DNA of 52,651 nt from a virus. Within the stretch, counting starts at the first letter, position 1. Every line of letters begins with the position of its first letter. The stretch covers positions 1 through 52,651 of IMG/VR virus record IMGVR_UViG_3300025508_000025, one strand, 5' to 3'. Below the pieces are notes generated by a model. It did not search any database. It was not told the origin of the DNA and was given only the letters and a program-made list of their open reading frames with translations. Shown here piece after piece: positions 1 to 52,651 of the stretch. A program made the position numbers and the translations under genes.

Positions 1-117
1 ACTTCAACAGCAGCAGAATTAAATTTTAGTGATGGAGTAACTTCCAACATACAAACCCAGCTTGATACAAAAGCTACAACAGGTAAAGCTATTGCTATGG
101 CTTTAGTCTTTGGTTAA
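1..117 (+). CDS. C-terminal end of a small structural protein (continues from 52481)
   Basis: This is an open frame entering at base 1 and ending at TAA 115-117, giving 38 residues that begin TSTAAELNFSDGV. The stretch resembles the 'AELN.-DGVTSNIQTQLDxK' repeats common in phage tail fibre and neck proteins, and it ends in KAIAMALVFG, a tail end I associate with small marine-phage virion proteins. The frame matches the frame that leaves the right edge at 52651, so both pieces are probably one 95-residue protein cut by the linearisation point. The next gene starts 16 bp downstream behind an AGGAGA ribosome site. Confidence 0.7.
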   Translation, partial: TSTAAELNFSDGVTSNIQTQLDTKATTGKAIAMALVFG

Positions 118-132
118 ACTTAGGAGAATATT

Positions 133-498
133 ATGGCAAATCCAAATCTAGTAGCAGTAACCTCGATATACGGAAAAAGTATACAGGGAGCTTTAACTAC
201 TACAGTAACAACCGACTTATTGACTTGTGCAAGTAACAAGTTACTTAAAGTTAATACCATTATTGTTGCAAATATTGATGGTACAAATGCAGCAACTGTA
301 ACAATGGGAATCATTAAAAGTGGTGGCTCAGTAGTTTTATTTGCTTCTACCATTTCTGTTCCAGCAGATGCAACCTTGGTTTTGATTGATAAAAACTCTA
401 GTTTTTACCTTCAAGAAGGAGACATCTTAGAGGGTGGTGCAGGTGCAAACTCAGATTTGACCTACACCATTAGTTACGAAGAATTAGATGACGCTTAA
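133..498 (+). CDS. Small beta-rich virion protein, unknown role
   Basis: The product has 121 residues and starts at an ATG behind AGGAGA. It is rich in Val, Thr, Ala and Ile with few charges, and the alternating pattern (TIIVANIDGTNAATVTMGII) suggests a beta sandwich. Its layout resembles the 112-residue product at 12862..13200, also a short Val/Thr/Ala protein with a 'VANxxGxxxTxxxxI' stretch, so the two may share a fold. It lies among virion genes between capsid and tail-fibre genes; a decoration or tail-attachment role is an inference. No catalytic motif is visible. Confidence 0.7.
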   Translation: MANPNLVAVTSIYGKSIQGALTTTVTTDLLTCASNKLLKVNTIIVANIDGTNAATVTMGIIKSGGSVVLFASTISVPADATLVLIDKNSSFYLQEGDILEGGAGANSDLTYTISYEELDDA

Positions 499-512
499 GG
501 AGGTATTTAATT

Positions 513-977
513 ATGGCTCACTTTGCAGAACTTAATTCAAGCAACGAAGTATTACAAGTAATAGTAATATCCAACGATGATGTAGATGCCAATGGTGGCG
601 ATGAATCTGCTCAAGCAGAAACATTTGTAGCATCAATCGTTCCATACGGAACAGGTGGTGCTGCTTGGAAACAAACTTCATACAACAATAACTTTAGAAA
701 ACAATACGCAGGTATTGGGGATACTTATGATTCCTCTTTAAATATGTTTATATCCCCTCAACCTTATTCTTCTTGGTCTTTAGACTCTAATGGAGATTGG
801 AAAGCACCAGTTACTTATCCAAGTGTATCTGAGATAGGAAGTTTGACAGTATTCCCTACTTGGGATGAACCTAATCTTCGATGGCTTGGTTCTACTTGGT
901 CCGATAATTTTCCAGGTGCTGGAACAGAAACAAAATACACATGGGATGCCTCTAATACGCAATGGAATGAGGTCTAA
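513..977 (+). CDS. Conserved marine-phage structural protein (MAHFAEL family)
   Basis: The product has 154 residues with a strong AAGGAGG site upstream. The start MAHFAELNSSNEVLQVIVIS resembles a family of small proteins in marine T4-like and other phages that begin 'MAHFA.l...n.V..VivV' and are found with virion genes. The C-terminal half is rich in Trp, Tyr and Pro (several W-x-S/D motifs), typical of small surface beta domains. It is followed after 2 bp by two glycine-rich adhesin-like genes, which supports a place in the tail or fibre region. The exact function is unknown. Confidence 0.7.
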   Translation: MAHFAELNSSNEVLQVIVISNDDVDANGGDESAQAETFVASIVPYGTGGAAWKQTSYNNNFRKQYAGIGDTYDSSLNMFISPQPYSSWSLDSNGDWKAPVTYPSVSEIGSLTVFPTWDEPNLRWLGSTWSDNFPGAGTETKYTWDASNTQWNEV

Positions 978-979
978 CC

Positions 980-1903
980 ATGGCTAATTCTAATGGTGGA
1001 GTAGTAGGTGTTGATAACCCAGCAGTCGTTCAACCTGAAGTTATAACAACTTTTAATTCTAGTGGTACTTTAACGACTGCTCCATATACAACAGCAGTCG
1101 AACACTTGGTTATCGCAGGTGGAGGAGGCGGTGGTGGTATATATTATGCAGGAGGCGGAGGAGCTGGTGGTTATTTAACAGCCACAGGAAATCCAGTATC
1201 AGGTGGCTCACCTTACCCAGTTACAGTTGGAGCAGGTGGAGCAGCAGGTGGTCCTGGTTCTGTTGGAGCTAAAGGTAGTAATTCAGTTTTAGGAACACCC
1301 TCTGCAATTACTTCAGTAGGCGGTGGTTATGGTGCTAATGGAAGTCCTTCTCCAGGTGGACCTGGAGGTTCAGGTGGTGGTGGTGGCGGATTTAGCGCAC
1401 CTGGTTCTGTTGGTGGTAATGCAGAATCAGGTCAAGGTAACGCTGGAGGAAATGCTCCTACAACAGGCTCAAATGATTCATCAGGTGCAGGTGGAGGTGG
1501 TGCAGGTGCAGTTGGATCAAATGCAACCCCAAGTCCAGGACCAAACGCTAGTTTATCAGGCGGTGCTGGTGGTGCAGGATTAGCAAGTTCAATTACAGGT
1601 GCATCTGTTACAAGAGCAGGTGGCGGTGGTGGCGGTGGTTATTTTTCAGCAGCAGGTGGTGCTGGTGGTACTGGTGGTGGCGGAAATGGAAATGGACCTG
1701 GAGCAGATTCAGTAACCGCAGGTACAGCTAATACAGGGGGTGGTGGTGGCGGTGCTATGCACGCAAGTTATGCACCACCTAATGGAGCAGCAGGTGGCTC
1801 AGGTGTCGTTATTGTTAAAGAAGCTGCAGGTTCTAATGTAGGGTCAGGAATATGGGATATGAATTCAGTATACGATGCTGTAAAAGCAGGAACATGGGTG
1901 TAA
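980..1903 (+). CDS. Glycine-rich tail adhesin-like protein, copy 1
   Basis: The product has 307 residues. A short N-terminal segment (VITTFNSSGT) leads into about 230 residues dominated by Gly, Ala and Ser in runs such as GGGGGGG and AGGAGG. It closes with a non-repetitive tail, GSGIWDMNSVYDAVKAGTWV. Glycine-rich phage adhesins of the gp38 type fold as packed polyglycine-II helices and bind host receptors; applying that model here is inference from composition. The neighbouring gene at 1905 shares the N-terminal motif, the GSGVVIV segment and the W..V..W-V C-terminus, so the two are paralogues. The strong repetition makes it prone to recombination and rapid change. Confidence 0.75.
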   Translation: MANSNGGVVGVDNPAVVQPEVITTFNSSGTLTTAPYTTAVEHLVIAGGGGGGGIYYAGGGGAGGYLTATGNPVSGGSPYPVTVGAGGAAGGPGSVGAKGSNSVLGTPSAITSVGGGYGANGSPSPGGPGGSGGGGGGFSAPGSVGGNAESGQGNAGGNAPTTGSNDSSGAGGGGAGAVGSNATPSPGPNASLSGGAGGAGLASSITGASVTRAGGGGGGGYFSAAGGAGGTGGGGNGNGPGADSVTAGTANTGGGGGGAMHASYAPPNGAAGGSGVVIVKEAAGSNVGSGIWDMNSVYDAVKAGTWV

Positions 1904-1904
1904 T

Positions 1905-2852
1905 ATGCCAAGATTAATCGGAGCAGCACAAGCAGTAACTTCACAAACCCAAGATGCAGTTATAACCACATTTAATTCTTCAGGTACATTTGCAGCCGCA
2001 TCACTTACAACAAATGCTTGGGTATTAGCTGTAGCAGGTGGAGCAGGAGGTGCTGCTCAAGGTTCAGGTGGAGGAGCAGGTGGGTATTATGAAGTACCCT
2101 CCCACCCTGTGCCTCAAAGTCCAGTACCTGTAACAGTAGGCGCAGGCGGAGTAGGTGGCGCACCTCAAGGTGCAGGTGGAACTAACGAAAATATGAGAGG
2201 TAAAGCTGGTGGTAATTCAATTTTTGGAGCAGCTTCTCCACTTACAGCAGTAGGTGGTGGGGGTGGAGTTAGAGGAGTTTCAGGCACACCAATAGCAGGA
2301 CAAGATGGTGGTTCAGGCGGAGGAGGTTACCGAGGTGGACCTAGTGCAGTTGCTGGAGGAACAGCAACTTCAGGACAAGGAAACGCTGGAGGTTCAGCTA
2401 TAGCTGGAAACACAGGTGGCGGTGGTGGAGCTGGTGCTGTAGGTGGTACTGCTGGTACTCTTTCTCCATATACTTATCTTGGCGGTGTTGGAGGTGCAGG
2501 AGCATCATCTGATATTTCAGGCTCGTCTGTTACTCGTGGAGGTGGAGGTGGAGGTGGATTTGCAGAAGCACCATGGACAGCAGCAGGTGGTTCAGGTGGC
2601 GGTGGTAAAAGTGATAGATACGCTTCAGATGCTACTCCAGATGTTCCAGCAACACGAGCAGTAGCAGGTACTGTAAATACAGGTGGAGGTGGTGGTTCAA
2701 CAGCAACTGAAGCAGGTGGTTCAGCAAGAGGAAGCGCAGGTGGTTCAGGGGTTGTTATAGTAAATGAACCTGCAATAGACCAAACACTGGCATCAAGTTG
2801 TTGGGATTTAAGACAAGTTTTTAGACAAATTAAAGCTGACGATTGGGTTTAA
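1905..2852 (+). CDS. Glycine-rich tail adhesin-like protein, copy 2
   Basis: The product has 315 residues and starts 1 bp after the previous stop. It has the same plan as the gene at 980: DAVITTFNSSGTF near the start, a long Gly/Ala/Ser body, GSGVVIV near residue 285, and a terminal SCWDLRQVFRQIKADDWV that matches copy 1 at spaced W, V and WV positions. The repetitive middles differ in detail, as expected for duplicated receptor-binding proteins diverging under host pressure. A role at the fibre tip is inferred from composition and position. Confidence 0.75.
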   Translation: MPRLIGAAQAVTSQTQDAVITTFNSSGTFAAASLTTNAWVLAVAGGAGGAAQGSGGGAGGYYEVPSHPVPQSPVPVTVGAGGVGGAPQGAGGTNENMRGKAGGNSIFGAASPLTAVGGGGGVRGVSGTPIAGQDGGSGGGGYRGGPSAVAGGTATSGQGNAGGSAIAGNTGGGGGAGAVGGTAGTLSPYTYLGGVGGAGASSDISGSSVTRGGGGGGGFAEAPWTAAGGSGGGGKSDRYASDATPDVPATRAVAGTVNTGGGGGSTATEAGGSARGSAGGSGVVIVNEPAIDQTLASSCWDLRQVFRQIKADDWV

Positions 2853-2866
2853 ATAAGATATAAATT

Positions 2867-3487
2867 TTGAATTTAAAATATTACTACTGGTACTTTCAAT
2901 CGGTTATACCTGAAAGAATATGTGACGATATTGTTCGTTATGGCAAAGAGCAAGAAAAAGAAACTGCTATTACAGGCAACTTTGGTAAAGATAAGCTCAC
3001 CAAACTAGAACTTAAAAACATTCAAAAGAAACGCAAGTCTGATGTTGTGTGGATGAATGACCGATGGATATACAAAGAAATACAACCCTACATACATCAA
3101 GCAAATGCTAGTGCTGATTGGAATTTTGAATGGGATTGGTCAGAATCTTGTCAATTTACTGAATACAAGAAAGGTCAATTTTACGATTGGCATTGTGACT
3201 CATACGAAGAACCTTATAACCAACCTGATAATGCTAACGCACATGGTAAATTAAGAAAACTTAGTATGACTGTATCGCTTACCGATCCTGATGAATACGA
3301 AGGTGGAGATTTAGAGTTTGATTTTAGAAACACAGATGAAGGCTCTCAGCCAAGAATATGTGAAGAAATTAGAAAGAAGGGTAGCGTAATAGTTTTTCCT
3401 TCTTTTGTTTGGCATAGAGTTAAACCAGTCACCAAAGGCATACGACACTCTTTAGTATGTTGGAATTTAGGATACCCATTTAGATGA
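2867..3487 (+). CDS. 2OG-Fe(II) oxygenase (prolyl-hydroxylase-like), copy 1
   Basis: The product has 206 residues. The start is TTG; no earlier ATG fits, and the ribosome site is weak. Iron ligands are seen as H109-x-D111 (FYDWHCDSY) and H183 (VWHRVKP), with R193 ten residues later where 2-oxoglutarate is bound. This is the canonical double-stranded beta-helix dioxygenase set. Related phage proteins are called PKHD or prolyl 4-hydroxylase-like. The substrate is unknown: a virion protein, a host protein or DNA are all possible. The stop overlaps the ATG of a second, different oxygenase (ATGA), so the two are translationally coupled. Confidence 0.85.
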   Translation: MNLKYYYWYFQSVIPERICDDIVRYGKEQEKETAITGNFGKDKLTKLELKNIQKKRKSDVVWMNDRWIYKEIQPYIHQANASADWNFEWDWSESCQFTEYKKGQFYDWHCDSYEEPYNQPDNANAHGKLRKLSMTVSLTDPDEYEGGDLEFDFRNTDEGSQPRICEEIRKKGSVIVFPSFVWHRVKPVTKGIRHSLVCWNLGYPFR

Positions 3488-4104
3488 GCTTTGAAAAAAA
3501 TAAATACCAAGTAATTAAAGGTGCTATATCAACAGAGTTAGCAGATTTTTGTTATCAATACTTTTTAAACAAAAGAGCTGTTGCAAGGCACTTGTTTGAT
3601 GAAAGGTATGTATCACAATTTACTGAATATTTTGGGGTATGGAACGATACACAAATACCAGAAACTTATTCTCATTACGCAGACATAGTAATGGAAACTT
3701 TATTACAAAAGGTTAAACCTGTAATGGAAAAAGAATCAGGACTCAAACTTACTGAAACTTATTCATACGCTAGAATCTATAAAAAAGGTGACGAGTTAAA
3801 AAGACACAAAGACAGATACTCATGTGAAATATCTACTACTATGCACTTAGGCGGAGATGCTTGGTCTATATTTTTAGAGCCATCAGGAGAAGAAGGCAAA
3901 GATGGCATAAAGGTCAAACTAGAAGCAGGTGATATGCTTATGTATCGTGGTTGTGACCTAGAGCATTGGCGTGAACCATTTAAAGGTAAAGATTGTGGAC
4001 AAGTATTTTTGCACTACAATGATAAAAATGGTAAAAATGCTAAAGAAAATAAATTTGATGGCAGACCTATAATTGGCTTACCAAGTTATTTTAAACAAAT
4101 TTAA
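3484..4104 (+). CDS. 2OG-Fe(II) oxygenase-like protein, copy 2
   Basis: The product has 206 residues, the same length as the upstream oxygenase but with little similarity outside the fold. H108-x-D110 (RHKDRYS) and H151 (LEHWREPF) fit the metal triad, and the DMLMYRGCDLEHWREPF stretch is typical of this superfamily. The 2-oxoglutarate-binding basic residue is less obvious, because CGQVFLHY follows where an Arg is often found. The gene begins inside the stop of its neighbour. A shared or consecutive modification of one target is possible but not shown. Confidence 0.75.
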   Translation: MSFEKNKYQVIKGAISTELADFCYQYFLNKRAVARHLFDERYVSQFTEYFGVWNDTQIPETYSHYADIVMETLLQKVKPVMEKESGLKLTETYSYARIYKKGDELKRHKDRYSCEISTTMHLGGDAWSIFLEPSGEEGKDGIKVKLEAGDMLMYRGCDLEHWREPFKGKDCGQVFLHYNDKNGKNAKENKFDGRPIIGLPSYFKQI

Positions 4105-4108
4105 TATT

Positions 4109-4207
4109 ATGATGATGTATGAAATTTTTAATTTAGTTATAAGTGTATCTGTTCTTACAGGTACTATTGTTTTATTAATGGGTGATAATAATAATCACTC
4201 TATTTAG
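4109..4207 (+). CDS. Very small single-pass membrane protein
   Basis: The product has 32 residues (MMMYEIFNLVISVSVL...), almost all of it one hydrophobic helix followed by a short polar tail (GDNNNHSI). It sits between two genes in the same direction with a 4-bp gap upstream, and the next gene follows behind GGAGAG. Tiny membrane proteins in this position often assist lysis, but nothing specific is recognised. The start could be any of three consecutive ATG codons. Confidence 0.5.
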   Translation: MMMYEIFNLVISVSVLTGTIVLLMGDNNNHSI

Positions 4208-4216
4208 GAGAGAAGT

Positions 4217-4324
4217 ATGGATATTTTAATACCAGCAGCAATAATTACAGCAGTAGCTCTTGCTTCAATAAGAAAATTTAAACCTGAGCTTTGGGTGCAA
4301 ATTAAATCAAAGTTTAAAAAATAA
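4217..4324 (+). CDS. Very small membrane protein with basic tail
   Basis: The product has 35 residues, starting at an ATG behind AGGAGAG. Residues 3-18 (ILIPAAIITAVALASI) form a hydrophobic helix and the rest is basic (RKFKPELWVQIKSKFKK). This topology, one helix and a positive cytoplasmic tail, fits a small inner-membrane peptide. It lies in a run of four tiny genes before the first recognisable basic proteins. Function unknown. Confidence 0.5.
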   Translation: MDILIPAAIITAVALASIRKFKPELWVQIKSKFKK

Positions 4325-4325
4325 T

Positions 4326-4505
4326 ATGAATTGGTTTAAAAAATTTATAAAGTTTATTACACCCCCATCTCTTACAGAAAAAGTTGTTGTTAGAGCTAGG
4401 ACTAAAAAAGGTCGTTACATTGCTGATGATCCAACAACTATAGAAAATGAAGCCTATAAAAAAGTTTTAAGAAAAAAACCTGTAAAAAAATCTAAAAAAA
4501 AATAA
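4326..4505 (+). CDS. Small basic protein
   Basis: The product has 59 residues; its ATG overlaps the preceding stop region by one base spacing (TAATATG). It starts MNWFKKFIKFITPP, which could form an amphipathic or membrane-surface helix, and ends in a very Lys-rich tail (RKKPVKKSKKK). The MNWF start also occurs at 9527. Nucleic-acid or membrane-surface binding is plausible from charge alone. The gene was recognised by tight packing and in-frame length, not by family. Confidence 0.5.
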   Translation: MNWFKKFIKFITPPSLTEKVVVRARTKKGRYIADDPTTIENEAYKKVLRKKPVKKSKKK

Positions 4506-4506
4506 C

Positions 4507-4692
4507 ATGGCTACCACAAAAGAATCTTTTGCTAAAATAGAAGCACACGAAAGAGAGTGCACTATTAGGTACGAAAACATTGAAAAAAGATTAGATCAAG
4601 GACAAATAAGATTTAACAAGTTAGAAAATATGATCTGGGGATTATATGTTCTTCTTATTGCATCAGGTGTTCTTGCAGGAATGTTCGGATGA
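4507..4692 (+). CDS. Small protein with C-terminal membrane helix
   Basis: The product has 61 residues. Residues 1-40 form a charged helix (AKIEAHERECTIRYENIEKRLDQGQIRFNKLE) and residues 43-60 a membrane segment (IWGLYVLLIASGVLAGMF). I recall near-identical layouts in marine and roseobacter phages and in XhlA-like proteins linked to lysis. The C-terminal helix suggests a tail-anchored protein with its coiled coil in the cytoplasm. It overlaps the next gene by 4 bp. Confidence 0.65.
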   Translation: MATTKESFAKIEAHERECTIRYENIEKRLDQGQIRFNKLENMIWGLYVLLIASGVLAGMFG

Positions 4693-4871
4693 GTAGAGCT
4701 AAAAAATCAACAGTAAATAAAGCAGGTAATTATACAAAACCTGCTATGCGTAAAAGAATATTTAGTCGAATTAAATCAGGAAGCAAAGGTGGTGGAGCTG
4801 GACAATGGTCTGCTCGTAAAGCACAAATGTTAGCAAAAGCATATAAAAAAGCAGGTGGCGGATATAAGTAA
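4689..4871 (+). CDS. Small basic protein of a widespread marine-phage family
   Basis: The product has 60 residues and is strongly basic (Lys, Arg, Gly). It contains NKAGNYTKPAMRKRIFSRIK and GQWSARKAQMLAKAYKKAGG, a pattern I recognise from many marine phages where it sits near lysis and virion genes. The charge suggests nucleic-acid binding or packaging with DNA; the function is not established. Start and stop overlap both neighbours, supporting translational coupling. Confidence 0.65.
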   Translation: MSRAKKSTVNKAGNYTKPAMRKRIFSRIKSGSKGGGAGQWSARKAQMLAKAYKKAGGGYK

Positions 4872-5551
4872 TGTCTTACTTAATCAGCAATATACCGCAT
4901 TTTAAATGTTGGGTTAGAAAGGAATTTACTACTAATCATCAACATGGTCATGGAGAATACTTACACGCATTAGCAATAGCTGTAAATACTATTCCAGATA
5001 GGTCATTAAGTTTTCAAGTAGTTTTTACTGGATGTGAAGCTGAAGATGATGAATCTAATATACATGGTGGTGCAATGTGGGCAAGAATGCCTATACAAGC
5101 TCTTGTAGCAGATATACCTGTTGCAGAGTGGGCATTGCCTATGGAAGATCATTTAGCTCAACCTTGGGACTGTGAGGCTAGAAATCATTCTGTAATTGTC
5201 ATGGATAGAGTTAGCTCTAGTCCTTGGATATGCAAAATTAATAATAATTTTTATAAAGGCAAATATTTATTTACTGTAGATTATACTGATAATTCTATTG
5301 CTGATTGTCCTGCACAACATAAACAATCTCATGTTATATATATTACAGAAGATTGTGAATGGAAAGGCAATATAGTAGCACTTCCAAATAATAGAGTTAG
5401 AGCTACTAGTCCTGCTTTATGGGTTACAGGAGAAGGTCCTCCAGACTTTGCTCCATCACAACACATACATTCAGCAGAAGGTCATGAAAGTTACTTAGAC
5501 CCATTAACAACATTTAACAACTTATATAGTGAACAAATTGAGGAAGATTAA
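4871..5551 (+). CDS. Conserved hypothetical protein
   Basis: The product has 226 residues with no signal peptide or membrane segment. It is rich in His, Trp and Asp (NHQHGHGEYLHALAIAVN near residue 22, HIHSAEGHESYLDP near the end), which could bind metal. No known catalytic pattern is seen. The internal segment VTGEGPPDFAPSQHIHSAEGHES looks conserved in character. It is embedded between two small basic-protein genes with single-base overlaps, so it is certainly part of the same operon. Confidence 0.6.
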   Translation: MSYLISNIPHFKCWVRKEFTTNHQHGHGEYLHALAIAVNTIPDRSLSFQVVFTGCEAEDDESNIHGGAMWARMPIQALVADIPVAEWALPMEDHLAQPWDCEARNHSVIVMDRVSSSPWICKINNNFYKGKYLFTVDYTDNSIADCPAQHKQSHVIYITEDCEWKGNIVALPNNRVRATSPALWVTGEGPPDFAPSQHIHSAEGHESYLDPLTTFNNLYSEQIEED

Positions 5552-5793
5552 TGCCATTAAAAAAATCACAAAGGTCTTTAAAGCGTTGGACTAAACAAAA
5601 ATGGACAACTCCTAGCGGAAAAAAATCTTCTAAAACTGGTGAAGTTTATGCACCAAAAGCTCAAATAGATAGACTTAAATCAACCTCTAAAGGCAGAAGT
5701 AAACTTGCGGCAGCTAACAGAAAAAAAAGACAAGCTACTGCTAAAGGCAAACAACACGCTAGACATGGTTTACACAAAGGAAAGAAAAGATAA
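5551..5793 (+). CDS. Small highly basic protein (DUF5872-like)
   Basis: The product has 80 residues, about one third Lys or Arg. KRWTKQKWTTPSGKKSSKTGEVYAPK followed by KGRSKLAAANRKKRQATAKGKQHARHG matches a family of small phage proteins I know as DUF5872-like; that name is from memory. A role in binding phage or host DNA is inferred from charge. It overlaps the nuclease gene that follows by one base. Confidence 0.65.
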   Translation: MPLKKSQRSLKRWTKQKWTTPSGKKSSKTGEVYAPKAQIDRLKSTSKGRSKLAAANRKKRQATAKGKQHARHGLHKGKKR

Positions 5794-6218
5794 TGTATGA
5801 ATATGGTTGCACAGTTACTAGGGTGGTTGATGGCGATACTGTTGATGTTATTCTTGATCTTGGTTTTTCTATTCTTCACAAGTGTCGTGTTCGTCTTTAC
5901 GGCATTGATACACCTGAATCAAGAACAAGAGATAAAGATGAAAAAGCTAGAGGAAAATTAGCTTCAAAGTATTTAAGTGATGCTATTCACAATGGCACTA
6001 AAGTAGTATTAAGATCAAAGTTAAAAGATTCTAAAGGCAAGTATGGTCGTGTATTAGGGGAAATTATCGTAGATGACATTAACATTAATGTATCTATGAT
6101 AGAAAACTATTTAGCTGTTGAATATCATGGACAAAGTAAAAATGATATTGAATCAGAACATTTAGTAAATAGAAACAAACTTATAGAACTAGGAGTATTT
6201 ACCCCAAATGAAAAATAA
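5793..6218 (+). CDS. Staphylococcal-nuclease-like (thermonuclease) protein
   Basis: The product has 141 residues, matching a single SNase domain. The active-site set is complete and nearly in the classical numbering: R34, D39-T40-x-E42 in VRLYGIDTPE, and R86 in GKYGRVLGE. VDGDTVDV near residue 12 is the usual N-terminal motif. No signal peptide is seen, so it acts in the cytoplasm or is carried in the particle. The likely reaction is calcium-dependent DNA/RNA hydrolysis to 3'-phosphates. Host DNA breakdown or entry defence are possible uses. Confidence 0.88.
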   Translation: MYEYGCTVTRVVDGDTVDVILDLGFSILHKCRVRLYGIDTPESRTRDKDEKARGKLASKYLSDAIHNGTKVVLRSKLKDSKGKYGRVLGEIIVDDININVSMIENYLAVEYHGQSKNDIESEHLVNRNKLIELGVFTPNEK

Positions 6219-7299
6219 TATTTACCAGTCAATTATATTTTTAGGAATTATATTTTCTGCAAATGCATTTGCTCAATCATCACAGCAATCTGGTACAGCT
6301 TGTGTCAATGGTTCTCAGTATTGCGAAAACAATAGTTTAGATACAGTCAATACAACTACAACTACTAATACAAATACAAATACAAATAATAATACGAATA
6401 CCAACACTTCAACTGCGACTAACACAAACAATAATTCTAATACTAATGTTTCTACAAACACCAATACTTCAACGAATACAAACGCAAACACCAATCAAAA
6501 TACGAATTTGAATACGAATGTAAATACTTCTACAGCTAATTCAACTTCAAACAATACTAATACAAATAATAATGTTAATACCTCTACATCTAACTCAACA
6601 GTTAATTCTACTGTTAATCAGAATGTAAATAATACAAACAACAGCACTTCAAATAACACCAATCAAAACACAAATGTTAATCAGTCTACATCTCAAAGTG
6701 ATGTAAAAACTGACAATAAAAATGTTAACGAAAATAATAGTAAGTCTGATAACACTAATCGAAACATTAATGAATCTAATTCAACTCAAACGATTAATCA
6801 GAATGTTAAAAGCGAAGCACCACCTGCTTCAGCTATTGCTCCAAGCATTATGAGTTATAGCCAAGACCTTTGCACAGTAGGAAGATCAGCAGCTTTCCAA
6901 GGGCAAATTTTTGGTTTTTCAGGTGGTAAAACTGTTACAGATCAAAACTGTGAAAGGTTAAAACTGTCTAAATATCTGTACGACATGGGTATGAAAGTAG
7001 CATCAGTTGCCTTGTTATGCCAAGACGAAAGAGTATTTAAAGCAATGAGAATGGCAGGTACGCCATGTCCATATGAAGGCAAGATAGGTAAAGAAGCATC
7101 GGCAGAATGGGATAAAAATAAATCTAAAAGACCTGATGTAAAAGATGCAGAAGAAGAATATATTAAACAATGTACATATGAATCTAATCCAAACAGAGAT
7201 AAGATTAATAAAGATATTGTTGGTGCAGTTAAAGTTATGTATACACGAAAAACTAAAACAACAAAACAATGCAAAAAAGAGTTTTATTCTACGCAATAG
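6208..7299 (+). CDS. Secreted Asn/Thr-repeat protein with C-terminal Cys domain
   Basis: The product has 363 residues. Residues 1-22 are a clear signal peptide (NIYQSIIFLGIIFSANAFAQ). About residues 45-200 are almost only Asn, Thr and Ser in NTNTN-type repeats. The C-terminal 160 residues are ordinary sequence with several Cys and a basic end. The repeats are probably extended and may act as a stalk or spacer. Export of a phage protein with a Sec signal is unusual outside lysis; a cell-envelope or particle-surface role is inference. The gene overlaps the following secreted-protein gene by 31 bp, so the two are probably a functional pair. Confidence 0.75.
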   Translation: MKNNIYQSIIFLGIIFSANAFAQSSQQSGTACVNGSQYCENNSLDTVNTTTTTNTNTNTNNNTNTNTSTATNTNNNSNTNVSTNTNTSTNTNANTNQNTNLNTNVNTSTANSTSNNTNTNNNVNTSTSNSTVNSTVNQNVNNTNNSTSNNTNQNTNVNQSTSQSDVKTDNKNVNENNSKSDNTNRNINESNSTQTINQNVKSEAPPASAIAPSIMSYSQDLCTVGRSAAFQGQIFGFSGGKTVTDQNCERLKLSKYLYDMGMKVASVALLCQDERVFKAMRMAGTPCPYEGKIGKEASAEWDKNKSKRPDVKDAEEEYIKQCTYESNPNRDKINKDIVGAVKVMYTRKTKTTKQCKKEFYSTQ

Positions 7300-9524
7300 C
7301 GTGTCTGTTTAGTCTTAATGTATTAAGTCAATATACTTATGAAGCTAATCAAGACTTATATCAACTACAAGCAAATGCTAACAACTTTAATGGTGAATTA
7401 GCCTACGAGGTAGTAGATGATGGTATTAGTCCTGCAATTGACCTTTCTTTTAATTTTACTTTTTATGGCAATACATTTAGCCAAGCGAGAATGGCAACAA
7501 ATGGATGTCTCCATTTTGGTTCTAGTGGTAGCTATTGTAATGACTATACTCCTGACCCTATCAATGGACAGCATACTTACACCATATATCCTTTCTGGAC
7601 AGACTTAATAAGAGACAACGATTCTCGCATGAAGTCTTGGGGTGACTCAAGCAAGATGATTTTTGGATGGTACGACATGAGGGAGTACAACAGAGCATCA
7701 GACAACAGCTTCGAAATAATACTGTGGAACAACAACTCTTTTGACATACGCTATGGTGCATTAGATATAATTAATCACGATGTACTAATAGGTGAGATAG
7801 GTTCTAAAAAAGAAAATTCTTACACTTATTATTATCACGATGAATGTAATACTGGCACAACTAATGGTTCTAGTTGCTATAACTACGACTGGAATAACTC
7901 TGATAAAAACACTAACCTAGAAAATGGCGGTTCTTTATATGGGTCAGGCAGTGGCAATGGTGTTGATTGTAGCAATGCACTAAATGATCCTAGTTGTTCA
8001 GGTTATGCAGATGCATATCAAACTCAACAATGTAATATCACTGATCTTTATAGTCAGTCATGTCCTAACTATTGGGATGCTTATGATGATCAACAATGTG
8101 CTGATGATCCACAATATGCTCCATTTTGCCAAGGTTATAGACAAGAAGAGTCTGTAGCTTTTTTTGATGATGAGCAAGTTGATTATGGTTTTATAGATGA
8201 GCAAGACCAATTTGCTACTGGTATATTTACTGAAGAACATCATGATGATAACCAAGGCTTTGAAGATCAATTTACAGTCATTGAAATATTTGAAGATGAA
8301 ATGTTTCCACCCTTTGAAGATTTTGGAGACAACCCCAATGATTATTTTGCAGAACCAGTAACAGAAGATATTGTTATATTTTATGAGCCTGATCCTTTAC
8401 CTTTTATAGATGAATTTGGACCACATCATGAAGATAACTTTCAACACCAAGATGAAATTCTGTTAGATGAGTTTTTGTTTCAAGAAACATTTTTAGTAGA
8501 AGATTACAGTGAACCTGAAACATTTATTGAATTTAATAACATAGATGAATTAGAAGAATGGTTTGAAGAAGAAACCAATGAACGATTTGAAGAAAGACCA
8601 GAAGAAGAGTTTGTTTTAGAAGATGAACCTGAAGAAGAATTTTTGGAAGAAATATTTGAAGAAGAAGCTGTAGAAGAAATCTTTGAAGAAATAGAAGAAC
8701 GCCAAGAAATTATGGAAGAAGAAAGAATTGCCGAAAGAGAAGAAGAAGCTAGAGAAGAAACATTAGAAGAAGTTACTGAAGAATTTGCAGCAGTAGAATC
8801 TGATACTCCTACAGGCAAAAATAGATTAATGACTGTAGCTCTTAATGTAGTCAGAGCAGGAGTACAAACAGCATCTAACAGTTACTCACAGGCTTCTGGT
8901 GGCTCTCAATCAAATAGTACATCTAGTTACTCATCTTCAGGAAATACATCAACAAGAAGCTCTACAGCATCTAGTGGTGGTATAAGCACTTCTAGCAGTC
9001 CTAGTGCATCAGATCAGTTTGCAAGTGCAACACAACAAACAAACCAAGTTTTATCTTTGGGAAGTGATGTAGGAAGTTCTAGTAATATGTCTATGTCTAT
9101 AACTCCTTTGCCTACATTTGATAATGCAGCTTCTATGGTTGTAGCTGATGTGCAAGTGCAAAATGTACAGGGAGAAATTGATACAGCATCTTCTGGAACA
9201 ATGACAGCATCAGAAGCTGATCAAATAGCAGATAAAATTATTGCTGCAAATATAGAAGCACAGCAAGAAGAAATTGAAGAAGAACAACAAGAAACAGGTA
9301 AGTACGGAGATGAATCTAAACTTATAGCATTAATAGGTTATGTTCCTGATTTTAATAACTACTCACAAACAAGCGTACCTGATGCACCGACTTGGTATAG
9401 TAGCTCTGATATATATACTTCTGCTACACTAGATGATAATACCAGTGCTTTTTATGGACTGGTAAATAGTAATTTAACAGGTTTGAGTCAGATGATAAAT
9501 GACCAACCTAATATGTGGAGATAA
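7269..9524 (+). CDS. Large secreted protein: nidogen-like head, acidic coiled stalk, Ser-rich region
   Basis: The product has 751 residues. Residues 1-20 are a signal peptide (RVLFYAIACLFSLNVLSQ). Residues about 25-200 resemble nidogen-like (NIDO) extracellular domains: ISFNFTFYG-type start, MATNGCLHFGS, IYPFWTDL and IILWNNNSFDIRYG. A Cys-rich repeat follows (CSGYADAYQTQQC, CPNYWDAYDDQQC) to about residue 290. Residues about 295-510 are extremely rich in Glu/Asp with EEE-F/I spacing, probably a long acidic helix. A Ser/Gly-rich linker and a final domain follow. I recall similar genes in marine phages but no proven role. With the upstream secreted gene it could form an envelope or adhesion complex. 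Confidence 0.75.
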   Translation: MQKRVLFYAIACLFSLNVLSQYTYEANQDLYQLQANANNFNGELAYEVVDDGISPAIDLSFNFTFYGNTFSQARMATNGCLHFGSSGSYCNDYTPDPINGQHTYTIYPFWTDLIRDNDSRMKSWGDSSKMIFGWYDMREYNRASDNSFEIILWNNNSFDIRYGALDIINHDVLIGEIGSKKENSYTYYYHDECNTGTTNGSSCYNYDWNNSDKNTNLENGGSLYGSGSGNGVDCSNALNDPSCSGYADAYQTQQCNITDLYSQSCPNYWDAYDDQQCADDPQYAPFCQGYRQEESVAFFDDEQVDYGFIDEQDQFATGIFTEEHHDDNQGFEDQFTVIEIFEDEMFPPFEDFGDNPNDYFAEPVTEDIVIFYEPDPLPFIDEFGPHHEDNFQHQDEILLDEFLFQETFLVEDYSEPETFIEFNNIDELEEWFEEETNERFEERPEEEFVLEDEPEEEFLEEIFEEEAVEEIFEEIEERQEIMEEERIAEREEEAREETLEEVTEEFAAVESDTPTGKNRLMTVALNVVRAGVQTASNSYSQASGGSQSNSTSSYSSSGNTSTRSSTASSGGISTSSSPSASDQFASATQQTNQVLSLGSDVGSSSNMSMSITPLPTFDNAASMVVADVQVQNVQGEIDTASSGTMTASEADQIADKIIAANIEAQQEEIEEEQQETGKYGDESKLIALIGYVPDFNNYSQTSVPDAPTWYSSSDIYTSATLDDNTSAFYGLVNSNLTGLSQMINDQPNMWR

Positions 9525-9526
9525 TC

Positions 9527-9874
9527 ATGAATTGGTTTGAAAATAAAACAACACAACTTATTGCTCTTGCTGGAATAGTTACTACTCTTGCTGGATTTGG
9601 TTATACAGGAGCAACTTATGTCAATAGAATTGATAATCTTGAAGCTCAAATAGGTGGCATAGGTGATACCGAATCAGCTCAACAACTTATTGAAGAACGC
9701 TTTGCATCTATAGAAACATCGGTTAAGTTTTTAGAAAAAGAAATAGATAGTGTAGAAGTGCCTGATGTAACAGAAATTAAAACAGATATAGCTACTATCA
9801 AAGCTGACCTACAAGGTTTAGACAAAGCAATTAACAAATTAGAAAATAAGGATGACAATCCTTTAAACGGATAA
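9527..9874 (+). CDS. Membrane-anchored coiled-coil protein, possible lysis accessory
   Basis: The ATG at 9527 is chosen because GGAGAT lies 3-4 bp upstream; a GTG at 9515 inside the previous gene is less likely. The product has 115 residues with one N-terminal membrane segment (LIALAGIVTTLAGFGYTGATYV, about 11-32) and a long coiled coil (IDNLEAQIGG..IETSVKFLEKEI..). It sits directly before the holin and endolysin genes, so a holin-like, spanin-like or lysis-control role is likely from context but not proved. Confidence 0.65.
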   Translation: MNWFENKTTQLIALAGIVTTLAGFGYTGATYVNRIDNLEAQIGGIGDTESAQQLIEERFASIETSVKFLEKEIDSVEVPDVTEIKTDIATIKADLQGLDKAINKLENKDDNPLNG

Positions 9875-9878
9875 TCAT

Positions 9879-10358
9879 ATGAAATTTAGTTTAATTAAAA
9901 ATGTTGTAGGTGCTTTAGCTCCTACACTTGGTTCAGCTTTAGGCGGACCACTAGGCGGTCAAGCAGCATCTGTTATAGCTGGTGTACTTGGATGTCAATC
10001 AGACCCAAAATCTATCAATAAAGCTATTCAATCAGCTACTCCAGAACAAATGCTAGAGCTTAAAAAAGCAGAACAAAGTTTTGAATTGCAAATGAAAGAG
10101 CTTGAAGTAGATGTGTTTAAGTTAGAAGTAGCAGATAAACAAGATGCTAGAGGTAAGTTTAGTAAAGATTGGACAGCTAGAATTATGGGTATTGCTGTTG
10201 TTGGTGGGTTTATGGGTTATATATTTTTAGTTACTTTACAGCCACCAGAACAAAACTCTGAAGCTCTTATTAACTTAGTCTTAGGTTACTTAGGAGGTTT
10301 GGCAAGTGCTGTTATCTCTTTTTATTTTGGTGCTTCAAATACACCTGATAAAGACTAA
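9879..10358 (+). CDS. Holin, 3TM (GTA-type) family
   Basis: The product has 159 residues. The start is hydrophobic, Gly/Ala-rich (VGALAPTLGSALGGPLGGQAA), the middle a charged helix (QMLELKKAEQSFELQMKELEVD), and the end carries two membrane segments (ARIMGIAVVGGFMGYIFLV and LINLVLGYLGGLASAVISFYFG). This arrangement matches 3TM holins of gene-transfer agents and marine phages. It would form the inner-membrane lesion that lets the endolysin out. Its stop overlaps the endolysin start (TAATG). Confidence 0.85.
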   Translation: MKFSLIKNVVGALAPTLGSALGGPLGGQAASVIAGVLGCQSDPKSINKAIQSATPEQMLELKKAEQSFELQMKELEVDVFKLEVADKQDARGKFSKDWTARIMGIAVVGGFMGYIFLVTLQPPEQNSEALINLVLGYLGGLASAVISFYFGASNTPDKD

Positions 10359-10801
10359 TGAATATATCACAAGAAGGAATATCGCTTATAAAAAAGTTTG
10401 AAGGCTGTGAGCTAGAGGCATACTACGATGCTGTAAATGTATTAACGATAGCTTATGGAAGAACTAAATTAGTAAAGGCTGGTGATACTTGCACACAAGA
10501 ACAAGCTGATGCTTGGCTAGAAGAAGAGTTACACGAATATGGTGGATATGTAAATGATGCAGTAAAGGTTGACTTAACACAAAATCAATTTGACTCTCTT
10601 ACATCTTGGACATACAACTTAGGTCCTAGCAATCTTAATAGCAGCACTATGCTAGTTAAAATTAATGAAAAAGATTGGGATGAAGTGCCTAATCAGATAA
10701 AGCGTTGGAATAAAGCAGGTGGCAAAGTATTAGAAGGTCTTGTTAGAAGAAGAGAAGCTGAAGCTCTTTTATTTCAAGGAAAAGATTGGAGTAAAATCTA
10801 A
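10358..10801 (+). CDS. Endolysin, GH24 lysozyme
   Basis: The product has 147 residues, typical of lambdoid/T4-type lysozymes. The catalytic triad fits exactly: E15 (KKFEGCE), D24 (YYDAV) and T30 (VLTIAYG), i.e. E-x8-D-x5-T. The late motifs WTYNLGPSNLNSSTMLVKIN and GLVRRREAEALLF are also diagnostic. It cuts the N-acetylmuramic acid to N-acetylglucosamine bond of peptidoglycan. No signal peptide is visible, so release depends on the holin just upstream. Confidence 0.95.
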   Translation: MNISQEGISLIKKFEGCELEAYYDAVNVLTIAYGRTKLVKAGDTCTQEQADAWLEEELHEYGGYVNDAVKVDLTQNQFDSLTSWTYNLGPSNLNSSTMLVKINEKDWDEVPNQIKRWNKAGGKVLEGLVRRREAEALLFQGKDWSKI

Positions 10802-12666
10802 TGCCATTAGTTAAGTATATTTTTAGACCTGGAATTAACAAAGAAGGTACTAACTATAGTAATGAGTATGGCTGGTTTGATGCAGACAAAGTAAGGTTTC
10901 GCAAAGGCAAACCTGAAAGAATTGGCGGTTGGGATAAGTTTACTTCAGGAAGTTTTATTGGAACTTGTAGAAAACTCTATCCATACAAAGCCATTGATGG
11001 AGATCAATTTATAATATTAGGCACTCATCAAAAACTATATGTTCTTAATGGAGATGTGTACTACGATATAAATCCTATTAGAGCTACATCTACCAATGGA
11101 GTAGTATTTGCTGCAACAGATGGCTCATCTATTATTACAGCTACAGATAATGATCATGGAGCAGTAGAAGGAGATTTTGTTACTTTTGCACAAGCAGTCA
11201 GCTTAGGTGGATTAATTACTGCTGAAGTTTTAAATCAAGAATATCAAATAGTAACTGTTCCTACTGCAAACACATATACATTTGTAGCCAAAGATACTGA
11301 TGGAGCAACTGTCACAGCAAATTCTAGTGATACTGGTAATGGTGGCTCAGGAATAGATGGTGTATATCAAATTAACTCAGGACTAGATGTCTATGTTAGA
11401 ACTACTGGTTGGGGTGTAAATCCTTGGGGTAATGGAACATGGGGTGCTAAAGCAGATTTATCTTTAACTAATCAATTAAGAACATGGTCTATAGATAATT
11501 TTGGTGATGATACTCTTGCTGCACCTAGAGGTGGACCAATATATTTTTGGGATGAATCAACAGGTTTAAGCACTAGAGCTACTTTATTATCAGCAGAATC
11601 AGGTGCAAGTGATGTGCCAACTAATGTTATACAAGTAATGACTTCTGATGTAGACAAACACTGCATTGCATTTGGTTGTAACCCAATAGGTACAACTGCT
11701 ATAGACCCACTGTTAGTAAGATTTTCTGATAGAGAAAGTGCAGTAGATTGGACACCTACAGCAACGAATCAAGCTGGTGGCGTACAACTTTCACAAGGTT
11801 CTGAAATTATTGGAGCACTTAGAACAAGACAAGAAATACTTATATGGACTGATGTAGGCATAGTGTCTATGCGTTTTGTAGGAGAACCATTTATATTTTC
11901 ATTCACAGAAGTAGCAGAAGGGCAGTCTCTTATAGCACCTAATGCAGCAGTAAGTGCTAACAACAGAGTTTACTTTATGGACACTGGTGGATTTTATGTT
12001 TACTCAGGTTCTGCTGAAAAATTACCATGCACAGTTTTAGACTATGTATTATCTGATTTAAATTTAAGTCAATCATTTAAGATATTTGCTGCTGTTAATA
12101 ATATTGCTAATGAGGTTATGTGGTTTTATCCATCAGGCACTAATACAGAAATAGACAAATATGTTTTGTATAACTATTTAGAAAATGTTTGGAGCATTGG
12201 AACTACAGATGATGGCTTTACTAGAACAGCTTGGGATGAAGCATCAATATTAGAATACCCTATAGCTGCAAGTAAAAATGATTCAAGCAATTTAAATTAT
12301 GTTTACAATCATGAGAAAGGTCATGGCAATGATGGCAGTAACTTTACAGCATACATAGAGTCAAGTGATTTTGACTTAGAGCCAGATGGAGATAAGTTTA
12401 CTTTTATATCTAAGTTAATACCTGATATACAATTTAGAGATCAACAATCAACAAGCGACAGCGTTACTTTTACTATTTCAGGTAGAGATTATCCATTACA
12501 AGATTTAACTACTTTGCAAACTATTAATGTTACTCCTAATTCTACATTTGAAAATACACGAGCTAGGAGCAGACAAGCTGCATTAAAAATATCTAACTCG
12601 TCTAGTGACTATGGATGGAGAGCAGGTGATCTTAGATTAGACATTAGACCAGATGGTAAAAGATAA
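10801..12666 (+). CDS. Head-tail / DNA-stabilisation structural protein (P22 gp10-like)
   Basis: The product has 621 residues and is beta-rich. The opening LVKYIFRPGINKEGTNYSNEYGWFDADKVRFRKG..ERIGGW is a signature I recognise in many short-tailed phages, where the protein is called a head-completion or tail structural protein of P22 gp10 type. Later stretches (RTRQEILIWTDVGIVSMRFVGEPFIFSF; NNRVYFMDTGGFYVY) fit a beta-propeller-like structure. It starts the tail/ejection gene block after lysis. The precise position in the particle is inference. Confidence 0.75.
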   Translation: MPLVKYIFRPGINKEGTNYSNEYGWFDADKVRFRKGKPERIGGWDKFTSGSFIGTCRKLYPYKAIDGDQFIILGTHQKLYVLNGDVYYDINPIRATSTNGVVFAATDGSSIITATDNDHGAVEGDFVTFAQAVSLGGLITAEVLNQEYQIVTVPTANTYTFVAKDTDGATVTANSSDTGNGGSGIDGVYQINSGLDVYVRTTGWGVNPWGNGTWGAKADLSLTNQLRTWSIDNFGDDTLAAPRGGPIYFWDESTGLSTRATLLSAESGASDVPTNVIQVMTSDVDKHCIAFGCNPIGTTAIDPLLVRFSDRESAVDWTPTATNQAGGVQLSQGSEIIGALRTRQEILIWTDVGIVSMRFVGEPFIFSFTEVAEGQSLIAPNAAVSANNRVYFMDTGGFYVYSGSAEKLPCTVLDYVLSDLNLSQSFKIFAAVNNIANEVMWFYPSGTNTEIDKYVLYNYLENVWSIGTTDDGFTRTAWDEASILEYPIAASKNDSSNLNYVYNHEKGHGNDGSNFTAYIESSDFDLEPDGDKFTFISKLIPDIQFRDQQSTSDSVTFTISGRDYPLQDLTTLQTINVTPNSTFENTRARSRQAALKISNSSSDYGWRAGDLRLDIRPDGKR

Positions 12667-12869
12667 TGGCTGATATCAAAACGATAGCACTACCATTACC
12701 AAACCAAGAGTTTGATAGAAACAATGAAGCTGTAACACGCAGATTGATAGAACAAGCAATACAAGAAATTAATACTAAAATTACTTTATTGGATAGAATG
12801 AAGTCTACTACTATAAGCAAGGCTTCTAAACGACATCAATTTTTACTTATGGGAATGAAACATGGCTGA
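12666..12869 (+). CDS. Small virion-associated protein
   Basis: The product has 67 residues. It starts MADIKTIALPLPNQEFDRNNEAVTRRLIEQAIQEINTKI, a pattern often seen in short proteins encoded between head-tail and tail genes of marine phages. It is mostly helical with no membrane segment. Its end overlaps the next gene by 8 bp. Function unknown; a structural or assembly role is inferred from position. Confidence 0.6.
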   Translation: MADIKTIALPLPNQEFDRNNEAVTRRLIEQAIQEINTKITLLDRMKSTTISKASKRHQFLLMGMKHG

Positions 12870-13200
12870 TAATCTTAAAGTATTAGGACAGTTAGACCCA
12901 GCAGCTACCACAACTACTGTGCTATACACAGTGCCAAACATGACACAAACAACAGTTAGTTCTATTGTTGCAGCAAATCGCACAGGTTCTGCTATTACTT
13001 TTAGATTAAGTGTTCATGTAGGTGGAGCAGGTGCTGACGATAAACAGTATATATACTATGACAAATCAGTAGCAGCAAATGATTCCCTAGCAATAGTTTT
13101 AGGTATAACATTAAATCAAACCGATGTTATCAAAGTTTACACAAGTGCAGTTGACATGAGTTTTAATATGTTTGGCTGTGAGACTACGGAAGAAAGATAA
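12862..13200 (+). CDS. Small beta-rich virion protein
   Basis: The product has 112 residues. VLGQLDPAATTTTVLYTVP then VSSIVAANRTGSAITFRLSVH and an AANDSLAIVLGITL segment suggest a compact beta sandwich, as in small tail-attachment or decoration proteins. It shares character with the product at 133..498. Its stop overlaps the ATG of the LysM gene (TAATG). Confidence 0.65.
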   Translation: MADNLKVLGQLDPAATTTTVLYTVPNMTQTTVSSIVAANRTGSAITFRLSVHVGGAGADDKQYIYYDKSVAANDSLAIVLGITLNQTDVIKVYTSAVDMSFNMFGCETTEER

Positions 13201-16043
13201 TGCAATACAAAATTAAAAAAGGAGATACTCTTAGTTCTATATCTAGAAACTTAGGTATATCTGTTAAAGATTTAGCTTCAGCCAATAAAATTAAAGATAT
13301 TAATAAAATACAAGCTGGTGCAAGTTTAACTATTCCTCAACCTAAAAAGAAAAAATCTTCTGCTGTAGAAAAAGTTATACCTCAAGCAAAAAAAGAAATT
13401 AAATCAAAACAAAAATCTAAAGTAAAAAAGAAAAAAGAATCTATATTACCAATTAATGTAAGACAATTTTTTAATCCTAATCAAGATAGAACAGAAGAAG
13501 ATTTATCATCAGTAGAACTAGCAGCATTAAAACAAGTTATTGCTAATAGTCAAACACCAGAAAGAATTGCAGAAAAAAAAGCTCAAGGAATAGACCCTAA
13601 TATTATTGAATACAAAGATTATGCAACAACATCTGAAGGTAGCCAATATACAGATGTTGATAGCACAAATAATATGTCTGCATTAGATTTAGCAAGTAAA
13701 ATGCAAAATCCTAATTACAATTTAAAAACTTTTTTAGGACAAGCTACAGCTATTCCTAAAGAAGGTGGTGGTTATCGTGTTGTAGATACTTTTGATTTTA
13801 AACCTAAAACACAAGCAACAGGATTAAAAAAATTATCACAATATGTAGGAAGTATTGATGATGTTGGTTTAAATGCATATGGACAATTTAGAAATTTTAT
13901 GGGTTATTACGGACCTCAAGAAGGAACAGGAAAAGGTGGAAAAAGTAATATAAATCTTTCAGCTCAAGGCGGACAAACAAGATATAATTTTAATCAAGGT
14001 GGAAAAATGGATATAAAACAACAAACACAAAATGTAGCCAATCAAGGTCGCTATGGCGATTCTATGCTTCTTCATGTAAATCCTGCAGAAGTTAAAGGCT
14101 TGGCACAAGCAATGCCTATTACAGTGAATCCAGAAACAGGACAGCCTGAAGCCTTCTTACCATTTCTTGCACCAATTTTAGGCAGTATGGGTATGAGTGC
14201 ATTAGCAGGAACAGGCGTTGGAGCAACGCTTGGATTAGCTGGATTAAGTGCTCCCTTATTGTCAGGCATAGGAGCAGGTCTAGCTACATATGCACAAACA
14301 GGTGGCTCTGGTTCTAAAGCATTAATGTCTGCTTTTACAGGATATGGTGCAGGTAAAGCAGCAGAATTAGCAGGTGGAGCTGCAGCAAGTAATACAGCAA
14401 TAGATACAGCTACCACAGGTTTAAGACCAGAATTAACTGCTAATTTAGCTACAGACCCTACTATGTTAGCAAACCCAAATTTAATGGGTCCATTACCACA
14501 AGGCGTTTCACCTGAATTAAGCAATATAGGAAAAACAACTTTAGAAAATCAAATGGCTGGTTTGCAACCTGGTATTGATCAAATAGGTGCAAATGCTGCA
14601 GATGCATTTTATGCTGGTGATCCAACTATGTCTGAAAGTTTAAGAGGAGCATTTCAAGAAGGACCTGCAGCAGGTTTTGGAAACTTAGCACAAGGAGCAA
14701 GTTCTTTTGGAGCATATGCTCCAATGGCAGTAGGCTTGGGTGGTAGAGGTATTATGGATTCACAAGATTTATATGAACAACAAATGCGTGACATGGAAAT
14801 GGATGAAGAGCAACGCAAAAGAGATATGTATGCAAACAATCCTGAAGTACAGTTGTATTCGGCATCAGGTGGTATAACACAATTTCAAAGAGGTGGTGAT
14901 ACTGATGACTATAGTTCTGAATCAGGCAAACAAGTATTTGCACCAGCTAAACAACAGTATGCAGTTAATCCTGATTTTATGGCAGGATTTGCACCTGAAA
15001 CAATGTACTTTAGACCTGATACTGTTAATGCTCCATCAAGTAGTACAAGAGGTGGATCACGCCCAACACTAGGAGCAGATACTTATACAGGAACTAAAGG
15101 TGGTTACGACTACGAAGGCACAGTTGATGCAGATGGGAATTACACTGCAGGAACAGCACAAGGCGTTCAGTTTGCACCTCAGACATCTATAGACCCATAT
15201 GCAGCATTTACAGGTTCTGCACCTCAAGGTTTAGTTCAGTCTGCCTACAATCCTTATCCAGTACAACCAATGAGTATGTCTCCAATAGATGATACTAAAG
15301 ATACTTCTGATTATGGTGGAATAGACGGAGATTTTTATGCAGGAAATCCTGATTTTGATTTTTCTTTGTATGATGCAACAGATTCTGCTGGTAATCCTTT
15401 AACTGGTTCTCCTTATGGTGCATATGATCCACAAGCTGTAGCTGATGTAAGAAATCAATACAGTGATTACTTCTTTGACTACGATGATATTCAAGACTTC
15501 TATAGAGATGAAATGTCAGACATTGGAAGAAATGGTGGTGGAGATACAAATATGCCTAACAAAGGTTTAGAAGCATTAAATAAAGTAGCACCAGAAGTAG
15601 TAGATAAAATGGGTTATCAAGAAGGTGGGCAAACAGACCCTTTGATACAAGAAGTAACTATGTTTATTTTAGGCGAATCTGATAATGAAGAAATAGTAAA
15701 TCAATTTGTTGATAAGTATGGAGTAGAAGCATTTACTCAGCTTAGAGAACAAATTCTTCAGTCACTTGTGCCTAATGCTCAAACATCAGGATTAATAGAA
15801 GGCGTAGGTAATGGTGGTATGGATGACGATATTATGGGAACAATAGGCAATCAAGAAAAAATTGCTGTATCTCAAGATGAGTTTATTGTACCTGCTGATG
15901 TAGTTTCAATGTTAGGTGATGGCAGTTCAGATGCTGGTTCTAAAGAACTTTATGACATGATGGATAGAGTAAGACAAGAAAAAACTGGCACAACTAAACA
16001 AGCACCTAAACTAGCTAATGCTGGAGGAATGTTACCAGCATGA
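13200..16043 (+). CDS. Large virion protein with N-terminal LysM domain
   Basis: The product has 947 residues. Residues 1-50 (YKIKKGDTLSSISRNLGISVKDLA..IQAGASLTIPQP) are a full LysM peptidoglycan-binding domain. A Lys-rich linker follows to about residue 85. Residues about 320-400 are Gly/Ala/Leu-rich and hydrophobic (LAGTGVGATLGLAGLSAPLLSGIGAGLA) and could insert into membrane. The C-terminal 65 residues (AVSQDEFIVPADVVSMLGDGSSDAG..LYDMMDRVR) form a module I know from many phage tail and ejection proteins. The whole suggests a protein that meets the cell wall during DNA entry. It precedes three other ejection-type genes. Confidence 0.8.
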   Translation: MQYKIKKGDTLSSISRNLGISVKDLASANKIKDINKIQAGASLTIPQPKKKKSSAVEKVIPQAKKEIKSKQKSKVKKKKESILPINVRQFFNPNQDRTEEDLSSVELAALKQVIANSQTPERIAEKKAQGIDPNIIEYKDYATTSEGSQYTDVDSTNNMSALDLASKMQNPNYNLKTFLGQATAIPKEGGGYRVVDTFDFKPKTQATGLKKLSQYVGSIDDVGLNAYGQFRNFMGYYGPQEGTGKGGKSNINLSAQGGQTRYNFNQGGKMDIKQQTQNVANQGRYGDSMLLHVNPAEVKGLAQAMPITVNPETGQPEAFLPFLAPILGSMGMSALAGTGVGATLGLAGLSAPLLSGIGAGLATYAQTGGSGSKALMSAFTGYGAGKAAELAGGAAASNTAIDTATTGLRPELTANLATDPTMLANPNLMGPLPQGVSPELSNIGKTTLENQMAGLQPGIDQIGANAADAFYAGDPTMSESLRGAFQEGPAAGFGNLAQGASSFGAYAPMAVGLGGRGIMDSQDLYEQQMRDMEMDEEQRKRDMYANNPEVQLYSASGGITQFQRGGDTDDYSSESGKQVFAPAKQQYAVNPDFMAGFAPETMYFRPDTVNAPSSSTRGGSRPTLGADTYTGTKGGYDYEGTVDADGNYTAGTAQGVQFAPQTSIDPYAAFTGSAPQGLVQSAYNPYPVQPMSMSPIDDTKDTSDYGGIDGDFYAGNPDFDFSLYDATDSAGNPLTGSPYGAYDPQAVADVRNQYSDYFFDYDDIQDFYRDEMSDIGRNGGGDTNMPNKGLEALNKVAPEVVDKMGYQEGGQTDPLIQEVTMFILGESDNEEIVNQFVDKYGVEAFTQLREQILQSLVPNAQTSGLIEGVGNGGMDDDIMGTIGNQEKIAVSQDEFIVPADVVSMLGDGSSDAGSKELYDMMDRVRQEKTGTTKQAPKLANAGGMLPA

Positions 16044-16519
16044 ATCAAGTAGCTCAAAAACTAGAAATAGAAGAATCTTTAGAACACGAAATTTCTTTAG
16101 TTCCTTTTGATAAAGTTCCTTTAATTTGGAAAAAAGTAGAAAAATATCTTAAAAAATCTGCTAATCGTTCAGGCGGAAGAACTAGAATTGAAGATATTTA
16201 TTATGAATTAATAAATAATAAAACAAATCTTTGGATTATTTTTGAAAAAAAAAGTGATGAAATTATTGGAGTTCAAATTACTCTTTTTAATACTTATCCT
16301 ACTGGTAAAAAAATGTTAAATCTAGAACATACTGCTGGTATTAATATGCAAGATTGGGTAGAAAAAGGCATTGATGTAATTACAAAATTTGCTAAAGATA
16401 CAGAATGCGAAGGCTTAGAAGGCATTGGTAGACATGGACAATGGAACTGGGTAAAAAATAAAAAAGGTTGGAAAAAACCTGCAACATTTTATGAATATAT
16501 ATTTGAGGAAAATAAATGA
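16040..16519 (+). CDS. GNAT-fold acyltransferase-like protein of the tail cluster
   Basis: The product has 159 residues. The layout (VPLIWKKVEKYLKKSANRSGGRTRIEDIYYELINNKTNLWIIFEKK then EIIGVQITLF, DWVEKGIDVITKFAKDTECEGLEGIGRHGQWNWVKNKKGWKK) matches short phage proteins related to GNAT N-acetyltransferases found between structural genes in podoviruses. The acetyl-CoA loop is poorly conserved to the eye, so it may be structural or chaperone-like rather than an enzyme. It overlaps both neighbours by 4 bp. Confidence 0.6.
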   Translation: MNQVAQKLEIEESLEHEISLVPFDKVPLIWKKVEKYLKKSANRSGGRTRIEDIYYELINNKTNLWIIFEKKSDEIIGVQITLFNTYPTGKKMLNLEHTAGINMQDWVEKGIDVITKFAKDTECEGLEGIGRHGQWNWVKNKKGWKKPATFYEYIFEENK

Positions 16520-18027
16520 GAAAGTTTAAAGGTGGTGGTAGTAGTGGACCAACAGAAACAAGAGTAACTCAAACTGATCTACCAGAATATGTACAGCCGT
16601 ATTTTGAGAGACTATTACAGCGTAGTGAAGCAGATAGCATACAAGGGTATCAACCTTATGGTGGTCAACGACTAGCATACTTTTCGCCTGATGAATTACA
16701 ATCTCAAGCAATGACTCGTGGCTTTGCTGAAGCAGGTACACCACAAGCATACACAGATGCACAAACTAGATTTGGTTCACAAACTCCATTAACTTCAGGA
16801 TACACAGCAGGTACTGCTCCACAAGGCTATCAAGCTGGAACAGTTGGACCTACCTATCAAGCAGGTGCTTACAATCAAGGATATCAAGCTGGACCTTTTG
16901 ATGCAGGATATTCTGCTGGTACTAGACAAACTGGCTATGATCCTACAACAAGACAGTCAGGATATAGTGCAGGTCAAACCGCACAAACTTATAATCCTTT
17001 AAATTATGAAGAGAATATTTCTAGGTTTATGTCTCCGTATCAACAAAATGTTACTGATATACAAAAAAGAGAAGCTGCTCGTCAATCAGATATTATGGGC
17101 AAAGGTATTGGAGATCAAGCTACAGCACAAGGTGGATTAGGTGGTTATCGTGAAGCTATTCAACAATCTGAAAGAGAAAGAAATCTTTCTCAACAAATGG
17201 ATGATATTCAAGCACGAGGTAGTCAGTCTGCATTTGAGTCTGCTCAACAACAACTTGAAAGAGAAAGAGCTGGTGGCATGGGTGCTGCTAGATTTGGATT
17301 AGATGCATTTACTCAACAACAATCTGCACAGCAACAACAAGAACAACTTGCACAAAGAGCTTTTGAAACATCAGAACAATCAAGACAACAACAAGAAACT
17401 TTTGCTCAGTCTGCATTTAATGCAGGTGAATCAGCTAGACAACAAGCTGCAAAACTTGGATTATCTGCACAACAACAAGAAGATGCTGCAAGACAAGCAC
17501 AAGAAAAATTTAGTCAGTCTGGATATCAAATGCAACAAGCTGCACAACAACAGCAATCTGCTCAACAGCTACAAGCATTTAAAGCACAACAACAAGCACT
17601 TCAACAACAAGGTGCTCAAGGTATTCAACAATATCAAGCTGAAGAAGCTGCTCGTCAAGCTCAAGAAAGATTTGGACAAAGTGCATACGATATGTCTAAT
17701 CGCTACAACATGGCTGCTGCTCAAGGCTTACAAGGTATAGGTACAGCTCAACAAGCAGACGCACTTTCTAGAATTCAAGCCTTATCTGGCATTGGTGCTC
17801 AAGATAGAGCTTTACGACAAGCAAGTATGGACATGGGATACGATGACTTTCAAAGACAAAGAGATTTTTCTAAACGACAGCTTAGTGATTTTAGTGGTAT
17901 GTTGAGAGGTGTGCCTGTAACACCCAATCAAACAACTAGCACATACAGTCAACAACCTGGATTATTTCAACAAGCAGCAGGTGCTGGTTTAGCAGGTCTT
18001 GGTTTGTATAGAGGAACAAGAGGATAA
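16516..18027 (+). CDS. Gln-rich internal virion / tail protein with YxAG repeats
   Basis: The product has 503 residues. The start (VTQTDLPEYVQPYFERLLQR) is a common opening of phage tail-cluster proteins. Residues about 90-160 contain short repeats of the type GYQAGxx, GYSAGxx and TYQAGxx. Residues about 210-400 are Gln/Ala-rich coiled helices. The C-terminus ends in a Gly-rich hydrophobic piece (AAGAGLAGLGLYRGTRG). This resembles internal proteins that are ejected with DNA. No enzyme motif is seen. Confidence 0.7.
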   Translation: MRKFKGGGSSGPTETRVTQTDLPEYVQPYFERLLQRSEADSIQGYQPYGGQRLAYFSPDELQSQAMTRGFAEAGTPQAYTDAQTRFGSQTPLTSGYTAGTAPQGYQAGTVGPTYQAGAYNQGYQAGPFDAGYSAGTRQTGYDPTTRQSGYSAGQTAQTYNPLNYEENISRFMSPYQQNVTDIQKREAARQSDIMGKGIGDQATAQGGLGGYREAIQQSERERNLSQQMDDIQARGSQSAFESAQQQLERERAGGMGAARFGLDAFTQQQSAQQQQEQLAQRAFETSEQSRQQQETFAQSAFNAGESARQQAAKLGLSAQQQEDAARQAQEKFSQSGYQMQQAAQQQQSAQQLQAFKAQQQALQQQGAQGIQQYQAEEAARQAQERFGQSAYDMSNRYNMAAAQGLQGIGTAQQADALSRIQALSGIGAQDRALRQASMDMGYDDFQRQRDFSKRQLSDFSGMLRGVPVTPNQTTSTYSQQPGLFQQAAGAGLAGLGLYRGTRG

Positions 18028-18029
18028 TT

Positions 18030-19412
18030 ATGAATTTAGTACAACAAGCAAATTTTTTAGAAGATGTGCCTAAAGAACAATTGGCTCAAATGTCGCAAGA
18101 CCCTAATGGACAATTTCCTCCATTTTTAGTATTAAGCGAAATACAAAGAAGAACAACCAACGAAAAAAATTATCAAGCAATGCAACAACAACCTAATGCT
18201 ACTGTAGCAGAAGAAGTTGTTAATGAATTTATGCAGCCTGAACTAGCACAAAACCAACCTACAGGTTTGCAGGGTGGTGTACCACAGTCGGCAACTCCCT
18301 TGCCAGACGAAAATATCTCTGCAGGATTATCTGGTGCACCAACTGCTCCTATGCAAATGGCAGCTAGTGGTGGCTTAACAGGTTATGCAGCAGGAGATTT
18401 AACTTCTTTACCTGCAGGTAGTGGACCACAAGGACAAGATATAACAGATTCAGATGTAAATACATTTATGAGTTTACCTAGAAATGCAGATGGAACTGTT
18501 GATAAAAGTGCAGTTGCAGGAGCAGTGGCAAGTGGTGCATTAACTGCAGCAGCAGTAGTTGGATTCTTTTATCCAGAACCAGTATCAAGTGCAGCAGGAG
18601 CTGCTAGATTAGCTACAACAAGTTTTGGAAACAAAATTTTATCAGCTCCAGGAAAATTAAAATCAGGATTACAAAATTTCATGGGAAGAAGAAGTTTGGC
18701 AGCAGACCCAATGAGTAAATTTGGAGCTTCTAATGTAACATTAAAATCTGGAGAAACATTACCAAAACTTTTAAATACTAAACAAATTGGATCACAAGCA
18801 ATTAAGGATTTACGCATACCATCTAGACTAGGTTATGGCTTAACAGCACTAACTGCTGGAACAGGTCTTGGATATGCTTTAAGTGATGATGAAACTATTG
18901 AAAAACAAGAAGATAAAAAAGAAATGCGTATTGGCGATACCTACGATAAAGTAGTGGCTGCTGGTTTAAGTGCTGATAAAAATTCATCAAAAGGTTTAGG
19001 GCAAGGACAAATGGATTATAGAGATATGATTAGGTTAGGCACATCTATTATGGGTGCTAAAGATATTTCTGAGTTAGGAGAATCTGTTTCTGGAGTATTA
19101 GATGCACAAGATGCAAGAGCTACCACAGGATTACAACAACAATATCTTCAAGCACAAACAGATAAACTACAAGCTGATATTGCAGCAATGCCAGTAAAAG
19201 AAATTCAATCAGAGATTTCTATATACTCTAAATATCTTGATCAACTGAAAGAAAACTCTGAAGGAACTGAAGCTGATATAAGAAATATTAAAAATGCTTC
19301 TGATTATATTAATGCATTAAGTCAAGAGTTAATGACAGCTAGAGGTATTGATCTTGCTTCTGTTAATAGTCAAAAAAAATTATTAGAAGCTAGTGGCATA
19401 GGAAAAGTTTAA
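18030..19412 (+). CDS. Internal virion protein with hydrophobic middle
   Basis: The product has 460 residues. The N-terminal part (LEDVPKEQLAQMSQDPNGQFPPFLVLSEIQRRT) matches the opening of ejection-cluster proteins in other marine phages. MAASGGLTGYAAGDL occurs near residue 110, then Ala-rich hydrophobic segments (VAGAVASGALTAAAVVGFF; GYGLTALTAGTGLGYAL). The C-terminal third is helical. It lies just before the 2421-residue ejection protein. A membrane-active role during genome delivery is inference. Confidence 0.7.
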   Translation: MNLVQQANFLEDVPKEQLAQMSQDPNGQFPPFLVLSEIQRRTTNEKNYQAMQQQPNATVAEEVVNEFMQPELAQNQPTGLQGGVPQSATPLPDENISAGLSGAPTAPMQMAASGGLTGYAAGDLTSLPAGSGPQGQDITDSDVNTFMSLPRNADGTVDKSAVAGAVASGALTAAAVVGFFYPEPVSSAAGAARLATTSFGNKILSAPGKLKSGLQNFMGRRSLAADPMSKFGASNVTLKSGETLPKLLNTKQIGSQAIKDLRIPSRLGYGLTALTAGTGLGYALSDDETIEKQEDKKEMRIGDTYDKVVAAGLSADKNSSKGLGQGQMDYRDMIRLGTSIMGAKDISELGESVSGVLDAQDARATTGLQQQYLQAQTDKLQADIAAMPVKEIQSEISIYSKYLDQLKENSEGTEADIRNIKNASDYINALSQELMTARGIDLASVNSQKKLLEASGIGKV

Positions 19413-19417
19413 AGCTA

Positions 19418-22400
19418 ATGGCTGTATTTGATTTACCAAATGGCGAAAAATTAAATGTTCCTGATCAATATCTAGGCGATGTTGATATGGCATCTAATAT
19501 TAAAGATGTCTATGGTATTGATATTAATGAAGTTGCTTATGATCTAGATTGGTTAGCAGACAAACCTAAGTCAATAGCTAGAGGAGCTGTAGGATTAGCA
19601 GCAGATGTACCTTTAGGTTTAGCTGGTTTATTTGATATAGGAGATGATAGTGCTGCTGTTAAAGGTCTACAAGGATTTAAAGATTATTTAAGAGAAGATT
19701 CTGCATTAGCCTCTGATCCAAAATATAGAAATACATATGGTACAAAACTTGCAGAAGGTGCAGGTTCTTTTATTCCGTTTCTAGGAGCTGGTTTAGCAGG
19801 TAGAGCTTTAGCATCAAGAGGAGTTATTAGTCCAATGGCAGGAGCTTACGGAGTTCCAGCAGCATTAGCTGTGCCTACAGGTATGGCTCAACAAGTTGAT
19901 CGTTTGCAAATGGCTAGAGAAATGGGTGAAGATGTTGGAGCTGTATCTGAAACATTTGCTACTCTAACTGGTGGTCTTATAGGTTTAACAGAAATTGCAC
20001 CTATAGCAAATTTAATGAAAAAAATTCCTAAGTCTGCTCTTAGAAACAAAGAAACAAAAGATGCTATTCTTACTAAATTAAAATCTGCTGCACAGTCTGG
20101 TGCACTTGAAGGTGGTCAAGAAGTTCTTGCAAGTGTTTTACAAGACTTAACTGCTCGTGGTCTATACAGTGATGAGTTGCCTATAGGAGAAAGTTTATTT
20201 GATGAATTTACTATTGGTGGCATTATTGGTGGTACTGCTGACTTAGTTTTAAATAGTCTTGGACCAAAAAGAAATCAAGGTAATGCTTATCTTAGAGATA
20301 GAGAAGCTAGAGCTAGAAAAAATAAAGTTAATCTACAAGAGTCAGGTAAGTTTGAAAGAGCTATAGATCAAGGAGAAGTAACCGAATATCAACAACCTAC
20401 AGTCGTAGCTAAACCAGATATACCTGTTCCACCTATTGAAGGCTTAGAACCTCAACTAGAAATTACACGATTACCTGATGGAACATTTGCTGTTATAGAT
20501 ACTCAAGCTATTGACAGTCCTGTACTTGCAACAGCACCCACAGAAACAGAAGCAATAGTTCTTAAAGACAAACAGTTTACTCAGTTTGAAAGAGATAAAT
20601 TAAAATCTAGATTAGACAATGATTTATACAGCATGGGTTTAAGTGAAAGCTCAACTGCACAAGAAATAGGAGCAACAATTCTTGATCCTAATTCAGCAGA
20701 ATTAGATTTGCAAACTTTACTTAACTTTGATACTACATTTAAAGGTCCAAAGAAAAAAGCAAGACTTGATTCCACTAAAGCTCCAGATGATGTAATTAAA
20801 CACATAGAAAATCAAGGTTTAGATTTTAAGTCTACTTATTCTATGAATGAAGCAAAGTTATTTTTAAACAAAAAAGATTTTAATTCTTTAGCTTCTGATA
20901 TGGCACAAGTTGTATTTCAACAATCAGAAAAAGCAGGTATGCCTTCTATTCGTGCAGATAAAAAACAATTAGATACTTCTATTGGAGCAATAAAAGCATT
21001 AGCTAAATCTAAAAATATAGAGTTAGACGATGGAGGAATAGCGACTCCATTTATGAGATTTAATTCAATGACTACAGGAACTCCTATGTACAGACATATG
21101 AGCAAAGGACAAAAAGAATTACTTTTAGCTAAAATACATTCATTACCTGCATTTAATAATTTAACTCCTTTACCTGATTTTTCAATACGAGAATACACAG
21201 CAAAAGATATGGCTGATTTTGTAGCTGGTGTAGGACAAGCAGAGTTTGATGGCAATGATGTAAGAACATATTTAAAAGAAAGATTTAAAGATAGAACTCC
21301 AAAATATCATCCTTACTCTGATGGTAAATTTGATGACTTAATAATGAATGAACAGCTTGATACTTTTCTTCGTGATTTAAAAACAAGTGGCAGAGTTGAA
21401 TCTGTAGGAGAAAAAATAAGTACAAAAAAATATCCTTTTCCAGTATTAAGAATTAAACCTAACTTTGAGTTTGATATTGCAAGAAGAGCAGAAGGATTTA
21501 ATGAAACTCCTGAAGAGTTTGGAGCTAGGCTTACTCAAGAAAATAAATTACCACAAGAAACTATTGACCAGTTAATAGAATCTGAAAAAGTAAAACAACA
21601 AAAAGTTTTACCTCCGAAAGAAATAGAACCTAAAATAATAAACTTCCAAGAAGTTATAGAAGAAGGTCGTACTAATAAGTTTGCAAAAGAAATTCAAAAA
21701 AAATTAAAACAAGCTGGGTTATCAGAAGTTGGAGTTGTTGTTAGCAATGACATACTCTCTACAGAAACTTTAGTTGCAGGACAAAAAGGGGAAATCGTGT
21801 TTGACCCCACACAAACTAGAGCACAACAAACTAAAGGTCAGTATGACGAAAATACTGATACTATCTTTTTATCTTTAAACGCTGTTAATCCTGAAGGCAC
21901 AGCATCAGATATAGAAATCCAAGAACAACTTAATAGAATTATAGATGGTCAAATCATTCATGCATTTCGTGCTAAAGATTTAATCACTGAGCAAGAATAC
22001 AATTATCTTAAAAAAGAAGTTAAGCGTAGAAAAGTTCCGCAAGGTTTTGATGAAAACTTTAAAGGCAAAACTTTTTATGATAGAAGTAAAACACTTAACA
22101 ACGACAAAGCTCAATCACTTACAGCAGAAGGCAAAGGTGTTGATGCTATAGATGAGCTATACATAGAAAGTGCTGTAGCAGAAATGTATAAGGCAAGAAA
22201 CATTAAGCCTGATATACCACCTAAAGCTCAAGGCATTTTTGATAAGTTCTTAAACTTCTTTAAAAGCATGGGCACGGCTATGCGTTCTTCTGGTTATAAA
22301 AAATCTTCAGATATATTTAATGATATTGAAGCTGGAAAGATTGGTTCAAGAGAAAGAGATCAGATTAGAACTTTTAGAGAGTTAGATAGATTGCCTATTG

Positions 22401-25400
22401 CAGCAGAGACTGCTCCTATATTTGAAGTAGATGATGTTCAGGAAAAAGAAACAATTGAATTTACTGAAGAGGAAGCTAAAGAATTTAATATTTCTAATAC
22501 AGTATTTGTAGAAACAGAAACAGGTGCATTTGTTTCAGCTCCATATAATCCAATTAAAGGAAGAATTCTTGCTCCACCAAAAGTACAAAAAGGTAAAAGA
22601 ACAACTACAGCTAAAGATAGAAATAAAATTTATAACAAATATAAACTTACTGAAGAAGAATATCTAGAAGATGCTGAAGCTATTCTAGATAATATTAAAA
22701 ATAAAAATTTACTTGGTGCAATGGAATGGTATATAGAAAATGCTCCTAGTCAAGATTATAAATTAATAGCTACTAGAGTTTTAAAACAATTAAAAAAATT
22801 AAAATCAGCCAATATAGATTTTGATATTGTTATTTTTGATGATGCATATCTTCAACAACCTGCATCGGGATGGTTAGCAGAAGATATTAAAGAATTAAAA
22901 GCTCGTAAAAATAACTTGAATGGACAATCAATCGCACCTGGAAATGCAGGTAGAAGAAATGGATTAATATATTTAAATAATGTAGATGGAGCAAGAGGAA
23001 ATGGTGTAAATTTTGATACTTTTTTACATGAAGCAATTCATGCAGTAACACAAAGTACAGTTTTTATAGCTAATAATCCAGATGCTTTTTATTACCAAGA
23101 TATTACTCTTACTCAAAAAAGTATGGAGCAAATTAAAAGATTAGAGAATTTGCGAAAAAGAATTAAAAAAGAAATTAATCAAGAAAAACAAAGTGGCAAA
23201 TGGAGTGAAAGAAGTTATCAAGAACAATTTAGAATCAATTATTCAACAAAAAATATAAATGAACTTTTGTCTATGGGTTTAACTGATAGATATACTCAAG
23301 AGTTTTTTGAAAATATTAAATATACTCCTAAAGGAACAAACACTTTATGGGATGTTTTTGTAGATAGTATTAGAAAAATATTAGATATTCCTGCTAAAAA
23401 AGGTACAGCTCTTTCTGCATTTTTAAAAGAAGCAGATCAAATTCTTGATTTAAATCCTGAAGATATTAAAGCTACTCAAAAAATGCTTAGTAAATATCAA
23501 GATCAAAATGCTAAAGATAATCAAATAAATGCACCACCTATAGAAACGCAAAGAGAAAGTATTAATAATCAAATAAAAAAATTACAACAACGACTTGATC
23601 CATTACAAGCAACTATGAATCAAGAGTATGCTGTAATGAGCAATGCTAATAACTTAAAACTTAGTAGACAAATACAAGAAATAGAACAAGAAATAACAGC
23701 ATTGCAAGAACAATTAAAAAATCTTTCTCCAGAACAAACATCTTTTGTATTTGAGCAAGGCATTCGATCTCAAGACCCAAGCATATCATTACAAAAAGCT
23801 GTAGAGTCAGCAGAAGAATTAACCAAAAAAACTCCTAGAGGTGATATACCTCCTTATAATTTAAATGCTTCTGATGTTGCACTAGAAGCTGCTCAAGAAT
23901 TTATTGCAGACCCTACAGCTCGTATGCCTAAGATGCCTGTTAATGAGTCAGCAGTGCCAGAAGAGTTTAAAGAACGAGCTGAGAAAACTGGTTATCAAAG
24001 AGATGAAAGAACAGCAGGAGAAAGATTTATAGATGTTGCTGCTGATCCTATTACAAGTGTTAAAAAATTCTTTGCCAATACAAGACAAACTTATATTGAT
24101 AGTTTAGATAAACTTGATAAAAAGATAATTGAAGGCATTGAAACCAACGAAGAAGTAAGACTTGCAAATAACTTAGTATCAACTAGCACTATGGCTGCTT
24201 TAAGATTAGCAGATAGAGCAAGAGGTGTATTTGCACAGATGCTAACAAGAGGTGTGCCTGTTGATAAAATAGATGGCGTTGATGCTTTAACTTCAGTGCA
24301 AGAGTTTGAGTTTTCTGCTAGATACAATCCTTTTGTAGATGGCAATACAGGTAAAGGAGGTCTTGTACAATTTACTGCACCTTTATATTCAGACCCTACA
24401 ATAGATAAAGAATATGTATTTGGTTTATATGCTGGTTTAAAAAGAGTTAAAAGTCTTAATGAGAATGGCGTAGAGGTTGATGTTCCATCAAGTTTAAGAG
24501 ACCTAGAACTTATTGAACAAATAGAAAATAATTACAAAGATGTTGTAGAGGTCTACAACAATTATCAGCAATGGAATAATGGATTAATTAGTTTTGCAGA
24601 AGCTAAAGGTATTTTAAGCCAAGAACAATCTCAGTTATGGAGAACTCATTCTGCATACTATCCTTTCTATAGAAACATGGTAGATGATACTGAAATGAGT
24701 GCACCTGCGGTTGGTGGTGGTTCATTACCAAGCAATCCTCTTTCAATTAAAATGAAAGGTTCTGAAAAAGAACTCAATGTGCCTCCATTAGAAGCTATAG
24801 CAAGAAACTCTTTGTCTATATTAACTGCATCTATGAAGAATGATGGCGTTGCTAAATTAGTTAGAGACTTAGAAACAATGGGCGATGCCAAAGAAATTAG
24901 TCCAAGTCAAACACCAGGATTAGATACAATTTTTGTATTTGAAAATGGTGTAAAGAAACACATCTTATTAAAAGACCCAGAAACATTTCTTGCTTTGCAA
25001 TCTGTAGGTGGAGTTAAAACAGATATGTTAACTAAAATATTTGCTGTACCAGCAGGAATATTAAGAGACACAGTTACTCGTGATCCTGGATTTGTTGTTG
25101 TTAATATATTAAGAGATACACTATCTTCTGCTGTTACATCAGGAGTTAAGCTAGGTATAGATGCAGACAGCTATACACCTATTATAGATTCAGTTAAGAA
25201 TATGTTTGGTGATATGACTGATCTAGAAAAGTTTGGAATTATAGGTGGTTATGATTTTGCCAACGATGAAGGTGACATTGTTAGCTTTATGGCAAGAACA
25301 AGAAGGCAACAAGGACTATCATCAGAAAACGGAATTACTCCAGAAAGTGCATTTTATAAACTATGGGATGGATTGGGTGGACTAACCACTAAATCAGATG

Positions 25401-26683
25401 GTGCAACTCGTAAAGCAGTTTATGACTCAGTATATAAAAGTGCATTAAAAGATGGTGCAACAGAAGCGGAAGCTCAATCAGCAGCAGCATATCAAGCATT
25501 AGAAATAATAAACTTTGGTCGCAGAGGACTATCACCTACATTCAAGCTAGTGACTTCTGCAATACCATTCTTGAACGCAAGAATACAGGGTCTTGATGTC
25601 TTGTATAGATCGTTTAGTGGTAAATATTCTGCTACAGAGAAACTGCAAGAAGGCGAAACAATGGAAGAACTCAAAAGCAGAATTGTAAAGACGGCTTTGC
25701 AAAGAGGTCTGGGCTTGATGGGTGTCACCATAATGTATTATTTACTGGTCAGTGATACCGATGATTACAAAGAAGCCAAGCGAGAAACAAGAGATGATAA
25801 TTGGTTAATACCTACGCCTTGGGATTACACAGTTAAGATACCTATACCTTTTGAAGTAGGCATGATGTTTAAGGCTTTACCTGAAAGGATTGTTGATATG
25901 GCATGGGGTCAAGTAGAAAAAGACCCTCTGAAATCTATGGCAAGACAGCTAGGAACTTCTGCAAAAATTCCAGTCTTTAGTGGAGACATTAGTGTTCAGG
26001 CTGTTAAACCATTGTTTGAAGCTATCACTAACAGAAACTCTTTCACAGGCACTGAGATTGTTCCTTACTACAAGTTAGGCTTAGAAGCAGGGTATCAAGC
26101 TAATCCCCAAACAAATGAACTGGCAAGGCTTATAGGTGAACAGCTAGGCATATCTCCAATGAAGATAGAGTATGTGCTTAAAGGCTACACAGGAACGCTA
26201 GGTGGCTATGCTTTAAGTGTCATAGACTCTATGGTCAGAACTGCTACAGGCAGTCCTTACATCCCTAACAATGCATTTAATAATCCAACGAACTGGGCAC
26301 AACTACCAGTCTTTAAAAGACTTCTTGTAGATTCTAATCAGATGGGAGGATTGCAACAGCAGTTTTATGAACTAAGAGGGGAAGTTAATAAGGTCACACA
26401 GACCATGAACAGTCTCAAGAAACAAAAAAGATTTGATGAACTGGCAACTTATAGAGCCAACAATCAAGGAACTATGAATGTTAAAAATCAAGTCCGATCA
26501 ATGGAAAGATACTTAGATAATTACAGAAAGAAAAGAGATGCAATCATGCGTAGAGAAGATGTTTCTGTTTCAGTCAAACAAGGATTGCTTGAAGATTTAG
26601 TTTTAGAAAGAGATAAGAGATTAGCTTTTGTACCTGAGTTAAGAAAGAAAGCCAATGTTCCCATCTTTACAGGAAACCTGTAG
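19418..26683 (+). CDS. Giant polyvalent internal virion / ejection protein with zincin and LPD38-like domains
   Basis: The product has 2421 residues, the largest gene here. Residues about 50-290 contain several Gly/Ala-rich helices able to enter membranes. Around residue 844 a segment GQIIHAFRAKDLITEQEYNYL looks like a zincin in which HE has become GQ; it is followed near 930-990 by KAQGIFDKFLNFFKSMGTAMR..SDIFNDIEAGKIGSR, the usual downstream module. A second, intact HExxH lies at H1204-E1205-A-I-H1208 (FLHEAIHAVTQ). Around 1885, VTRDPGFVVVNILRDTLSSAV matches the start of an LPD38-like domain. Such large polyvalent proteins are injected with phage DNA. The C-terminus is a helical, charged tail. 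Confidence 0.8.
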   Translation: MAVFDLPNGEKLNVPDQYLGDVDMASNIKDVYGIDINEVAYDLDWLADKPKSIARGAVGLAADVPLGLAGLFDIGDDSAAVKGLQGFKDYLREDSALASDPKYRNTYGTKLAEGAGSFIPFLGAGLAGRALASRGVISPMAGAYGVPAALAVPTGMAQQVDRLQMAREMGEDVGAVSETFATLTGGLIGLTEIAPIANLMKKIPKSALRNKETKDAILTKLKSAAQSGALEGGQEVLASVLQDLTARGLYSDELPIGESLFDEFTIGGIIGGTADLVLNSLGPKRNQGNAYLRDREARARKNKVNLQESGKFERAIDQGEVTEYQQPTVVAKPDIPVPPIEGLEPQLEITRLPDGTFAVIDTQAIDSPVLATAPTETEAIVLKDKQFTQFERDKLKSRLDNDLYSMGLSESSTAQEIGATILDPNSAELDLQTLLNFDTTFKGPKKKARLDSTKAPDDVIKHIENQGLDFKSTYSMNEAKLFLNKKDFNSLASDMAQVVFQQSEKAGMPSIRADKKQLDTSIGAIKALAKSKNIELDDGGIATPFMRFNSMTTGTPMYRHMSKGQKELLLAKIHSLPAFNNLTPLPDFSIREYTAKDMADFVAGVGQAEFDGNDVRTYLKERFKDRTPKYHPYSDGKFDDLIMNEQLDTFLRDLKTSGRVESVGEKISTKKYPFPVLRIKPNFEFDIARRAEGFNETPEEFGARLTQENKLPQETIDQLIESEKVKQQKVLPPKEIEPKIINFQEVIEEGRTNKFAKEIQKKLKQAGLSEVGVVVSNDILSTETLVAGQKGEIVFDPTQTRAQQTKGQYDENTDTIFLSLNAVNPEGTASDIEIQEQLNRIIDGQIIHAFRAKDLITEQEYNYLKKEVKRRKVPQGFDENFKGKTFYDRSKTLNNDKAQSLTAEGKGVDAIDELYIESAVAEMYKARNIKPDIPPKAQGIFDKFLNFFKSMGTAMRSSGYKKSSDIFNDIEAGKIGSRERDQIRTFRELDRLPIAAETAPIFEVDDVQEKETIEFTEEEAKEFNISNTVFVETETGAFVSAPYNPIKGRILAPPKVQKGKRTTTAKDRNKIYNKYKLTEEEYLEDAEAILDNIKNKNLLGAMEWYIENAPSQDYKLIATRVLKQLKKLKSANIDFDIVIFDDAYLQQPASGWLAEDIKELKARKNNLNGQSIAPGNAGRRNGLIYLNNVDGARGNGVNFDTFLHEAIHAVTQSTVFIANNPDAFYYQDITLTQKSMEQIKRLENLRKRIKKEINQEKQSGKWSERSYQEQFRINYSTKNINELLSMGLTDRYTQEFFENIKYTPKGTNTLWDVFVDSIRKILDIPAKKGTALSAFLKEADQILDLNPEDIKATQKMLSKYQDQNAKDNQINAPPIETQRESINNQIKKLQQRLDPLQATMNQEYAVMSNANNLKLSRQIQEIEQEITALQEQLKNLSPEQTSFVFEQGIRSQDPSISLQKAVESAEELTKKTPRGDIPPYNLNASDVALEAAQEFIADPTARMPKMPVNESAVPEEFKERAEKTGYQRDERTAGERFIDVAADPITSVKKFFANTRQTYIDSLDKLDKKIIEGIETNEEVRLANNLVSTSTMAALRLADRARGVFAQMLTRGVPVDKIDGVDALTSVQEFEFSARYNPFVDGNTGKGGLVQFTAPLYSDPTIDKEYVFGLYAGLKRVKSLNENGVEVDVPSSLRDLELIEQIENNYKDVVEVYNNYQQWNNGLISFAEAKGILSQEQSQLWRTHSAYYPFYRNMVDDTEMSAPAVGGGSLPSNPLSIKMKGSEKELNVPPLEAIARNSLSILTASMKNDGVAKLVRDLETMGDAKEISPSQTPGLDTIFVFENGVKKHILLKDPETFLALQSVGGVKTDMLTKIFAVPAGILRDTVTRDPGFVVVNILRDTLSSAVTSGVKLGIDADSYTPIIDSVKNMFGDMTDLEKFGIIGGYDFANDEGDIVSFMARTRRQQGLSSENGITPESAFYKLWDGLGGLTTKSDGATRKAVYDSVYKSALKDGATEAEAQSAAAYQALEIINFGRRGLSPTFKLVTSAIPFLNARIQGLDVLYRSFSGKYSATEKLQEGETMEELKSRIVKTALQRGLGLMGVTIMYYLLVSDTDDYKEAKRETRDDNWLIPTPWDYTVKIPIPFEVGMMFKALPERIVDMAWGQVEKDPLKSMARQLGTSAKIPVFSGDISVQAVKPLFEAITNRNSFTGTEIVPYYKLGLEAGYQANPQTNELARLIGEQLGISPMKIEYVLKGYTGTLGGYALSVIDSMVRTATGSPYIPNNAFNNPTNWAQLPVFKRLLVDSNQMGGLQQQFYELRGEVNKVTQTMNSLKKQKRFDELATYRANNQGTMNVKNQVRSMERYLDNYRKKRDAIMRREDVSVSVKQGLLEDLVLERDKRLAFVPELRKKANVPIFTGNL

Positions 26684-26689
26684 CTAAGA

Positions 26690-27151
26690 TTATCTCTTAC
26701 CAGTAAATAATATTTTCTTTTCGGCTGCCAGAAGCTGCGAATTTTGATTTACTATTCTGACTGCATTGTTTAGGTCAACAAGTTTGTTTTCCATTTGGTC
26801 AAATTGTGCATCCACTCCCTTTAGCTGATCAATCAACTTCTCTTCTTTGAATTGTTTTAATCTAAAGAAGTCATTGTGATTAGGATGACGAGCATGAAAC
26901 AAACGAGCATAGAAGCTAATGTAATCATTGCTGATCTTAAACTCCCCTCCATTCGTTTCTATCTCCCTGTTCCACCTAATGCGATTAATGATTGCCCAAT
27001 GAGAGTAATGCTTTCTGCCAGTCTTAATAGCTTCTAGCGTGTACTCCTCAAACTTATCCCATACTTGAGGGTTCTTCTTATGCCATCCCCACCAAGCCTC
27101 TTTCCTTTCCTGTAGCTTCTTCTCAAGCTGTTCAATTACCATTGACATCAT
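26690..27151 (-). CDS. Conserved phage hypothetical protein
   Basis: The product has up to 153 residues (two adjacent ATG codons at 27151 and 27148 behind GGAGGAAG). The central part (NPQVWDKFEEYTLEAIKTGRKHYSHWAIINRIRWNREIETNGGEFKISNDYISFYARLFHARHP) belongs to a family widespread in phages of aquatic bacteria, with no known function. A C-terminal coiled coil (DQLKGVDAQFDQMENKLVDLNNAVR) follows. It is the last gene of the minus-strand recombination operon and ends 7 bp from the convergent giant structural gene. No clear terminator is seen in between. Confidence 0.65.
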   Translation of the reverse strand: MMSMVIEQLEKKLQERKEAWWGWHKKNPQVWDKFEEYTLEAIKTGRKHYSHWAIINRIRWNREIETNGGEFKISNDYISFYARLFHARHPNHNDFFRLKQFKEEKLIDQLKGVDAQFDQMENKLVDLNNAVRIVNQNSQLLAAEKKILFTGKR

Positions 27152-27365
27152 CTTCCTCCATTAACTTTTCTAACCACCCTGCCATTTGAAATCCATTTGA
27201 ATCATTATCAGGGTTTGTGTACACCACATTCTTTACATCTTTTACCAATGTCTTAGGCAAGTAATACCTATTTGCAATATCAGTTAAAATCTGTAACAAC
27301 TCTTCTCTGTCTACGCCTTCTGCCCATTGCTTGACTTCATCGTAATTCACATCATCTTTAACCAT
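27132..27365 (-). CDS. Small acidic hypothetical protein
   Basis: The product has 77 residues and is acidic and helical, with no membrane segment. YDEVKQWAEGVDREELLQILTDIANRYYLPKTLVKDV suggests a three-helix bundle. It overlaps the upstream RusA-like gene by 8 bp and the next gene by 20 bp. It is not recognised beyond its place in the recombination operon. Confidence 0.55.
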   Translation of the reverse strand: MVKDDVNYDEVKQWAEGVDREELLQILTDIANRYYLPKTLVKDVKNVVYTNPDNDSNGFQMAGWLEKLMEEDDVNGN

Positions 27366-27747
27366 TCTTATCCTCCTCTATTGTTAGAACACATCTAGGG
27401 TTATCTTTATCCACACCCCCAAACCTATACACCACTTTCTTAATCTGCTTGGAACTATCATCCTCAATGATCTCAGCCTTAACCAAAGCATCGCAAGTAA
27501 ACTTATCTATAATAGAACAAGGGTTACTCACATCCAATCTTCTCTTGCTTTTGGCATAGTAGACATACTCCAATGAAACAACATCACTAAACTTAGGCAA
27601 GTCTTTAATCCTTTCCAACAAATCCTCTGTATAAATTTTCTTAGAAGCAGATAAGATTCTGTAATGAGCATTGCGATAATTGTTTAGGTTCAGAATGAAC
27701 TTCTTGTTTTTAGAATAGTAGACTTCAAGGGGTAGTATAAGAATCAT
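27358..27747 (-). CDS. RusA-like Holliday-junction resolvase
   Basis: The product has 129 residues, close to the usual RusA length of about 120. NYRNAHYRILSASKK at the start and KSKRRLDVSNPCSIIDKFTCDALVKAEIIEDD in the middle match the RusA core, with acidic residues at D72, D86 and D96/D97 in the metal-binding positions and K82 nearby. It resolves four-way junctions made by the annealing protein and exonuclease encoded upstream in the same operon. The start has no evident ribosome site, so coupling or an alternative start is possible. Confidence 0.8.
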   Translation of the reverse strand: MILILPLEVYYSKNKKFILNLNNYRNAHYRILSASKKIYTEDLLERIKDLPKFSDVVSLEYVYYAKSKRRLDVSNPCSIIDKFTCDALVKAEIIEDDSSKQIKKVVYRFGGVDKDNPRCVLTIEEDKNG

Positions 27748-27805
27748 GAATGAATTTCTATTGACTGGTAAAATATATTTTTATTGCTGCGATCCTTGGA
27801 AGCCG

Positions 27806-27982
27806 TCATTCTATTTCTACAAAAACCATAAACTGATCTTCATCTATCCTAATAATGGCTACGATGTTCTGATCTTTAAACTTTCTTTCTATACTGGTTA
27901 ATGTTTTCATCTTAACGAGATGGGTATCTATTTGATAATCACCATCTGTTGTCTCTAGTATTATTGATTTAAGACTTTTCAT
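27806..27982 (-). CDS. Small hypothetical protein
   Basis: The product has 58 residues, starting MKSLKSIILETTDGDYQIDTH. Alternating hydrophobic residues (SIILETTDGDYQI; NIVAIIRIDEDQFMVFVEI) suggest a small beta barrel or sheet. The start lies inside the end of the preceding gene (14-bp overlap), which supports that it is real. A 58-bp gap follows before the RusA-like gene and holds one copy of the ACTGGTAAA dispersed motif. Function unknown. Confidence 0.5.
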   Translation of the reverse strand: MKSLKSIILETTDGDYQIDTHLVKMKTLTSIERKFKDQNIVAIIRIDEDQFMVFVEIE

Positions 27983-28220
27983 TACGCAACTCCATTAGAT
28001 CATTCCATTTATAAAACTTTTTATTTATGTCATCCCAAAAATTACCTTTGTGTTTTTCTTCATAGGAAACTTCTATAGAACAAGCAATGTTTTTTTTATC
28101 TATGTGATCTTGTACTTGTTGTTTAACCTCTTCATCACTAGGTATATGATCAAATTCAAAACAAAAGAAAGGCTGAACAACTACCTTTTTTATTTTTGAT
28201 TTAGTCTTAAAGTCTTTCAT
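27969..28220 (-). CDS. Small hypothetical protein
   Basis: The product has 83 residues. A basic start (KDFKTKSKIKKVVVQPF) is followed by an acidic helix (IPSDEEVKQQVQDHIDKKNIACSIEVSYEE). Its ATG overlaps the stop of the Ref-like nuclease gene by 4 bp, so it is coupled to it. I do not recognise a family. Confidence 0.5.
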   Translation of the reverse strand: MKDFKTKSKIKKVVVQPFFCFEFDHIPSDEEVKQQVQDHIDKKNIACSIEVSYEEKHKGNFWDDINKKFYKWNDLMELRNEKS

Positions 28221-28525
28221 TCGTTCTCCATAATATTGTTTACTTGATCTAACAATTCTTGTTCTGTTCCATAGGCTGTTTCAAACCTCTTCTTCCAAGG
28301 ATGCCTACTGATAACAGGCTCGACATTCTTGCCACCTCGATGATGGTCAAAGCACAAGGGAAGGACATTAAAATGTGCGTTCTCTTTAGTCTTGCCATGA
28401 ATATGATGTATCTCTACAGCAGTATTATTAAAGCCTTTGTTGAAACAAACGATACAGCCTAGCTGAGAGACTGAATCCATATGTCTCTTCTCTTTAGCGT
28501 TTGGGTTTCTTCCTTTTACTGCCAT
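28217..28525 (-). CDS. Ref-like / HNH RecA-dependent nuclease
   Basis: ATG 28525 is chosen; a TTG at 28537 would add four residues. The product has 102 residues. C24-x2-C27, then VEIHHIHG (H40, H41), AHFNVLPLC (H51, C58) and H61-H62, then a late AYGTEQELLDQV. This order is typical of the phage P1 Ref group of HNH nucleases, which cut DNA at RecA-made D-loops. The family assignment is from memory of the motif set. It fits its recombination-gene neighbours. The start overlaps the upstream small basic gene by 32 bp. Confidence 0.75.
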   Translation of the reverse strand: MAVKGRNPNAKEKRHMDSVSQLGCIVCFNKGFNNTAVEIHHIHGKTKENAHFNVLPLCFDHHRGGKNVEPVISRHPWKKRFETAYGTEQELLDQVNNIMENE

Positions 28526-28604
28526 CTTTTTTACCAAATATTTTTTCCCAATTGTCCTGATACTTTGTACCCTTTTCAGGTCTCCTCTTGCTACCCTTCG
28601 ACAT
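28494..28604 (-). CDS. Tiny basic protein (MSKGSKRRP family)
   Basis: The product has 36 residues starting MSKGSKRRPEKGTKYQDNW; an ATG two codons earlier (28610) is also possible. The opening MSKGSKRRP and the later NWEKIFGK are the same as in very small proteins found in replication regions of many unrelated phages. The function is unknown to me. The gene overlaps both neighbours, in different frames, which is common for this family. Confidence 0.6.
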   Translation of the reverse strand: MSKGSKRRPEKGTKYQDNWEKIFGKKDGSKRKKPKR

Positions 28605-28719
28605 CTTCATCCCATATAAAACTTACAGTAGTCTTACCAAAAGAATCATACTGAATCTTCCATACCTTAAAAGGACAAGCATTAAGCCATGCAAAGAAGT
28701 CTCTAGCTTTTTGGTTCAT
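28591..28719 (-). CDS. Tiny WL-x-C family protein, copy 1
   Basis: The product has 42 residues (MNQKARDFFAWLNACPFKV...). The ATG overlaps the upstream stop (ATGA). The pattern aromatic-AWL-x2-C, a short beta hairpin, then an F-IWDEDVE acidic end is shared with the 46-residue product at 36809..36949. Presence of a second copy, and the coupled start, argue that this short frame is a real gene. Function unknown. Confidence 0.6.
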   Translation of the reverse strand: MNQKARDFFAWLNACPFKVWKIQYDSFGKTTVSFIWDEDVEG

Positions 28720-29060
28720 GCTCCATACCTCTTGCGTTCTTCCCTAGCGTTGACCATCTTAGTCCTCCACTCCTCAAAGCCTACTTCTAAGGCTCTTAGC
28801 TGTATCTTAATAGCAGACAAACCACCTTTGGCTTCTCCCACTCTTAGTCTAGCGTTATAGAGTTCGTCACTAGACTCTGCCCAAGTTTCTTGAGCAGAGG
28901 TAGTTTTCATTCCATCAGCAAGTGCCTTGAGTTTAAGAACAGCCAACAACTGTTTGACATCAGCTTCATTCTTAAACACCAAGTATTCAGTTTTCTCTAT
29001 CAGTGGTGCAAGAGTTCTAATTTGATGCATCCACGATTCTACTTGCTCATCCACTATCAA
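28716..29060 (-). CDS. Helical hypothetical protein
   Basis: The product has 114 residues and is almost entirely helical with heptad-like leucines (IRTLAPLIEKTEYLVF; VKQLLAVLKLKALADGMKT; LSAIKIQLRALEVGFEEWR). This looks like a small coiled-coil or four-helix protein such as those found beside phage recombination genes. Its ATG overlaps the preceding stop by 4 bp. No DNA-binding motif is evident. Confidence 0.55.
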   Translation of the reverse strand: MIVDEQVESWMHQIRTLAPLIEKTEYLVFKNEADVKQLLAVLKLKALADGMKTTSAQETWAESSDELYNARLRVGEAKGGLSAIKIQLRALEVGFEEWRTKMVNAREERKRYGA

Positions 29061-29269
29061 CCCTCCTTGGTAAAGAATTTACCAATCTGATCTTCAACAT
29101 TGTTTAATGCTTTTCTTCCATGCATTTCATTGAATACTCGTCTAGCAATTTGTTCAGAGTATGGTTCTTCTTTATGCACCCTTCTTTCATCAGTGTTCAT
29201 CCTAAACCATGTGCTGAAATTAGCTTCGTAAGATTCATCGTCATCGTATGTAAATACTGCTTGTTCCAT
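29057..29269 (-). CDS. Small hypothetical protein
   Basis: The product has 70 residues. An acidic N-terminus (TYDDDESYEANFSTWFRM) is followed by a basic, helical middle (SEQIARRVFNEMHGRKALNN). A GGGGG tract upstream can serve as ribosome site. It is packed between operon neighbours. No family recognised. Confidence 0.5.
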   Translation of the reverse strand: MEQAVFTYDDDESYEANFSTWFRMNTDERRVHKEEPYSEQIARRVFNEMHGRKALNNVEDQIGKFFTKEG

Positions 29270-29270
29270 A

Positions 29271-29492
29271 TCAAACCCCCAGTCTGTCTTGGTTAATTTT
29301 ATCTCGTTCTTCTTGTATCTTGAAAAACATATAGTCCATCAAAAGGGAATGTGGGGTAGACCCACTTCCCTCTGCGATAGGTTTTAACTGCTCAATCAAA
29401 TCAGAGTAGTTCTTCATGTATTCAAAAAATATATACTGGTCAATAGAATTTTCTATGTCCTGTATCTGCTCTTTGTTTTGTAAAATACTCAT
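29271..29492 (-). CDS. Small helical hypothetical protein
   Basis: The product has 73 residues and is acidic and helical (IQDIENSIDQYIFFEYMKNYSDLIEQLKPI). The DNA for DQYIFFEY carries a degenerate copy of the dispersed ACCAGT motif. It starts one base after the preceding stop codon and is followed directly by the next gene. Function unknown. Confidence 0.5.
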   Translation of the reverse strand: MSILQNKEQIQDIENSIDQYIFFEYMKNYSDLIEQLKPIAEGSGSTPHSLLMDYMFFKIQEERDKINQDRLGV

Positions 29493-29819
29493 TTAGAATG
29501 GAATGTCATCATCAGAAATCTCAGGCTTACTTACAGGTCTAGGCTCTACAGGTCTAGGTTCTGCATCAAAGTCATCAGGTTTCTTCTGTGGCTGTGGAAT
29601 ATCTAATCGACAATACTTGTAGTCATTGCCATTCTTAGATTGCCTATCCCATAAAGCAACACGCATCTCAGCTTCTTGCCCACTCTTAACTTTCTCTACC
29701 AAAGACTTGAGTAGCTTTTTATCTAGGACAACCTTGCCTGTCCAATCAGGCTGTTTCTCATTGTCCTTGTAGTTATTAGTGAAGATTGCTCCATCACTCT
29801 GCATCCTTTCTTCAGTCAT
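29493..29819 (-). CDS. Single-stranded-DNA-binding-like protein
   Basis: The product has 108 residues with a strong AAGGAGG site. Residues 20-75 form a short beta domain (TGKVVLDKKLLKSLVEKVKSGQEAEMRVALWDR..YKYCRLDIP). A Pro/Glu-rich linker ends in DDDIPF, the hallmark C-terminal tail by which SSB proteins recruit partners. The fold is not a classical OB domain to the eye, so it could be a convergent analogue. Its place between the annealing protein and other recombination genes supports a single-strand binding role. Confidence 0.7.
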   Translation of the reverse strand: MTEERMQSDGAIFTNNYKDNEKQPDWTGKVVLDKKLLKSLVEKVKSGQEAEMRVALWDRQSKNGNDYKYCRLDIPQPQKKPDDFDAEPRPVEPRPVSKPEISDDDIPF

Positions 29820-30519
29820 CTTTTACCTCCTTTGGTAAGTTATTTATAAATTCTTGAATCGCAACATCTAAAGTTTCTTTATGCTTTGGAAACTTATCTT
29901 TAAGAGTTCCTACTGCTTCGCTGTTAGTTTTATAGGCATTTACAACTTCATCCCTCGTGGTATAAAGAGCCAAGGTTTCTACAAATCCATGAACAAAAGC
30001 ATCTGCCCAACCTTTAGACCCCATAGCATCCTCTTCAACAACCTCTTCCTTTACAGGTTCAGCTTTCTTAGGTGGTGCTTTCTTTTCTTTAGGCTGTTCA
30101 TCTTTAGCTTCATCAGGCAAAGTTTCATCAGCCATACCAGTAAAGACTGATATGCCTAATCCAAACATCGCCACACATTTAACCAAGCATCGCATCGCAT
30201 TATCTGATACTTGCCTAGCATGAGGATTGACCACTGGGTTATTCTTATAATCCATGACTGGCAATCTCATCTCTCTTACCAAGTCATCAATCATAATTCT
30301 AGTCACAACTTCAGCCGTGCCATCAGGTAGAGTCTTGTAAGGTACTCCATCGAAATCGACAAACTCATATTGTGCTTGTGGGTACTCCTCACATAGAAGC
30401 ATCCACATCCTTGACCAACTCAGATAAGTTAGTTTCATTTTCTCCTCAGTGTGTTTTGACACATCCACTTTGGATAGTGTTTCCCACACATCTTTATAGG
30501 TTAGTTTTTTCTCAGCCAT
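29812..30519 (-). CDS. Sak/Rad52-like single-strand annealing protein
   Basis: The product has 235 residues. LTYLSWSRMWMLLCEEYPQAQYEFVDFDG then DGTAEVVTRIMID, LPVMDYKNNPVVNPHARQVSDNAMRCLVKCVAMFGLG is the diagnostic core of the DUF1071/Sak group of annealing proteins. The C-terminal 100 residues are an acidic/Pro-Lys linker plus a helical end. It anneals exposed 3' strands made by the RecB-like exonuclease encoded two genes upstream. Stop and start overlap the SSB-like gene. Confidence 0.88.
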   Translation of the reverse strand: MAEKKLTYKDVWETLSKVDVSKHTEEKMKLTYLSWSRMWMLLCEEYPQAQYEFVDFDGVPYKTLPDGTAEVVTRIMIDDLVREMRLPVMDYKNNPVVNPHARQVSDNAMRCLVKCVAMFGLGISVFTGMADETLPDEAKDEQPKEKKAPPKKAEPVKEEVVEEDAMGSKGWADAFVHGFVETLALYTTRDEVVNAYKTNSEAVGTLKDKFPKHKETLDVAIQEFINNLPKEVKDD

Positions 30520-30520
30520 T

Positions 30521-30970
30521 TTATACCTCCTCAGTATTTAATTGTTTGTAAGTCATATTCTTGTACTTGTTAAATAAATCTTTAACAAACTTAGGAACAT
30601 CTATCTCCTTGAAAGAGTTCATCATGATGTCTCTCTCAACTAGGTTCTTAAACAGACCCCAAGAATCCCATACAATACTCAAAGGCATACTGTGTGCATG
30701 ATAAGGACTTTGAATACCTGTCTGATAATGAAATCCTTTTCTATAATTAAACTTCATTACTTTGTCCTGAAGTTTGTTATGCCTAACCCTAGATTCTTCT
30801 TCAAGTTCTTTAATCTTCAGGTCTAACTCATAAAGACTTTGCCTCTCACTATCAAATAATTGATATTGTTTGGTTTGCTTTAGTGCTTCTAATTTTTTTA
30901 AATGGTGTTGTTCCATTAACTTCTTTACCTCTTTTGAGATAAAGTCTCTTTCTTTAGCTAATAATTTCAT
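30521..30970 (-). CDS. Hypothetical coiled-coil protein between exonuclease and annealing protein
   Basis: ATG 30970 is chosen because AAAGGGAGA lies 4 bp upstream; an earlier in-frame ATG (31012) lacks this. The product has 149 residues. The N-terminal half is a long charged coiled coil (KLLAKERDFISKEVKKLMEQHHLKKLEALKQ; LYELDLKIKELEEESRVRH); the rest is mixed. It overlaps the end of the exonuclease gene. It may be an accessory of the exonuclease/annealing pair, which is inference from position. Confidence 0.6.
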   Translation of the reverse strand: MKLLAKERDFISKEVKKLMEQHHLKKLEALKQTKQYQLFDSERQSLYELDLKIKELEEESRVRHNKLQDKVMKFNYRKGFHYQTGIQSPYHAHSMPLSIVWDSWGLFKNLVERDIMMNSFKEIDVPKFVKDLFNKYKNMTYKQLNTEEV

Positions 30971-31856
30971 TTTTCTCCCTTTGAAATTGATCACAAAATT
31001 CAGCCACATCACAATAGTCTTTACATCGAATACATTCTCCCTTGAGAAATTCTATGTTTAGAATCTTCTTGTCATCGTGACCACCTAAAAACTCATCAGC
31101 TAATTCTTGCGTATCCAAAACACGCAGAGCAGATTTCCTACCCTTTTTCATAACTCGATAAGCATCCTTCCTTCTCCACACTTCCGCATCACTGCACAAA
31201 GGCAATGTCTTACTGATTAGATAATCAGCTTCTGCATCTTGATGGATTGAAACTCGTTGTTTGATAAACTCTTCTTGTTGTTCTTCACTCCATTTGAGTA
31301 TAGGAATGACACTGACTGGTGACTTAGGATAACCATCCCCACTTCTCAGCATTTGGTTTTTGCTCCAGTCTCGATTGATCGTAATTATATTTAACTGGTC
31401 AATAGAAATTTCTGGGTAGTTCTGACGAAGCAACCAATCGTAGCAATTAAGCTGTTGTTCCCACTCTATCTTCCCATCTTTCATTGCAGACATAACTGAC
31501 CAAACAGATGTGACTTTGTAATCTTTAAGAGTGTTAGTGCCTAAAGAGATTGAATCAGTCTGACCACTGATAGTCCAACCATTTACCTTGGCGAACATCC
31601 TCTCCTCTGTGATGGTGTCCTCGTTGCCCTCATTGGCTCTCTCAAGGATAGTGTGAACACTTTGACCTAGTAGCTTCCAAATCTCGTTAGAGACATCCAC
31701 ACTGATCTCAGAGTCATGTTCCTCTTTAAGTAGTCTAATGCGAGGAGGAGCAAGTAAACCAGTGACCGACATAGTAGAAGCACCTTTAGAGTAGCTATCG
31801 TTATGCACCGCCCTGATTATTTCATCAGGTATGTTCTGATTGTTAGTGTATTTCAA
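30954..31856 (-). CDS. RecB/Cas4-like PD-(D/E)XK exonuclease
   Basis: The product has 300 residues. The start is TTG with GGAAAAGGA upstream. The nuclease motifs are H68 (GQSVHTILE), D101 (SGQTDSIS), D112-x-K114 (LKDYKVTS) and Q135-x3-Y139. These match the RecB family. At the C-terminus four Cys (275, 278, 282, 288) form a C-x2-C-x3-C-x5-C cluster that may bind Fe-S as in Cas4/AddB proteins. With the Sak-like protein it would make a two-component recombination system. Host-genome degradation is also possible. Confidence 0.85.
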   Translation of the reverse strand: MKYTNNQNIPDEIIRAVHNDSYSKGASTMSVTGLLAPPRIRLLKEEHDSEISVDVSNEIWKLLGQSVHTILERANEGNEDTITEERMFAKVNGWTISGQTDSISLGTNTLKDYKVTSVWSVMSAMKDGKIEWEQQLNCYDWLLRQNYPEISIDQLNIITINRDWSKNQMLRSGDGYPKSPVSVIPILKWSEEQQEEFIKQRVSIHQDAEADYLISKTLPLCSDAEVWRRKDAYRVMKKGRKSALRVLDTQELADEFLGGHDDKKILNIEFLKGECIRCKDYCDVAEFCDQFQREKNEIIS

Positions 31857-32145
31857 TGTGTATTCCTTTTCCTTTTTTGCTTAGAGATACAACATTGCCA
31901 ATCTCAGCTTGAGCCTTGAGACCCTTAATAGATATTCTTCTATCTCCTCTAGCATTGTTAGTTCTATATAGATTGATAACAGTCTCAGTGCCATCAATAA
32001 ACTTAGCTTCTAGTGTGGCTCTATCGCCTGACTTCATCTTATTAAAGTCAACGCCATAAGATTTAACAAACTCTCTTACGCTGTTGTTAGCATCTATGAT
32101 TGCTTTGTCTAACATTGTCTTAGTGAGTTTGATCTGTGCTTCCAT
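31843..32145 (-). CDS. Conserved hypothetical protein of the recombination operon
   Basis: The product has 100 residues. A helical start (KLTKTMLDKAIIDANNSVREFVKSYGVDFNKM) is followed by a basic beta part (NLYRTNNARGDRRISIKGLKAQAEIGNVVSLSKKGKGIHIEI). The late part vaguely recalls beta-barrel effector domains of some restriction enzymes; this is weak. Start codon overlaps the upstream stop (TAATG on the minus strand), ribosome site GGAGA. Confidence 0.5.
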   Translation of the reverse strand: MEAQIKLTKTMLDKAIIDANNSVREFVKSYGVDFNKMKSGDRATLEAKFIDGTETVINLYRTNNARGDRRISIKGLKAQAEIGNVVSLSKKGKGIHIEIH

Positions 32146-32390
32146 TACTTAATTCTCCATATGCCTATGCCATCAGCTAACTGTCTTACAGTAAACTTCT
32201 TGTTAGGATTCTTGTAAGTGAATCGCAACACAAAGTTCCTAATGATTTTTTGTTCTTGGTTTATTTTGGTTTTAGGTAGTGGTACAACGATACTGTCATC
32301 TACCTTTAAATCTTCTAAAGGTAAGTCGTACTTTCTTGGTTTACCTTTTGATCTAGGTAGTGGTATACCTTTCTTAATTTCAAACTCCAT
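32145..32390 (-). CDS. Small promoter-proximal protein (DUF7303-like)
   Basis: The product has 81 residues and comes first in the minus-strand operon, about 30 bp after a near-consensus promoter. FEIKKGIPLPRSKGKPRKYDLPLEDLKVDDSIVVP..FTVRQLADGIGIWRIK matches a phage family of short proteins that end in 'FTVR...G.RVWR.K'; the family number is from memory. The fold could be a winged or KOW-like DNA-binding domain. An early regulatory role fits but is inference. Confidence 0.6.
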   Translation of the reverse strand: MEFEIKKGIPLPRSKGKPRKYDLPLEDLKVDDSIVVPLPKTKINQEQKIIRNFVLRFTYKNPNKKFTVRQLADGIGIWRIK

Positions 32391-32420
32391 ATGCTTTCCT
32401 CAATAGATGGTTATGAATAA

Positions 32421-32448
32421 ATTATATAGACTAATTGAATTTTATCAA
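32421..32448 (-). promoter_or_regulatory. Sigma70-type promoter for the minus-strand recombination operon
   Basis: On the minus strand TTGATA (32448-32443) and TATAAT (32426-32421) are separated by exactly 16 bp, one base short of ideal and one mismatch from the -35 consensus. The predicted start lies about 20-25 bp before the first ATG at 32390. No other open frame precedes it. This is the best housekeeping-type promoter seen in the window and suggests that the operon is expressed early by host RNA polymerase. Confidence 0.75.
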
Positions 32449-32521
32449 GAGAGATGATGTTAATTTGTTTATAAGCAGATGAACCCTTGATTAGTATGGT
32501 GGAATGAATTAATATTTGGGA

Positions 32522-32794
32522 ATGGATTTAAACGCTGAAACAAAACTTGATCTCTTGGTTATTAAACAAGCTGTTCGAGATTGTGGAAGCAAGGACATTG
32601 ATATTTCAAGTAAGGCACTCTCTTATTTTATATCAGATGACTTTAAAAAACTAGCAAAACGCAATCATATCGATGCAGATATGGTTAGAGGTGCAGTTGG
32701 AAGTTTAAGTGCTTACCCACTACTATCAAGAAAGAAGTTAGCTAATGATATGGCTAAAGAGATTGATGCTGTGTGGGTTAAGAAGATTACTTAG
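32522..32794 (+). CDS. Small hypothetical protein upstream of the primase-helicase
   Basis: ATG 32522 is preferred to a TTG two codons earlier. The product has 90 residues, all helical, slightly basic (KLDLLVIKQAVRDCGSKDIDISSKALSYFISDDFKKLAKRNHIDADMVRGAVGSL). The shape could be a small DNA-binding or adaptor protein, but there is no clear helix-turn-helix. The gene is separated from the primase by 80 bp that contain a large palindrome. Confidence 0.55.
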   Translation: MDLNAETKLDLLVIKQAVRDCGSKDIDISSKALSYFISDDFKKLAKRNHIDADMVRGAVGSLSAYPLLSRKKLANDMAKEIDAVWVKKIT

Positions 32795-32815
32795 TAGGTA
32801 TATATACCTAGTAAG
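32790..32815. repeat. Long palindrome upstream of the primase-helicase gene
   Basis: The core TAGGTATATATACCTA (32795-32810) is a perfect 16-bp palindrome, and the flanks CTTAG/GTAAG extend it with one mismatched pair. The 13-mer TAGTAGGTATATA at 32792-32804 is found again exactly at 43864-43876, upstream of the gene before the large terminase, and TATACCTAGTA recurs at 43784-43794. A second small hairpin (ACTAC/GTAGT) follows at 32830-32844. Placement before two plus-strand gene sets suggests an operator or phage-specific promoter element. Confidence 0.6.
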
Positions 32816-32874
32816 TATTTTAATAAGTAACTACTAAAAGTAGTAAGTATAAAAAGAAATGTAAGGGAGGTCTT

Positions 32875-34647
32875 ATGCAAAGTCAAGAGGTAAGTGATAT
32901 TAGAAGTCACATTAACCACAACAATAAAACAGGTGACATGGGTCAGGGTCAGTACAAGATTACTTGTCCTAGTTGCCAAAACAACAGAACAAAAAACAGA
33001 ACAGACACCCCACTAAGTGTCAATATTAATTCAGAAACCATAGTTTATAATTGTCATCATTGTGGAATCAATGGTGCATTTCCAAGAACACAAGGAGTTA
33101 AAATGTCAGTCGTCAAAACACCACCAAAGAAACCAATGAAGCCAATCAATCTACCCAAAGAAACCAAATCAGATAAGACTGCTCAATGGTTATTGGCACG
33201 AGGAATTAGTCAGGAGGTAGCGGAGGATTGTGGTTGCGTCTTGGCAGAAAAAAATAATTTACCAGTCATAGGTTTTTCTTTCCACGATGGTTCTAACACT
33301 ATCGCAGTCAAATGGAGAACAGCAAATGGTAAGAAAGACTTTTGGTGGGATAACAACGCAGTCAAACTATGGGGTAAGCAAACTTTCAAAGATGATTTGC
33401 CAACAGTTGAATCAACGATTGTAATTACAGAGGGAGAGATGGATACCCTTGCAATTAAAGAAGCGTTCAAAAATCACAGCAACATTACAGTTTACTCAGT
33501 TCCAAATGGAGCACCAAACAAAGTAGCAGATGACAAGAAGGTTGACCCAAATGAAGAGGGTAGGTTTAAGTATGTGTGGAGTGAGAGAGCAAAGTTCGAG
33601 GATGTTGAGAGGATTATTCTTGCCACTGATATAGATGATAGTGGAGATGCCTTGGCACAGGAGTTGTCAAGGAGACTTAACAAGGCTAGATGTTATAAGG
33701 TTGATTACCTTGGACATAAAGATGCGAATGATCTATTAATAGAGACAGATGCTAAGACTGTTAGACAACAGATACTTAATGCACAGCCAGTTCCTTTGCA
33801 TGGTCTTAACAACATAGACTTTTACGATAAGGAGTTCCAAACTTTGTATGACCAAGGATATCCTAAAGGAGTAAGCACAGGGTTTGCCCAAGTAGATAGT
33901 CTATTTAATTTGCAGACAGGTTATCTTGCAGTGATCACAGGCTATCCTTCGGATGGTAAGTCAGCTTTTGTTGATCAGTTGTGTGTGAATGTAGCCAAGA
34001 ATTACGGATGGAAAACAAACTACTGTTCTTTTGAAAAGCCACCAACACTTCATGCAATTCAGTTAGCACAATGTTTTACTGGTAAACCATTTTTTGAAGG
34101 GCAGAATGCACGGATGACCCAAGAAGAAAAAGACTTCTCGCAACACTTTATCAACGAACATTTTTTATTCCAAGATTACCAAGATGGAGGGATGCCCACG
34201 ATTGAAAGAGTTCTAGAAAAAGGAGCAGATGCAGTCATGAGATATGGGGTAAAGATACTTGTCATAGACCCATTCAATTTTATCCAGTCCAATCATCAAG
34301 GTTTAGTCACAGATGCTATCTCTGAAATGCTTACGAAAGTTCAGTTGTTTTGCAAGAAATTTGATGTGCTTTGTTTCTTTATTGCTCATCCCACCAAACC
34401 TTTTGTCAGGGATGGCAAGAAGAATGTTTGTACTGGGAATGATATCAGTGGAAGTAATGCTTGGTTCTCTAAATGTGATACAGGATTGACAGTTTATCGT
34501 GGGGAAAGTAATGTAGAGATACATTGTTGGAAGCAAAGGTGGGCATGGTGTGGAAAAACAGGTAACACCAGTCTAACTTTTGACCCATTGAGTAATAGAT
34601 ATGCAGAAGAAGAAGTCTTACATGACGATTATGACTGGGAATTCTAA
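32875..34647 (+). CDS. Primase-helicase (T7 gp4 / Twinkle-like)
   Basis: The product has 590 residues with a strong AGGGAGG site. Zinc motif C31-x2-C34 and C60-x2-C63 is followed by a TOPRIM domain with TEGEMD (185-190) and ATDIDD (250-255). The RecA-like helicase domain has Walker A GYPSDGKS (356-363) and Walker B LVIDPFNF (about 462-469). It synthesises primers and unwinds DNA at the fork. It is the only replication enzyme found here; no polymerase gene is visible, so host polymerase III is presumably used. The last 26 bp overlap the next gene. Confidence 0.93.
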   Translation: MQSQEVSDIRSHINHNNKTGDMGQGQYKITCPSCQNNRTKNRTDTPLSVNINSETIVYNCHHCGINGAFPRTQGVKMSVVKTPPKKPMKPINLPKETKSDKTAQWLLARGISQEVAEDCGCVLAEKNNLPVIGFSFHDGSNTIAVKWRTANGKKDFWWDNNAVKLWGKQTFKDDLPTVESTIVITEGEMDTLAIKEAFKNHSNITVYSVPNGAPNKVADDKKVDPNEEGRFKYVWSERAKFEDVERIILATDIDDSGDALAQELSRRLNKARCYKVDYLGHKDANDLLIETDAKTVRQQILNAQPVPLHGLNNIDFYDKEFQTLYDQGYPKGVSTGFAQVDSLFNLQTGYLAVITGYPSDGKSAFVDQLCVNVAKNYGWKTNYCSFEKPPTLHAIQLAQCFTGKPFFEGQNARMTQEEKDFSQHFINEHFLFQDYQDGGMPTIERVLEKGADAVMRYGVKILVIDPFNFIQSNHQGLVTDAISEMLTKVQLFCKKFDVLCFFIAHPTKPFVRDGKKNVCTGNDISGSNAWFSKCDTGLTVYRGESNVEIHCWKQRWAWCGKTGNTSLTFDPLSNRYAEEEVLHDDYDWEF

Positions 34648-35143
34648 AGAAGATATTCATGTCAATGATATAGGCAGTGCTTATCTTCATAAAAGACATA
34701 AGGTTCAAGTCAAACAATTTGCTAAATCAAAAGTTGGTCGAGCCATAGTGCTTGATCAACACTTAATAGATGTGCTGTTTCTTAATAACGACCTTGATAC
34801 CCAACAACATAATGTATGCGATAAGTATCTTGGTTTATTAAGTAAGTCAGGATGTTTTGTCCAGACCCCAGCTCTAGATAAAATATTATTTACTGGTCAT
34901 CAAAATTCAGCCTCCGAATCTCGCTCTGTAATTCTAATTAAAGTTCAAAGAAAAATTACAGAAGAAGTTGGGAGAAAAAAAGAACAGTTGTTTTGGAATT
35001 TGATGGTAAACAACCCAAAGAAAATCAATGCCTTGGAGGTAATGGTAATTCAAGAATGTGCGGATGCACTACAAAACTATTGGTATGTCAGTCAGCAGAA
35101 CCCTGTATCGCTGTTCCAACAAAGCCTTGTAAACCAGTCTTAA
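34622..35143 (+). CDS. Hypothetical protein following the primase-helicase
   Basis: ATG 34622 is chosen, with AGAAGAAG upstream; an in-frame ATG at 34601 is possible. The product has 173 residues. DIHVNDIGSAYLHKRHKVQVKQFAKSKVGRAIVLDQHLIDVLFLNNDL is basic and helical and may bind nucleic acid. The codons for KILFTG (about 34873) carry a perfect copy of the dispersed motif. The last 56 bp overlap, tail to tail, the opposite-strand repressor-like gene. Not recognised as a family. Confidence 0.55.
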   Translation: MTIMTGNSKEDIHVNDIGSAYLHKRHKVQVKQFAKSKVGRAIVLDQHLIDVLFLNNDLDTQQHNVCDKYLGLLSKSGCFVQTPALDKILFTGHQNSASESRSVILIKVQRKITEEVGRKKEQLFWNLMVNNPKKINALEVMVIQECADALQNYWYVSQQNPVSLFQQSLVNQS

Positions 35144-35309
35144 CTGGTACAGTTTCTTGTTTCTTAGGTTTAACAACAACACCCTTATCATCTGCTTCGT
35201 TATGAATCATATGAATGATCTGCTTGTTAAGTGATCTGCTTTCTTTTTTAGCTAAAGCGTGTGCTAGTTCGTAAGTTTCTTCTGAACATCTAATGAATAG
35301 GCTCTTCAT
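35088..35309 (-). CDS. Arc-type ribbon-helix-helix DNA-binding protein
   Basis: The product has 73 residues. Residues 1-42 (MKSLFIRCSEETYELAHALAKKESRSLNKQIIHMIHNEA) match the ribbon-helix-helix plan: a short strand, helix A, a turn with S-L-N, helix B. The remainder is a basic and flexible tail. Such dimers bind inverted repeats and act as regulators. The gene itself contains an inverted pair of the ACCAGT core (35133-35148), and further copies lie in the non-coding region 0.9 kb away, so it is a candidate reader of that motif; this link is inference. Confidence 0.75.
   Translation of the reverse strand: MKSLFIRCSEETYELAHALAKKESRSLNKQIIHMIHNEADDKGVVVKPKKQETVPVKTGLQGFVGTAIQGSAD
35133..35148. 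repeat. Inverted pair of the ACCAGT core
   Basis: ACCAGT at 35133-35138 and ACTGGT at 35143-35148 are separated by four bases. The pair overlaps the end of the gene at 34622 and the coding part of the Arc-like gene on the other strand. The half-site is the core of the dispersed ACCAGTAAATA motif. Confidence 0.5.
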
Positions 35310-35646
35310 CTTCTAATCCCTCTGTTATTAATTCTTCCAATGCACTCTGTATATTTTCATCTGTATAAATAATCTCAGGAGCATCCTGTATTTCTGCAAT
35401 GGCAACGCTCTCTCTTCCTACTTGATAGAATCTATCGTTTTCAAGTTGATGAATAGCTGATTTAAGAAGCCATGTATTAGATGTAATTAAAGGGTCATCG
35501 AGTAATGAAATGGCAAAGGTCAAAGCATCTAGCTCATTTTGAAATACCCATACCAAATGTTTCCATTTAGCACTACTCTTAGTGCTGTTGGGATTACTTG
35601 GGTCAGGAATATCTAACTTGTAAGTGTGTCTAATAACTGCAAACAT
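35290..35646 (-). CDS. Hypothetical protein
   Basis: The product has 118 residues. The start (FAVIRHTYKLDIPDPSNPNSTKSSAKWKHLVWVFQNELDAL) and acidic end (IIYTDENIQSALEELITEGLEDEEP) show no known motif. It overlaps the Arc-like gene by 20 bp and is therefore probably co-transcribed with it from a promoter next to the origin-like region. Only a weak ribosome site (AGGA directly before ATG) is seen. Confidence 0.5.
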   Translation of the reverse strand: MFAVIRHTYKLDIPDPSNPNSTKSSAKWKHLVWVFQNELDALTFAISLLDDPLITSNTWLLKSAIHQLENDRFYQVGRESVAIAEIQDAPEIIYTDENIQSALEELITEGLEDEEPIH

Positions 35647-35805
35647 TCCTATATTCTAAGTGAAATGCAATCAAATTGAAAGCTGTTCTACATGGAACAC
35701 GCAAACAAATGGATCGCAGCCCAGAAAAAAATAAATATTATTTACCCGTCTGGGAAAAGTTCTAGCCAAAAAGTTCATTGGAGTATGGACTATCACTCAC
35801 TACCA

Positions 35806-35838
35806 AAAAAAAAGGGTAAACATCTCTGCTTACCCTTT
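35806..35838 (-). terminator. Intrinsic terminator facing the minus strand, without an obvious gene
   Basis: AAAGGGTAA (35811-35819) and TTACCCTTT (35830-35838) form a perfect 9-bp stem with a 10-nt loop. The run of A at 35806-35813 gives a U tract after the stem only on the minus strand. The next minus-strand gene upstream (36298..36627) already has its own terminator, so this one would end an RNA that begins inside 35840..36245. Confidence 0.65.
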
Positions 35839-35995
35839 AAAAATCTAACTAATTAGACTTGGAGGTCTCACTCTTATGAAGTGATTGGAAAGGCGTTGTA
35901 TTTGGATTGTTCCTTTAATGCTCATCCAGTTTTTGAGCAACCTTATGATTCTTAATATACATGAATGATTGCAGATTGCAAGACTTATTAACAGT

Positions 35996-36016
35996 TTATC
36001 CACAGGGTTATCCACA
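35996..36016 (+). promoter_or_regulatory. Two tandem DnaA boxes
   Basis: TTATCCACA occurs at 35996-36004 and again at 36008-36016, 12 bp apart, both exact matches to the bacterial DnaA consensus. Single exact copies by chance are expected now and then (one lies in coding sequence at 27407-27415), but two in direct tandem inside a gene-free region with iterons is suggestive of host DnaA recruitment. Confidence 0.7.
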
Positions 36017-36022
36017 GCCGAA

Positions 36023-36186
36023 TACCAGTAAATAAAATATATTTTCAAAAAAAAACTGGGATGGTAAGAAATTTACTGCAACCCATCAAAGTTTATATAC
36101 CAGTAAATATATTTTTTTTTCAGCAGGGTAAACAAAAATCCCCCCCCTCTTCTACAACCCCAGTAAATTCTATATACCAGTAAATA
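36023..36186 (+). repeat. Three iteron-like repeats, TACCAGTAAATA
   Basis: The exact 12-mer TACCAGTAAATA is found at 36023-36034, 36098-36109 and 36175-36186, start to start 75 and 77 bp, about seven helical turns. Each is followed by an AT-rich stretch. A partial copy (CCAGTAAATT) sits at 36160. The array begins 7 bp after the second DnaA box. Confidence 0.75.
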
Positions 36187-36247
36187 TTTTTTCTCCCTGT
36201 AGAAAAACACAGCCGTTGGATGCCCTTGAAACACCTTATTTTGAGCC

Positions 36248-36290
36248 AAAAAAAAAGGCGATAGCCACTAATTAAAGTAGCTACCGCCTT
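36248..36290 (-). terminator. Intrinsic terminator of the minus-strand arm
   Basis: AAGGCG (36255-36260) pairs with CGCCTT (36285-36290) and the stem continues inward for about 15 bp. Two positions pair as G-U only in minus-strand RNA, while they would be A-C mismatches on the plus strand. A run of nine A gives the U tract on the minus strand. It lies 8 bp beyond the stop of the gene at 36298, so it closes the long operon coming from 42.6 kb. Confidence 0.85.
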
Positions 36291-36297
36291 ATTTATT

Positions 36298-36627
36298 TTA
36301 TCCCTCCCTTGATTTTCTAATGAAGCCAAGATGCCTATTTACATGGAAACCCCTTCGTTGATACCATGTTCTAAGCTGAACAACATTTAAACCTTTTCTT
36401 CCCAGTCGTTGAATTTGACCAGTGATTTCAAGGTTATGTTTATCTGCCAATTTAACCAACCAATCCAAACCTTTAGAACCTAATCCAGTTCCCATGTTTA
36501 AAGATATGATTGCACTTAGTCTTATGCCTTTGAGAGTAGGATTCAATTCAAAAGTTGCCACGCTATCTAAAACATATAGATGCCCTACTTTAATTGTTTC
36601 CGATTCTAATTCTTCCCAAAAACTCAT
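36298..36627 (-). CDS. GNAT-like small protein, last gene of the minus-strand arm
   Basis: ATG 36627 is used; a TTG 36 bp earlier lies inside the preceding gene. The product has 109 residues. The C-terminal half (GLDWLVKLADKHNLEITGQIQRLGRKGLNVVQLRTWYQRRGFHVNRHLGFIRKS) matches the last helix and strand of GNAT acetyltransferases ('L..WY.r.GF....m.R'). The N-terminal half is short (SAIISLNMGTGLGSKG may be the acetyl-CoA loop). It may be a minimal or decayed enzyme. Its substrate is unknown. Confidence 0.65.
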   Translation of the reverse strand: MSFWEELESETIKVGHLYVLDSVATFELNPTLKGIRLSAIISLNMGTGLGSKGLDWLVKLADKHNLEITGQIQRLGRKGLNVVQLRTWYQRRGFHVNRHLGFIRKSREG

Positions 36628-36629
36628 GA

Positions 36630-36812
36630 TTAATCTCTGCAAAAGATCAGGACTGATAAACAAAAAGCTGTTCCCAATCCACTATAGAAGATCACAAAGT
36701 AATCTGCCCTAGCTATCCATTCTTGCGAAAGTAATCCCTCTCCCCAAGTAAAACCTAGGAAGAGAAATGCAATAGCACCCATTGATGCAATGATAGTTAA
36801 GAATCTATTCAT
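36630..36812 (-). CDS. Small protein with two membrane helices
   Basis: The product has 60 residues with GAGGAGG upstream. Residues 4-23 (FLTIIASMGAIAFLFLGFTW) and 39-57 (FVIFYSGLGTAFCLSVLIF) are membrane helices joined by a short loop. It could be a small holin, an inhibitor of host membrane functions or an exclusion protein. Its ATG overlaps the previous stop (ATGA). Confidence 0.55.
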   Translation of the reverse strand: MNRFLTIIASMGAIAFLFLGFTWGEGLLSQEWIARADYFVIFYSGLGTAFCLSVLIFCRD

Positions 36813-36949
36813 GATAATTCCTCCTCATCAATAAAGAATTTGATATGAACAAATCCTCCACTCATAGATGAGATTGAATATCTATAATCGCAAGTTTCCA
36901 ACCATGCAATAAAAGACTTTAGATGCTTCGTCTGAATACTAGCACTCAT
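36809..36949 (-). CDS. Tiny WL-x-C family protein, copy 2
   Basis: The product has 46 residues behind GAGGTG. LKSFIAWLETCDYRYSIS then GGFVHIKFFIDEEE parallels ARDFFAWLNACPFKVW and TVSFIWDEDVE of the 42-residue protein at 28591..28719. Both genes have ATGA overlaps with their neighbours. A duplicated micro-gene in two separate operons suggests a regulator or small inhibitor, but nothing specific is known. Confidence 0.6.
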   Translation of the reverse strand: MSASIQTKHLKSFIAWLETCDYRYSISSMSGGFVHIKFFIDEEELS

Positions 36950-37092
36950 GATTGCACCTCCTCTTCGATGTCAGACAACCATTCATCAAAATCTTGTCTT
37001 AATCCGTCTGGCATATCATTAAGTAATATTTCCATTTTAGGATTGTCATTCCATTGAATTAATATTTGAGTTGCTACTATTGTTCTGCTCAT
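36946..37092 (-). CDS. Tiny acidic hypothetical protein
   Basis: The product has 48 residues (MSRTIVATQILIQWNDNPKM...SDIEEEVQS). Start and stop both overlap neighbouring genes by 4 bp as ATGA, strong evidence for translation. It is helical and acidic at its end. No family recognised. Confidence 0.55.
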   Translation of the reverse strand: MSRTIVATQILIQWNDNPKMEILLNDMPDGLRQDFDEWLSDIEEEVQS

Positions 37093-37451
37093 GATTGCAC
37101 CTCGTGATTCACAGTCAAAGTTATCAGATACTTTTTATCCTGAATATCTTTACATAGATTTATTACATCTAGATTTGTATAAAGACTCTCTCGCATAGCA
37201 AAAGAATCTAAAAACAAATCAGACTCATTCCTAGCAAAATAAATAGCATTGAGTATTAAACTCAATACATCCACCTCACTCATTGATTTATCTTTTGGAA
37301 CACCATTAGGATATTTCAAAAAACATGAGACTAACATCCAATCAGCCTTGCTCATGATATTTGGCAAATCTCCTATAGGAGTTTTACCTTTCATATCAAT
37401 CCCATATTTGCTTCCCATTTCTGAAAAGACTTTATCTCGTTCTTTATTCAT
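37089..37451 (-). CDS. Hypothetical protein behind a hammerhead ribozyme leader
   Basis: The product has 120 residues with GGAGGT 8 bp before the ATG. It is helical; SKADWMLVSCFLKYPNGVPKDKSMSEVDVLSLILNAIYFARNE has no recognised family. The 5' leader between this gene and the VWA-protein gene contains the type III hammerhead at 37485..37540, so the mRNA for this gene and the four after it would start at base 37532 after cleavage, 81 nt before the ATG. Confidence 0.6.
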   Translation of the reverse strand: MNKERDKVFSEMGSKYGIDMKGKTPIGDLPNIMSKADWMLVSCFLKYPNGVPKDKSMSEVDVLSLILNAIYFARNESDLFLDSFAMRESLYTNLDVINLCKDIQDKKYLITLTVNHEVQS

Positions 37452-37484
37452 AATTTACCTCCAAGTAATATTTGAATAGTTAAG

Positions 37485-37540
37485 TTTCTGTTTCGACCTT
37501 TTAGGTCTCATCAGGGAAAAAACACATTTTCCGACAGAAA
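37485..37540 (-). ncRNA. Hammerhead ribozyme, type III (HHR-1)
   Basis: Read on the minus strand: stem III strand UUUCUGU (37540-37534), cleavage base C17 (37533, GUC triplet), closed stem I GGAAAA/UUUUCC (37532-37527 with 37520-37515), core CUGAUGA (37514-37508), stem II GACC/GGUC with loop UAAAA (37507-37495), core GAAA (37494-37491), then the pairing strand ACAGAAA. All invariant hammerhead bases are present and all three stems pair perfectly (6, 4 and 7 bp). It lies in the 186-bp leader between the VWA-protein gene and the gene at 37089. Cleavage is predicted between 37533 and 37532. Confidence 0.9.
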
Positions 37541-37637
37541 TCGCCAAAATAGGCTTCATGTACTCGCACCAGTGAACGAATCGTGGGAGGGTCAAGGGTC
37601 TTGCAACCCCTGAAACACCCCCCTCGCATATCGCATC
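37541..37637 (-). other. GC-rich structured leader next to HHR-1
   Basis: This 97-bp stretch is unusually GC-rich for this genome. On the minus strand AGGGGUU-loop-GACCCUU can pair, with an outer G-run (GAGGGGGG) facing ACCCUCCC. It lies between the stop of the VWA gene and the ribozyme. It may be a hairpin that stops or protects the upstream mRNA, but there is no U tract and no known RNA family is recognised. Confidence 0.3.
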
Positions 37638-39071
37638 CTAGTTATAGAAGTCAGCAGTTTCAACATAGACCACTTCGCCAAAGGCTAGGTTTTCTGAATA
37701 AGTGCTTTTATCTGTGACTGCCCAAAAGACAGGTACATCAGGCTCGACTTCAGGACTCACTTCACCCCAGCCGTCAGTGAAGTAAACAATAGCTTGAACA
37801 TCATCCACATCATCTGAATGATCATTGAACAAGTTAAATGGAGGGTCGAACAATGTTCCACCACCACCCCTCACCTGTAATTCAAGATCATCGCCTTGAT
37901 CTAACTCATAGATATCCCACCACTCGCCTTGTTGATTCTTACGAACAACAGTATCGCAGTAGCACACCCTGATCTTATCAAGACCACAATCCTCAGCCAT
38001 TGCCTGAATCTCAGTAGCGAACATATTCAATTCGTATTGAGAAACAGAACCACTGGTATCAATCATGATAGCTAACTCGCCACCTTGCGGAGACTTTGCT
38101 TTGCTAGGTAAATTAATACCTCGATGTTGATGCCTTTTGTTTAGCCTAGACCAAGTATTCTCTTCAGAGATAGAGGACTGCAAAAGATCATTAAGTTGTT
38201 CTCTCCAATCCACTTGCACTTCTTGATTCGCATCAGCAGAACCAAGACCACCTGAAGAACCAGTGCCACTCATAGCAATCTCTAACTTTTCAGCTAAAGA
38301 AATTGCTCTCTGAATTTCACCTTTAACTTCTTGCATTTCTGCATCAGTCAATGGTTTCCCTTCATCGTTAGTAGCATCCCATACTTCGCCAATTGCAGAG
38401 GGAATCGAATCCCAATCTGTGCCTGTTTCAACACCCTCTCCAGTGCTTTCATCAGATTCAGATTCGCCAATACCAGTATCGGAAATATTTCCTGTACCAG
38501 TCTCAGATAATTCTTCTCCCTCTTCATCAGTTGCTTCGCTTCCACCTTGGCTTTGAGCATCCTCTTCTTCAGAGGACTCTTCACCTTTTGGTTTCTGCTG
38601 ATTAATCTGATCAATCGCTTCTTCCAAGGCTTCTTCATCTTTTACCAAGATTGCATAAACCTTTTCAGCAGTCATGCCCTTGTACTTATGATCTAGTAAA
38701 CCGCCCAAAGGCAATTCAAGTTTTAAATCCCAGTACAAATAAGCATTGATCACATAGTCACAAGCGATATTCCAAATTTTAGGATGTCGCTTTCCTCTTC
38801 TCAAAGGATGTTCATAAACAACATGAAGTGCTTCATGAACAAGTACACCCTGTAATTCAGGCTCACTCAGACCCAAGACAAAAGGCGGAAAGTAATAAAT
38901 TACTTTTCCGTCAGTTGCCATTGTGTCGCATCTAGACTGATCAACTTCCACTAAATTAAGATGTAAGAGCATGGATGCCATGCCCACATTACCTTTCATT
39001 AGTTTTGCTCTCGCCTTAACTATGTAGTCATGAGCCAATTGTGGCTCTTTTACAGTTGCTAAATTAGTCAT
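37638..39071 (-). CDS. VWA-domain protein with N-terminal metallopeptidase-like domain
   Basis: ATG 39071 is chosen (GGAGGAAAAAAGC before it); 14 codons upstream are possible but lie before the ribosome site. The product has 477 residues. HEALH at 79-83 (LVHEALHVVYEHPLRRG) is a zincin motif typical of the DUF2201 N-terminal domain. Residues about 175-260 are an acidic Ser/Glu/Gly linker. MIDTSGSVS with D338, S340 and S342 is the metal-ion site of a VWA domain. Such proteins work with MoxR AAA+ ATPases, one of which is encoded two genes upstream. Role in this phage unknown; protein remodelling or inactivating a host complex is possible. Confidence 0.8.
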   Translation of the reverse strand: MTNLATVKEPQLAHDYIVKARAKLMKGNVGMASMLLHLNLVEVDQSRCDTMATDGKVIYYFPPFVLGLSEPELQGVLVHEALHVVYEHPLRRGKRHPKIWNIACDYVINAYLYWDLKLELPLGGLLDHKYKGMTAEKVYAILVKDEEALEEAIDQINQQKPKGEESSEEEDAQSQGGSEATDEEGEELSETGTGNISDTGIGESESDESTGEGVETGTDWDSIPSAIGEVWDATNDEGKPLTDAEMQEVKGEIQRAISLAEKLEIAMSGTGSSGGLGSADANQEVQVDWREQLNDLLQSSISEENTWSRLNKRHQHRGINLPSKAKSPQGGELAIMIDTSGSVSQYELNMFATEIQAMAEDCGLDKIRVCYCDTVVRKNQQGEWWDIYELDQGDDLELQVRGGGGTLFDPPFNLFNDHSDDVDDVQAIVYFTDGWGEVSPEVEPDVPVFWAVTDKSTYSENLAFGEVVYVETADFYN

Positions 39072-40053
39072 GCTTTTTTCCTCCAAAGGCTTTTCCAAGA
39101 AAACCACCTTTAAGAGAATCAGCAGACTCTTCCAACTTCTTAGCTAAGTCTTTTCGCTTCTGTTCAGCTAAAGCATCATCTTCTCTCAGAGAGTCAATGC
39201 CATTGTTGTATCCATTAAACGTAGAAACAACGCTAACCAGTTTTTGATGAGCATCAGCAATATCTTGATCGTTACCTAAAATATCAGCGTTGATATTTGG
39301 TAAAGACCCAGTTAATTTTTCCAGTGCTTTAAAACTGGAAGCATTAAAGAAACCTTTTTGTTTCTGCTTGGGGTCATATTCCCTCAATTTTTTTGCTAAA
39401 TGATCAGTCTGTTCAAGGACAGCATCAACAGTGGTTTTAAGAACATTCTTAATATTATTGTTGATTCTATTCTTGACATCATTTTCTATCTTAGACCTTA
39501 ACTTCTCTGATACATTCAAACGAATGTCAGAGCCATATTGAGGAACAGTAGATATCTCAAATTCAAACTTAAACTTTCGTCTAAGTGAATCGAAGTCAGG
39601 GTAATCACATTCGTTGAATGCTTTACCTAAATTTCTTTTGGCTTGTTCCATTTTTTGTGGATAGCTTTTAAGAAACTCATCTACTTCTTTATCCCAAATC
39701 TGCTTTGCATCATCCACTTGATTCTGCAATGACTCTAACTGTGAGTTAGGGCATAAACGCCACCCACTCACAACCTTGTCATCCATATCAGTAGAATTAT
39801 CTGCCCAAGGCAAAGTCATCGGATAGTAATAATCATTCCTAAACTTATTTAAAATGTGGCGAAAATATTTGTTAATATCTTCTCCATAAATATGCTTAGA
39901 AACACCCAGTAATCTCTCGCTAGATACTTCAGTATCTATCGCTAAATCACGCTTTAACCTTTTATCTGTTCTGATTCCGCTAGGATGCTTCGCAGTCATG
40001 CGAACCAACACAGCATTCTCAGACAGAGTATTAGTCAATTTTTCTTTATCCAT
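39064..40053 (-). CDS. Hypothetical partner in the MoxR-VWA module
   Basis: ATG 40053 is chosen because GGAGGTTCTTATT precedes it; an upstream ATG at 40068 would place the ribosome site inside the gene. The product has 329 residues, mostly helical with a coiled-coil middle (IENDVKNRINNNIKNVLKTTVDAVLEQTDHLAKKLREY) and a C-terminal Gly-rich basic tip (GGFLGKAFGGKKHD). It sits between the AAA+ ATPase and the VWA gene and overlaps the latter by 8 bp. A substrate or adaptor role is inference. Confidence 0.6.
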   Translation of the reverse strand: MDKEKLTNTLSENAVLVRMTAKHPSGIRTDKRLKRDLAIDTEVSSERLLGVSKHIYGEDINKYFRHILNKFRNDYYYPMTLPWADNSTDMDDKVVSGWRLCPNSQLESLQNQVDDAKQIWDKEVDEFLKSYPQKMEQAKRNLGKAFNECDYPDFDSLRRKFKFEFEISTVPQYGSDIRLNVSEKLRSKIENDVKNRINNNIKNVLKTTVDAVLEQTDHLAKKLREYDPKQKQKGFFNASSFKALEKLTGSLPNINADILGNDQDIADAHQKLVSVVSTFNGYNNGIDSLREDDALAEQKRKDLAKKLEESADSLKGGFLGKAFGGKKHD

Positions 40054-40083
40054 AATAAGAACCTCCATTCTTTATTAGAAAAT

Positions 40084-40138
40084 TGCTGTTTCGATCTTAA
40101 TGATCTCTTCAGGTGAGAAAAAAAATCTCACGACAGCA
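40084..40138 (-). ncRNA. Hammerhead ribozyme, type III (HHR-2)
   Basis: Minus-strand reading: stem III UGCUGU (40138-40133), cleavage base C17 (40132, GUC), stem I GUGAGA/UCUCAC with a U7 loop (40131-40113), core CUGAAGA (40112-40106), stem II GAUC/GAUC with loop AUUAA (40105-40093), core GAAA (40092-40089), pairing strand ACAGCA. All conserved bases are kept while every stem differs in sequence from HHR-1 yet still pairs, i.e. compensatory changes. It is in the leader between the MoxR gene and the gene at 39064; cleavage predicted between 40132 and 40131. Confidence 0.9.
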
Positions 40139-40145
40139 GAGCAGA

Positions 40146-40174
40146 AAATATATTTAACCAGTAAATATAAATTC
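40146..40174. repeat. Copy of the ACCAGTAAATA motif next to HHR-2
   Basis: AAAATATATTTA-ACCAGT-AAATATAAATT at 40146-40174 carries the core with AT-rich arms on both sides. It lies just upstream (5') of HHR-2 on the transcribed strand, between the stop of the MoxR gene and the ribozyme. Confidence 0.5.
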
Positions 40175-40189
40175 TGCCCTTGCTCAGAC

Positions 40190-41239
40190 CTAGACTTCTA
40201 AGTCTTGATTCTTGATCTTGAATTCTCCATATCTTGCAGAATCCACAATATCGCTTCTTGCTCCAACAAGCGATCTCACAAAGAAAATTCCAAACTCAGG
40301 GGTAGGAAATTTCTCAATGTAATCAAGAGCATTAGCAAAGTAGTCATGCAAGTTGCTATCACTAGCTTCTTTTATAACACTCACTAATGCACAGACAGTT
40401 GCATACATCAGACCACCACTATCAACAACCTCGACATCTCCACCCTCACAAATTTCTTGCAAGTTGGGAACATCATTTTTCAGTGATAGGAATGACATAA
40501 ACTCGATACTAGCAGTTTCACCTACATCGCCTTGCACAAGTAATTGCACAATTTCTTTAGGTGGATTGCATTTAAGAGTATCGCTTAACCTCACCCATGA
40601 TCTAGGACTAGGCTGTGGGGTAGTAACCTTGGCATTAAAGTCATGCAACCACTCAGGCTGAAAACTTATGAACCCCAAAATTTCAGGACAAATATCATTC
40701 TTACTTGCCCATGCTAACCAATCATCAGGACTATGCTCAAAATCGACCATAGTGCATCTATCTGATACATGACTAGGAAGTTTATTGCTTCCTGCTCTAT
40801 CAGTTGCTCTATTACCTGCACAGATTGTTCTCCACCCTTTAGGCAAAGAATAGTCTCCTATCCTTCCCTCATACAGCAATTGCCCACATACAGCCTGAAC
40901 AGAATTCGATGCTTGGGCATACTCATCAAAGAATAAAATCCCTTCACCACTTACAGGAAGATTGCCCAAAAAGGCTCTCTTCTGTTCATTCGCATCATTG
41001 ATATAAGGCAAACCACCTAAATCAACAGACTCATATAACGACAGTCTGAAATCAATAAATCCAAACTCATTTTGAGTAGGATTAATTTTATCCACGACTA
41101 CCTTCCTATCCATAGCAATGTCATCGACATATGCTCGAACAATTGCACTTTTTCCAATACCTGTTCCCCCTAAAAGGAATGGAGTATTAGACCCTTTTAA
41201 AACTGCCTTAATCGACAGTAATGCTTGACTTGGTTTCAT
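40190..41239 (-). CDS. MoxR-type AAA+ ATPase
   Basis: ATG 41239 is chosen; GGAGGTTATTAAT precedes it. The product has 349 residues. Walker A is GGTGIGKS (24-31), Walker B is GILFFDEYAQ with D105-E106, and ICAGNRATDRAGSNKLPSHVSDR contains the sensor and arginine residues of the MoxR group. SPRSWVRLSDTL lies in the lid domain. It would form a ring that remodels a target chosen through the VWA protein encoded two genes downstream. Phage versions are known but not well studied. The leader upstream contains HHR-3. Confidence 0.85.
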   Translation of the reverse strand: MKPSQALLSIKAVLKGSNTPFLLGGTGIGKSAIVRAYVDDIAMDRKVVVDKINPTQNEFGFIDFRLSLYESVDLGGLPYINDANEQKRAFLGNLPVSGEGILFFDEYAQASNSVQAVCGQLLYEGRIGDYSLPKGWRTICAGNRATDRAGSNKLPSHVSDRCTMVDFEHSPDDWLAWASKNDICPEILGFISFQPEWLHDFNAKVTTPQPSPRSWVRLSDTLKCNPPKEIVQLLVQGDVGETASIEFMSFLSLKNDVPNLQEICEGGDVEVVDSGGLMYATVCALVSVIKEASDSNLHDYFANALDYIEKFPTPEFGIFFVRSLVGARSDIVDSARYGEFKIKNQDLEV

Positions 41240-41310
41240 ATTAATAACCTCCAAAGTTTTTATGATTCAAGTTAGTTTCAGCTACCAATAAATATTATTT
41301 ACCAGTAACT

Positions 41311-41372
41311 ACCAATACTGGATAACAATTTGCTATCCAGTTTCATAGCATTTCAGCTAATCTTCAGTTGGT
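41311..41372 (-). ncRNA. Hammerhead ribozyme, type I-like (HHR-3)
   Basis: Minus-strand reading: stem I strand ACCAA (41372-41368) begins right after the stop of the gene at 41373. Core CUGAAGA follows (41367-41361), then stem II UAGC/GCUA with loop UGAAAU, core GAAA (41344-41341), and stem III with CUGGAUAGC pairing to GUUAUCCAG (10 bp including A15-U16, 5-nt loop). The cleavage base is A17 (41316, GUA) and the second stem I strand UUGGU is at 41315-41311. All core bases are present; the usual first stem II pair (10.1-11.1) is U-U. Cleavage predicted between 41316 and 41315. Confidence 0.8.
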
Positions 41373-41714
41373 TTAAGTAATGGTGTTAGAGACAAATTCA
41401 TCATTTGGATTTTTCCAACAATCTCTAGACATAAGACCATTTTCTAAAATGTATTCCAAATGCTTAGTGGCATTTTTAATGTTATTAAACATTCTTGCCC
41501 TTGCTCCACTTTCATCACATAGATATTCATTATCTTTTGCTAAAAAATAATAACTTCTATTTTCTCCATACAATTCTTTTATTAATTCATATTCATTCCA
41601 AGAATAAATATGAACATCAATCTCATTATGTGGTTCTACTATTCGCTTGTTATCTCTCCAAACTTTCCACTGTTTAGAGATAACTTTTTTATTAGACCAT
41701 TTAATTTTATCCAT
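41373..41714 (-). CDS. Hypothetical protein between two ribozymes
   Basis: The product has 113 residues and is basic at the start (MDKIKWSNKKVISKQWKVWRDNK). No motif is recognised; there are many aromatic residues. The GGAGGG ribosome site is in a hairpin loop (41721-41736). HHR-4 lies upstream and HHR-3 begins one base after its stop codon, so a processed mRNA of this gene would carry only this frame. Confidence 0.6.
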   Translation of the reverse strand: MDKIKWSNKKVISKQWKVWRDNKRIVEPHNEIDVHIYSWNEYELIKELYGENRSYYFLAKDNEYLCDESGARARMFNNIKNATKHLEYILENGLMSRDCWKNPNDEFVSNTIT

Positions 41715-41720
41715 AATTTT

Positions 41721-41736
41721 TGACCCTCCAAGGTCA
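41721..41736 (-). promoter_or_regulatory. Hairpin presenting the Shine-Dalgarno in its loop
   Basis: TGACCCTCCAAGGTCA forms UGACC/GGUCA with the loop UUGGAG on the minus strand, and the loop is the ribosome site of the gene at 41373. The identical 16-mer precedes the gene at 41805 (42066-42081). Confidence 0.6.
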
Positions 41737-41743
41737 GTTAATT

Positions 41744-41804
41744 ACCAATAACAGACAGCACTCGCTATCTGTTTTCATAGCATCTCAGCTAATCTTCAGT
41801 TGGC
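41744..41804 (-). ncRNA. Hammerhead ribozyme, type I-like (HHR-4)
   Basis: Minus-strand reading: stem I GCCAA (41804-41800) starts directly after the stop of the gene at 41805. Core CUGAAGA (41799-41793), stem II UAGC/GCUA (loop UGAGAU), core GAAA (41776-41773), and a 10-bp stem III (AACAGAUAGC with GCUGUCUGUU, tetraloop GAGU, one G-U pair). The cleavage base is A17 (41749) and the closing strand UUGGU is at 41748-41744. Core and stem II resemble HHR-3, but stem III has changed sequence and still pairs. Cleavage predicted between 41749 and 41748. Confidence 0.8.
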
Positions 41805-42059
41805 TTAAAAAGTGTTTTTATCCCATTCAGGATTAACATTTTTTTCATCCCAATCCATATCCAATTGATTCAATAAGAATATTGTTGGCAAATAATCGTC
41901 ATGTTGATTACCCCAATCTTCCTCATAGGTTTCCAATTTTCTTTTGTATATGTCTAATGCTTTCCATAAAATCAGACTTGTATCTTCATTTACAGTTAGC
42001 TGTTTAGTCATAATTACCTTTGGCGTTTTCATACCAATTTGTTTATTTTCTTTTTGCAT
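41805..42059 (-). CDS. Small hypothetical protein
   Basis: ATG 42059 is chosen behind GGAGGGTCAAAAATT; an earlier in-frame ATG would place the ribosome site inside the gene. The product has 84 residues (MQKENKQIGMKTPKVIMTKQL...). The middle helix (DTSLILWKALDIYKRKLETYEEDWGNQHDDYLPTIFLLNQL) is acidic. No family is recognised. It is flanked by HHR-5 upstream and HHR-4 downstream. Confidence 0.55.
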   Translation of the reverse strand: MQKENKQIGMKTPKVIMTKQLTVNEDTSLILWKALDIYKRKLETYEEDWGNQHDDYLPTIFLLNQLDMDWDEKNVNPEWDKNTF

Positions 42060-42065
42060 AATTTT

Positions 42066-42081
42066 TGACCCTCCAAGGTCA
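42066..42081 (-). promoter_or_regulatory. Hairpin presenting the Shine-Dalgarno in its loop (second copy)
   Basis: The same TGACCCTCCAAGGTCA 16-mer as at 41721 precedes the gene at 41805. Stem UGACC/GGUCA, loop UUGGAG. Flanking bases (CATAATTTT on the start-codon side and TTAATTACCAA beyond) are also shared, so the whole leader has been duplicated. Confidence 0.6.
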
Positions 42082-42090
42082 TGTTTAATT

Positions 42091-42176
42091 ACCAAGATTC
42101 CCTCGAAAGGGTCAGGGCATTACTGCTACCTGTTTTAAAATTTCGACTGGATTCTCGCCAGTCATCATCAGTTGGT
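42091..42176 (-). ncRNA. Hammerhead-like ribozyme with branched stem III (HHR-5)
   Basis: Minus-strand reading: stem I ACCAA (42176-42172) directly follows the stop of the gene at 42177. Core CUGAUGA (42171-42165), one extra U, stem II GACUGG/CCAGUC (loop 7 nt), core GAAA (42144-42141), a short stem III AUU/AAU, then two inner hairpins: CAGG..CCUG capped by GUAA, and CCCU-UUCG-AGGG. The cleavage base is C17 (42096, AUC) and the closing strand is UUGGU (42095-42091). The extra U and the 3-bp base of stem III make activity less certain than in HHR-1 to HHR-4. Confidence 0.6.
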
Positions 42177-42593
42177 TTACCCTGTATTTTTTATAGGGTC
42201 ATCAAGGAAAACATCTCCATGCACAGAACGAATAACATAATTAAGATTTTCGTTTATCGTTATTTGTCTATCGTTAATGAATAAGATTTGATTTCCCTTG
42301 ATCTGTTTAAGATAAACAGAATCAGATGCAAAAACATAGGAAAAAATAGCGTTTAATCTCTCCCTTGTTGTGACTGTATCCCACCCACACATTGAAAAAC
42401 ATAAGTGAATATTGTTACTTAAATTTTCGCTAGGATGATTGTTCTCGAACCATGCAATTTTATTGTCATGCAAGAAAACCCCTTGCTGTTTTTTGCTCGA
42501 CCATTCTGATATTGGTCGAATTCTAGTATTGCCCATTATTTTATTTACATTTTCAGTAAATGCTTCAGCAATTTCTTTTGATACTTTTCTCAT
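42177..42593 (-). CDS. Hypothetical protein, first gene of the ribozyme-bearing operon
   Basis: The product has 138 residues with GGAGGT before the ATG. EIAEAFTENVNKIMGNTRIRPISEWSSKKQQGVFLHDNKIAWFENNHPSENLSNNIHLCFSMCGWDTVTTRERLNAIFSY has no recognised motif; it may be a small alpha/beta protein. Its ribosome site pairs with the upstream strand in the HHR-6 model. It is the first gene of the minus-strand arm, with a leader of at least 80 nt. Confidence 0.6.
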   Translation of the reverse strand: MRKVSKEIAEAFTENVNKIMGNTRIRPISEWSSKKQQGVFLHDNKIAWFENNHPSENLSNNIHLCFSMCGWDTVTTRERLNAIFSYVFASDSVYLKQIKGNQILFINDRQITINENLNYVIRSVHGDVFLDDPIKNTG

Positions 42594-42601
42594 AAGTTAA
42601 A

Positions 42602-42673
42602 CCTCCAAGGTTTTGTTTCTTGAACCCCAAAATAGGATTCTCTTCAGCCTGTTAATTCAGGGACAGTTGGAGG
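42602..42673 (-). ncRNA. Hammerhead-like ribozyme whose outer stem covers the Shine-Dalgarno (HHR-6)
   Basis: Minus-strand reading: outer strand CCUCCAA (42673-42667), C, inner UGU, cleavage base C17 (42662, GUC), stem I CCUG/CAGG with 6-nt loop (42661-42648), core CUGAAGA (42647-42641), stem II GAAUCC/GGGUUC (42640-42622), two extra A, core GAAA (42619-42616), then ACA, an AAAACC bulge and UUGGAGG (42608-42602), the ribosome site of the gene at 42177. Two inserted A and an interrupted stem III weaken it as a ribozyme, but the 7-bp outer helix is perfect. Cleavage predicted between 42662 and 42661. Confidence 0.55.
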
Positions 42674-43005
42674 ACTGCCTAGGACATACTGCAGTAGCAA
42701 GTATCGGTGTATCGTGAACGCCTAAGTAGTTTCCATTTCACTACATCTCAGGGAACGCTTTTTGTTTTGATGCTTCTCTTTATCATCGAGGGTAAATCTA
42801 GAGACCCTCAGCTAAGTTAGTATCTTAATAAGTAATACAGCTACCTAGCAGTCATATATGGCTGTTCTATAAAGACCTCCTTTTTGGTTTAATATTCGTT
42901 GTCATGTGCATACCTTAACACCATGAATATCATCAATGCAACATCTTATTAGATTGCAGTATGTGAGCATTACGAAACTCTGCTTACTGGTAGATAATAT
43001 TAAGC
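42674..43005. other. Intergenic region between diverging minus arm and terminase genes
   Basis: About 330 bp without a convincing gene. It holds the start of the minus-strand arm transcript and the leader of the small terminase gene. A hairpin GAGGGT/ACCCTC is at about 42788-42809. TATCTTAATAAGTAA at 42831 resembles TATTTTAATAAGTAA at 32816. TTACTGGTAGATAATATT lies just before the terminase ATG and overlaps a possible -10 (GATAAT) with TTACGA 17 bp upstream. No convincing promoter for the minus arm could be fixed. Confidence 0.4.
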
Positions 43006-43503
43006 ATGGATAAAGACAAAACTCAGGACGAAAAACCCACGCTTAAATTGGTCAAGGATAAGACCAAGCTAACCATGAAACAGAGAGCCTTTTGTGATCT
43101 CATCATCAAGGGCAAGTTGGGAAGTCAGATCGAATGCTATATGGAAGTCTATGATGTAGCTCTAACCAAGACAGGGAAGATACCTAAACACGCCCACGTT
43201 GATTGCAGTAGGTTAATGGCAAACCCTAGTATCAGCCTAACTATAGCTAATGGATTGAAACGCTTAGAGGTTAATGCAGTAGCTTCCACTACTCGAACAA
43301 GGAGTTACGTTCTTGAACAGCTTATGAGAGAGAGCAAGGAAGCAGACAGTGACAGCACTAGAGTCAGGGCATTAGAGTTACTAGGCAAGACAGTGAACCT
43401 ATTCAGCGACACCTTGGAGATCAAGGAGAGCAGAACCAGTGATGACATAGAGAGTGAGATTGAGCAGAAGATAGAAGCATTGTTGAGAGAATCAGCAGAA
43501 TAG
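43006..43503 (+). CDS. terS: Terminase small subunit
   Basis: The product has 165 residues. LTMKQRAFCDLIIKGKLGSQIECYMEVYDV is the usual N-terminal helix-turn-helix of small terminases, with a coiled middle (RTRSYVLEQLMRESKEADSDSTRVRALELLGKTVNLF) and an acidic C-terminus that would form the oligomer tail. It binds the packaging site on phage DNA and hands it to the large subunit encoded 570 bp downstream. The non-coding stretch after it may hold the packaging site. Confidence 0.85.
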   Translation: MDKDKTQDEKPTLKLVKDKTKLTMKQRAFCDLIIKGKLGSQIECYMEVYDVALTKTGKIPKHAHVDCSRLMANPSISLTIANGLKRLEVNAVASTTRTRSYVLEQLMRESKEADSDSTRVRALELLGKTVNLFSDTLEIKESRTSDDIESEIEQKIEALLRESAE

Positions 43504-43895
43504 ACCCCCCTTTTAATGCTGTGATCTAGAGCAGAGACAGACCCCCCTACACCCCTTTACAGATGCAAGTACCTGCTATCATATATACATAGTGTTTTGC
43601 ACATAATATGACATAATTTTATAGACCCCCCCTATTATGTATTGCATTTTGCTATCTTTCTTTGCCATATACCCTGTTTTTCTAGGTAAACACTGTGTTT
43701 CATACCCCCCCCATACTATATTTCAAAATTTGAGGGTTGCTTTTTATGTGAAGCCGTGCAATATTGTATAATCTGTAGATACATATACCTAGTAACCAGT
43801 AATAACTTAATGAGTGCCTACCTATGTTTACTTATTAAGTTTTTTTATTTAAGAGCTACTACCTAGTAGGTATATACTAGATAGGGAGTTACTGT
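43504..43895 (+). other. Non-coding region between terminase genes: C-runs, promoter-like and palindromic motifs
   Basis: About 390 bp contain no gene. Runs of C lie at 43505-43510 (6), 43542-43547 (6), 43626-43632 (7) and 43705-43712 (8), three of them preceded by AGA. TATAAT at 43767-43772 is a possible -10. TATACCTAGTA follows at 43784, ACCAGTAATAA at 43795, and an inverted repeat CTAGTA/TACTAG at 43863-43880 that shares 13 bases with the palindrome at 32790. The stretch may contain the packaging site and late promoter elements. Confidence 0.45.
43863..43880. repeat. CTAGTA-GGTATA-TACTAG inverted repeat
   Basis: Arms CTAGTA (43863-43868) and TACTAG (43875-43880) flank GGTATA. The 13-mer TAGTAGGTATATA (43864-43876) is identical to 32792-32804. 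The site lies 15-30 bp before the ATG of the membrane-protein gene at 43896, a typical operator position. Confidence 0.55.
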
Positions 43896-44084
43896 ATGTA
43901 TGAGTTTATAGGAAGTTTAATAAGTGATTTTTTCTTTTGGTGCGTAGATGTTTTAGTATTCATTGGAGAAGTCACAGGTATGGGTTATGCATTAGCTAAT
44001 ATAGTTATATTTGTAATACTTCAACCAGCTTTGATTTTGCTTTTCTTTGTTTTATGGAGAAAAGAAATAAAAAAGAATGAATAA
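43896..44084 (+). CDS. Small two-helix membrane protein before the large terminase
   Basis: The product has 62 residues. Residues 5-27 (IGSLISDFFFWCVDVLVFIGEVT) and 31-54 (YALANIVIFVILQPALILLFFVLW) are membrane helices, and the end is basic (RKEIKKNE). It overlaps the terminase gene by 8 bp. Holin-like or host-membrane-targeting functions are possible; nothing in the sequence decides. Confidence 0.6.
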   Translation: MYEFIGSLISDFFFWCVDVLVFIGEVTGMGYALANIVIFVILQPALILLFFVLWRKEIKKNE

Positions 44085-45573
44085 GAATGTACTAAGTAAA
44101 GTTAAAAACTTATCTGCTGATCAAAAGCAGGAATTGCTTTCCCTATTAGAAGAATTAGAAAAAGCCAAAGGCAGAGAGAAATGCCATGAAGACTTTATGA
44201 CCTTTGTTGGGGAGATGTGGTCAGCTTTTATTCATGGTAGACATCATGAGATCATGGCGGATGCTTTTGAGAGAGTCGCTAAAGGCGATCTGAAGCGTTT
44301 AATTATTAATATGCCACCTCGACATACCAAGAGTGAGTTCGCTTCGTACCTCCTCCCTGCGTGGTTCTTAGGTAAATACCCAGATAAGAAAATTATCCAG
44401 ACTGCCCATACTGCTGAACTAGCGGTTGGCTTTGGTAGGAAGGTTAGGAACTTAGTCAACAGTGCCGATTACAAAGCTGTGTTTCCCAATGTTAGTTTGC
44501 AGTCAGATTCAAAAGCTGCTGGAAGATGGAACACAAACCAAGGCGGAGATTACTTTGCGATTGGTGTAGGTGGTGCGGTAACTGGTAAAGGTGCTGATCT
44601 ACTTATTATTGACGATCCCCATTCCGAACAAGAGGGAGCTTCTTCAGACATCAATGTATTCAATCGTACCTATGAATGGTACACCTCTGGTCCTAGACAG
44701 CGTTTGCAACCGAATGGTGCAATTGTGGTGGTCATGACTAGATGGCACAACAAAGATTTAACAGGTCAAGTAGTCGATGCTAGTGTAAAGCGTGGCGGTG
44801 CTGACCAGTGGGAAGTCATAGAGCTTCCTGCAATCATGCCTTCTGGAAACCCCTTGTGGGCAGAATTCTGGAAGATGGAAGAGTTACAGGCTTTGAAAGC
44901 CGAGCTACCCAACAGTAAATGGATGGCACAATATCAGCAAGACCCAACCTCTGAAGAAGGAGCTTTGGTTAAGCGTGAGTGGTGGCAAGTGTGGGAAAAC
45001 AGAGAGCCACCTGACTGTGAGTTTATTATCCAGTCATGGGATACAGCTTTCATGAAAAATCAAAGAGCTGACTTTTCTGCTTGTACTACATGGGGAGTTT
45101 TCTATAAAGAAGATGACGATGGGATGATTTCTCCTTTTGTTATTCTGTTAGATGCTTACAAAGAACGATTAGAGTTTCCTGATCTTAAAACAAGAGCCAT
45201 GGAAAAATACAACGAATACAAGCCAGATGCCTTCATTGTAGAAGCTAAGGCTGCTGGTATGCCCTTAATATTTGAATTACGAGCTATGGGTATACCTGTA
45301 CAAGAATACACACCAAGCAGGGGTAACGATAAAATTTCAAGAGTTAATGCAGTCTCTGATCTTTTTGCTTCAGGAGTTATTTATGCTCCTTCGACAAGAT
45401 GGGCAGAAGAAGTGGTAGAAGAATTTGCAGGTTTTCCTAATATGGAACATGACGATTTAGTTGATAGCTCTACTCAAGCTCTGTTAAGATTCAGACAAGG
45501 TGGTTTTATTCCATTACATTCAGACGAAGAGGATGAGCCTTTGGAACATAATCGTACCGCAAATTATTACTAG
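44077..45573 (+). CDS. terL: Terminase large subunit
   Basis: The product has 498 residues. ATPase: Walker A-like PPRHTKSE (80-87), Walker B LLIIDDPHSE (175-184), and coupling motif VVVMTRWH (about 217-224). Nuclease: first Asp in IIQSWDTAF (D322), further acids in the C-terminal half (EHDDLVDSSTQAL near the end). It packages DNA into the procapsid and makes the end cuts. The length and motif order are those of the Terminase_6 group used by short-tailed and other phages. Confidence 0.95.
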   Translation: MNKNVLSKVKNLSADQKQELLSLLEELEKAKGREKCHEDFMTFVGEMWSAFIHGRHHEIMADAFERVAKGDLKRLIINMPPRHTKSEFASYLLPAWFLGKYPDKKIIQTAHTAELAVGFGRKVRNLVNSADYKAVFPNVSLQSDSKAAGRWNTNQGGDYFAIGVGGAVTGKGADLLIIDDPHSEQEGASSDINVFNRTYEWYTSGPRQRLQPNGAIVVVMTRWHNKDLTGQVVDASVKRGGADQWEVIELPAIMPSGNPLWAEFWKMEELQALKAELPNSKWMAQYQQDPTSEEGALVKREWWQVWENREPPDCEFIIQSWDTAFMKNQRADFSACTTWGVFYKEDDDGMISPFVILLDAYKERLEFPDLKTRAMEKYNEYKPDAFIVEAKAAGMPLIFELRAMGIPVQEYTPSRGNDKISRVNAVSDLFASGVIYAPSTRWAEEVVEEFAGFPNMEHDDLVDSSTQALLRFRQGGFIPLHSDEEDEPLEHNRTANYY

Positions 45574-45582
45574 GAGATTCAA

Positions 45583-48057
45583 TTGGCTATAGAAAGACAA
45601 CAAGCTACACCTGAAGATGGAACAATAGAACAAGACCCTCAAGAACAAGGATTAAGTATTTCTATTGAAAATCCAGACTCAGTAGCAATTGAAACTGAAG
45701 ATGGTGGAATGATTATTGACTTTGATCCTAATGCTAAAGAAATAGGTGACATAGAATTTGATTCTAATCTAGCAGATCATATAGATGATGGTATTTTGCA
45801 AGAGCTAGGTTCTAAACTTGTAGGTGACTACAACGGAGACAAAGACTCACGATCAGAGTGGGAAGAAACTTACACGAAAGGTTTAGATCAACTAGGACTC
45901 AAGATAGAAGAAAGAACAACCCCTTGGTCAGGAGCTTGTGGTGTATTTCATCCAATGCTTAGTGAAGCTGTTATACGCTTTCAATCCCAATCAATTACAG
46001 AAATGTTTCCTGCTGCTGGACCAGTCAGAACTAAAATAGTAGGAAAGATTACAGAAGAAAAAGAAAAACAATCGCAGAGAGTAGAAGATTACTTAAACTA
46101 CTTGCTGACACATGAGATGTCAGAGTACAGAACTGAAACAGAAAAGATGTTATTTTCATTGCCATTGGCAGGTTCTGCATTTAGAAAAGTTTACTTTGAT
46201 CCTAGCTTAGATAGACCGAGTTCTATCTTTGTACCAGCAGAAGATGTTGTGGTTAACTATGGAGCAAGTGATTTAGAAACTTGTGAAAGAGCTACCCATG
46301 TTATGCGTAAATCTTCTAATGTAGTTAGAAAAATGCAAGTTAATGGTTTCTATAGAGACATAGATATTCCTGATGGCTCACAAAAAATTTCTGATATCAA
46401 TAAAAAGTATGACGAAATTACTGGTGAATCAGATACTTATAACTACGATCAAAGCCATACAATATTAGAAATGCAGGTAGATTTAGACCTTGAAGGGTTT
46501 GAAGATACCGATGACTCAGGAAAAGAAACAGGTATAGCTATACCTTATGTTGTTACTATTGATTTTCCAAGTGGCATTATTCTTAGCATACGCAGAAACT
46601 ATTATGAAGATGACACTAAAAAGTTAAGAAGAATGCACTTTGTACATTATCAATACTTACCAGGATTAGGTTTCTATGGGTTTGGTTTGATACATATGGT
46701 AGGAGGATTAGCCAAGTCAGCTACATCCATACTAAGACAATTAGTAGATGCAGGTACTTTAAGTAATTTACCTGGTGGTTTAAAAGCTAGAGGACTCAGA
46801 ATTAAGGGAGATGATACTCCTATCATGCCTGGAGAATTTAGAGATGTTGATGTACCAGGTGGTGCTATTAGAGACAACATTACATTCTTACCATACAAAG
46901 AACCATCGTCTACATTATTTGCATTGCTAGGAAACATAGTAGAAGAAGGCAGAAGGTTTGCCAGTATGTCAGACATGAAAGTATCTGATATGAGCAACAA
47001 TGCACCTGTTGGAACTACACTAGCATTGCTAGAAAGAAATCAAAAAGTTATGAGTGCTGTGCAATCTAGACTTCACGCTTCAATGCGTAAAGAGTTTGAT
47101 ATATTAGTTGGCATTGTAAAAGACTTTACAGACCCTTCTTATCCTTATGAAACAGATGAAGGAGAAGATATTAAAGCAGAAGATTTTGATAACAGAGTAG
47201 ATGTACTACCAGTATCTGATCCTAATGCAGCAACAATGGCTCAAAGAATTATGCAATATCAAGCAGCTATGCAACTAGCTCAGTCTGCTCCTGATATGTA
47301 TAACTTACCTGAACTACATAGACAGATGCTTAATGTATTAGGCATTGAAGATGTAGAAGATATCATTCCTGATATTGATGATGTTAAATCAGTTGACCCA
47401 GTTACTGCAGTACAAAATATTATTAATGGAAAACCAGTCAAAGCATTCATTGATCAAGATCATGAAGCACACATTGCTGTAGTTACATCAGCACAGCAAG
47501 ACCCACAAATACAACAACTTGTAGGTCAGAGTCCAAATGCACCTTCAATACTAGCTGCAGGTTCAGCTTATATTAATGAGCATTTATCAATGCAATACAG
47601 AAAAGAAGTTGAAGAAGAAATGGGCGTAGAGTTACCACCAGAAGGTGAGCCATTACCAGCAGATGTTGAGAAACGTATATCAAGCCTTGTAGCAGAAGCA
47701 GCCAAGCGAGTATTAGGTACTTCACAAGCTCAAGCTGAACAACAAAGAGTACAAGAGCAACAAAAAGACCCACTCATTCAAGCTAAAGAAAAAGAAGTCG
47801 CAATTAAAGAAGCACAAGCAAAAGCTAAAATAGAAATAGATGAAGGCAGATTATTACTTGATGCTACTAAAGCTGCATCAAATAAACAAATACAAGAAGC
47901 TAGGCTTAAACAAGAACAAGAAATAGCTGGTGTTAAAATAGGACAGCAAGTTGCTAGTGATTTGATAGCACAAGAAACTTTAAAAACAAAACAATCAATA
48001 GAAGATTTTAAAACAGGTGTTGACATAGCTAATAATATGATTAAAGATAGCGATTAG
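45583..48057 (+). CDS. Portal protein (P22-like)
   Basis: The product has 824 residues. The start is TTG with AGGAGA five bases before, the only start that fits. Typical segments are WEETYTKGLDQLGLKIEERTTPWSGACGVFHPMLSEAVIRFQSQSITEMFPAAGPV and APVGTTLALLERNQKVMSAVQSRLHASMRKEFDIL. The C-terminal 180 residues are a long Gln/Lys/Glu coiled region like the barrel of P22 portals. Twelve copies would form the DNA channel. It directly follows the large terminase, as usual. Confidence 0.9.
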   Translation: MAIERQQATPEDGTIEQDPQEQGLSISIENPDSVAIETEDGGMIIDFDPNAKEIGDIEFDSNLADHIDDGILQELGSKLVGDYNGDKDSRSEWEETYTKGLDQLGLKIEERTTPWSGACGVFHPMLSEAVIRFQSQSITEMFPAAGPVRTKIVGKITEEKEKQSQRVEDYLNYLLTHEMSEYRTETEKMLFSLPLAGSAFRKVYFDPSLDRPSSIFVPAEDVVVNYGASDLETCERATHVMRKSSNVVRKMQVNGFYRDIDIPDGSQKISDINKKYDEITGESDTYNYDQSHTILEMQVDLDLEGFEDTDDSGKETGIAIPYVVTIDFPSGIILSIRRNYYEDDTKKLRRMHFVHYQYLPGLGFYGFGLIHMVGGLAKSATSILRQLVDAGTLSNLPGGLKARGLRIKGDDTPIMPGEFRDVDVPGGAIRDNITFLPYKEPSSTLFALLGNIVEEGRRFASMSDMKVSDMSNNAPVGTTLALLERNQKVMSAVQSRLHASMRKEFDILVGIVKDFTDPSYPYETDEGEDIKAEDFDNRVDVLPVSDPNAATMAQRIMQYQAAMQLAQSAPDMYNLPELHRQMLNVLGIEDVEDIIPDIDDVKSVDPVTAVQNIINGKPVKAFIDQDHEAHIAVVTSAQQDPQIQQLVGQSPNAPSILAAGSAYINEHLSMQYRKEVEEEMGVELPPEGEPLPADVEKRISSLVAEAAKRVLGTSQAQAEQQRVQEQQKDPLIQAKEKEVAIKEAQAKAKIEIDEGRLLLDATKAASNKQIQEARLKQEQEIAGVKIGQQVASDLIAQETLKTKQSIEDFKTGVDIANNMIKDSD

Positions 48058-48058
48058 T

Positions 48059-48262
48059 ATGACAAATGAAATCACTGAGCTATCACTTTCAGAACATCTG
48101 AAGTTAAAGTATCGTGGTATGATGAATGAACACGCTGATCATATTGCTACAGGAGCTTGTAAAGACTTTCCTGATTATCAAAAAATGGTTGGTATTATCG
48201 AGGGGATTGCCCTCGCAGAAAGAGAACTACTAGATTATATTGAAAGGGTTCTCGAACAATAG
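48059..48262 (+). CDS. Small hypothetical protein after the portal
   Basis: The product has 67 residues and is helical and mildly acidic (LSEHLKLKYRGMMNEHADHIATGACKDFPDYQKMVGIIEGIALAERELLDYIERV). I have seen similar proteins after portal genes in marine and other phages. The ATG comes 1 bp after the portal stop. Unknown function. Confidence 0.6.
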   Translation: MTNEITELSLSEHLKLKYRGMMNEHADHIATGACKDFPDYQKMVGIIEGIALAERELLDYIERVLEQ

Positions 48263-48293
48263 GAACTCGACTCCTAAAGTCGTGCATAAAAAT

Positions 48294-48698
48294 ATGAGTA
48301 AAAAGGAAAAAATAAACATTCCAGAACCAGAAAGCGTTGAAACTCCTGTCGTAGAAGAAAATATAAAAAGCCAACTACCTGAACCAAAAGGGTGGAAGAT
48401 TCTTATAGCTATGCCTAGAGTAGACGAAAAAACTGATGGCGGTATTATAAAAGCAACTACAACTCTTAGAGATGAAGAAGTAAGTAATATTTGTGGATAT
48501 GTTTTAAAACTAGGCAATGAATGTTACAACGACATTAAAAGGTTTCCAAGCGGACCTTGGTGTAAAGAAGGTGACTGGGTTGTTTTTAGAGCTTACTCAG
48601 GAACTCGCATGAAAATGTATGGACAAGAATTTCGTTTAATAAATGATGACACTGTGGAAGCAGTGGTCGATGATCCAACAGGAGTAGTAAGAGCATGA
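48294..48698 (+). CDS. GroES/Cpn10-like protein in the head-assembly cluster
   Basis: ATG 48294 is preferred to a TTG at 48240 in frame, although no clear ribosome site is seen. The product has 134 residues. GWKILIAMPRVDEKTDGGII, then VSNICGYVLKLGNECYND and WCKEGDWVVFRAYSGTRMKMYGQEFRLINDDTVEAVV follow the Cpn10 beta-barrel pattern (mobile loop, then 'G.V...G', then 'GD.V.f......'). It could cooperate with host GroEL to fold the capsid protein, as T4 gp31 does. That function is inference. Confidence 0.75.
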   Translation: MSKKEKINIPEPESVETPVVEENIKSQLPEPKGWKILIAMPRVDEKTDGGIIKATTTLRDEEVSNICGYVLKLGNECYNDIKRFPSGPWCKEGDWVVFRAYSGTRMKMYGQEFRLINDDTVEAVVDDPTGVVRA

Positions 48699-49723
48699 GT
48701 AAAGCAGAAATAATTAATGAAGAGCCTGATTTTGAAGGTGTTGTTCCACAAACACAAGAAGATCAATTCTTTGGTAAGCAAACTGAAATAGATAATAAAA
48801 TTCCAGATGACTTAGAAGTTACTATTATTGATGATACTCCAGAAGAAGATCGTAGACCTGCAAAAGCAGAAGATGCTTCTCCAGAAGTAGATGACGATGT
48901 AGTTGACAAAGAAATAGCTGATTACAGCAAAAGAGCTGCTGATCGCATATCTAAAATTAAATACGAATACCACGAAGAGCGAAGAGCAAAAGAAGCAGCA
49001 GCAAGAGAATCTAAAGAAGCTGTAGCAAGATTGCAAACCATGATGTCAGAAAACCAAAGGCTACAAGCTATGGTTGAACAAGGTGGTGAAGTATTAAACA
49101 AACAAGCACATAACAATGCTTTGTGGGCAAAACAAAATGCTCAAGCAGAATTTAAGAAAGCCTACGAAGAAGGCGATGCTGATGCTATGACTAAAGCACA
49201 AGAGATGATAGCTAGAGCTACTCTTGCAGAACAACAGTCAAATAACATGGCAGAAAATGTACAAGCAGAAGTTACTAAAAATATGCCTGTGCAACAACCT
49301 GCAACACAACAACAAGAACTTGATCCTGATATGAAAGCATGGTCAAGTAAAAATCCTTGGTTTATGAGTACAGTACCTGAACATCAAGAAATGAGTTCAT
49401 ATGCTTTAACCATTGATCAAAGACTTCGTAATCAGGGAATAAATCCTGAAGAAGATTCACAAAAATATTACGCAGAAGTAGATAAAAATATGCGTAATGA
49501 ATACCCAAATTTCTTTGGAGTTCAAGTAGATCAGACTGCAGAAGTAGTCAGTGAAGCTGGAACAACAAAACGACAACCTTCAACAGTTGTTGCATCCGCC
49601 ACGAGGGATAGCGGAAATAAGAAACCCTCGCAAGTACGTCTGACTCAGACACAAGTTAAATTAGCACGACAACTTGGTATAAGTCCTGAGCAGTATGCAA
49701 ACCAATTATTAAAGGAGATTTAA
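48695..49723 (+). CDS. Scaffolding protein
   Basis: The product has 342 residues. It has an acidic N-terminal third (VVPQTQEDQFFGKQTEIDNKIPDDLEVTIIDDTPEEDRRP), a long coiled-coil middle (ADRISKIKYEYHEERRAKEAAARESKEAVARLQTMMSENQRLQAMVEQ) and a basic helical C-terminus (VRLTQTQVKLARQLGISPEQYANQLLKEI) that would bind the capsid protein. Composition and position between portal and capsid genes are typical of scaffold proteins. Overlaps the GroES-like gene by 4 bp. Confidence 0.85.
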   Translation: MSKAEIINEEPDFEGVVPQTQEDQFFGKQTEIDNKIPDDLEVTIIDDTPEEDRRPAKAEDASPEVDDDVVDKEIADYSKRAADRISKIKYEYHEERRAKEAAARESKEAVARLQTMMSENQRLQAMVEQGGEVLNKQAHNNALWAKQNAQAEFKKAYEEGDADAMTKAQEMIARATLAEQQSNNMAENVQAEVTKNMPVQQPATQQQELDPDMKAWSSKNPWFMSTVPEHQEMSSYALTIDQRLRNQGINPEEDSQKYYAEVDKNMRNEYPNFFGVQVDQTAEVVSEAGTTKRQPSTVVASATRDSGNKKPSQVRLTQTQVKLARQLGISPEQYANQLLKEI

Positions 49724-49724
49724 T

Positions 49725-50237
49725 ATGTCAGATAAAGATACATCTAATAAGGAAGTTAAAACTGACTCTCCTGAAGAACAAGTGCGTACTCCAAGGAGTT
49801 TAGATAGTCGAGAAATCGATCAAAGACCAATGAGCTGGGATGCAGCAGGTAATCTTCCAGAGCCTGATCCGCAAGACGGATGGGTATTCAGATGGATTAG
49901 AACTACCCTATTAGGGCAGACTGATAATCCAAATGTTTCTAGAAGAATGAGGGAAGGGTGGAAGCCAGTCCGACTTGAAGATCATCCAGAACTTCAAATA
50001 CAAATGCAGGATCACAACTCAGAATGGGCAAAGAAAGGTCACATAGAAATAGGCGGACAATTATTATGTAAGATGGCACAAGAGAGAGCGATAGCTAGAG
50101 ATAAACACTTTAGTGAACTATCTGCTTCTCAAGTAGATTCTGTTGATAATACTTATTTTAAAGACCAAGACAATCGAATGGCGACCAAACAAGTGTTTGA
50201 GCGTAAATCGAGAACAACTTTTGGGAAAGATTCTTAG
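49725..50237 (+). CDS. Hypothetical head-region protein
   Basis: The product has 170 residues. DSREIDQRPMSWDAAGNLPEPDPQDGWVFRWIRTTLLGQTDNPNVSRRMREGWKPVRLEDHPEL is a conserved segment found beside scaffold genes in marine podovirus-like phages. Ends LERKSRTTFGKD-type, basic. It may be a minor head protein or assembly factor. A short hairpin with T run follows its stop. Confidence 0.65.
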   Translation: MSDKDTSNKEVKTDSPEEQVRTPRSLDSREIDQRPMSWDAAGNLPEPDPQDGWVFRWIRTTLLGQTDNPNVSRRMREGWKPVRLEDHPELQIQMQDHNSEWAKKGHIEIGGQLLCKMAQERAIARDKHFSELSASQVDSVDNTYFKDQDNRMATKQVFERKSRTTFGKDS

Positions 50238-50248
50238 AATCTTTTTTT
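50226..50248 (+). terminator. Weak hairpin with T run after the gene at 49725
   Basis: AAAGATTC (50226-50233) pairs with GAATCTTT (50237-50244) around a 3-nt loop and is followed by four more T. The stem is AT-rich, so termination would be partial. It overlaps the stop codon and may adjust the ratio between scaffold-region and capsid mRNAs. Confidence 0.45.
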
Positions 50249-50271
50249 ATTAATTTAATAAGGAGACAATT

Positions 50272-50859
50272 ATGTCAACCACAGCAACTCCCTATGGGAG
50301 CAGACCTATTGGTACTATCGTTGGAAGCCCTTATCAAGGAAAAGTTACACATTACAAAATCAAAAATGCATATGGTACAGACATATTCTATGGCGATATT
50401 GTAAAGTTAGCTGATGACAACCCTAATACTACTATCCAAAAAGATACTGGTACTACGTCTTTAACACCGATTGGTGTTTTCCTTGGTTGTGCTTACACTG
50501 ATCCTACTACAGGTCAATTCACACCAAATCAATATTTTCCAGCTTCAATAGCTGCAGATGATATTGTTGCGTATGTTGCTACTGATCCTTTTGTAATCAT
50601 GCAAATGCAAGGCGATGAAACTCTTACTCAAGATGACTTGGGCAAGAATTGTGCTATCGTGCAAACTGCAGGAACTACAACTATTGGAAACAGTAAAAAC
50701 AGCGTAGATGGGAGTACAGCAGCTAATACCGCCACACTACCACTAAAGATTATCGACTTTGTCGATGGTCCTGATAGTGCAATTGGCGATGAGTTTACTG
50801 ATGTACTTGTAATGTTTAACGTAGGGCATCAATTGCTCAACACAACTGGCATAGGCTAA
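50272..50859 (+). CDS. Head decoration / structural protein
   Basis: The product has 195 residues with AAGGAGA upstream. TPYGSRPIGTIVGSPYQGKVTHYKIKNAYGTDIFYGDIVKLADD..PIGVFLGCAYTDP is a typical opening of small marine-phage head proteins encoded just before the major capsid protein. Beta-rich, no membrane segment. Probably a capsid surface or linker protein. Confidence 0.7.
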   Translation: MSTTATPYGSRPIGTIVGSPYQGKVTHYKIKNAYGTDIFYGDIVKLADDNPNTTIQKDTGTTSLTPIGVFLGCAYTDPTTGQFTPNQYFPASIAADDIVAYVATDPFVIMQMQGDETLTQDDLGKNCAIVQTAGTTTIGNSKNSVDGSTAANTATLPLKIIDFVDGPDSAIGDEFTDVLVMFNVGHQLLNTTGIG

Positions 50860-50869
50860 GGAGTAAATA

Positions 50870-51784
50870 ATGGCAGCTATATCAAGAGCTAATGAGCTCA
50901 AGCAACTATTACCTGGACTTAACGCCTTGTTTGGTGAAGAGTATGGTAATTACGAAAACGAGCACGAAGAAATTTATGTTTCAGAGAATTCCGAGAGATC
51001 ATTTGAGGAAGAACTAAAACTATCTGGCTTCGGTGCAGCACCTGTAAAGAATGAAGGATCAACTATCAGTTATGATACTGCTCAAGAATCTTTTGTGGCT
51101 CGTTACACACACGAAACTATCGCAATGGGATATTCAGTTACAGAGGAAGCTATGGAAGATAATCTATATGTTTCTTTGTCAGCTAGATATACTAAAGCAC
51201 TAGCTCGTGCAATGGCTTACACAAAGCAAGTAAAAGGAGCATTTCCATTAAACAATGGATTTAGCACTGCATTTACTTCAGGCGATGGGGTTGCTTTATT
51301 TAGCACAGCTCATCCACTTGTAAGTGGCGGAACTAACAGCAATAGACCTACAACAGGAGCTGACTTGAATGAAACATCTTTAGAAGATGCGATCATCCAA
51401 ATTGGTAAATATACTGATGAAAGAGGTCTTAAAATTGCTGCACGAGCTAAAAAACTAATAGTACCATCTGAACTTCAGTTTGTTGCTACTAGGCTTTTAC
51501 AAAGTGACTATAGAGTTGGAACGGCTGACAATGACATCAATGCGGTAAAAACTAATGGAGTGATTCCAGAAGGCTATTCAGTTAATCATTATTTAACTGA
51601 TACTAATGCTTTCTTTATCACTACTGATGTTCCAGACGGCATGAAGCATTTCGTCAGAGCACCGATGACAACATCTATGGATGGTGATTTTGAAACTGGT
51701 AATGTTAGATATAAAGCTAGAGAAAGATATTCCTTTGGAGTATCCGATCCGCTTGGTATCTATGGTTCACCAGGTAGTTCGTAA
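50870..51784 (+). CDS. Major capsid protein
   Basis: The product has 304 residues with AAGGAG before the ATG. AAISRANELKQLLPGLNALFGEEYGNYENEHEEIY, then SYDTAQESFVARYTHETIAMGYSVTEEAMEDNLY and the segment FSTAHPLVSGGTNSNRPTTGADLNETSLEDAIIQI belong to a capsid family common in marine short-tailed phages (HK97 fold is assumed). The strong terminator just after it suits a highly expressed gene. No protease cleavage site could be fixed. Confidence 0.9.
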   Translation: MAAISRANELKQLLPGLNALFGEEYGNYENEHEEIYVSENSERSFEEELKLSGFGAAPVKNEGSTISYDTAQESFVARYTHETIAMGYSVTEEAMEDNLYVSLSARYTKALARAMAYTKQVKGAFPLNNGFSTAFTSGDGVALFSTAHPLVSGGTNSNRPTTGADLNETSLEDAIIQIGKYTDERGLKIAARAKKLIVPSELQFVATRLLQSDYRVGTADNDINAVKTNGVIPEGYSVNHYLTDTNAFFITTDVPDGMKHFVRAPMTTSMDGDFETGNVRYKARERYSFGVSDPLGIYGSPGSS

Positions 51785-51792
51785 GAACACTT

Positions 51793-51822
51793 AGGGGGAG
51801 CTTATGTTCCCCCTTTTTTTTT
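51793..51822 (+). terminator. Strong terminator after the major capsid gene
   Basis: AGGGGGA (51793-51799) pairs with TCCCCCT (51808-51814), an 8-nt loop, then nine T in total. It is the clearest plus-strand terminator in the window and lies 9 bp after the capsid stop. It would separate head genes from the following tail-side genes or reduce their expression. Confidence 0.9.
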
Positions 51823-51825
51823 AAT

Positions 51826-51883
51826 CTAGGGAATTTTTAATTAATCTATCAACTGCCCTAGCAGACTTGCCAAGATGATAGAT
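51826..51883 (+). promoter_or_regulatory. Interleaved inverted repeats (pseudoknot-like leader)
   Basis: CTAGGG (51826-51831) can pair with CCCTAG (51856-51861), and ATCTATCA (51844-51851) with TGATAGAT (51876-51883). The pairs interleave as a-b-a'-b', the arrangement of a pseudoknot, in the leader of the gene at 51905. An AGGAGA ribosome site follows outside it. Confidence 0.45.
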
Positions 51884-51904
51884 ACTTTCTTTTAGGAGAA
51901 TAAA

Positions 51905-52468
51905 ATGGCTAACACAACATTTAATGGACCAGTTAGGTCCGAAGGTGGTTTTGAACAAATCACTAAAAATAGCACAACAGGTGCAATTACAACAAACCTT
52001 GATATTTCATCAGCAGGTGCAATTACTACTTCAAGTACAATTAATGCAAAACAGGTAGTAGATACTACTTTTAATGCGGCTGGAGCAGCATCAGCTACTT
52101 TAACAGCAGCTCAATCAGGAACTTTGTTTTTGATTAATGGAGCAGCAAACAATGTAATTACCTTACCTGCTGTATCTACTGATAATGTAGGAGTTCATTA
52201 TGACTTTCAACTTACAGTAGCAGTTGGTGGCAGTGTAACTACTACTATTGTACTTCCAGGTTCTGGTGTATCAGATTTCCAAGCAATGCTTTCATTGGTT
52301 GCAGGAACAGCAGCTAACGCAGTAAGTGATGTAGCAGGAGATACTTTAACCCTAGTAAACTCAACAGTTGCAAATGCTAGAGTATCTATGACTTGTGTTT
52401 CAGATGATGGAACAAATTCCAAGTGGATGACAACTGCTCTATCAACTCCAATAGCTACAGTAGCTTAA
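51905..52468 (+). CDS. Beta-rich head/tail structural protein
   Basis: The product has 187 residues, almost all Thr, Ala, Val, Ser and Gly. NTTFNGPVRSEGGFEQITKNSTTGA is a motif seen near the start of short structural proteins next to capsid genes in marine phages. It has only two Cys/Met and few charges, fitting a surface beta-sandwich such as a decoration protein. The gene stands alone after a terminator and a structured leader, so it may have its own promoter. Confidence 0.7.
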   Translation: MANTTFNGPVRSEGGFEQITKNSTTGAITTNLDISSAGAITTSSTINAKQVVDTTFNAAGAASATLTAAQSGTLFLINGAANNVITLPAVSTDNVGVHYDFQLTVAVGGSVTTTIVLPGSGVSDFQAMLSLVAGTAANAVSDVAGDTLTLVNSTVANARVSMTCVSDDGTNSKWMTTALSTPIATVA

Positions 52469-52480
52469 CAGGAGTACATT

Positions 52481-52651
52481 ATGTCAGGATATTCAGATGT
52501 ACAAGCAGTTACTATAACTGCTGACACAGTAGCCTTAGACGCAGATGGAATATCAGTCGCAGCCTCAGTTGGAAATAACGCAGCACTTGTAATAGGTGGT
52601 GCGTTAGCTTCAGGTGGTGCAGTTTCACTTAGTCATGGAAGGATTGTAACG
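52481..52651 (+). CDS. N-terminal part of a small structural protein (continues at base 1)
   Basis: The ATG follows AGGAG and opens a frame of 57 codons to the end of the window (MSGYSDVQAVTITADTVALDA..ALASGGAVSLSHGRIVT). The frame is unbroken and in phase with base 1; joined to 1..117 it gives 95 residues with a continuous '..GRIVT-TSTAAELNFSDGVT..' junction. It is the third small beta-rich structural gene in this block. Confidence 0.75.
   Translation, partial: MSGYSDVQAVTITADTVALDADGISVAASVGNNAALVIGGALASGGAVSLSHGRIVT

Follow-up and report, generated by a model that had tools for sequence, protein, structure and literature searches.

Array of hammerhead ribozymes in a phage operon

The 52,651-nucleotide stretch of viral DNA analysed here (IMG/VR record IMGVR_UViG_3300025508_000025, termed the window) carries on its minus strand an operon of ~6.7 kb whose gaps raise the question of whether they contain self-cleaving RNAs and what these would do to the operon transcript. 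A preliminary description, based on the sequence alone, proposed six hammerhead-like elements on the transcribed strand, with the catalytic core, three stems and a U-H cleavage site. All six are present on the minus strand and display the core C3 U4 G5 A6 N7 G8 A9 / G12 A13 A14 / A15.1-U16.1, while their stems are backed by covariation. Six sites are indeed occupied, as described, although they are not six gaps larger than 70 bp but five intergenic gaps (186, 121, 133, 90 and 117 nt), with one element each, plus a 412-nt leader holding the sixth. Clustered phage hammerheads are recognised as several elements on one transcribed strand flanking phage genes, and the window contains six. The strict descriptor returned 3 matches in the window versus 0.017 expected per window, both strands considered. 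A further core motif, located within the DUF2201 gene at 38455-38426, did not satisfy the strict descriptor in stems I and III and was attributed to chance.

In the direction of transcription, and all on the minus strand, the operon comprises a Kyanoviridae Gp96-like gene (PF23790; 42177-42593), two small cargo genes assigned to no family (41805-42059 and 41373-41714), a MoxR-like AAA ATPase (phrog_1297; 40190-41239), a DUF3150-like gene (39064-40068; a weak match under the Pfam cut-off), a DUF2201 putative metallopeptidase and VWA-like protein (37638-39071) and, from gene picks, four short overlapping genes at the operon end (36630-37451). The start of the DUF3150-like gene is likelier at 40053, because AUGGAGG at 40068 resembles its ribosome-binding site (RBS). 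The DUF2201 gene overlaps the DUF3150-like gene, and no hammerhead lies between them. A single intrinsic terminator-like site (36255-36290, minus strand; 15 pairs and a T run) ends the operon downstream of the array, and the gaps contain no terminator-like site on this strand. Hammerheads are absent beyond the terminator and from the 178-nt stretch 28538-28715, where no gene was picked. The earlier statement that genes outside the gaps overlap is only approximately correct, considering that stretch and the region past the terminator.

Structure of the six ribozymes

A relaxed descriptor, which missed known elements, was replaced by covariance models built from relatives, termed R1 (used for type I) and R2 (used for type III). 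Searching with covariance models, as previously suggested, gave a divided result. No Rfam family reached its gathering score in either the window or any of 11 relatives, the closest approach being RF00008 at hammerhead 1 (47.5 versus 48.5 bits, a score that is a detection threshold and not a ribozyme property), whereas the relative-built models match five of the six window elements with E-values from 1e-16 to 7e-5.

Hammerhead 1 (37485-37540, minus strand as for all six; R2 67.1 bits, E 1.3e-16; RF00008 E 2e-7) is a canonical type III ribozyme with a predicted cut between 37533 and 37532. Hammerhead 2 (40083-40139; R2 41.4 bits, E 3e-9), also type III, follows a long AU-rich hairpin and is predicted to be cut between 40132 and 40131. 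In both, positions 10.1 and 11.1 are paired and the core is free of insertions, while elements 3 to 6 depart from the consensus. Hammerheads 3 (41311-41372; R1 64 bits, E 8.3e-13) and 4 (41744-41804; R1 43.4 bits, E 5.9e-8) are type I and present a U10.1-U11.1 mismatch, an arrangement reported to be active. Hammerhead 3 is predicted to be cut between 41316 and 41315, with a 5' hairpin (UUACUGGUAAAUAAUAUUUAUUGGUAG) coming next, and hammerhead 4 between 41749 and 41748. Hammerhead 5 (42091-42176; R1 30.4 bits, E 6.7e-5), a type I ribozyme whose A9 is followed by an additional U, begins at the stop codon of the upstream gene and has a predicted cut between 42096 and 42095. Its stem III is a three-way junction domain, comprising a GNRA hairpin and a CCCU..AGGG hairpin, which covaries on alignment A1 and matches no Rfam family.

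Hammerhead 6 (approximately 42614-42665) is a variant type III ribozyme with a 4-bp stem I, AA inserted before G12 (GAAA), a 3-bp stem III and a predicted cut between 42662 and 42661. It has no model match in the window and was considered degenerate, an assignment overturned by its conservation in more than 50 relatives. On alignment A9, which was not fitted to the structure, 99.5% of pairs form versus 25-49% in slid controls, and double changes occur in all three stems. Many of these relatives contain an extra base after A6, a feature reported to cleave poorly.

Conservation and covariation across relatives

About 300 model matches were identified across 87 related loci, all on the coding strand. 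Compensatory changes, which the preliminary description had named as a check, are found in the stems, and pairing is not lost: type III ribozymes display double changes in 17 of 18 pairs (96.2% of cells paired versus 34-52% when slid) and type I in 13 of 18 (98.5% versus 28-39%), while RNAalifold recovered stems I and III de novo from an unfitted alignment. Over 154 distinct matches the catalytic core is invariant or nearly so, and G never occurs at H17, which is C or A in type I and C, A or U in type III. Loop II of type I (UGARAU) and loop I of type III (UGUGUA) are conserved, which suggests a tertiary contact between loops I and II; such contacts are required for fast hammerhead cleavage.

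Homologous gaps chosen without selecting on the ribozyme contain a hammerhead in 45/45, 38/38, 15/18 and 37/45 cases, the last counted in a fixed 150-nt window, the remainder of that set displaying either a model match just beyond it or a one-base core change. At the hammerhead 2 site the core is present in 45 of 45 distinct homologous gaps. In the MoxR-DUF3150-DUF2201 operon nearly every gap contains a ribozyme, while the genes between the ribozymes turn over, and arrays reach nine hammerheads per 6 kb (loci L046, L048 and L072, nine each). That these are structured regulatory elements left mostly uncut, acting as terminator-like or translation-controlling hairpins, is distinctly improbable. 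Other hairpins do occupy the gaps, RBSs lie inside hairpins and some arrays display a terminator-like stem and U run ahead of a ribozyme, yet such a role would need neither the invariant CUGANGA/GAAA core nor an H17 that is never G.

The ribozymes may alternatively serve mainly as borders of exchangeable gene cassettes, where shared intergenic sequence allows recombination to swap the small cargo genes, and where cleavage is a side effect or only neutralizes cassettes toward their neighbours. The 53 genes upstream of type I sites fall into 32 unrelated protein clusters, identical stem II or stem III modules reappear in varied combinations at various positions, and a double-hairpin insert between A9 and 10.1, found in some ribozymes of the relatives, comes and goes at a given site among near relatives, L006 having the two-hairpin form where the window has the simple ribozyme. 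We nevertheless regard this explanation as unlikely, since recombination requires sequence identity and the stems diverge with compensating changes. This divergence, while the core and H17 remain fixed, points to selection on folding and catalysis.

GenBank phages gave no DNA match to the window, and no hammerheads were found in the first 30-40 kb of each of four isolates with related terminases (HTVC027P, HTVC023P, DSL-LC04 and 023Pt_psg01); the ribozymes thus appear not to be essential for this kind of phage, as judged from these stretches. Three pattern matches in bacterial genomes, lacking matching stems (two without a model match, the third with E 0.016), were attributed to chance, as were viral matches in L100, L101, L110, L130, L145 and L155.

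Cassette layout and fate of the transcript

The elements follow a stereotyped order of stop codon, ribozyme, 5' hairpin, Shine-Dalgarno hairpin and ATG. Type I stem I adjoins the stop codon with 0 nt between them at 43 of 54 sites, and RBS hairpins of at least 5 bp were identified at 129/149 genes versus 133/318 control genes. Hairpins occur at both predicted new ends, with a mean z of -2.25 after the cut (in relatives) and of -2.9 at the other end. A simple near-end hairpin test distinguished the sequences from shuffles slightly or not at all (0.96 versus 0.77; 0.81 versus 0.81), so that support for the end hairpins rests on energies.

The identification of the elements as hammerheads placed for cutting a polycistronic mRNA, put forward in the preliminary description, has strong support from the covariation, the conserved core, the strand, the occupied gaps and the single terminator after the array. 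Because ribozymes are present in the leader and in every real gap and are conserved in dozens of related viruses, the long transcript is probably processed into individual gene messages whose ends are protected. We consider it rather likely that the six hammerheads cut the operon RNA in cis into insulated messages. One RNA, starting at about 43.0 kb and ending at the terminator near 36.26 kb, would be transcribed and cleaved into a leader RNA, four single-gene mRNAs (that of MoxR included), a joint message for DUF3150 and DUF2201 and a tail message, with both ends of every piece set by cutting. A 2',3'-cyclic phosphate would terminate each upstream piece, whose 3' end would be folded as a hairpin or, for type I, as the ribozyme, and each downstream piece would start with a 5'-OH, usually with a hairpin within a few nucleotides, followed by the RBS in a small hairpin. 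Like the synthetic RiboJ insulator, this arrangement would give every gene a constant, insulated leader irrespective of the cargo gene before it. Because flanking hairpins were found, end protection is the more specific reading compared with the differing stabilities or translation rates initially proposed.

Consecutive ribozymes flanking single genes would produce 5'-OH and cyclic-phosphate ends, which RtcB-type ligases join, and the released genes could conceivably be ligated into circular RNAs like retrozymes or viroid-like RNAs. This is extremely improbable: types I and III are mixed, no repeat units were seen, the subset of window proteins scanned contains no RNA ligase, and a published search for RNA circles or spliced RNAs arising from clustered bacterial hammerheads found none (PMC3088659).

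Leader RNA and anti-Shine-Dalgarno loop

The gene-free leader (42666-43005, minus strand) displays, in blastn comparisons with relatives, a conserved block of ~60 nt near its 5' end, a variable middle and a conserved 3' end. It matches no Rfam family, and its folding as a whole is not above shuffles (z -0.3). Its 3' hairpin, GGCAG-UCCUCCAA-CUGUC (42662-42679, minus strand), is kept in relatives with compensating stem changes, and an RBS scan revealed that its loop (CCUCCAA) is complementary to the UUGGAGG ribosome-binding sites of the operon. The leader-RBS match amounts to 159/233 versus 0/36 after hand correction (156/213 versus 3/56 by pattern, with four loci misassigned), a comparison that is suggestive only, the loci without the loop representing only about two lineages. 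The leader might act in trans once freed by hammerhead 6, its loop co-ordinating translation of the entire operon through kissing contacts with UUGGAG loops in the RBS hairpins. Since the 3' strand of the hairpin doubles as the 5' strand of hammerhead 6 stem III, loop pairing would also switch this ribozyme, and the ribozymes that carry inserted domains would represent naturally occurring regulated hammerheads. This proposal is speculative and has a low probability.

Comparison with known systems

The purpose of bacterial and phage hammerheads is an open question (PMC6155905). The suggestion that a tiled set was unknown in a phage operon overstated the novelty of the array, since clusters of hammerheads around prophage genes, with the same mRNA processing as their proposed role, had been reported by Perreault et al. 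2011; in that study, cleavage was seen in vitro for tandem sets and in E. coli for an expressed triple set (PMC3088659). As in those clusters, which include types I-III, several types of hammerhead lie on the transcribed strand and flank individual genes or short gene blocks whose identity varies. In contrast, the present array is systematic, occupying the leader and all gaps with six elements (up to nine in relatives), is conserved across a wide set of uncultivated phages and displays 5' and RBS hairpins and new structural variants. A hammerhead closely upstream of a phage gene, with a mapped 5' end near the cleavage site, was described in haloviruses HF1/HF2 (HHphage; PMC3088659), although this is a single element with insertions near C3. 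Retrozymes and viroid-like circular RNAs share RNA units flanked by hammerheads, while the cargo here is protein-coding. The catalytic core, three-stem layout and NUH site are those of Rfam RF00008 (Hammerhead_3) and the type I families, which lack the double hairpin between A9 and 10.1, the stem III three-way junction and the AA before G12.

Single cases and small clusters being already known, what is new is the scale of the array, the stereotyped cassette, the ribozymes with a core double hairpin or a stem III junction, enlargements missed by standard RNA database thresholds, and the anti-Shine-Dalgarno leader. One operon in dozens of related viruses constitutes a natural experiment, in which position and layout are constant, cargo changes and a given site may or may not carry a ribozyme variant, making the processing and insulation hypotheses directly testable. 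RiboJ, which consists of the sTRSV hammerhead and a downstream hairpin, similarly combines ribozyme cleavage (predicted here), a 5' hairpin and then an RBS into a constant leader. Unlike RiboJ, the array is natural and polycistronic and the RBS itself lies in a hairpin, so that, should its proposed function hold, it would represent a natural counterpart of the engineered insulator.

Hammerhead ribozymes in the operon

The window is a 52,651-base record of a tailed phage, whose large terminase shares ~51-59% identity with its counterparts in phage DSL-LC04, phage 023Pt_psg01 and the Pelagibacter phages HTVC027P and HTVC023P. A Flavobacterium-1 RNA (RF02976; 90.2 bits) was identified in phage HTVC027P (17753-17873 of the fetched locus), and in the window a strong terminator-like hairpin lies 3' of the putative major head gene (51763-51821, plus strand), where a SorY match is weak (E 0.035, far below threshold). 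The operon extends on the minus strand from ~43.0 kb to a terminator at 36290-36255 and comprises three small genes, a MoxR-like ATPase, a DUF3150-like gene, a DUF2201 metallopeptidase/VWA gene and four short genes. The DUF3150-like start is likely mis-called, as AUGGAGG resembles a ribosome-binding site (RBS), with the ATG at 40053 as start (40053-40068, minus).

The operon strand was examined by reading, Rfam scan, a strict hammerhead descriptor and two covariance models derived from relatives. In transcription order, the predicted ribozymes (all minus strand) are element 6, a variant type III in the leader (~42665-42614), the type I elements 5 (42176-42091), 4 (41804-41744) and 3 (41372-41311), and the type III elements 2 (40139-40083) and 1 (37540-37485). 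The preliminary description counted six occupied gaps; every intergenic gap of the operon is indeed occupied (5/5), the sixth element lies in the leader, and hammerheads are absent between overlapping gene pairs of the operon. The strict descriptor gave three matches, against 0.017 expected by chance per window. The relative-derived covariance models bore out elements 1-5 (E-values of 1.3e-16 to 6.7e-5 in the window) but not element 6, which neither model matches there. Element 6 is nevertheless kept in >50 relatives and, in an alignment built without structure, displays double changes in stems I, II and III alike, with pairing in 99.5% of cells (stem pairs counted per sequence) versus 25-49% when stem partners were slid.

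Conservation across related loci

Related viral loci (16, then 79) were fetched via their MoxR and DUF2201 proteins, and homologous gaps were extracted blind to ribozyme presence. A hammerhead core occurs in 45/45 MoxR-DUF3150 gaps, 38/38 gaps after DUF2201, 15/18 DUF3150-DUF2201 intervals (counted only where a gap exists) and 37/45 fixed 150-nt segments before MoxR. Most of the eight exceptions start just beyond that segment and have model matches, while in one (L040) the core is altered by one base. The loose-core background in random 150-nt windows, drawn from these hammerhead-rich loci themselves, is 11% for the same strand and 1.6% for the opposite one. Across 87 loci, 114 type I and 187 type III model matches, not additive since some elements are matched by both, all lie on the coding strand. 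The compensatory changes sought among relatives were found: in type I and type III alignments, themselves fitted to structure, paired cells and double changes are well above shuffled and slid controls, and RNAalifold recovered stems I and III from an unfitted alignment. Among model matches, core bases are nearly invariant and the cleavage-site nucleotide H17 is always C, A or U, with no instance of G, a sequence pattern that would be expected only if catalysis were under selection.

Stem I adjoins the stop codon of the preceding gene with 0 spacer at 43/54 type I sites, and 53 such upstream genes sort into 32 unrelated clusters: ribozyme and downstream leader are constant, the cargo is variable. 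A hairpin directly follows the predicted type I cleavage site (mean z -2.25, 54 leaders) and another precedes that of type III (mean z -2.9, n=85). The RBS lies in a hairpin of at least 5 bp, downstream of ribozymes mostly with a UGGA loop, in 129/149 genes following ribozymes versus 133/318 others. Three loci (L046, L048, L072) each carry nine hammerheads within ~6 kb, some in ~335-bp units where a terminator-like stem and U run merge into stem III. In these loci (L046:2318-3931, for example), each of the tiny genes, spaced ~335 bp apart, lies behind a terminator-like stem plus type III hammerhead, and some of these hammerheads have one additional base following A6 (CUGAAUGA).

Structural variants

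Four variants, a-d, were identified, none with an Rfam match above threshold. In variant a, a double hairpin, its first hairpin invariably GNRA-capped, is inserted, linker-free, between A9 of the core and position 10.1 of stem II (L006:6626, L008:11704, L012:2807, L033:6922, L038:2779, L046:5886); near relatives have the same site with or without it. Variant b, found in a type I subset including element 5, is a three-way junction in stem III with covarying stems, comprising UUAAA, a GNRA hairpin with a 2-nt bulge and a CCC..GGG hairpin (L062:1563-1646, L058:4960-5042, window 42091-42176); this domain could be structural or an aptamer. Variant c, element 6, has AA before G12 and shares a stem III strand with the leader hairpin. 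Variant d carries U-U at 10.1-11.1, for which activity is already reported in the literature. Variants a-c appear new among the open-licence papers searched.

The leader and RBS complementarity

The gene-free leader (42662-43005, minus) lies at a divergent junction and ends in a conserved hairpin at its 3' side; the CCUCCAA loop of this hairpin is complementary to the UUGGAGG RBSs of the operon, and all six UUGGAGG sites on the window minus strand are such RBSs. In relatives, UUGGAG occurs at 156/213 RBSs in loci with a CUCCAA loop versus 3/56 in loci without it, or 159/233 versus 0/36 after hand correction of four misassigned loci. Because loci lacking the loop represent few independent lineages, a trans-acting role of the leader is a hypothesis. 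The leader may be a regulatory RNA, with hammerhead 6 cutting it at the 3' end.

Proposed mechanism and comparison with known systems

From the observed structure, conservation, position and cargo turnover we infer cleavage and its consequences. Most likely, the polycistronic RNA would self-cleave into defined messages, with hairpins protecting their 5'-OH and cyclic-phosphate termini, and this would insulate each gene from the variable one next to it. The earlier suggestion that no such tiled phage set was known is overstated, as clustered phage hammerheads with a proposed mRNA-processing role of the same kind were described in 2011 (PMC3088659); the literature covered was open-licence, and later descriptions may exist beyond it. 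Both clustering and proposed role are common to those phages and the present one, and the operon array is therefore a variant on a known theme.
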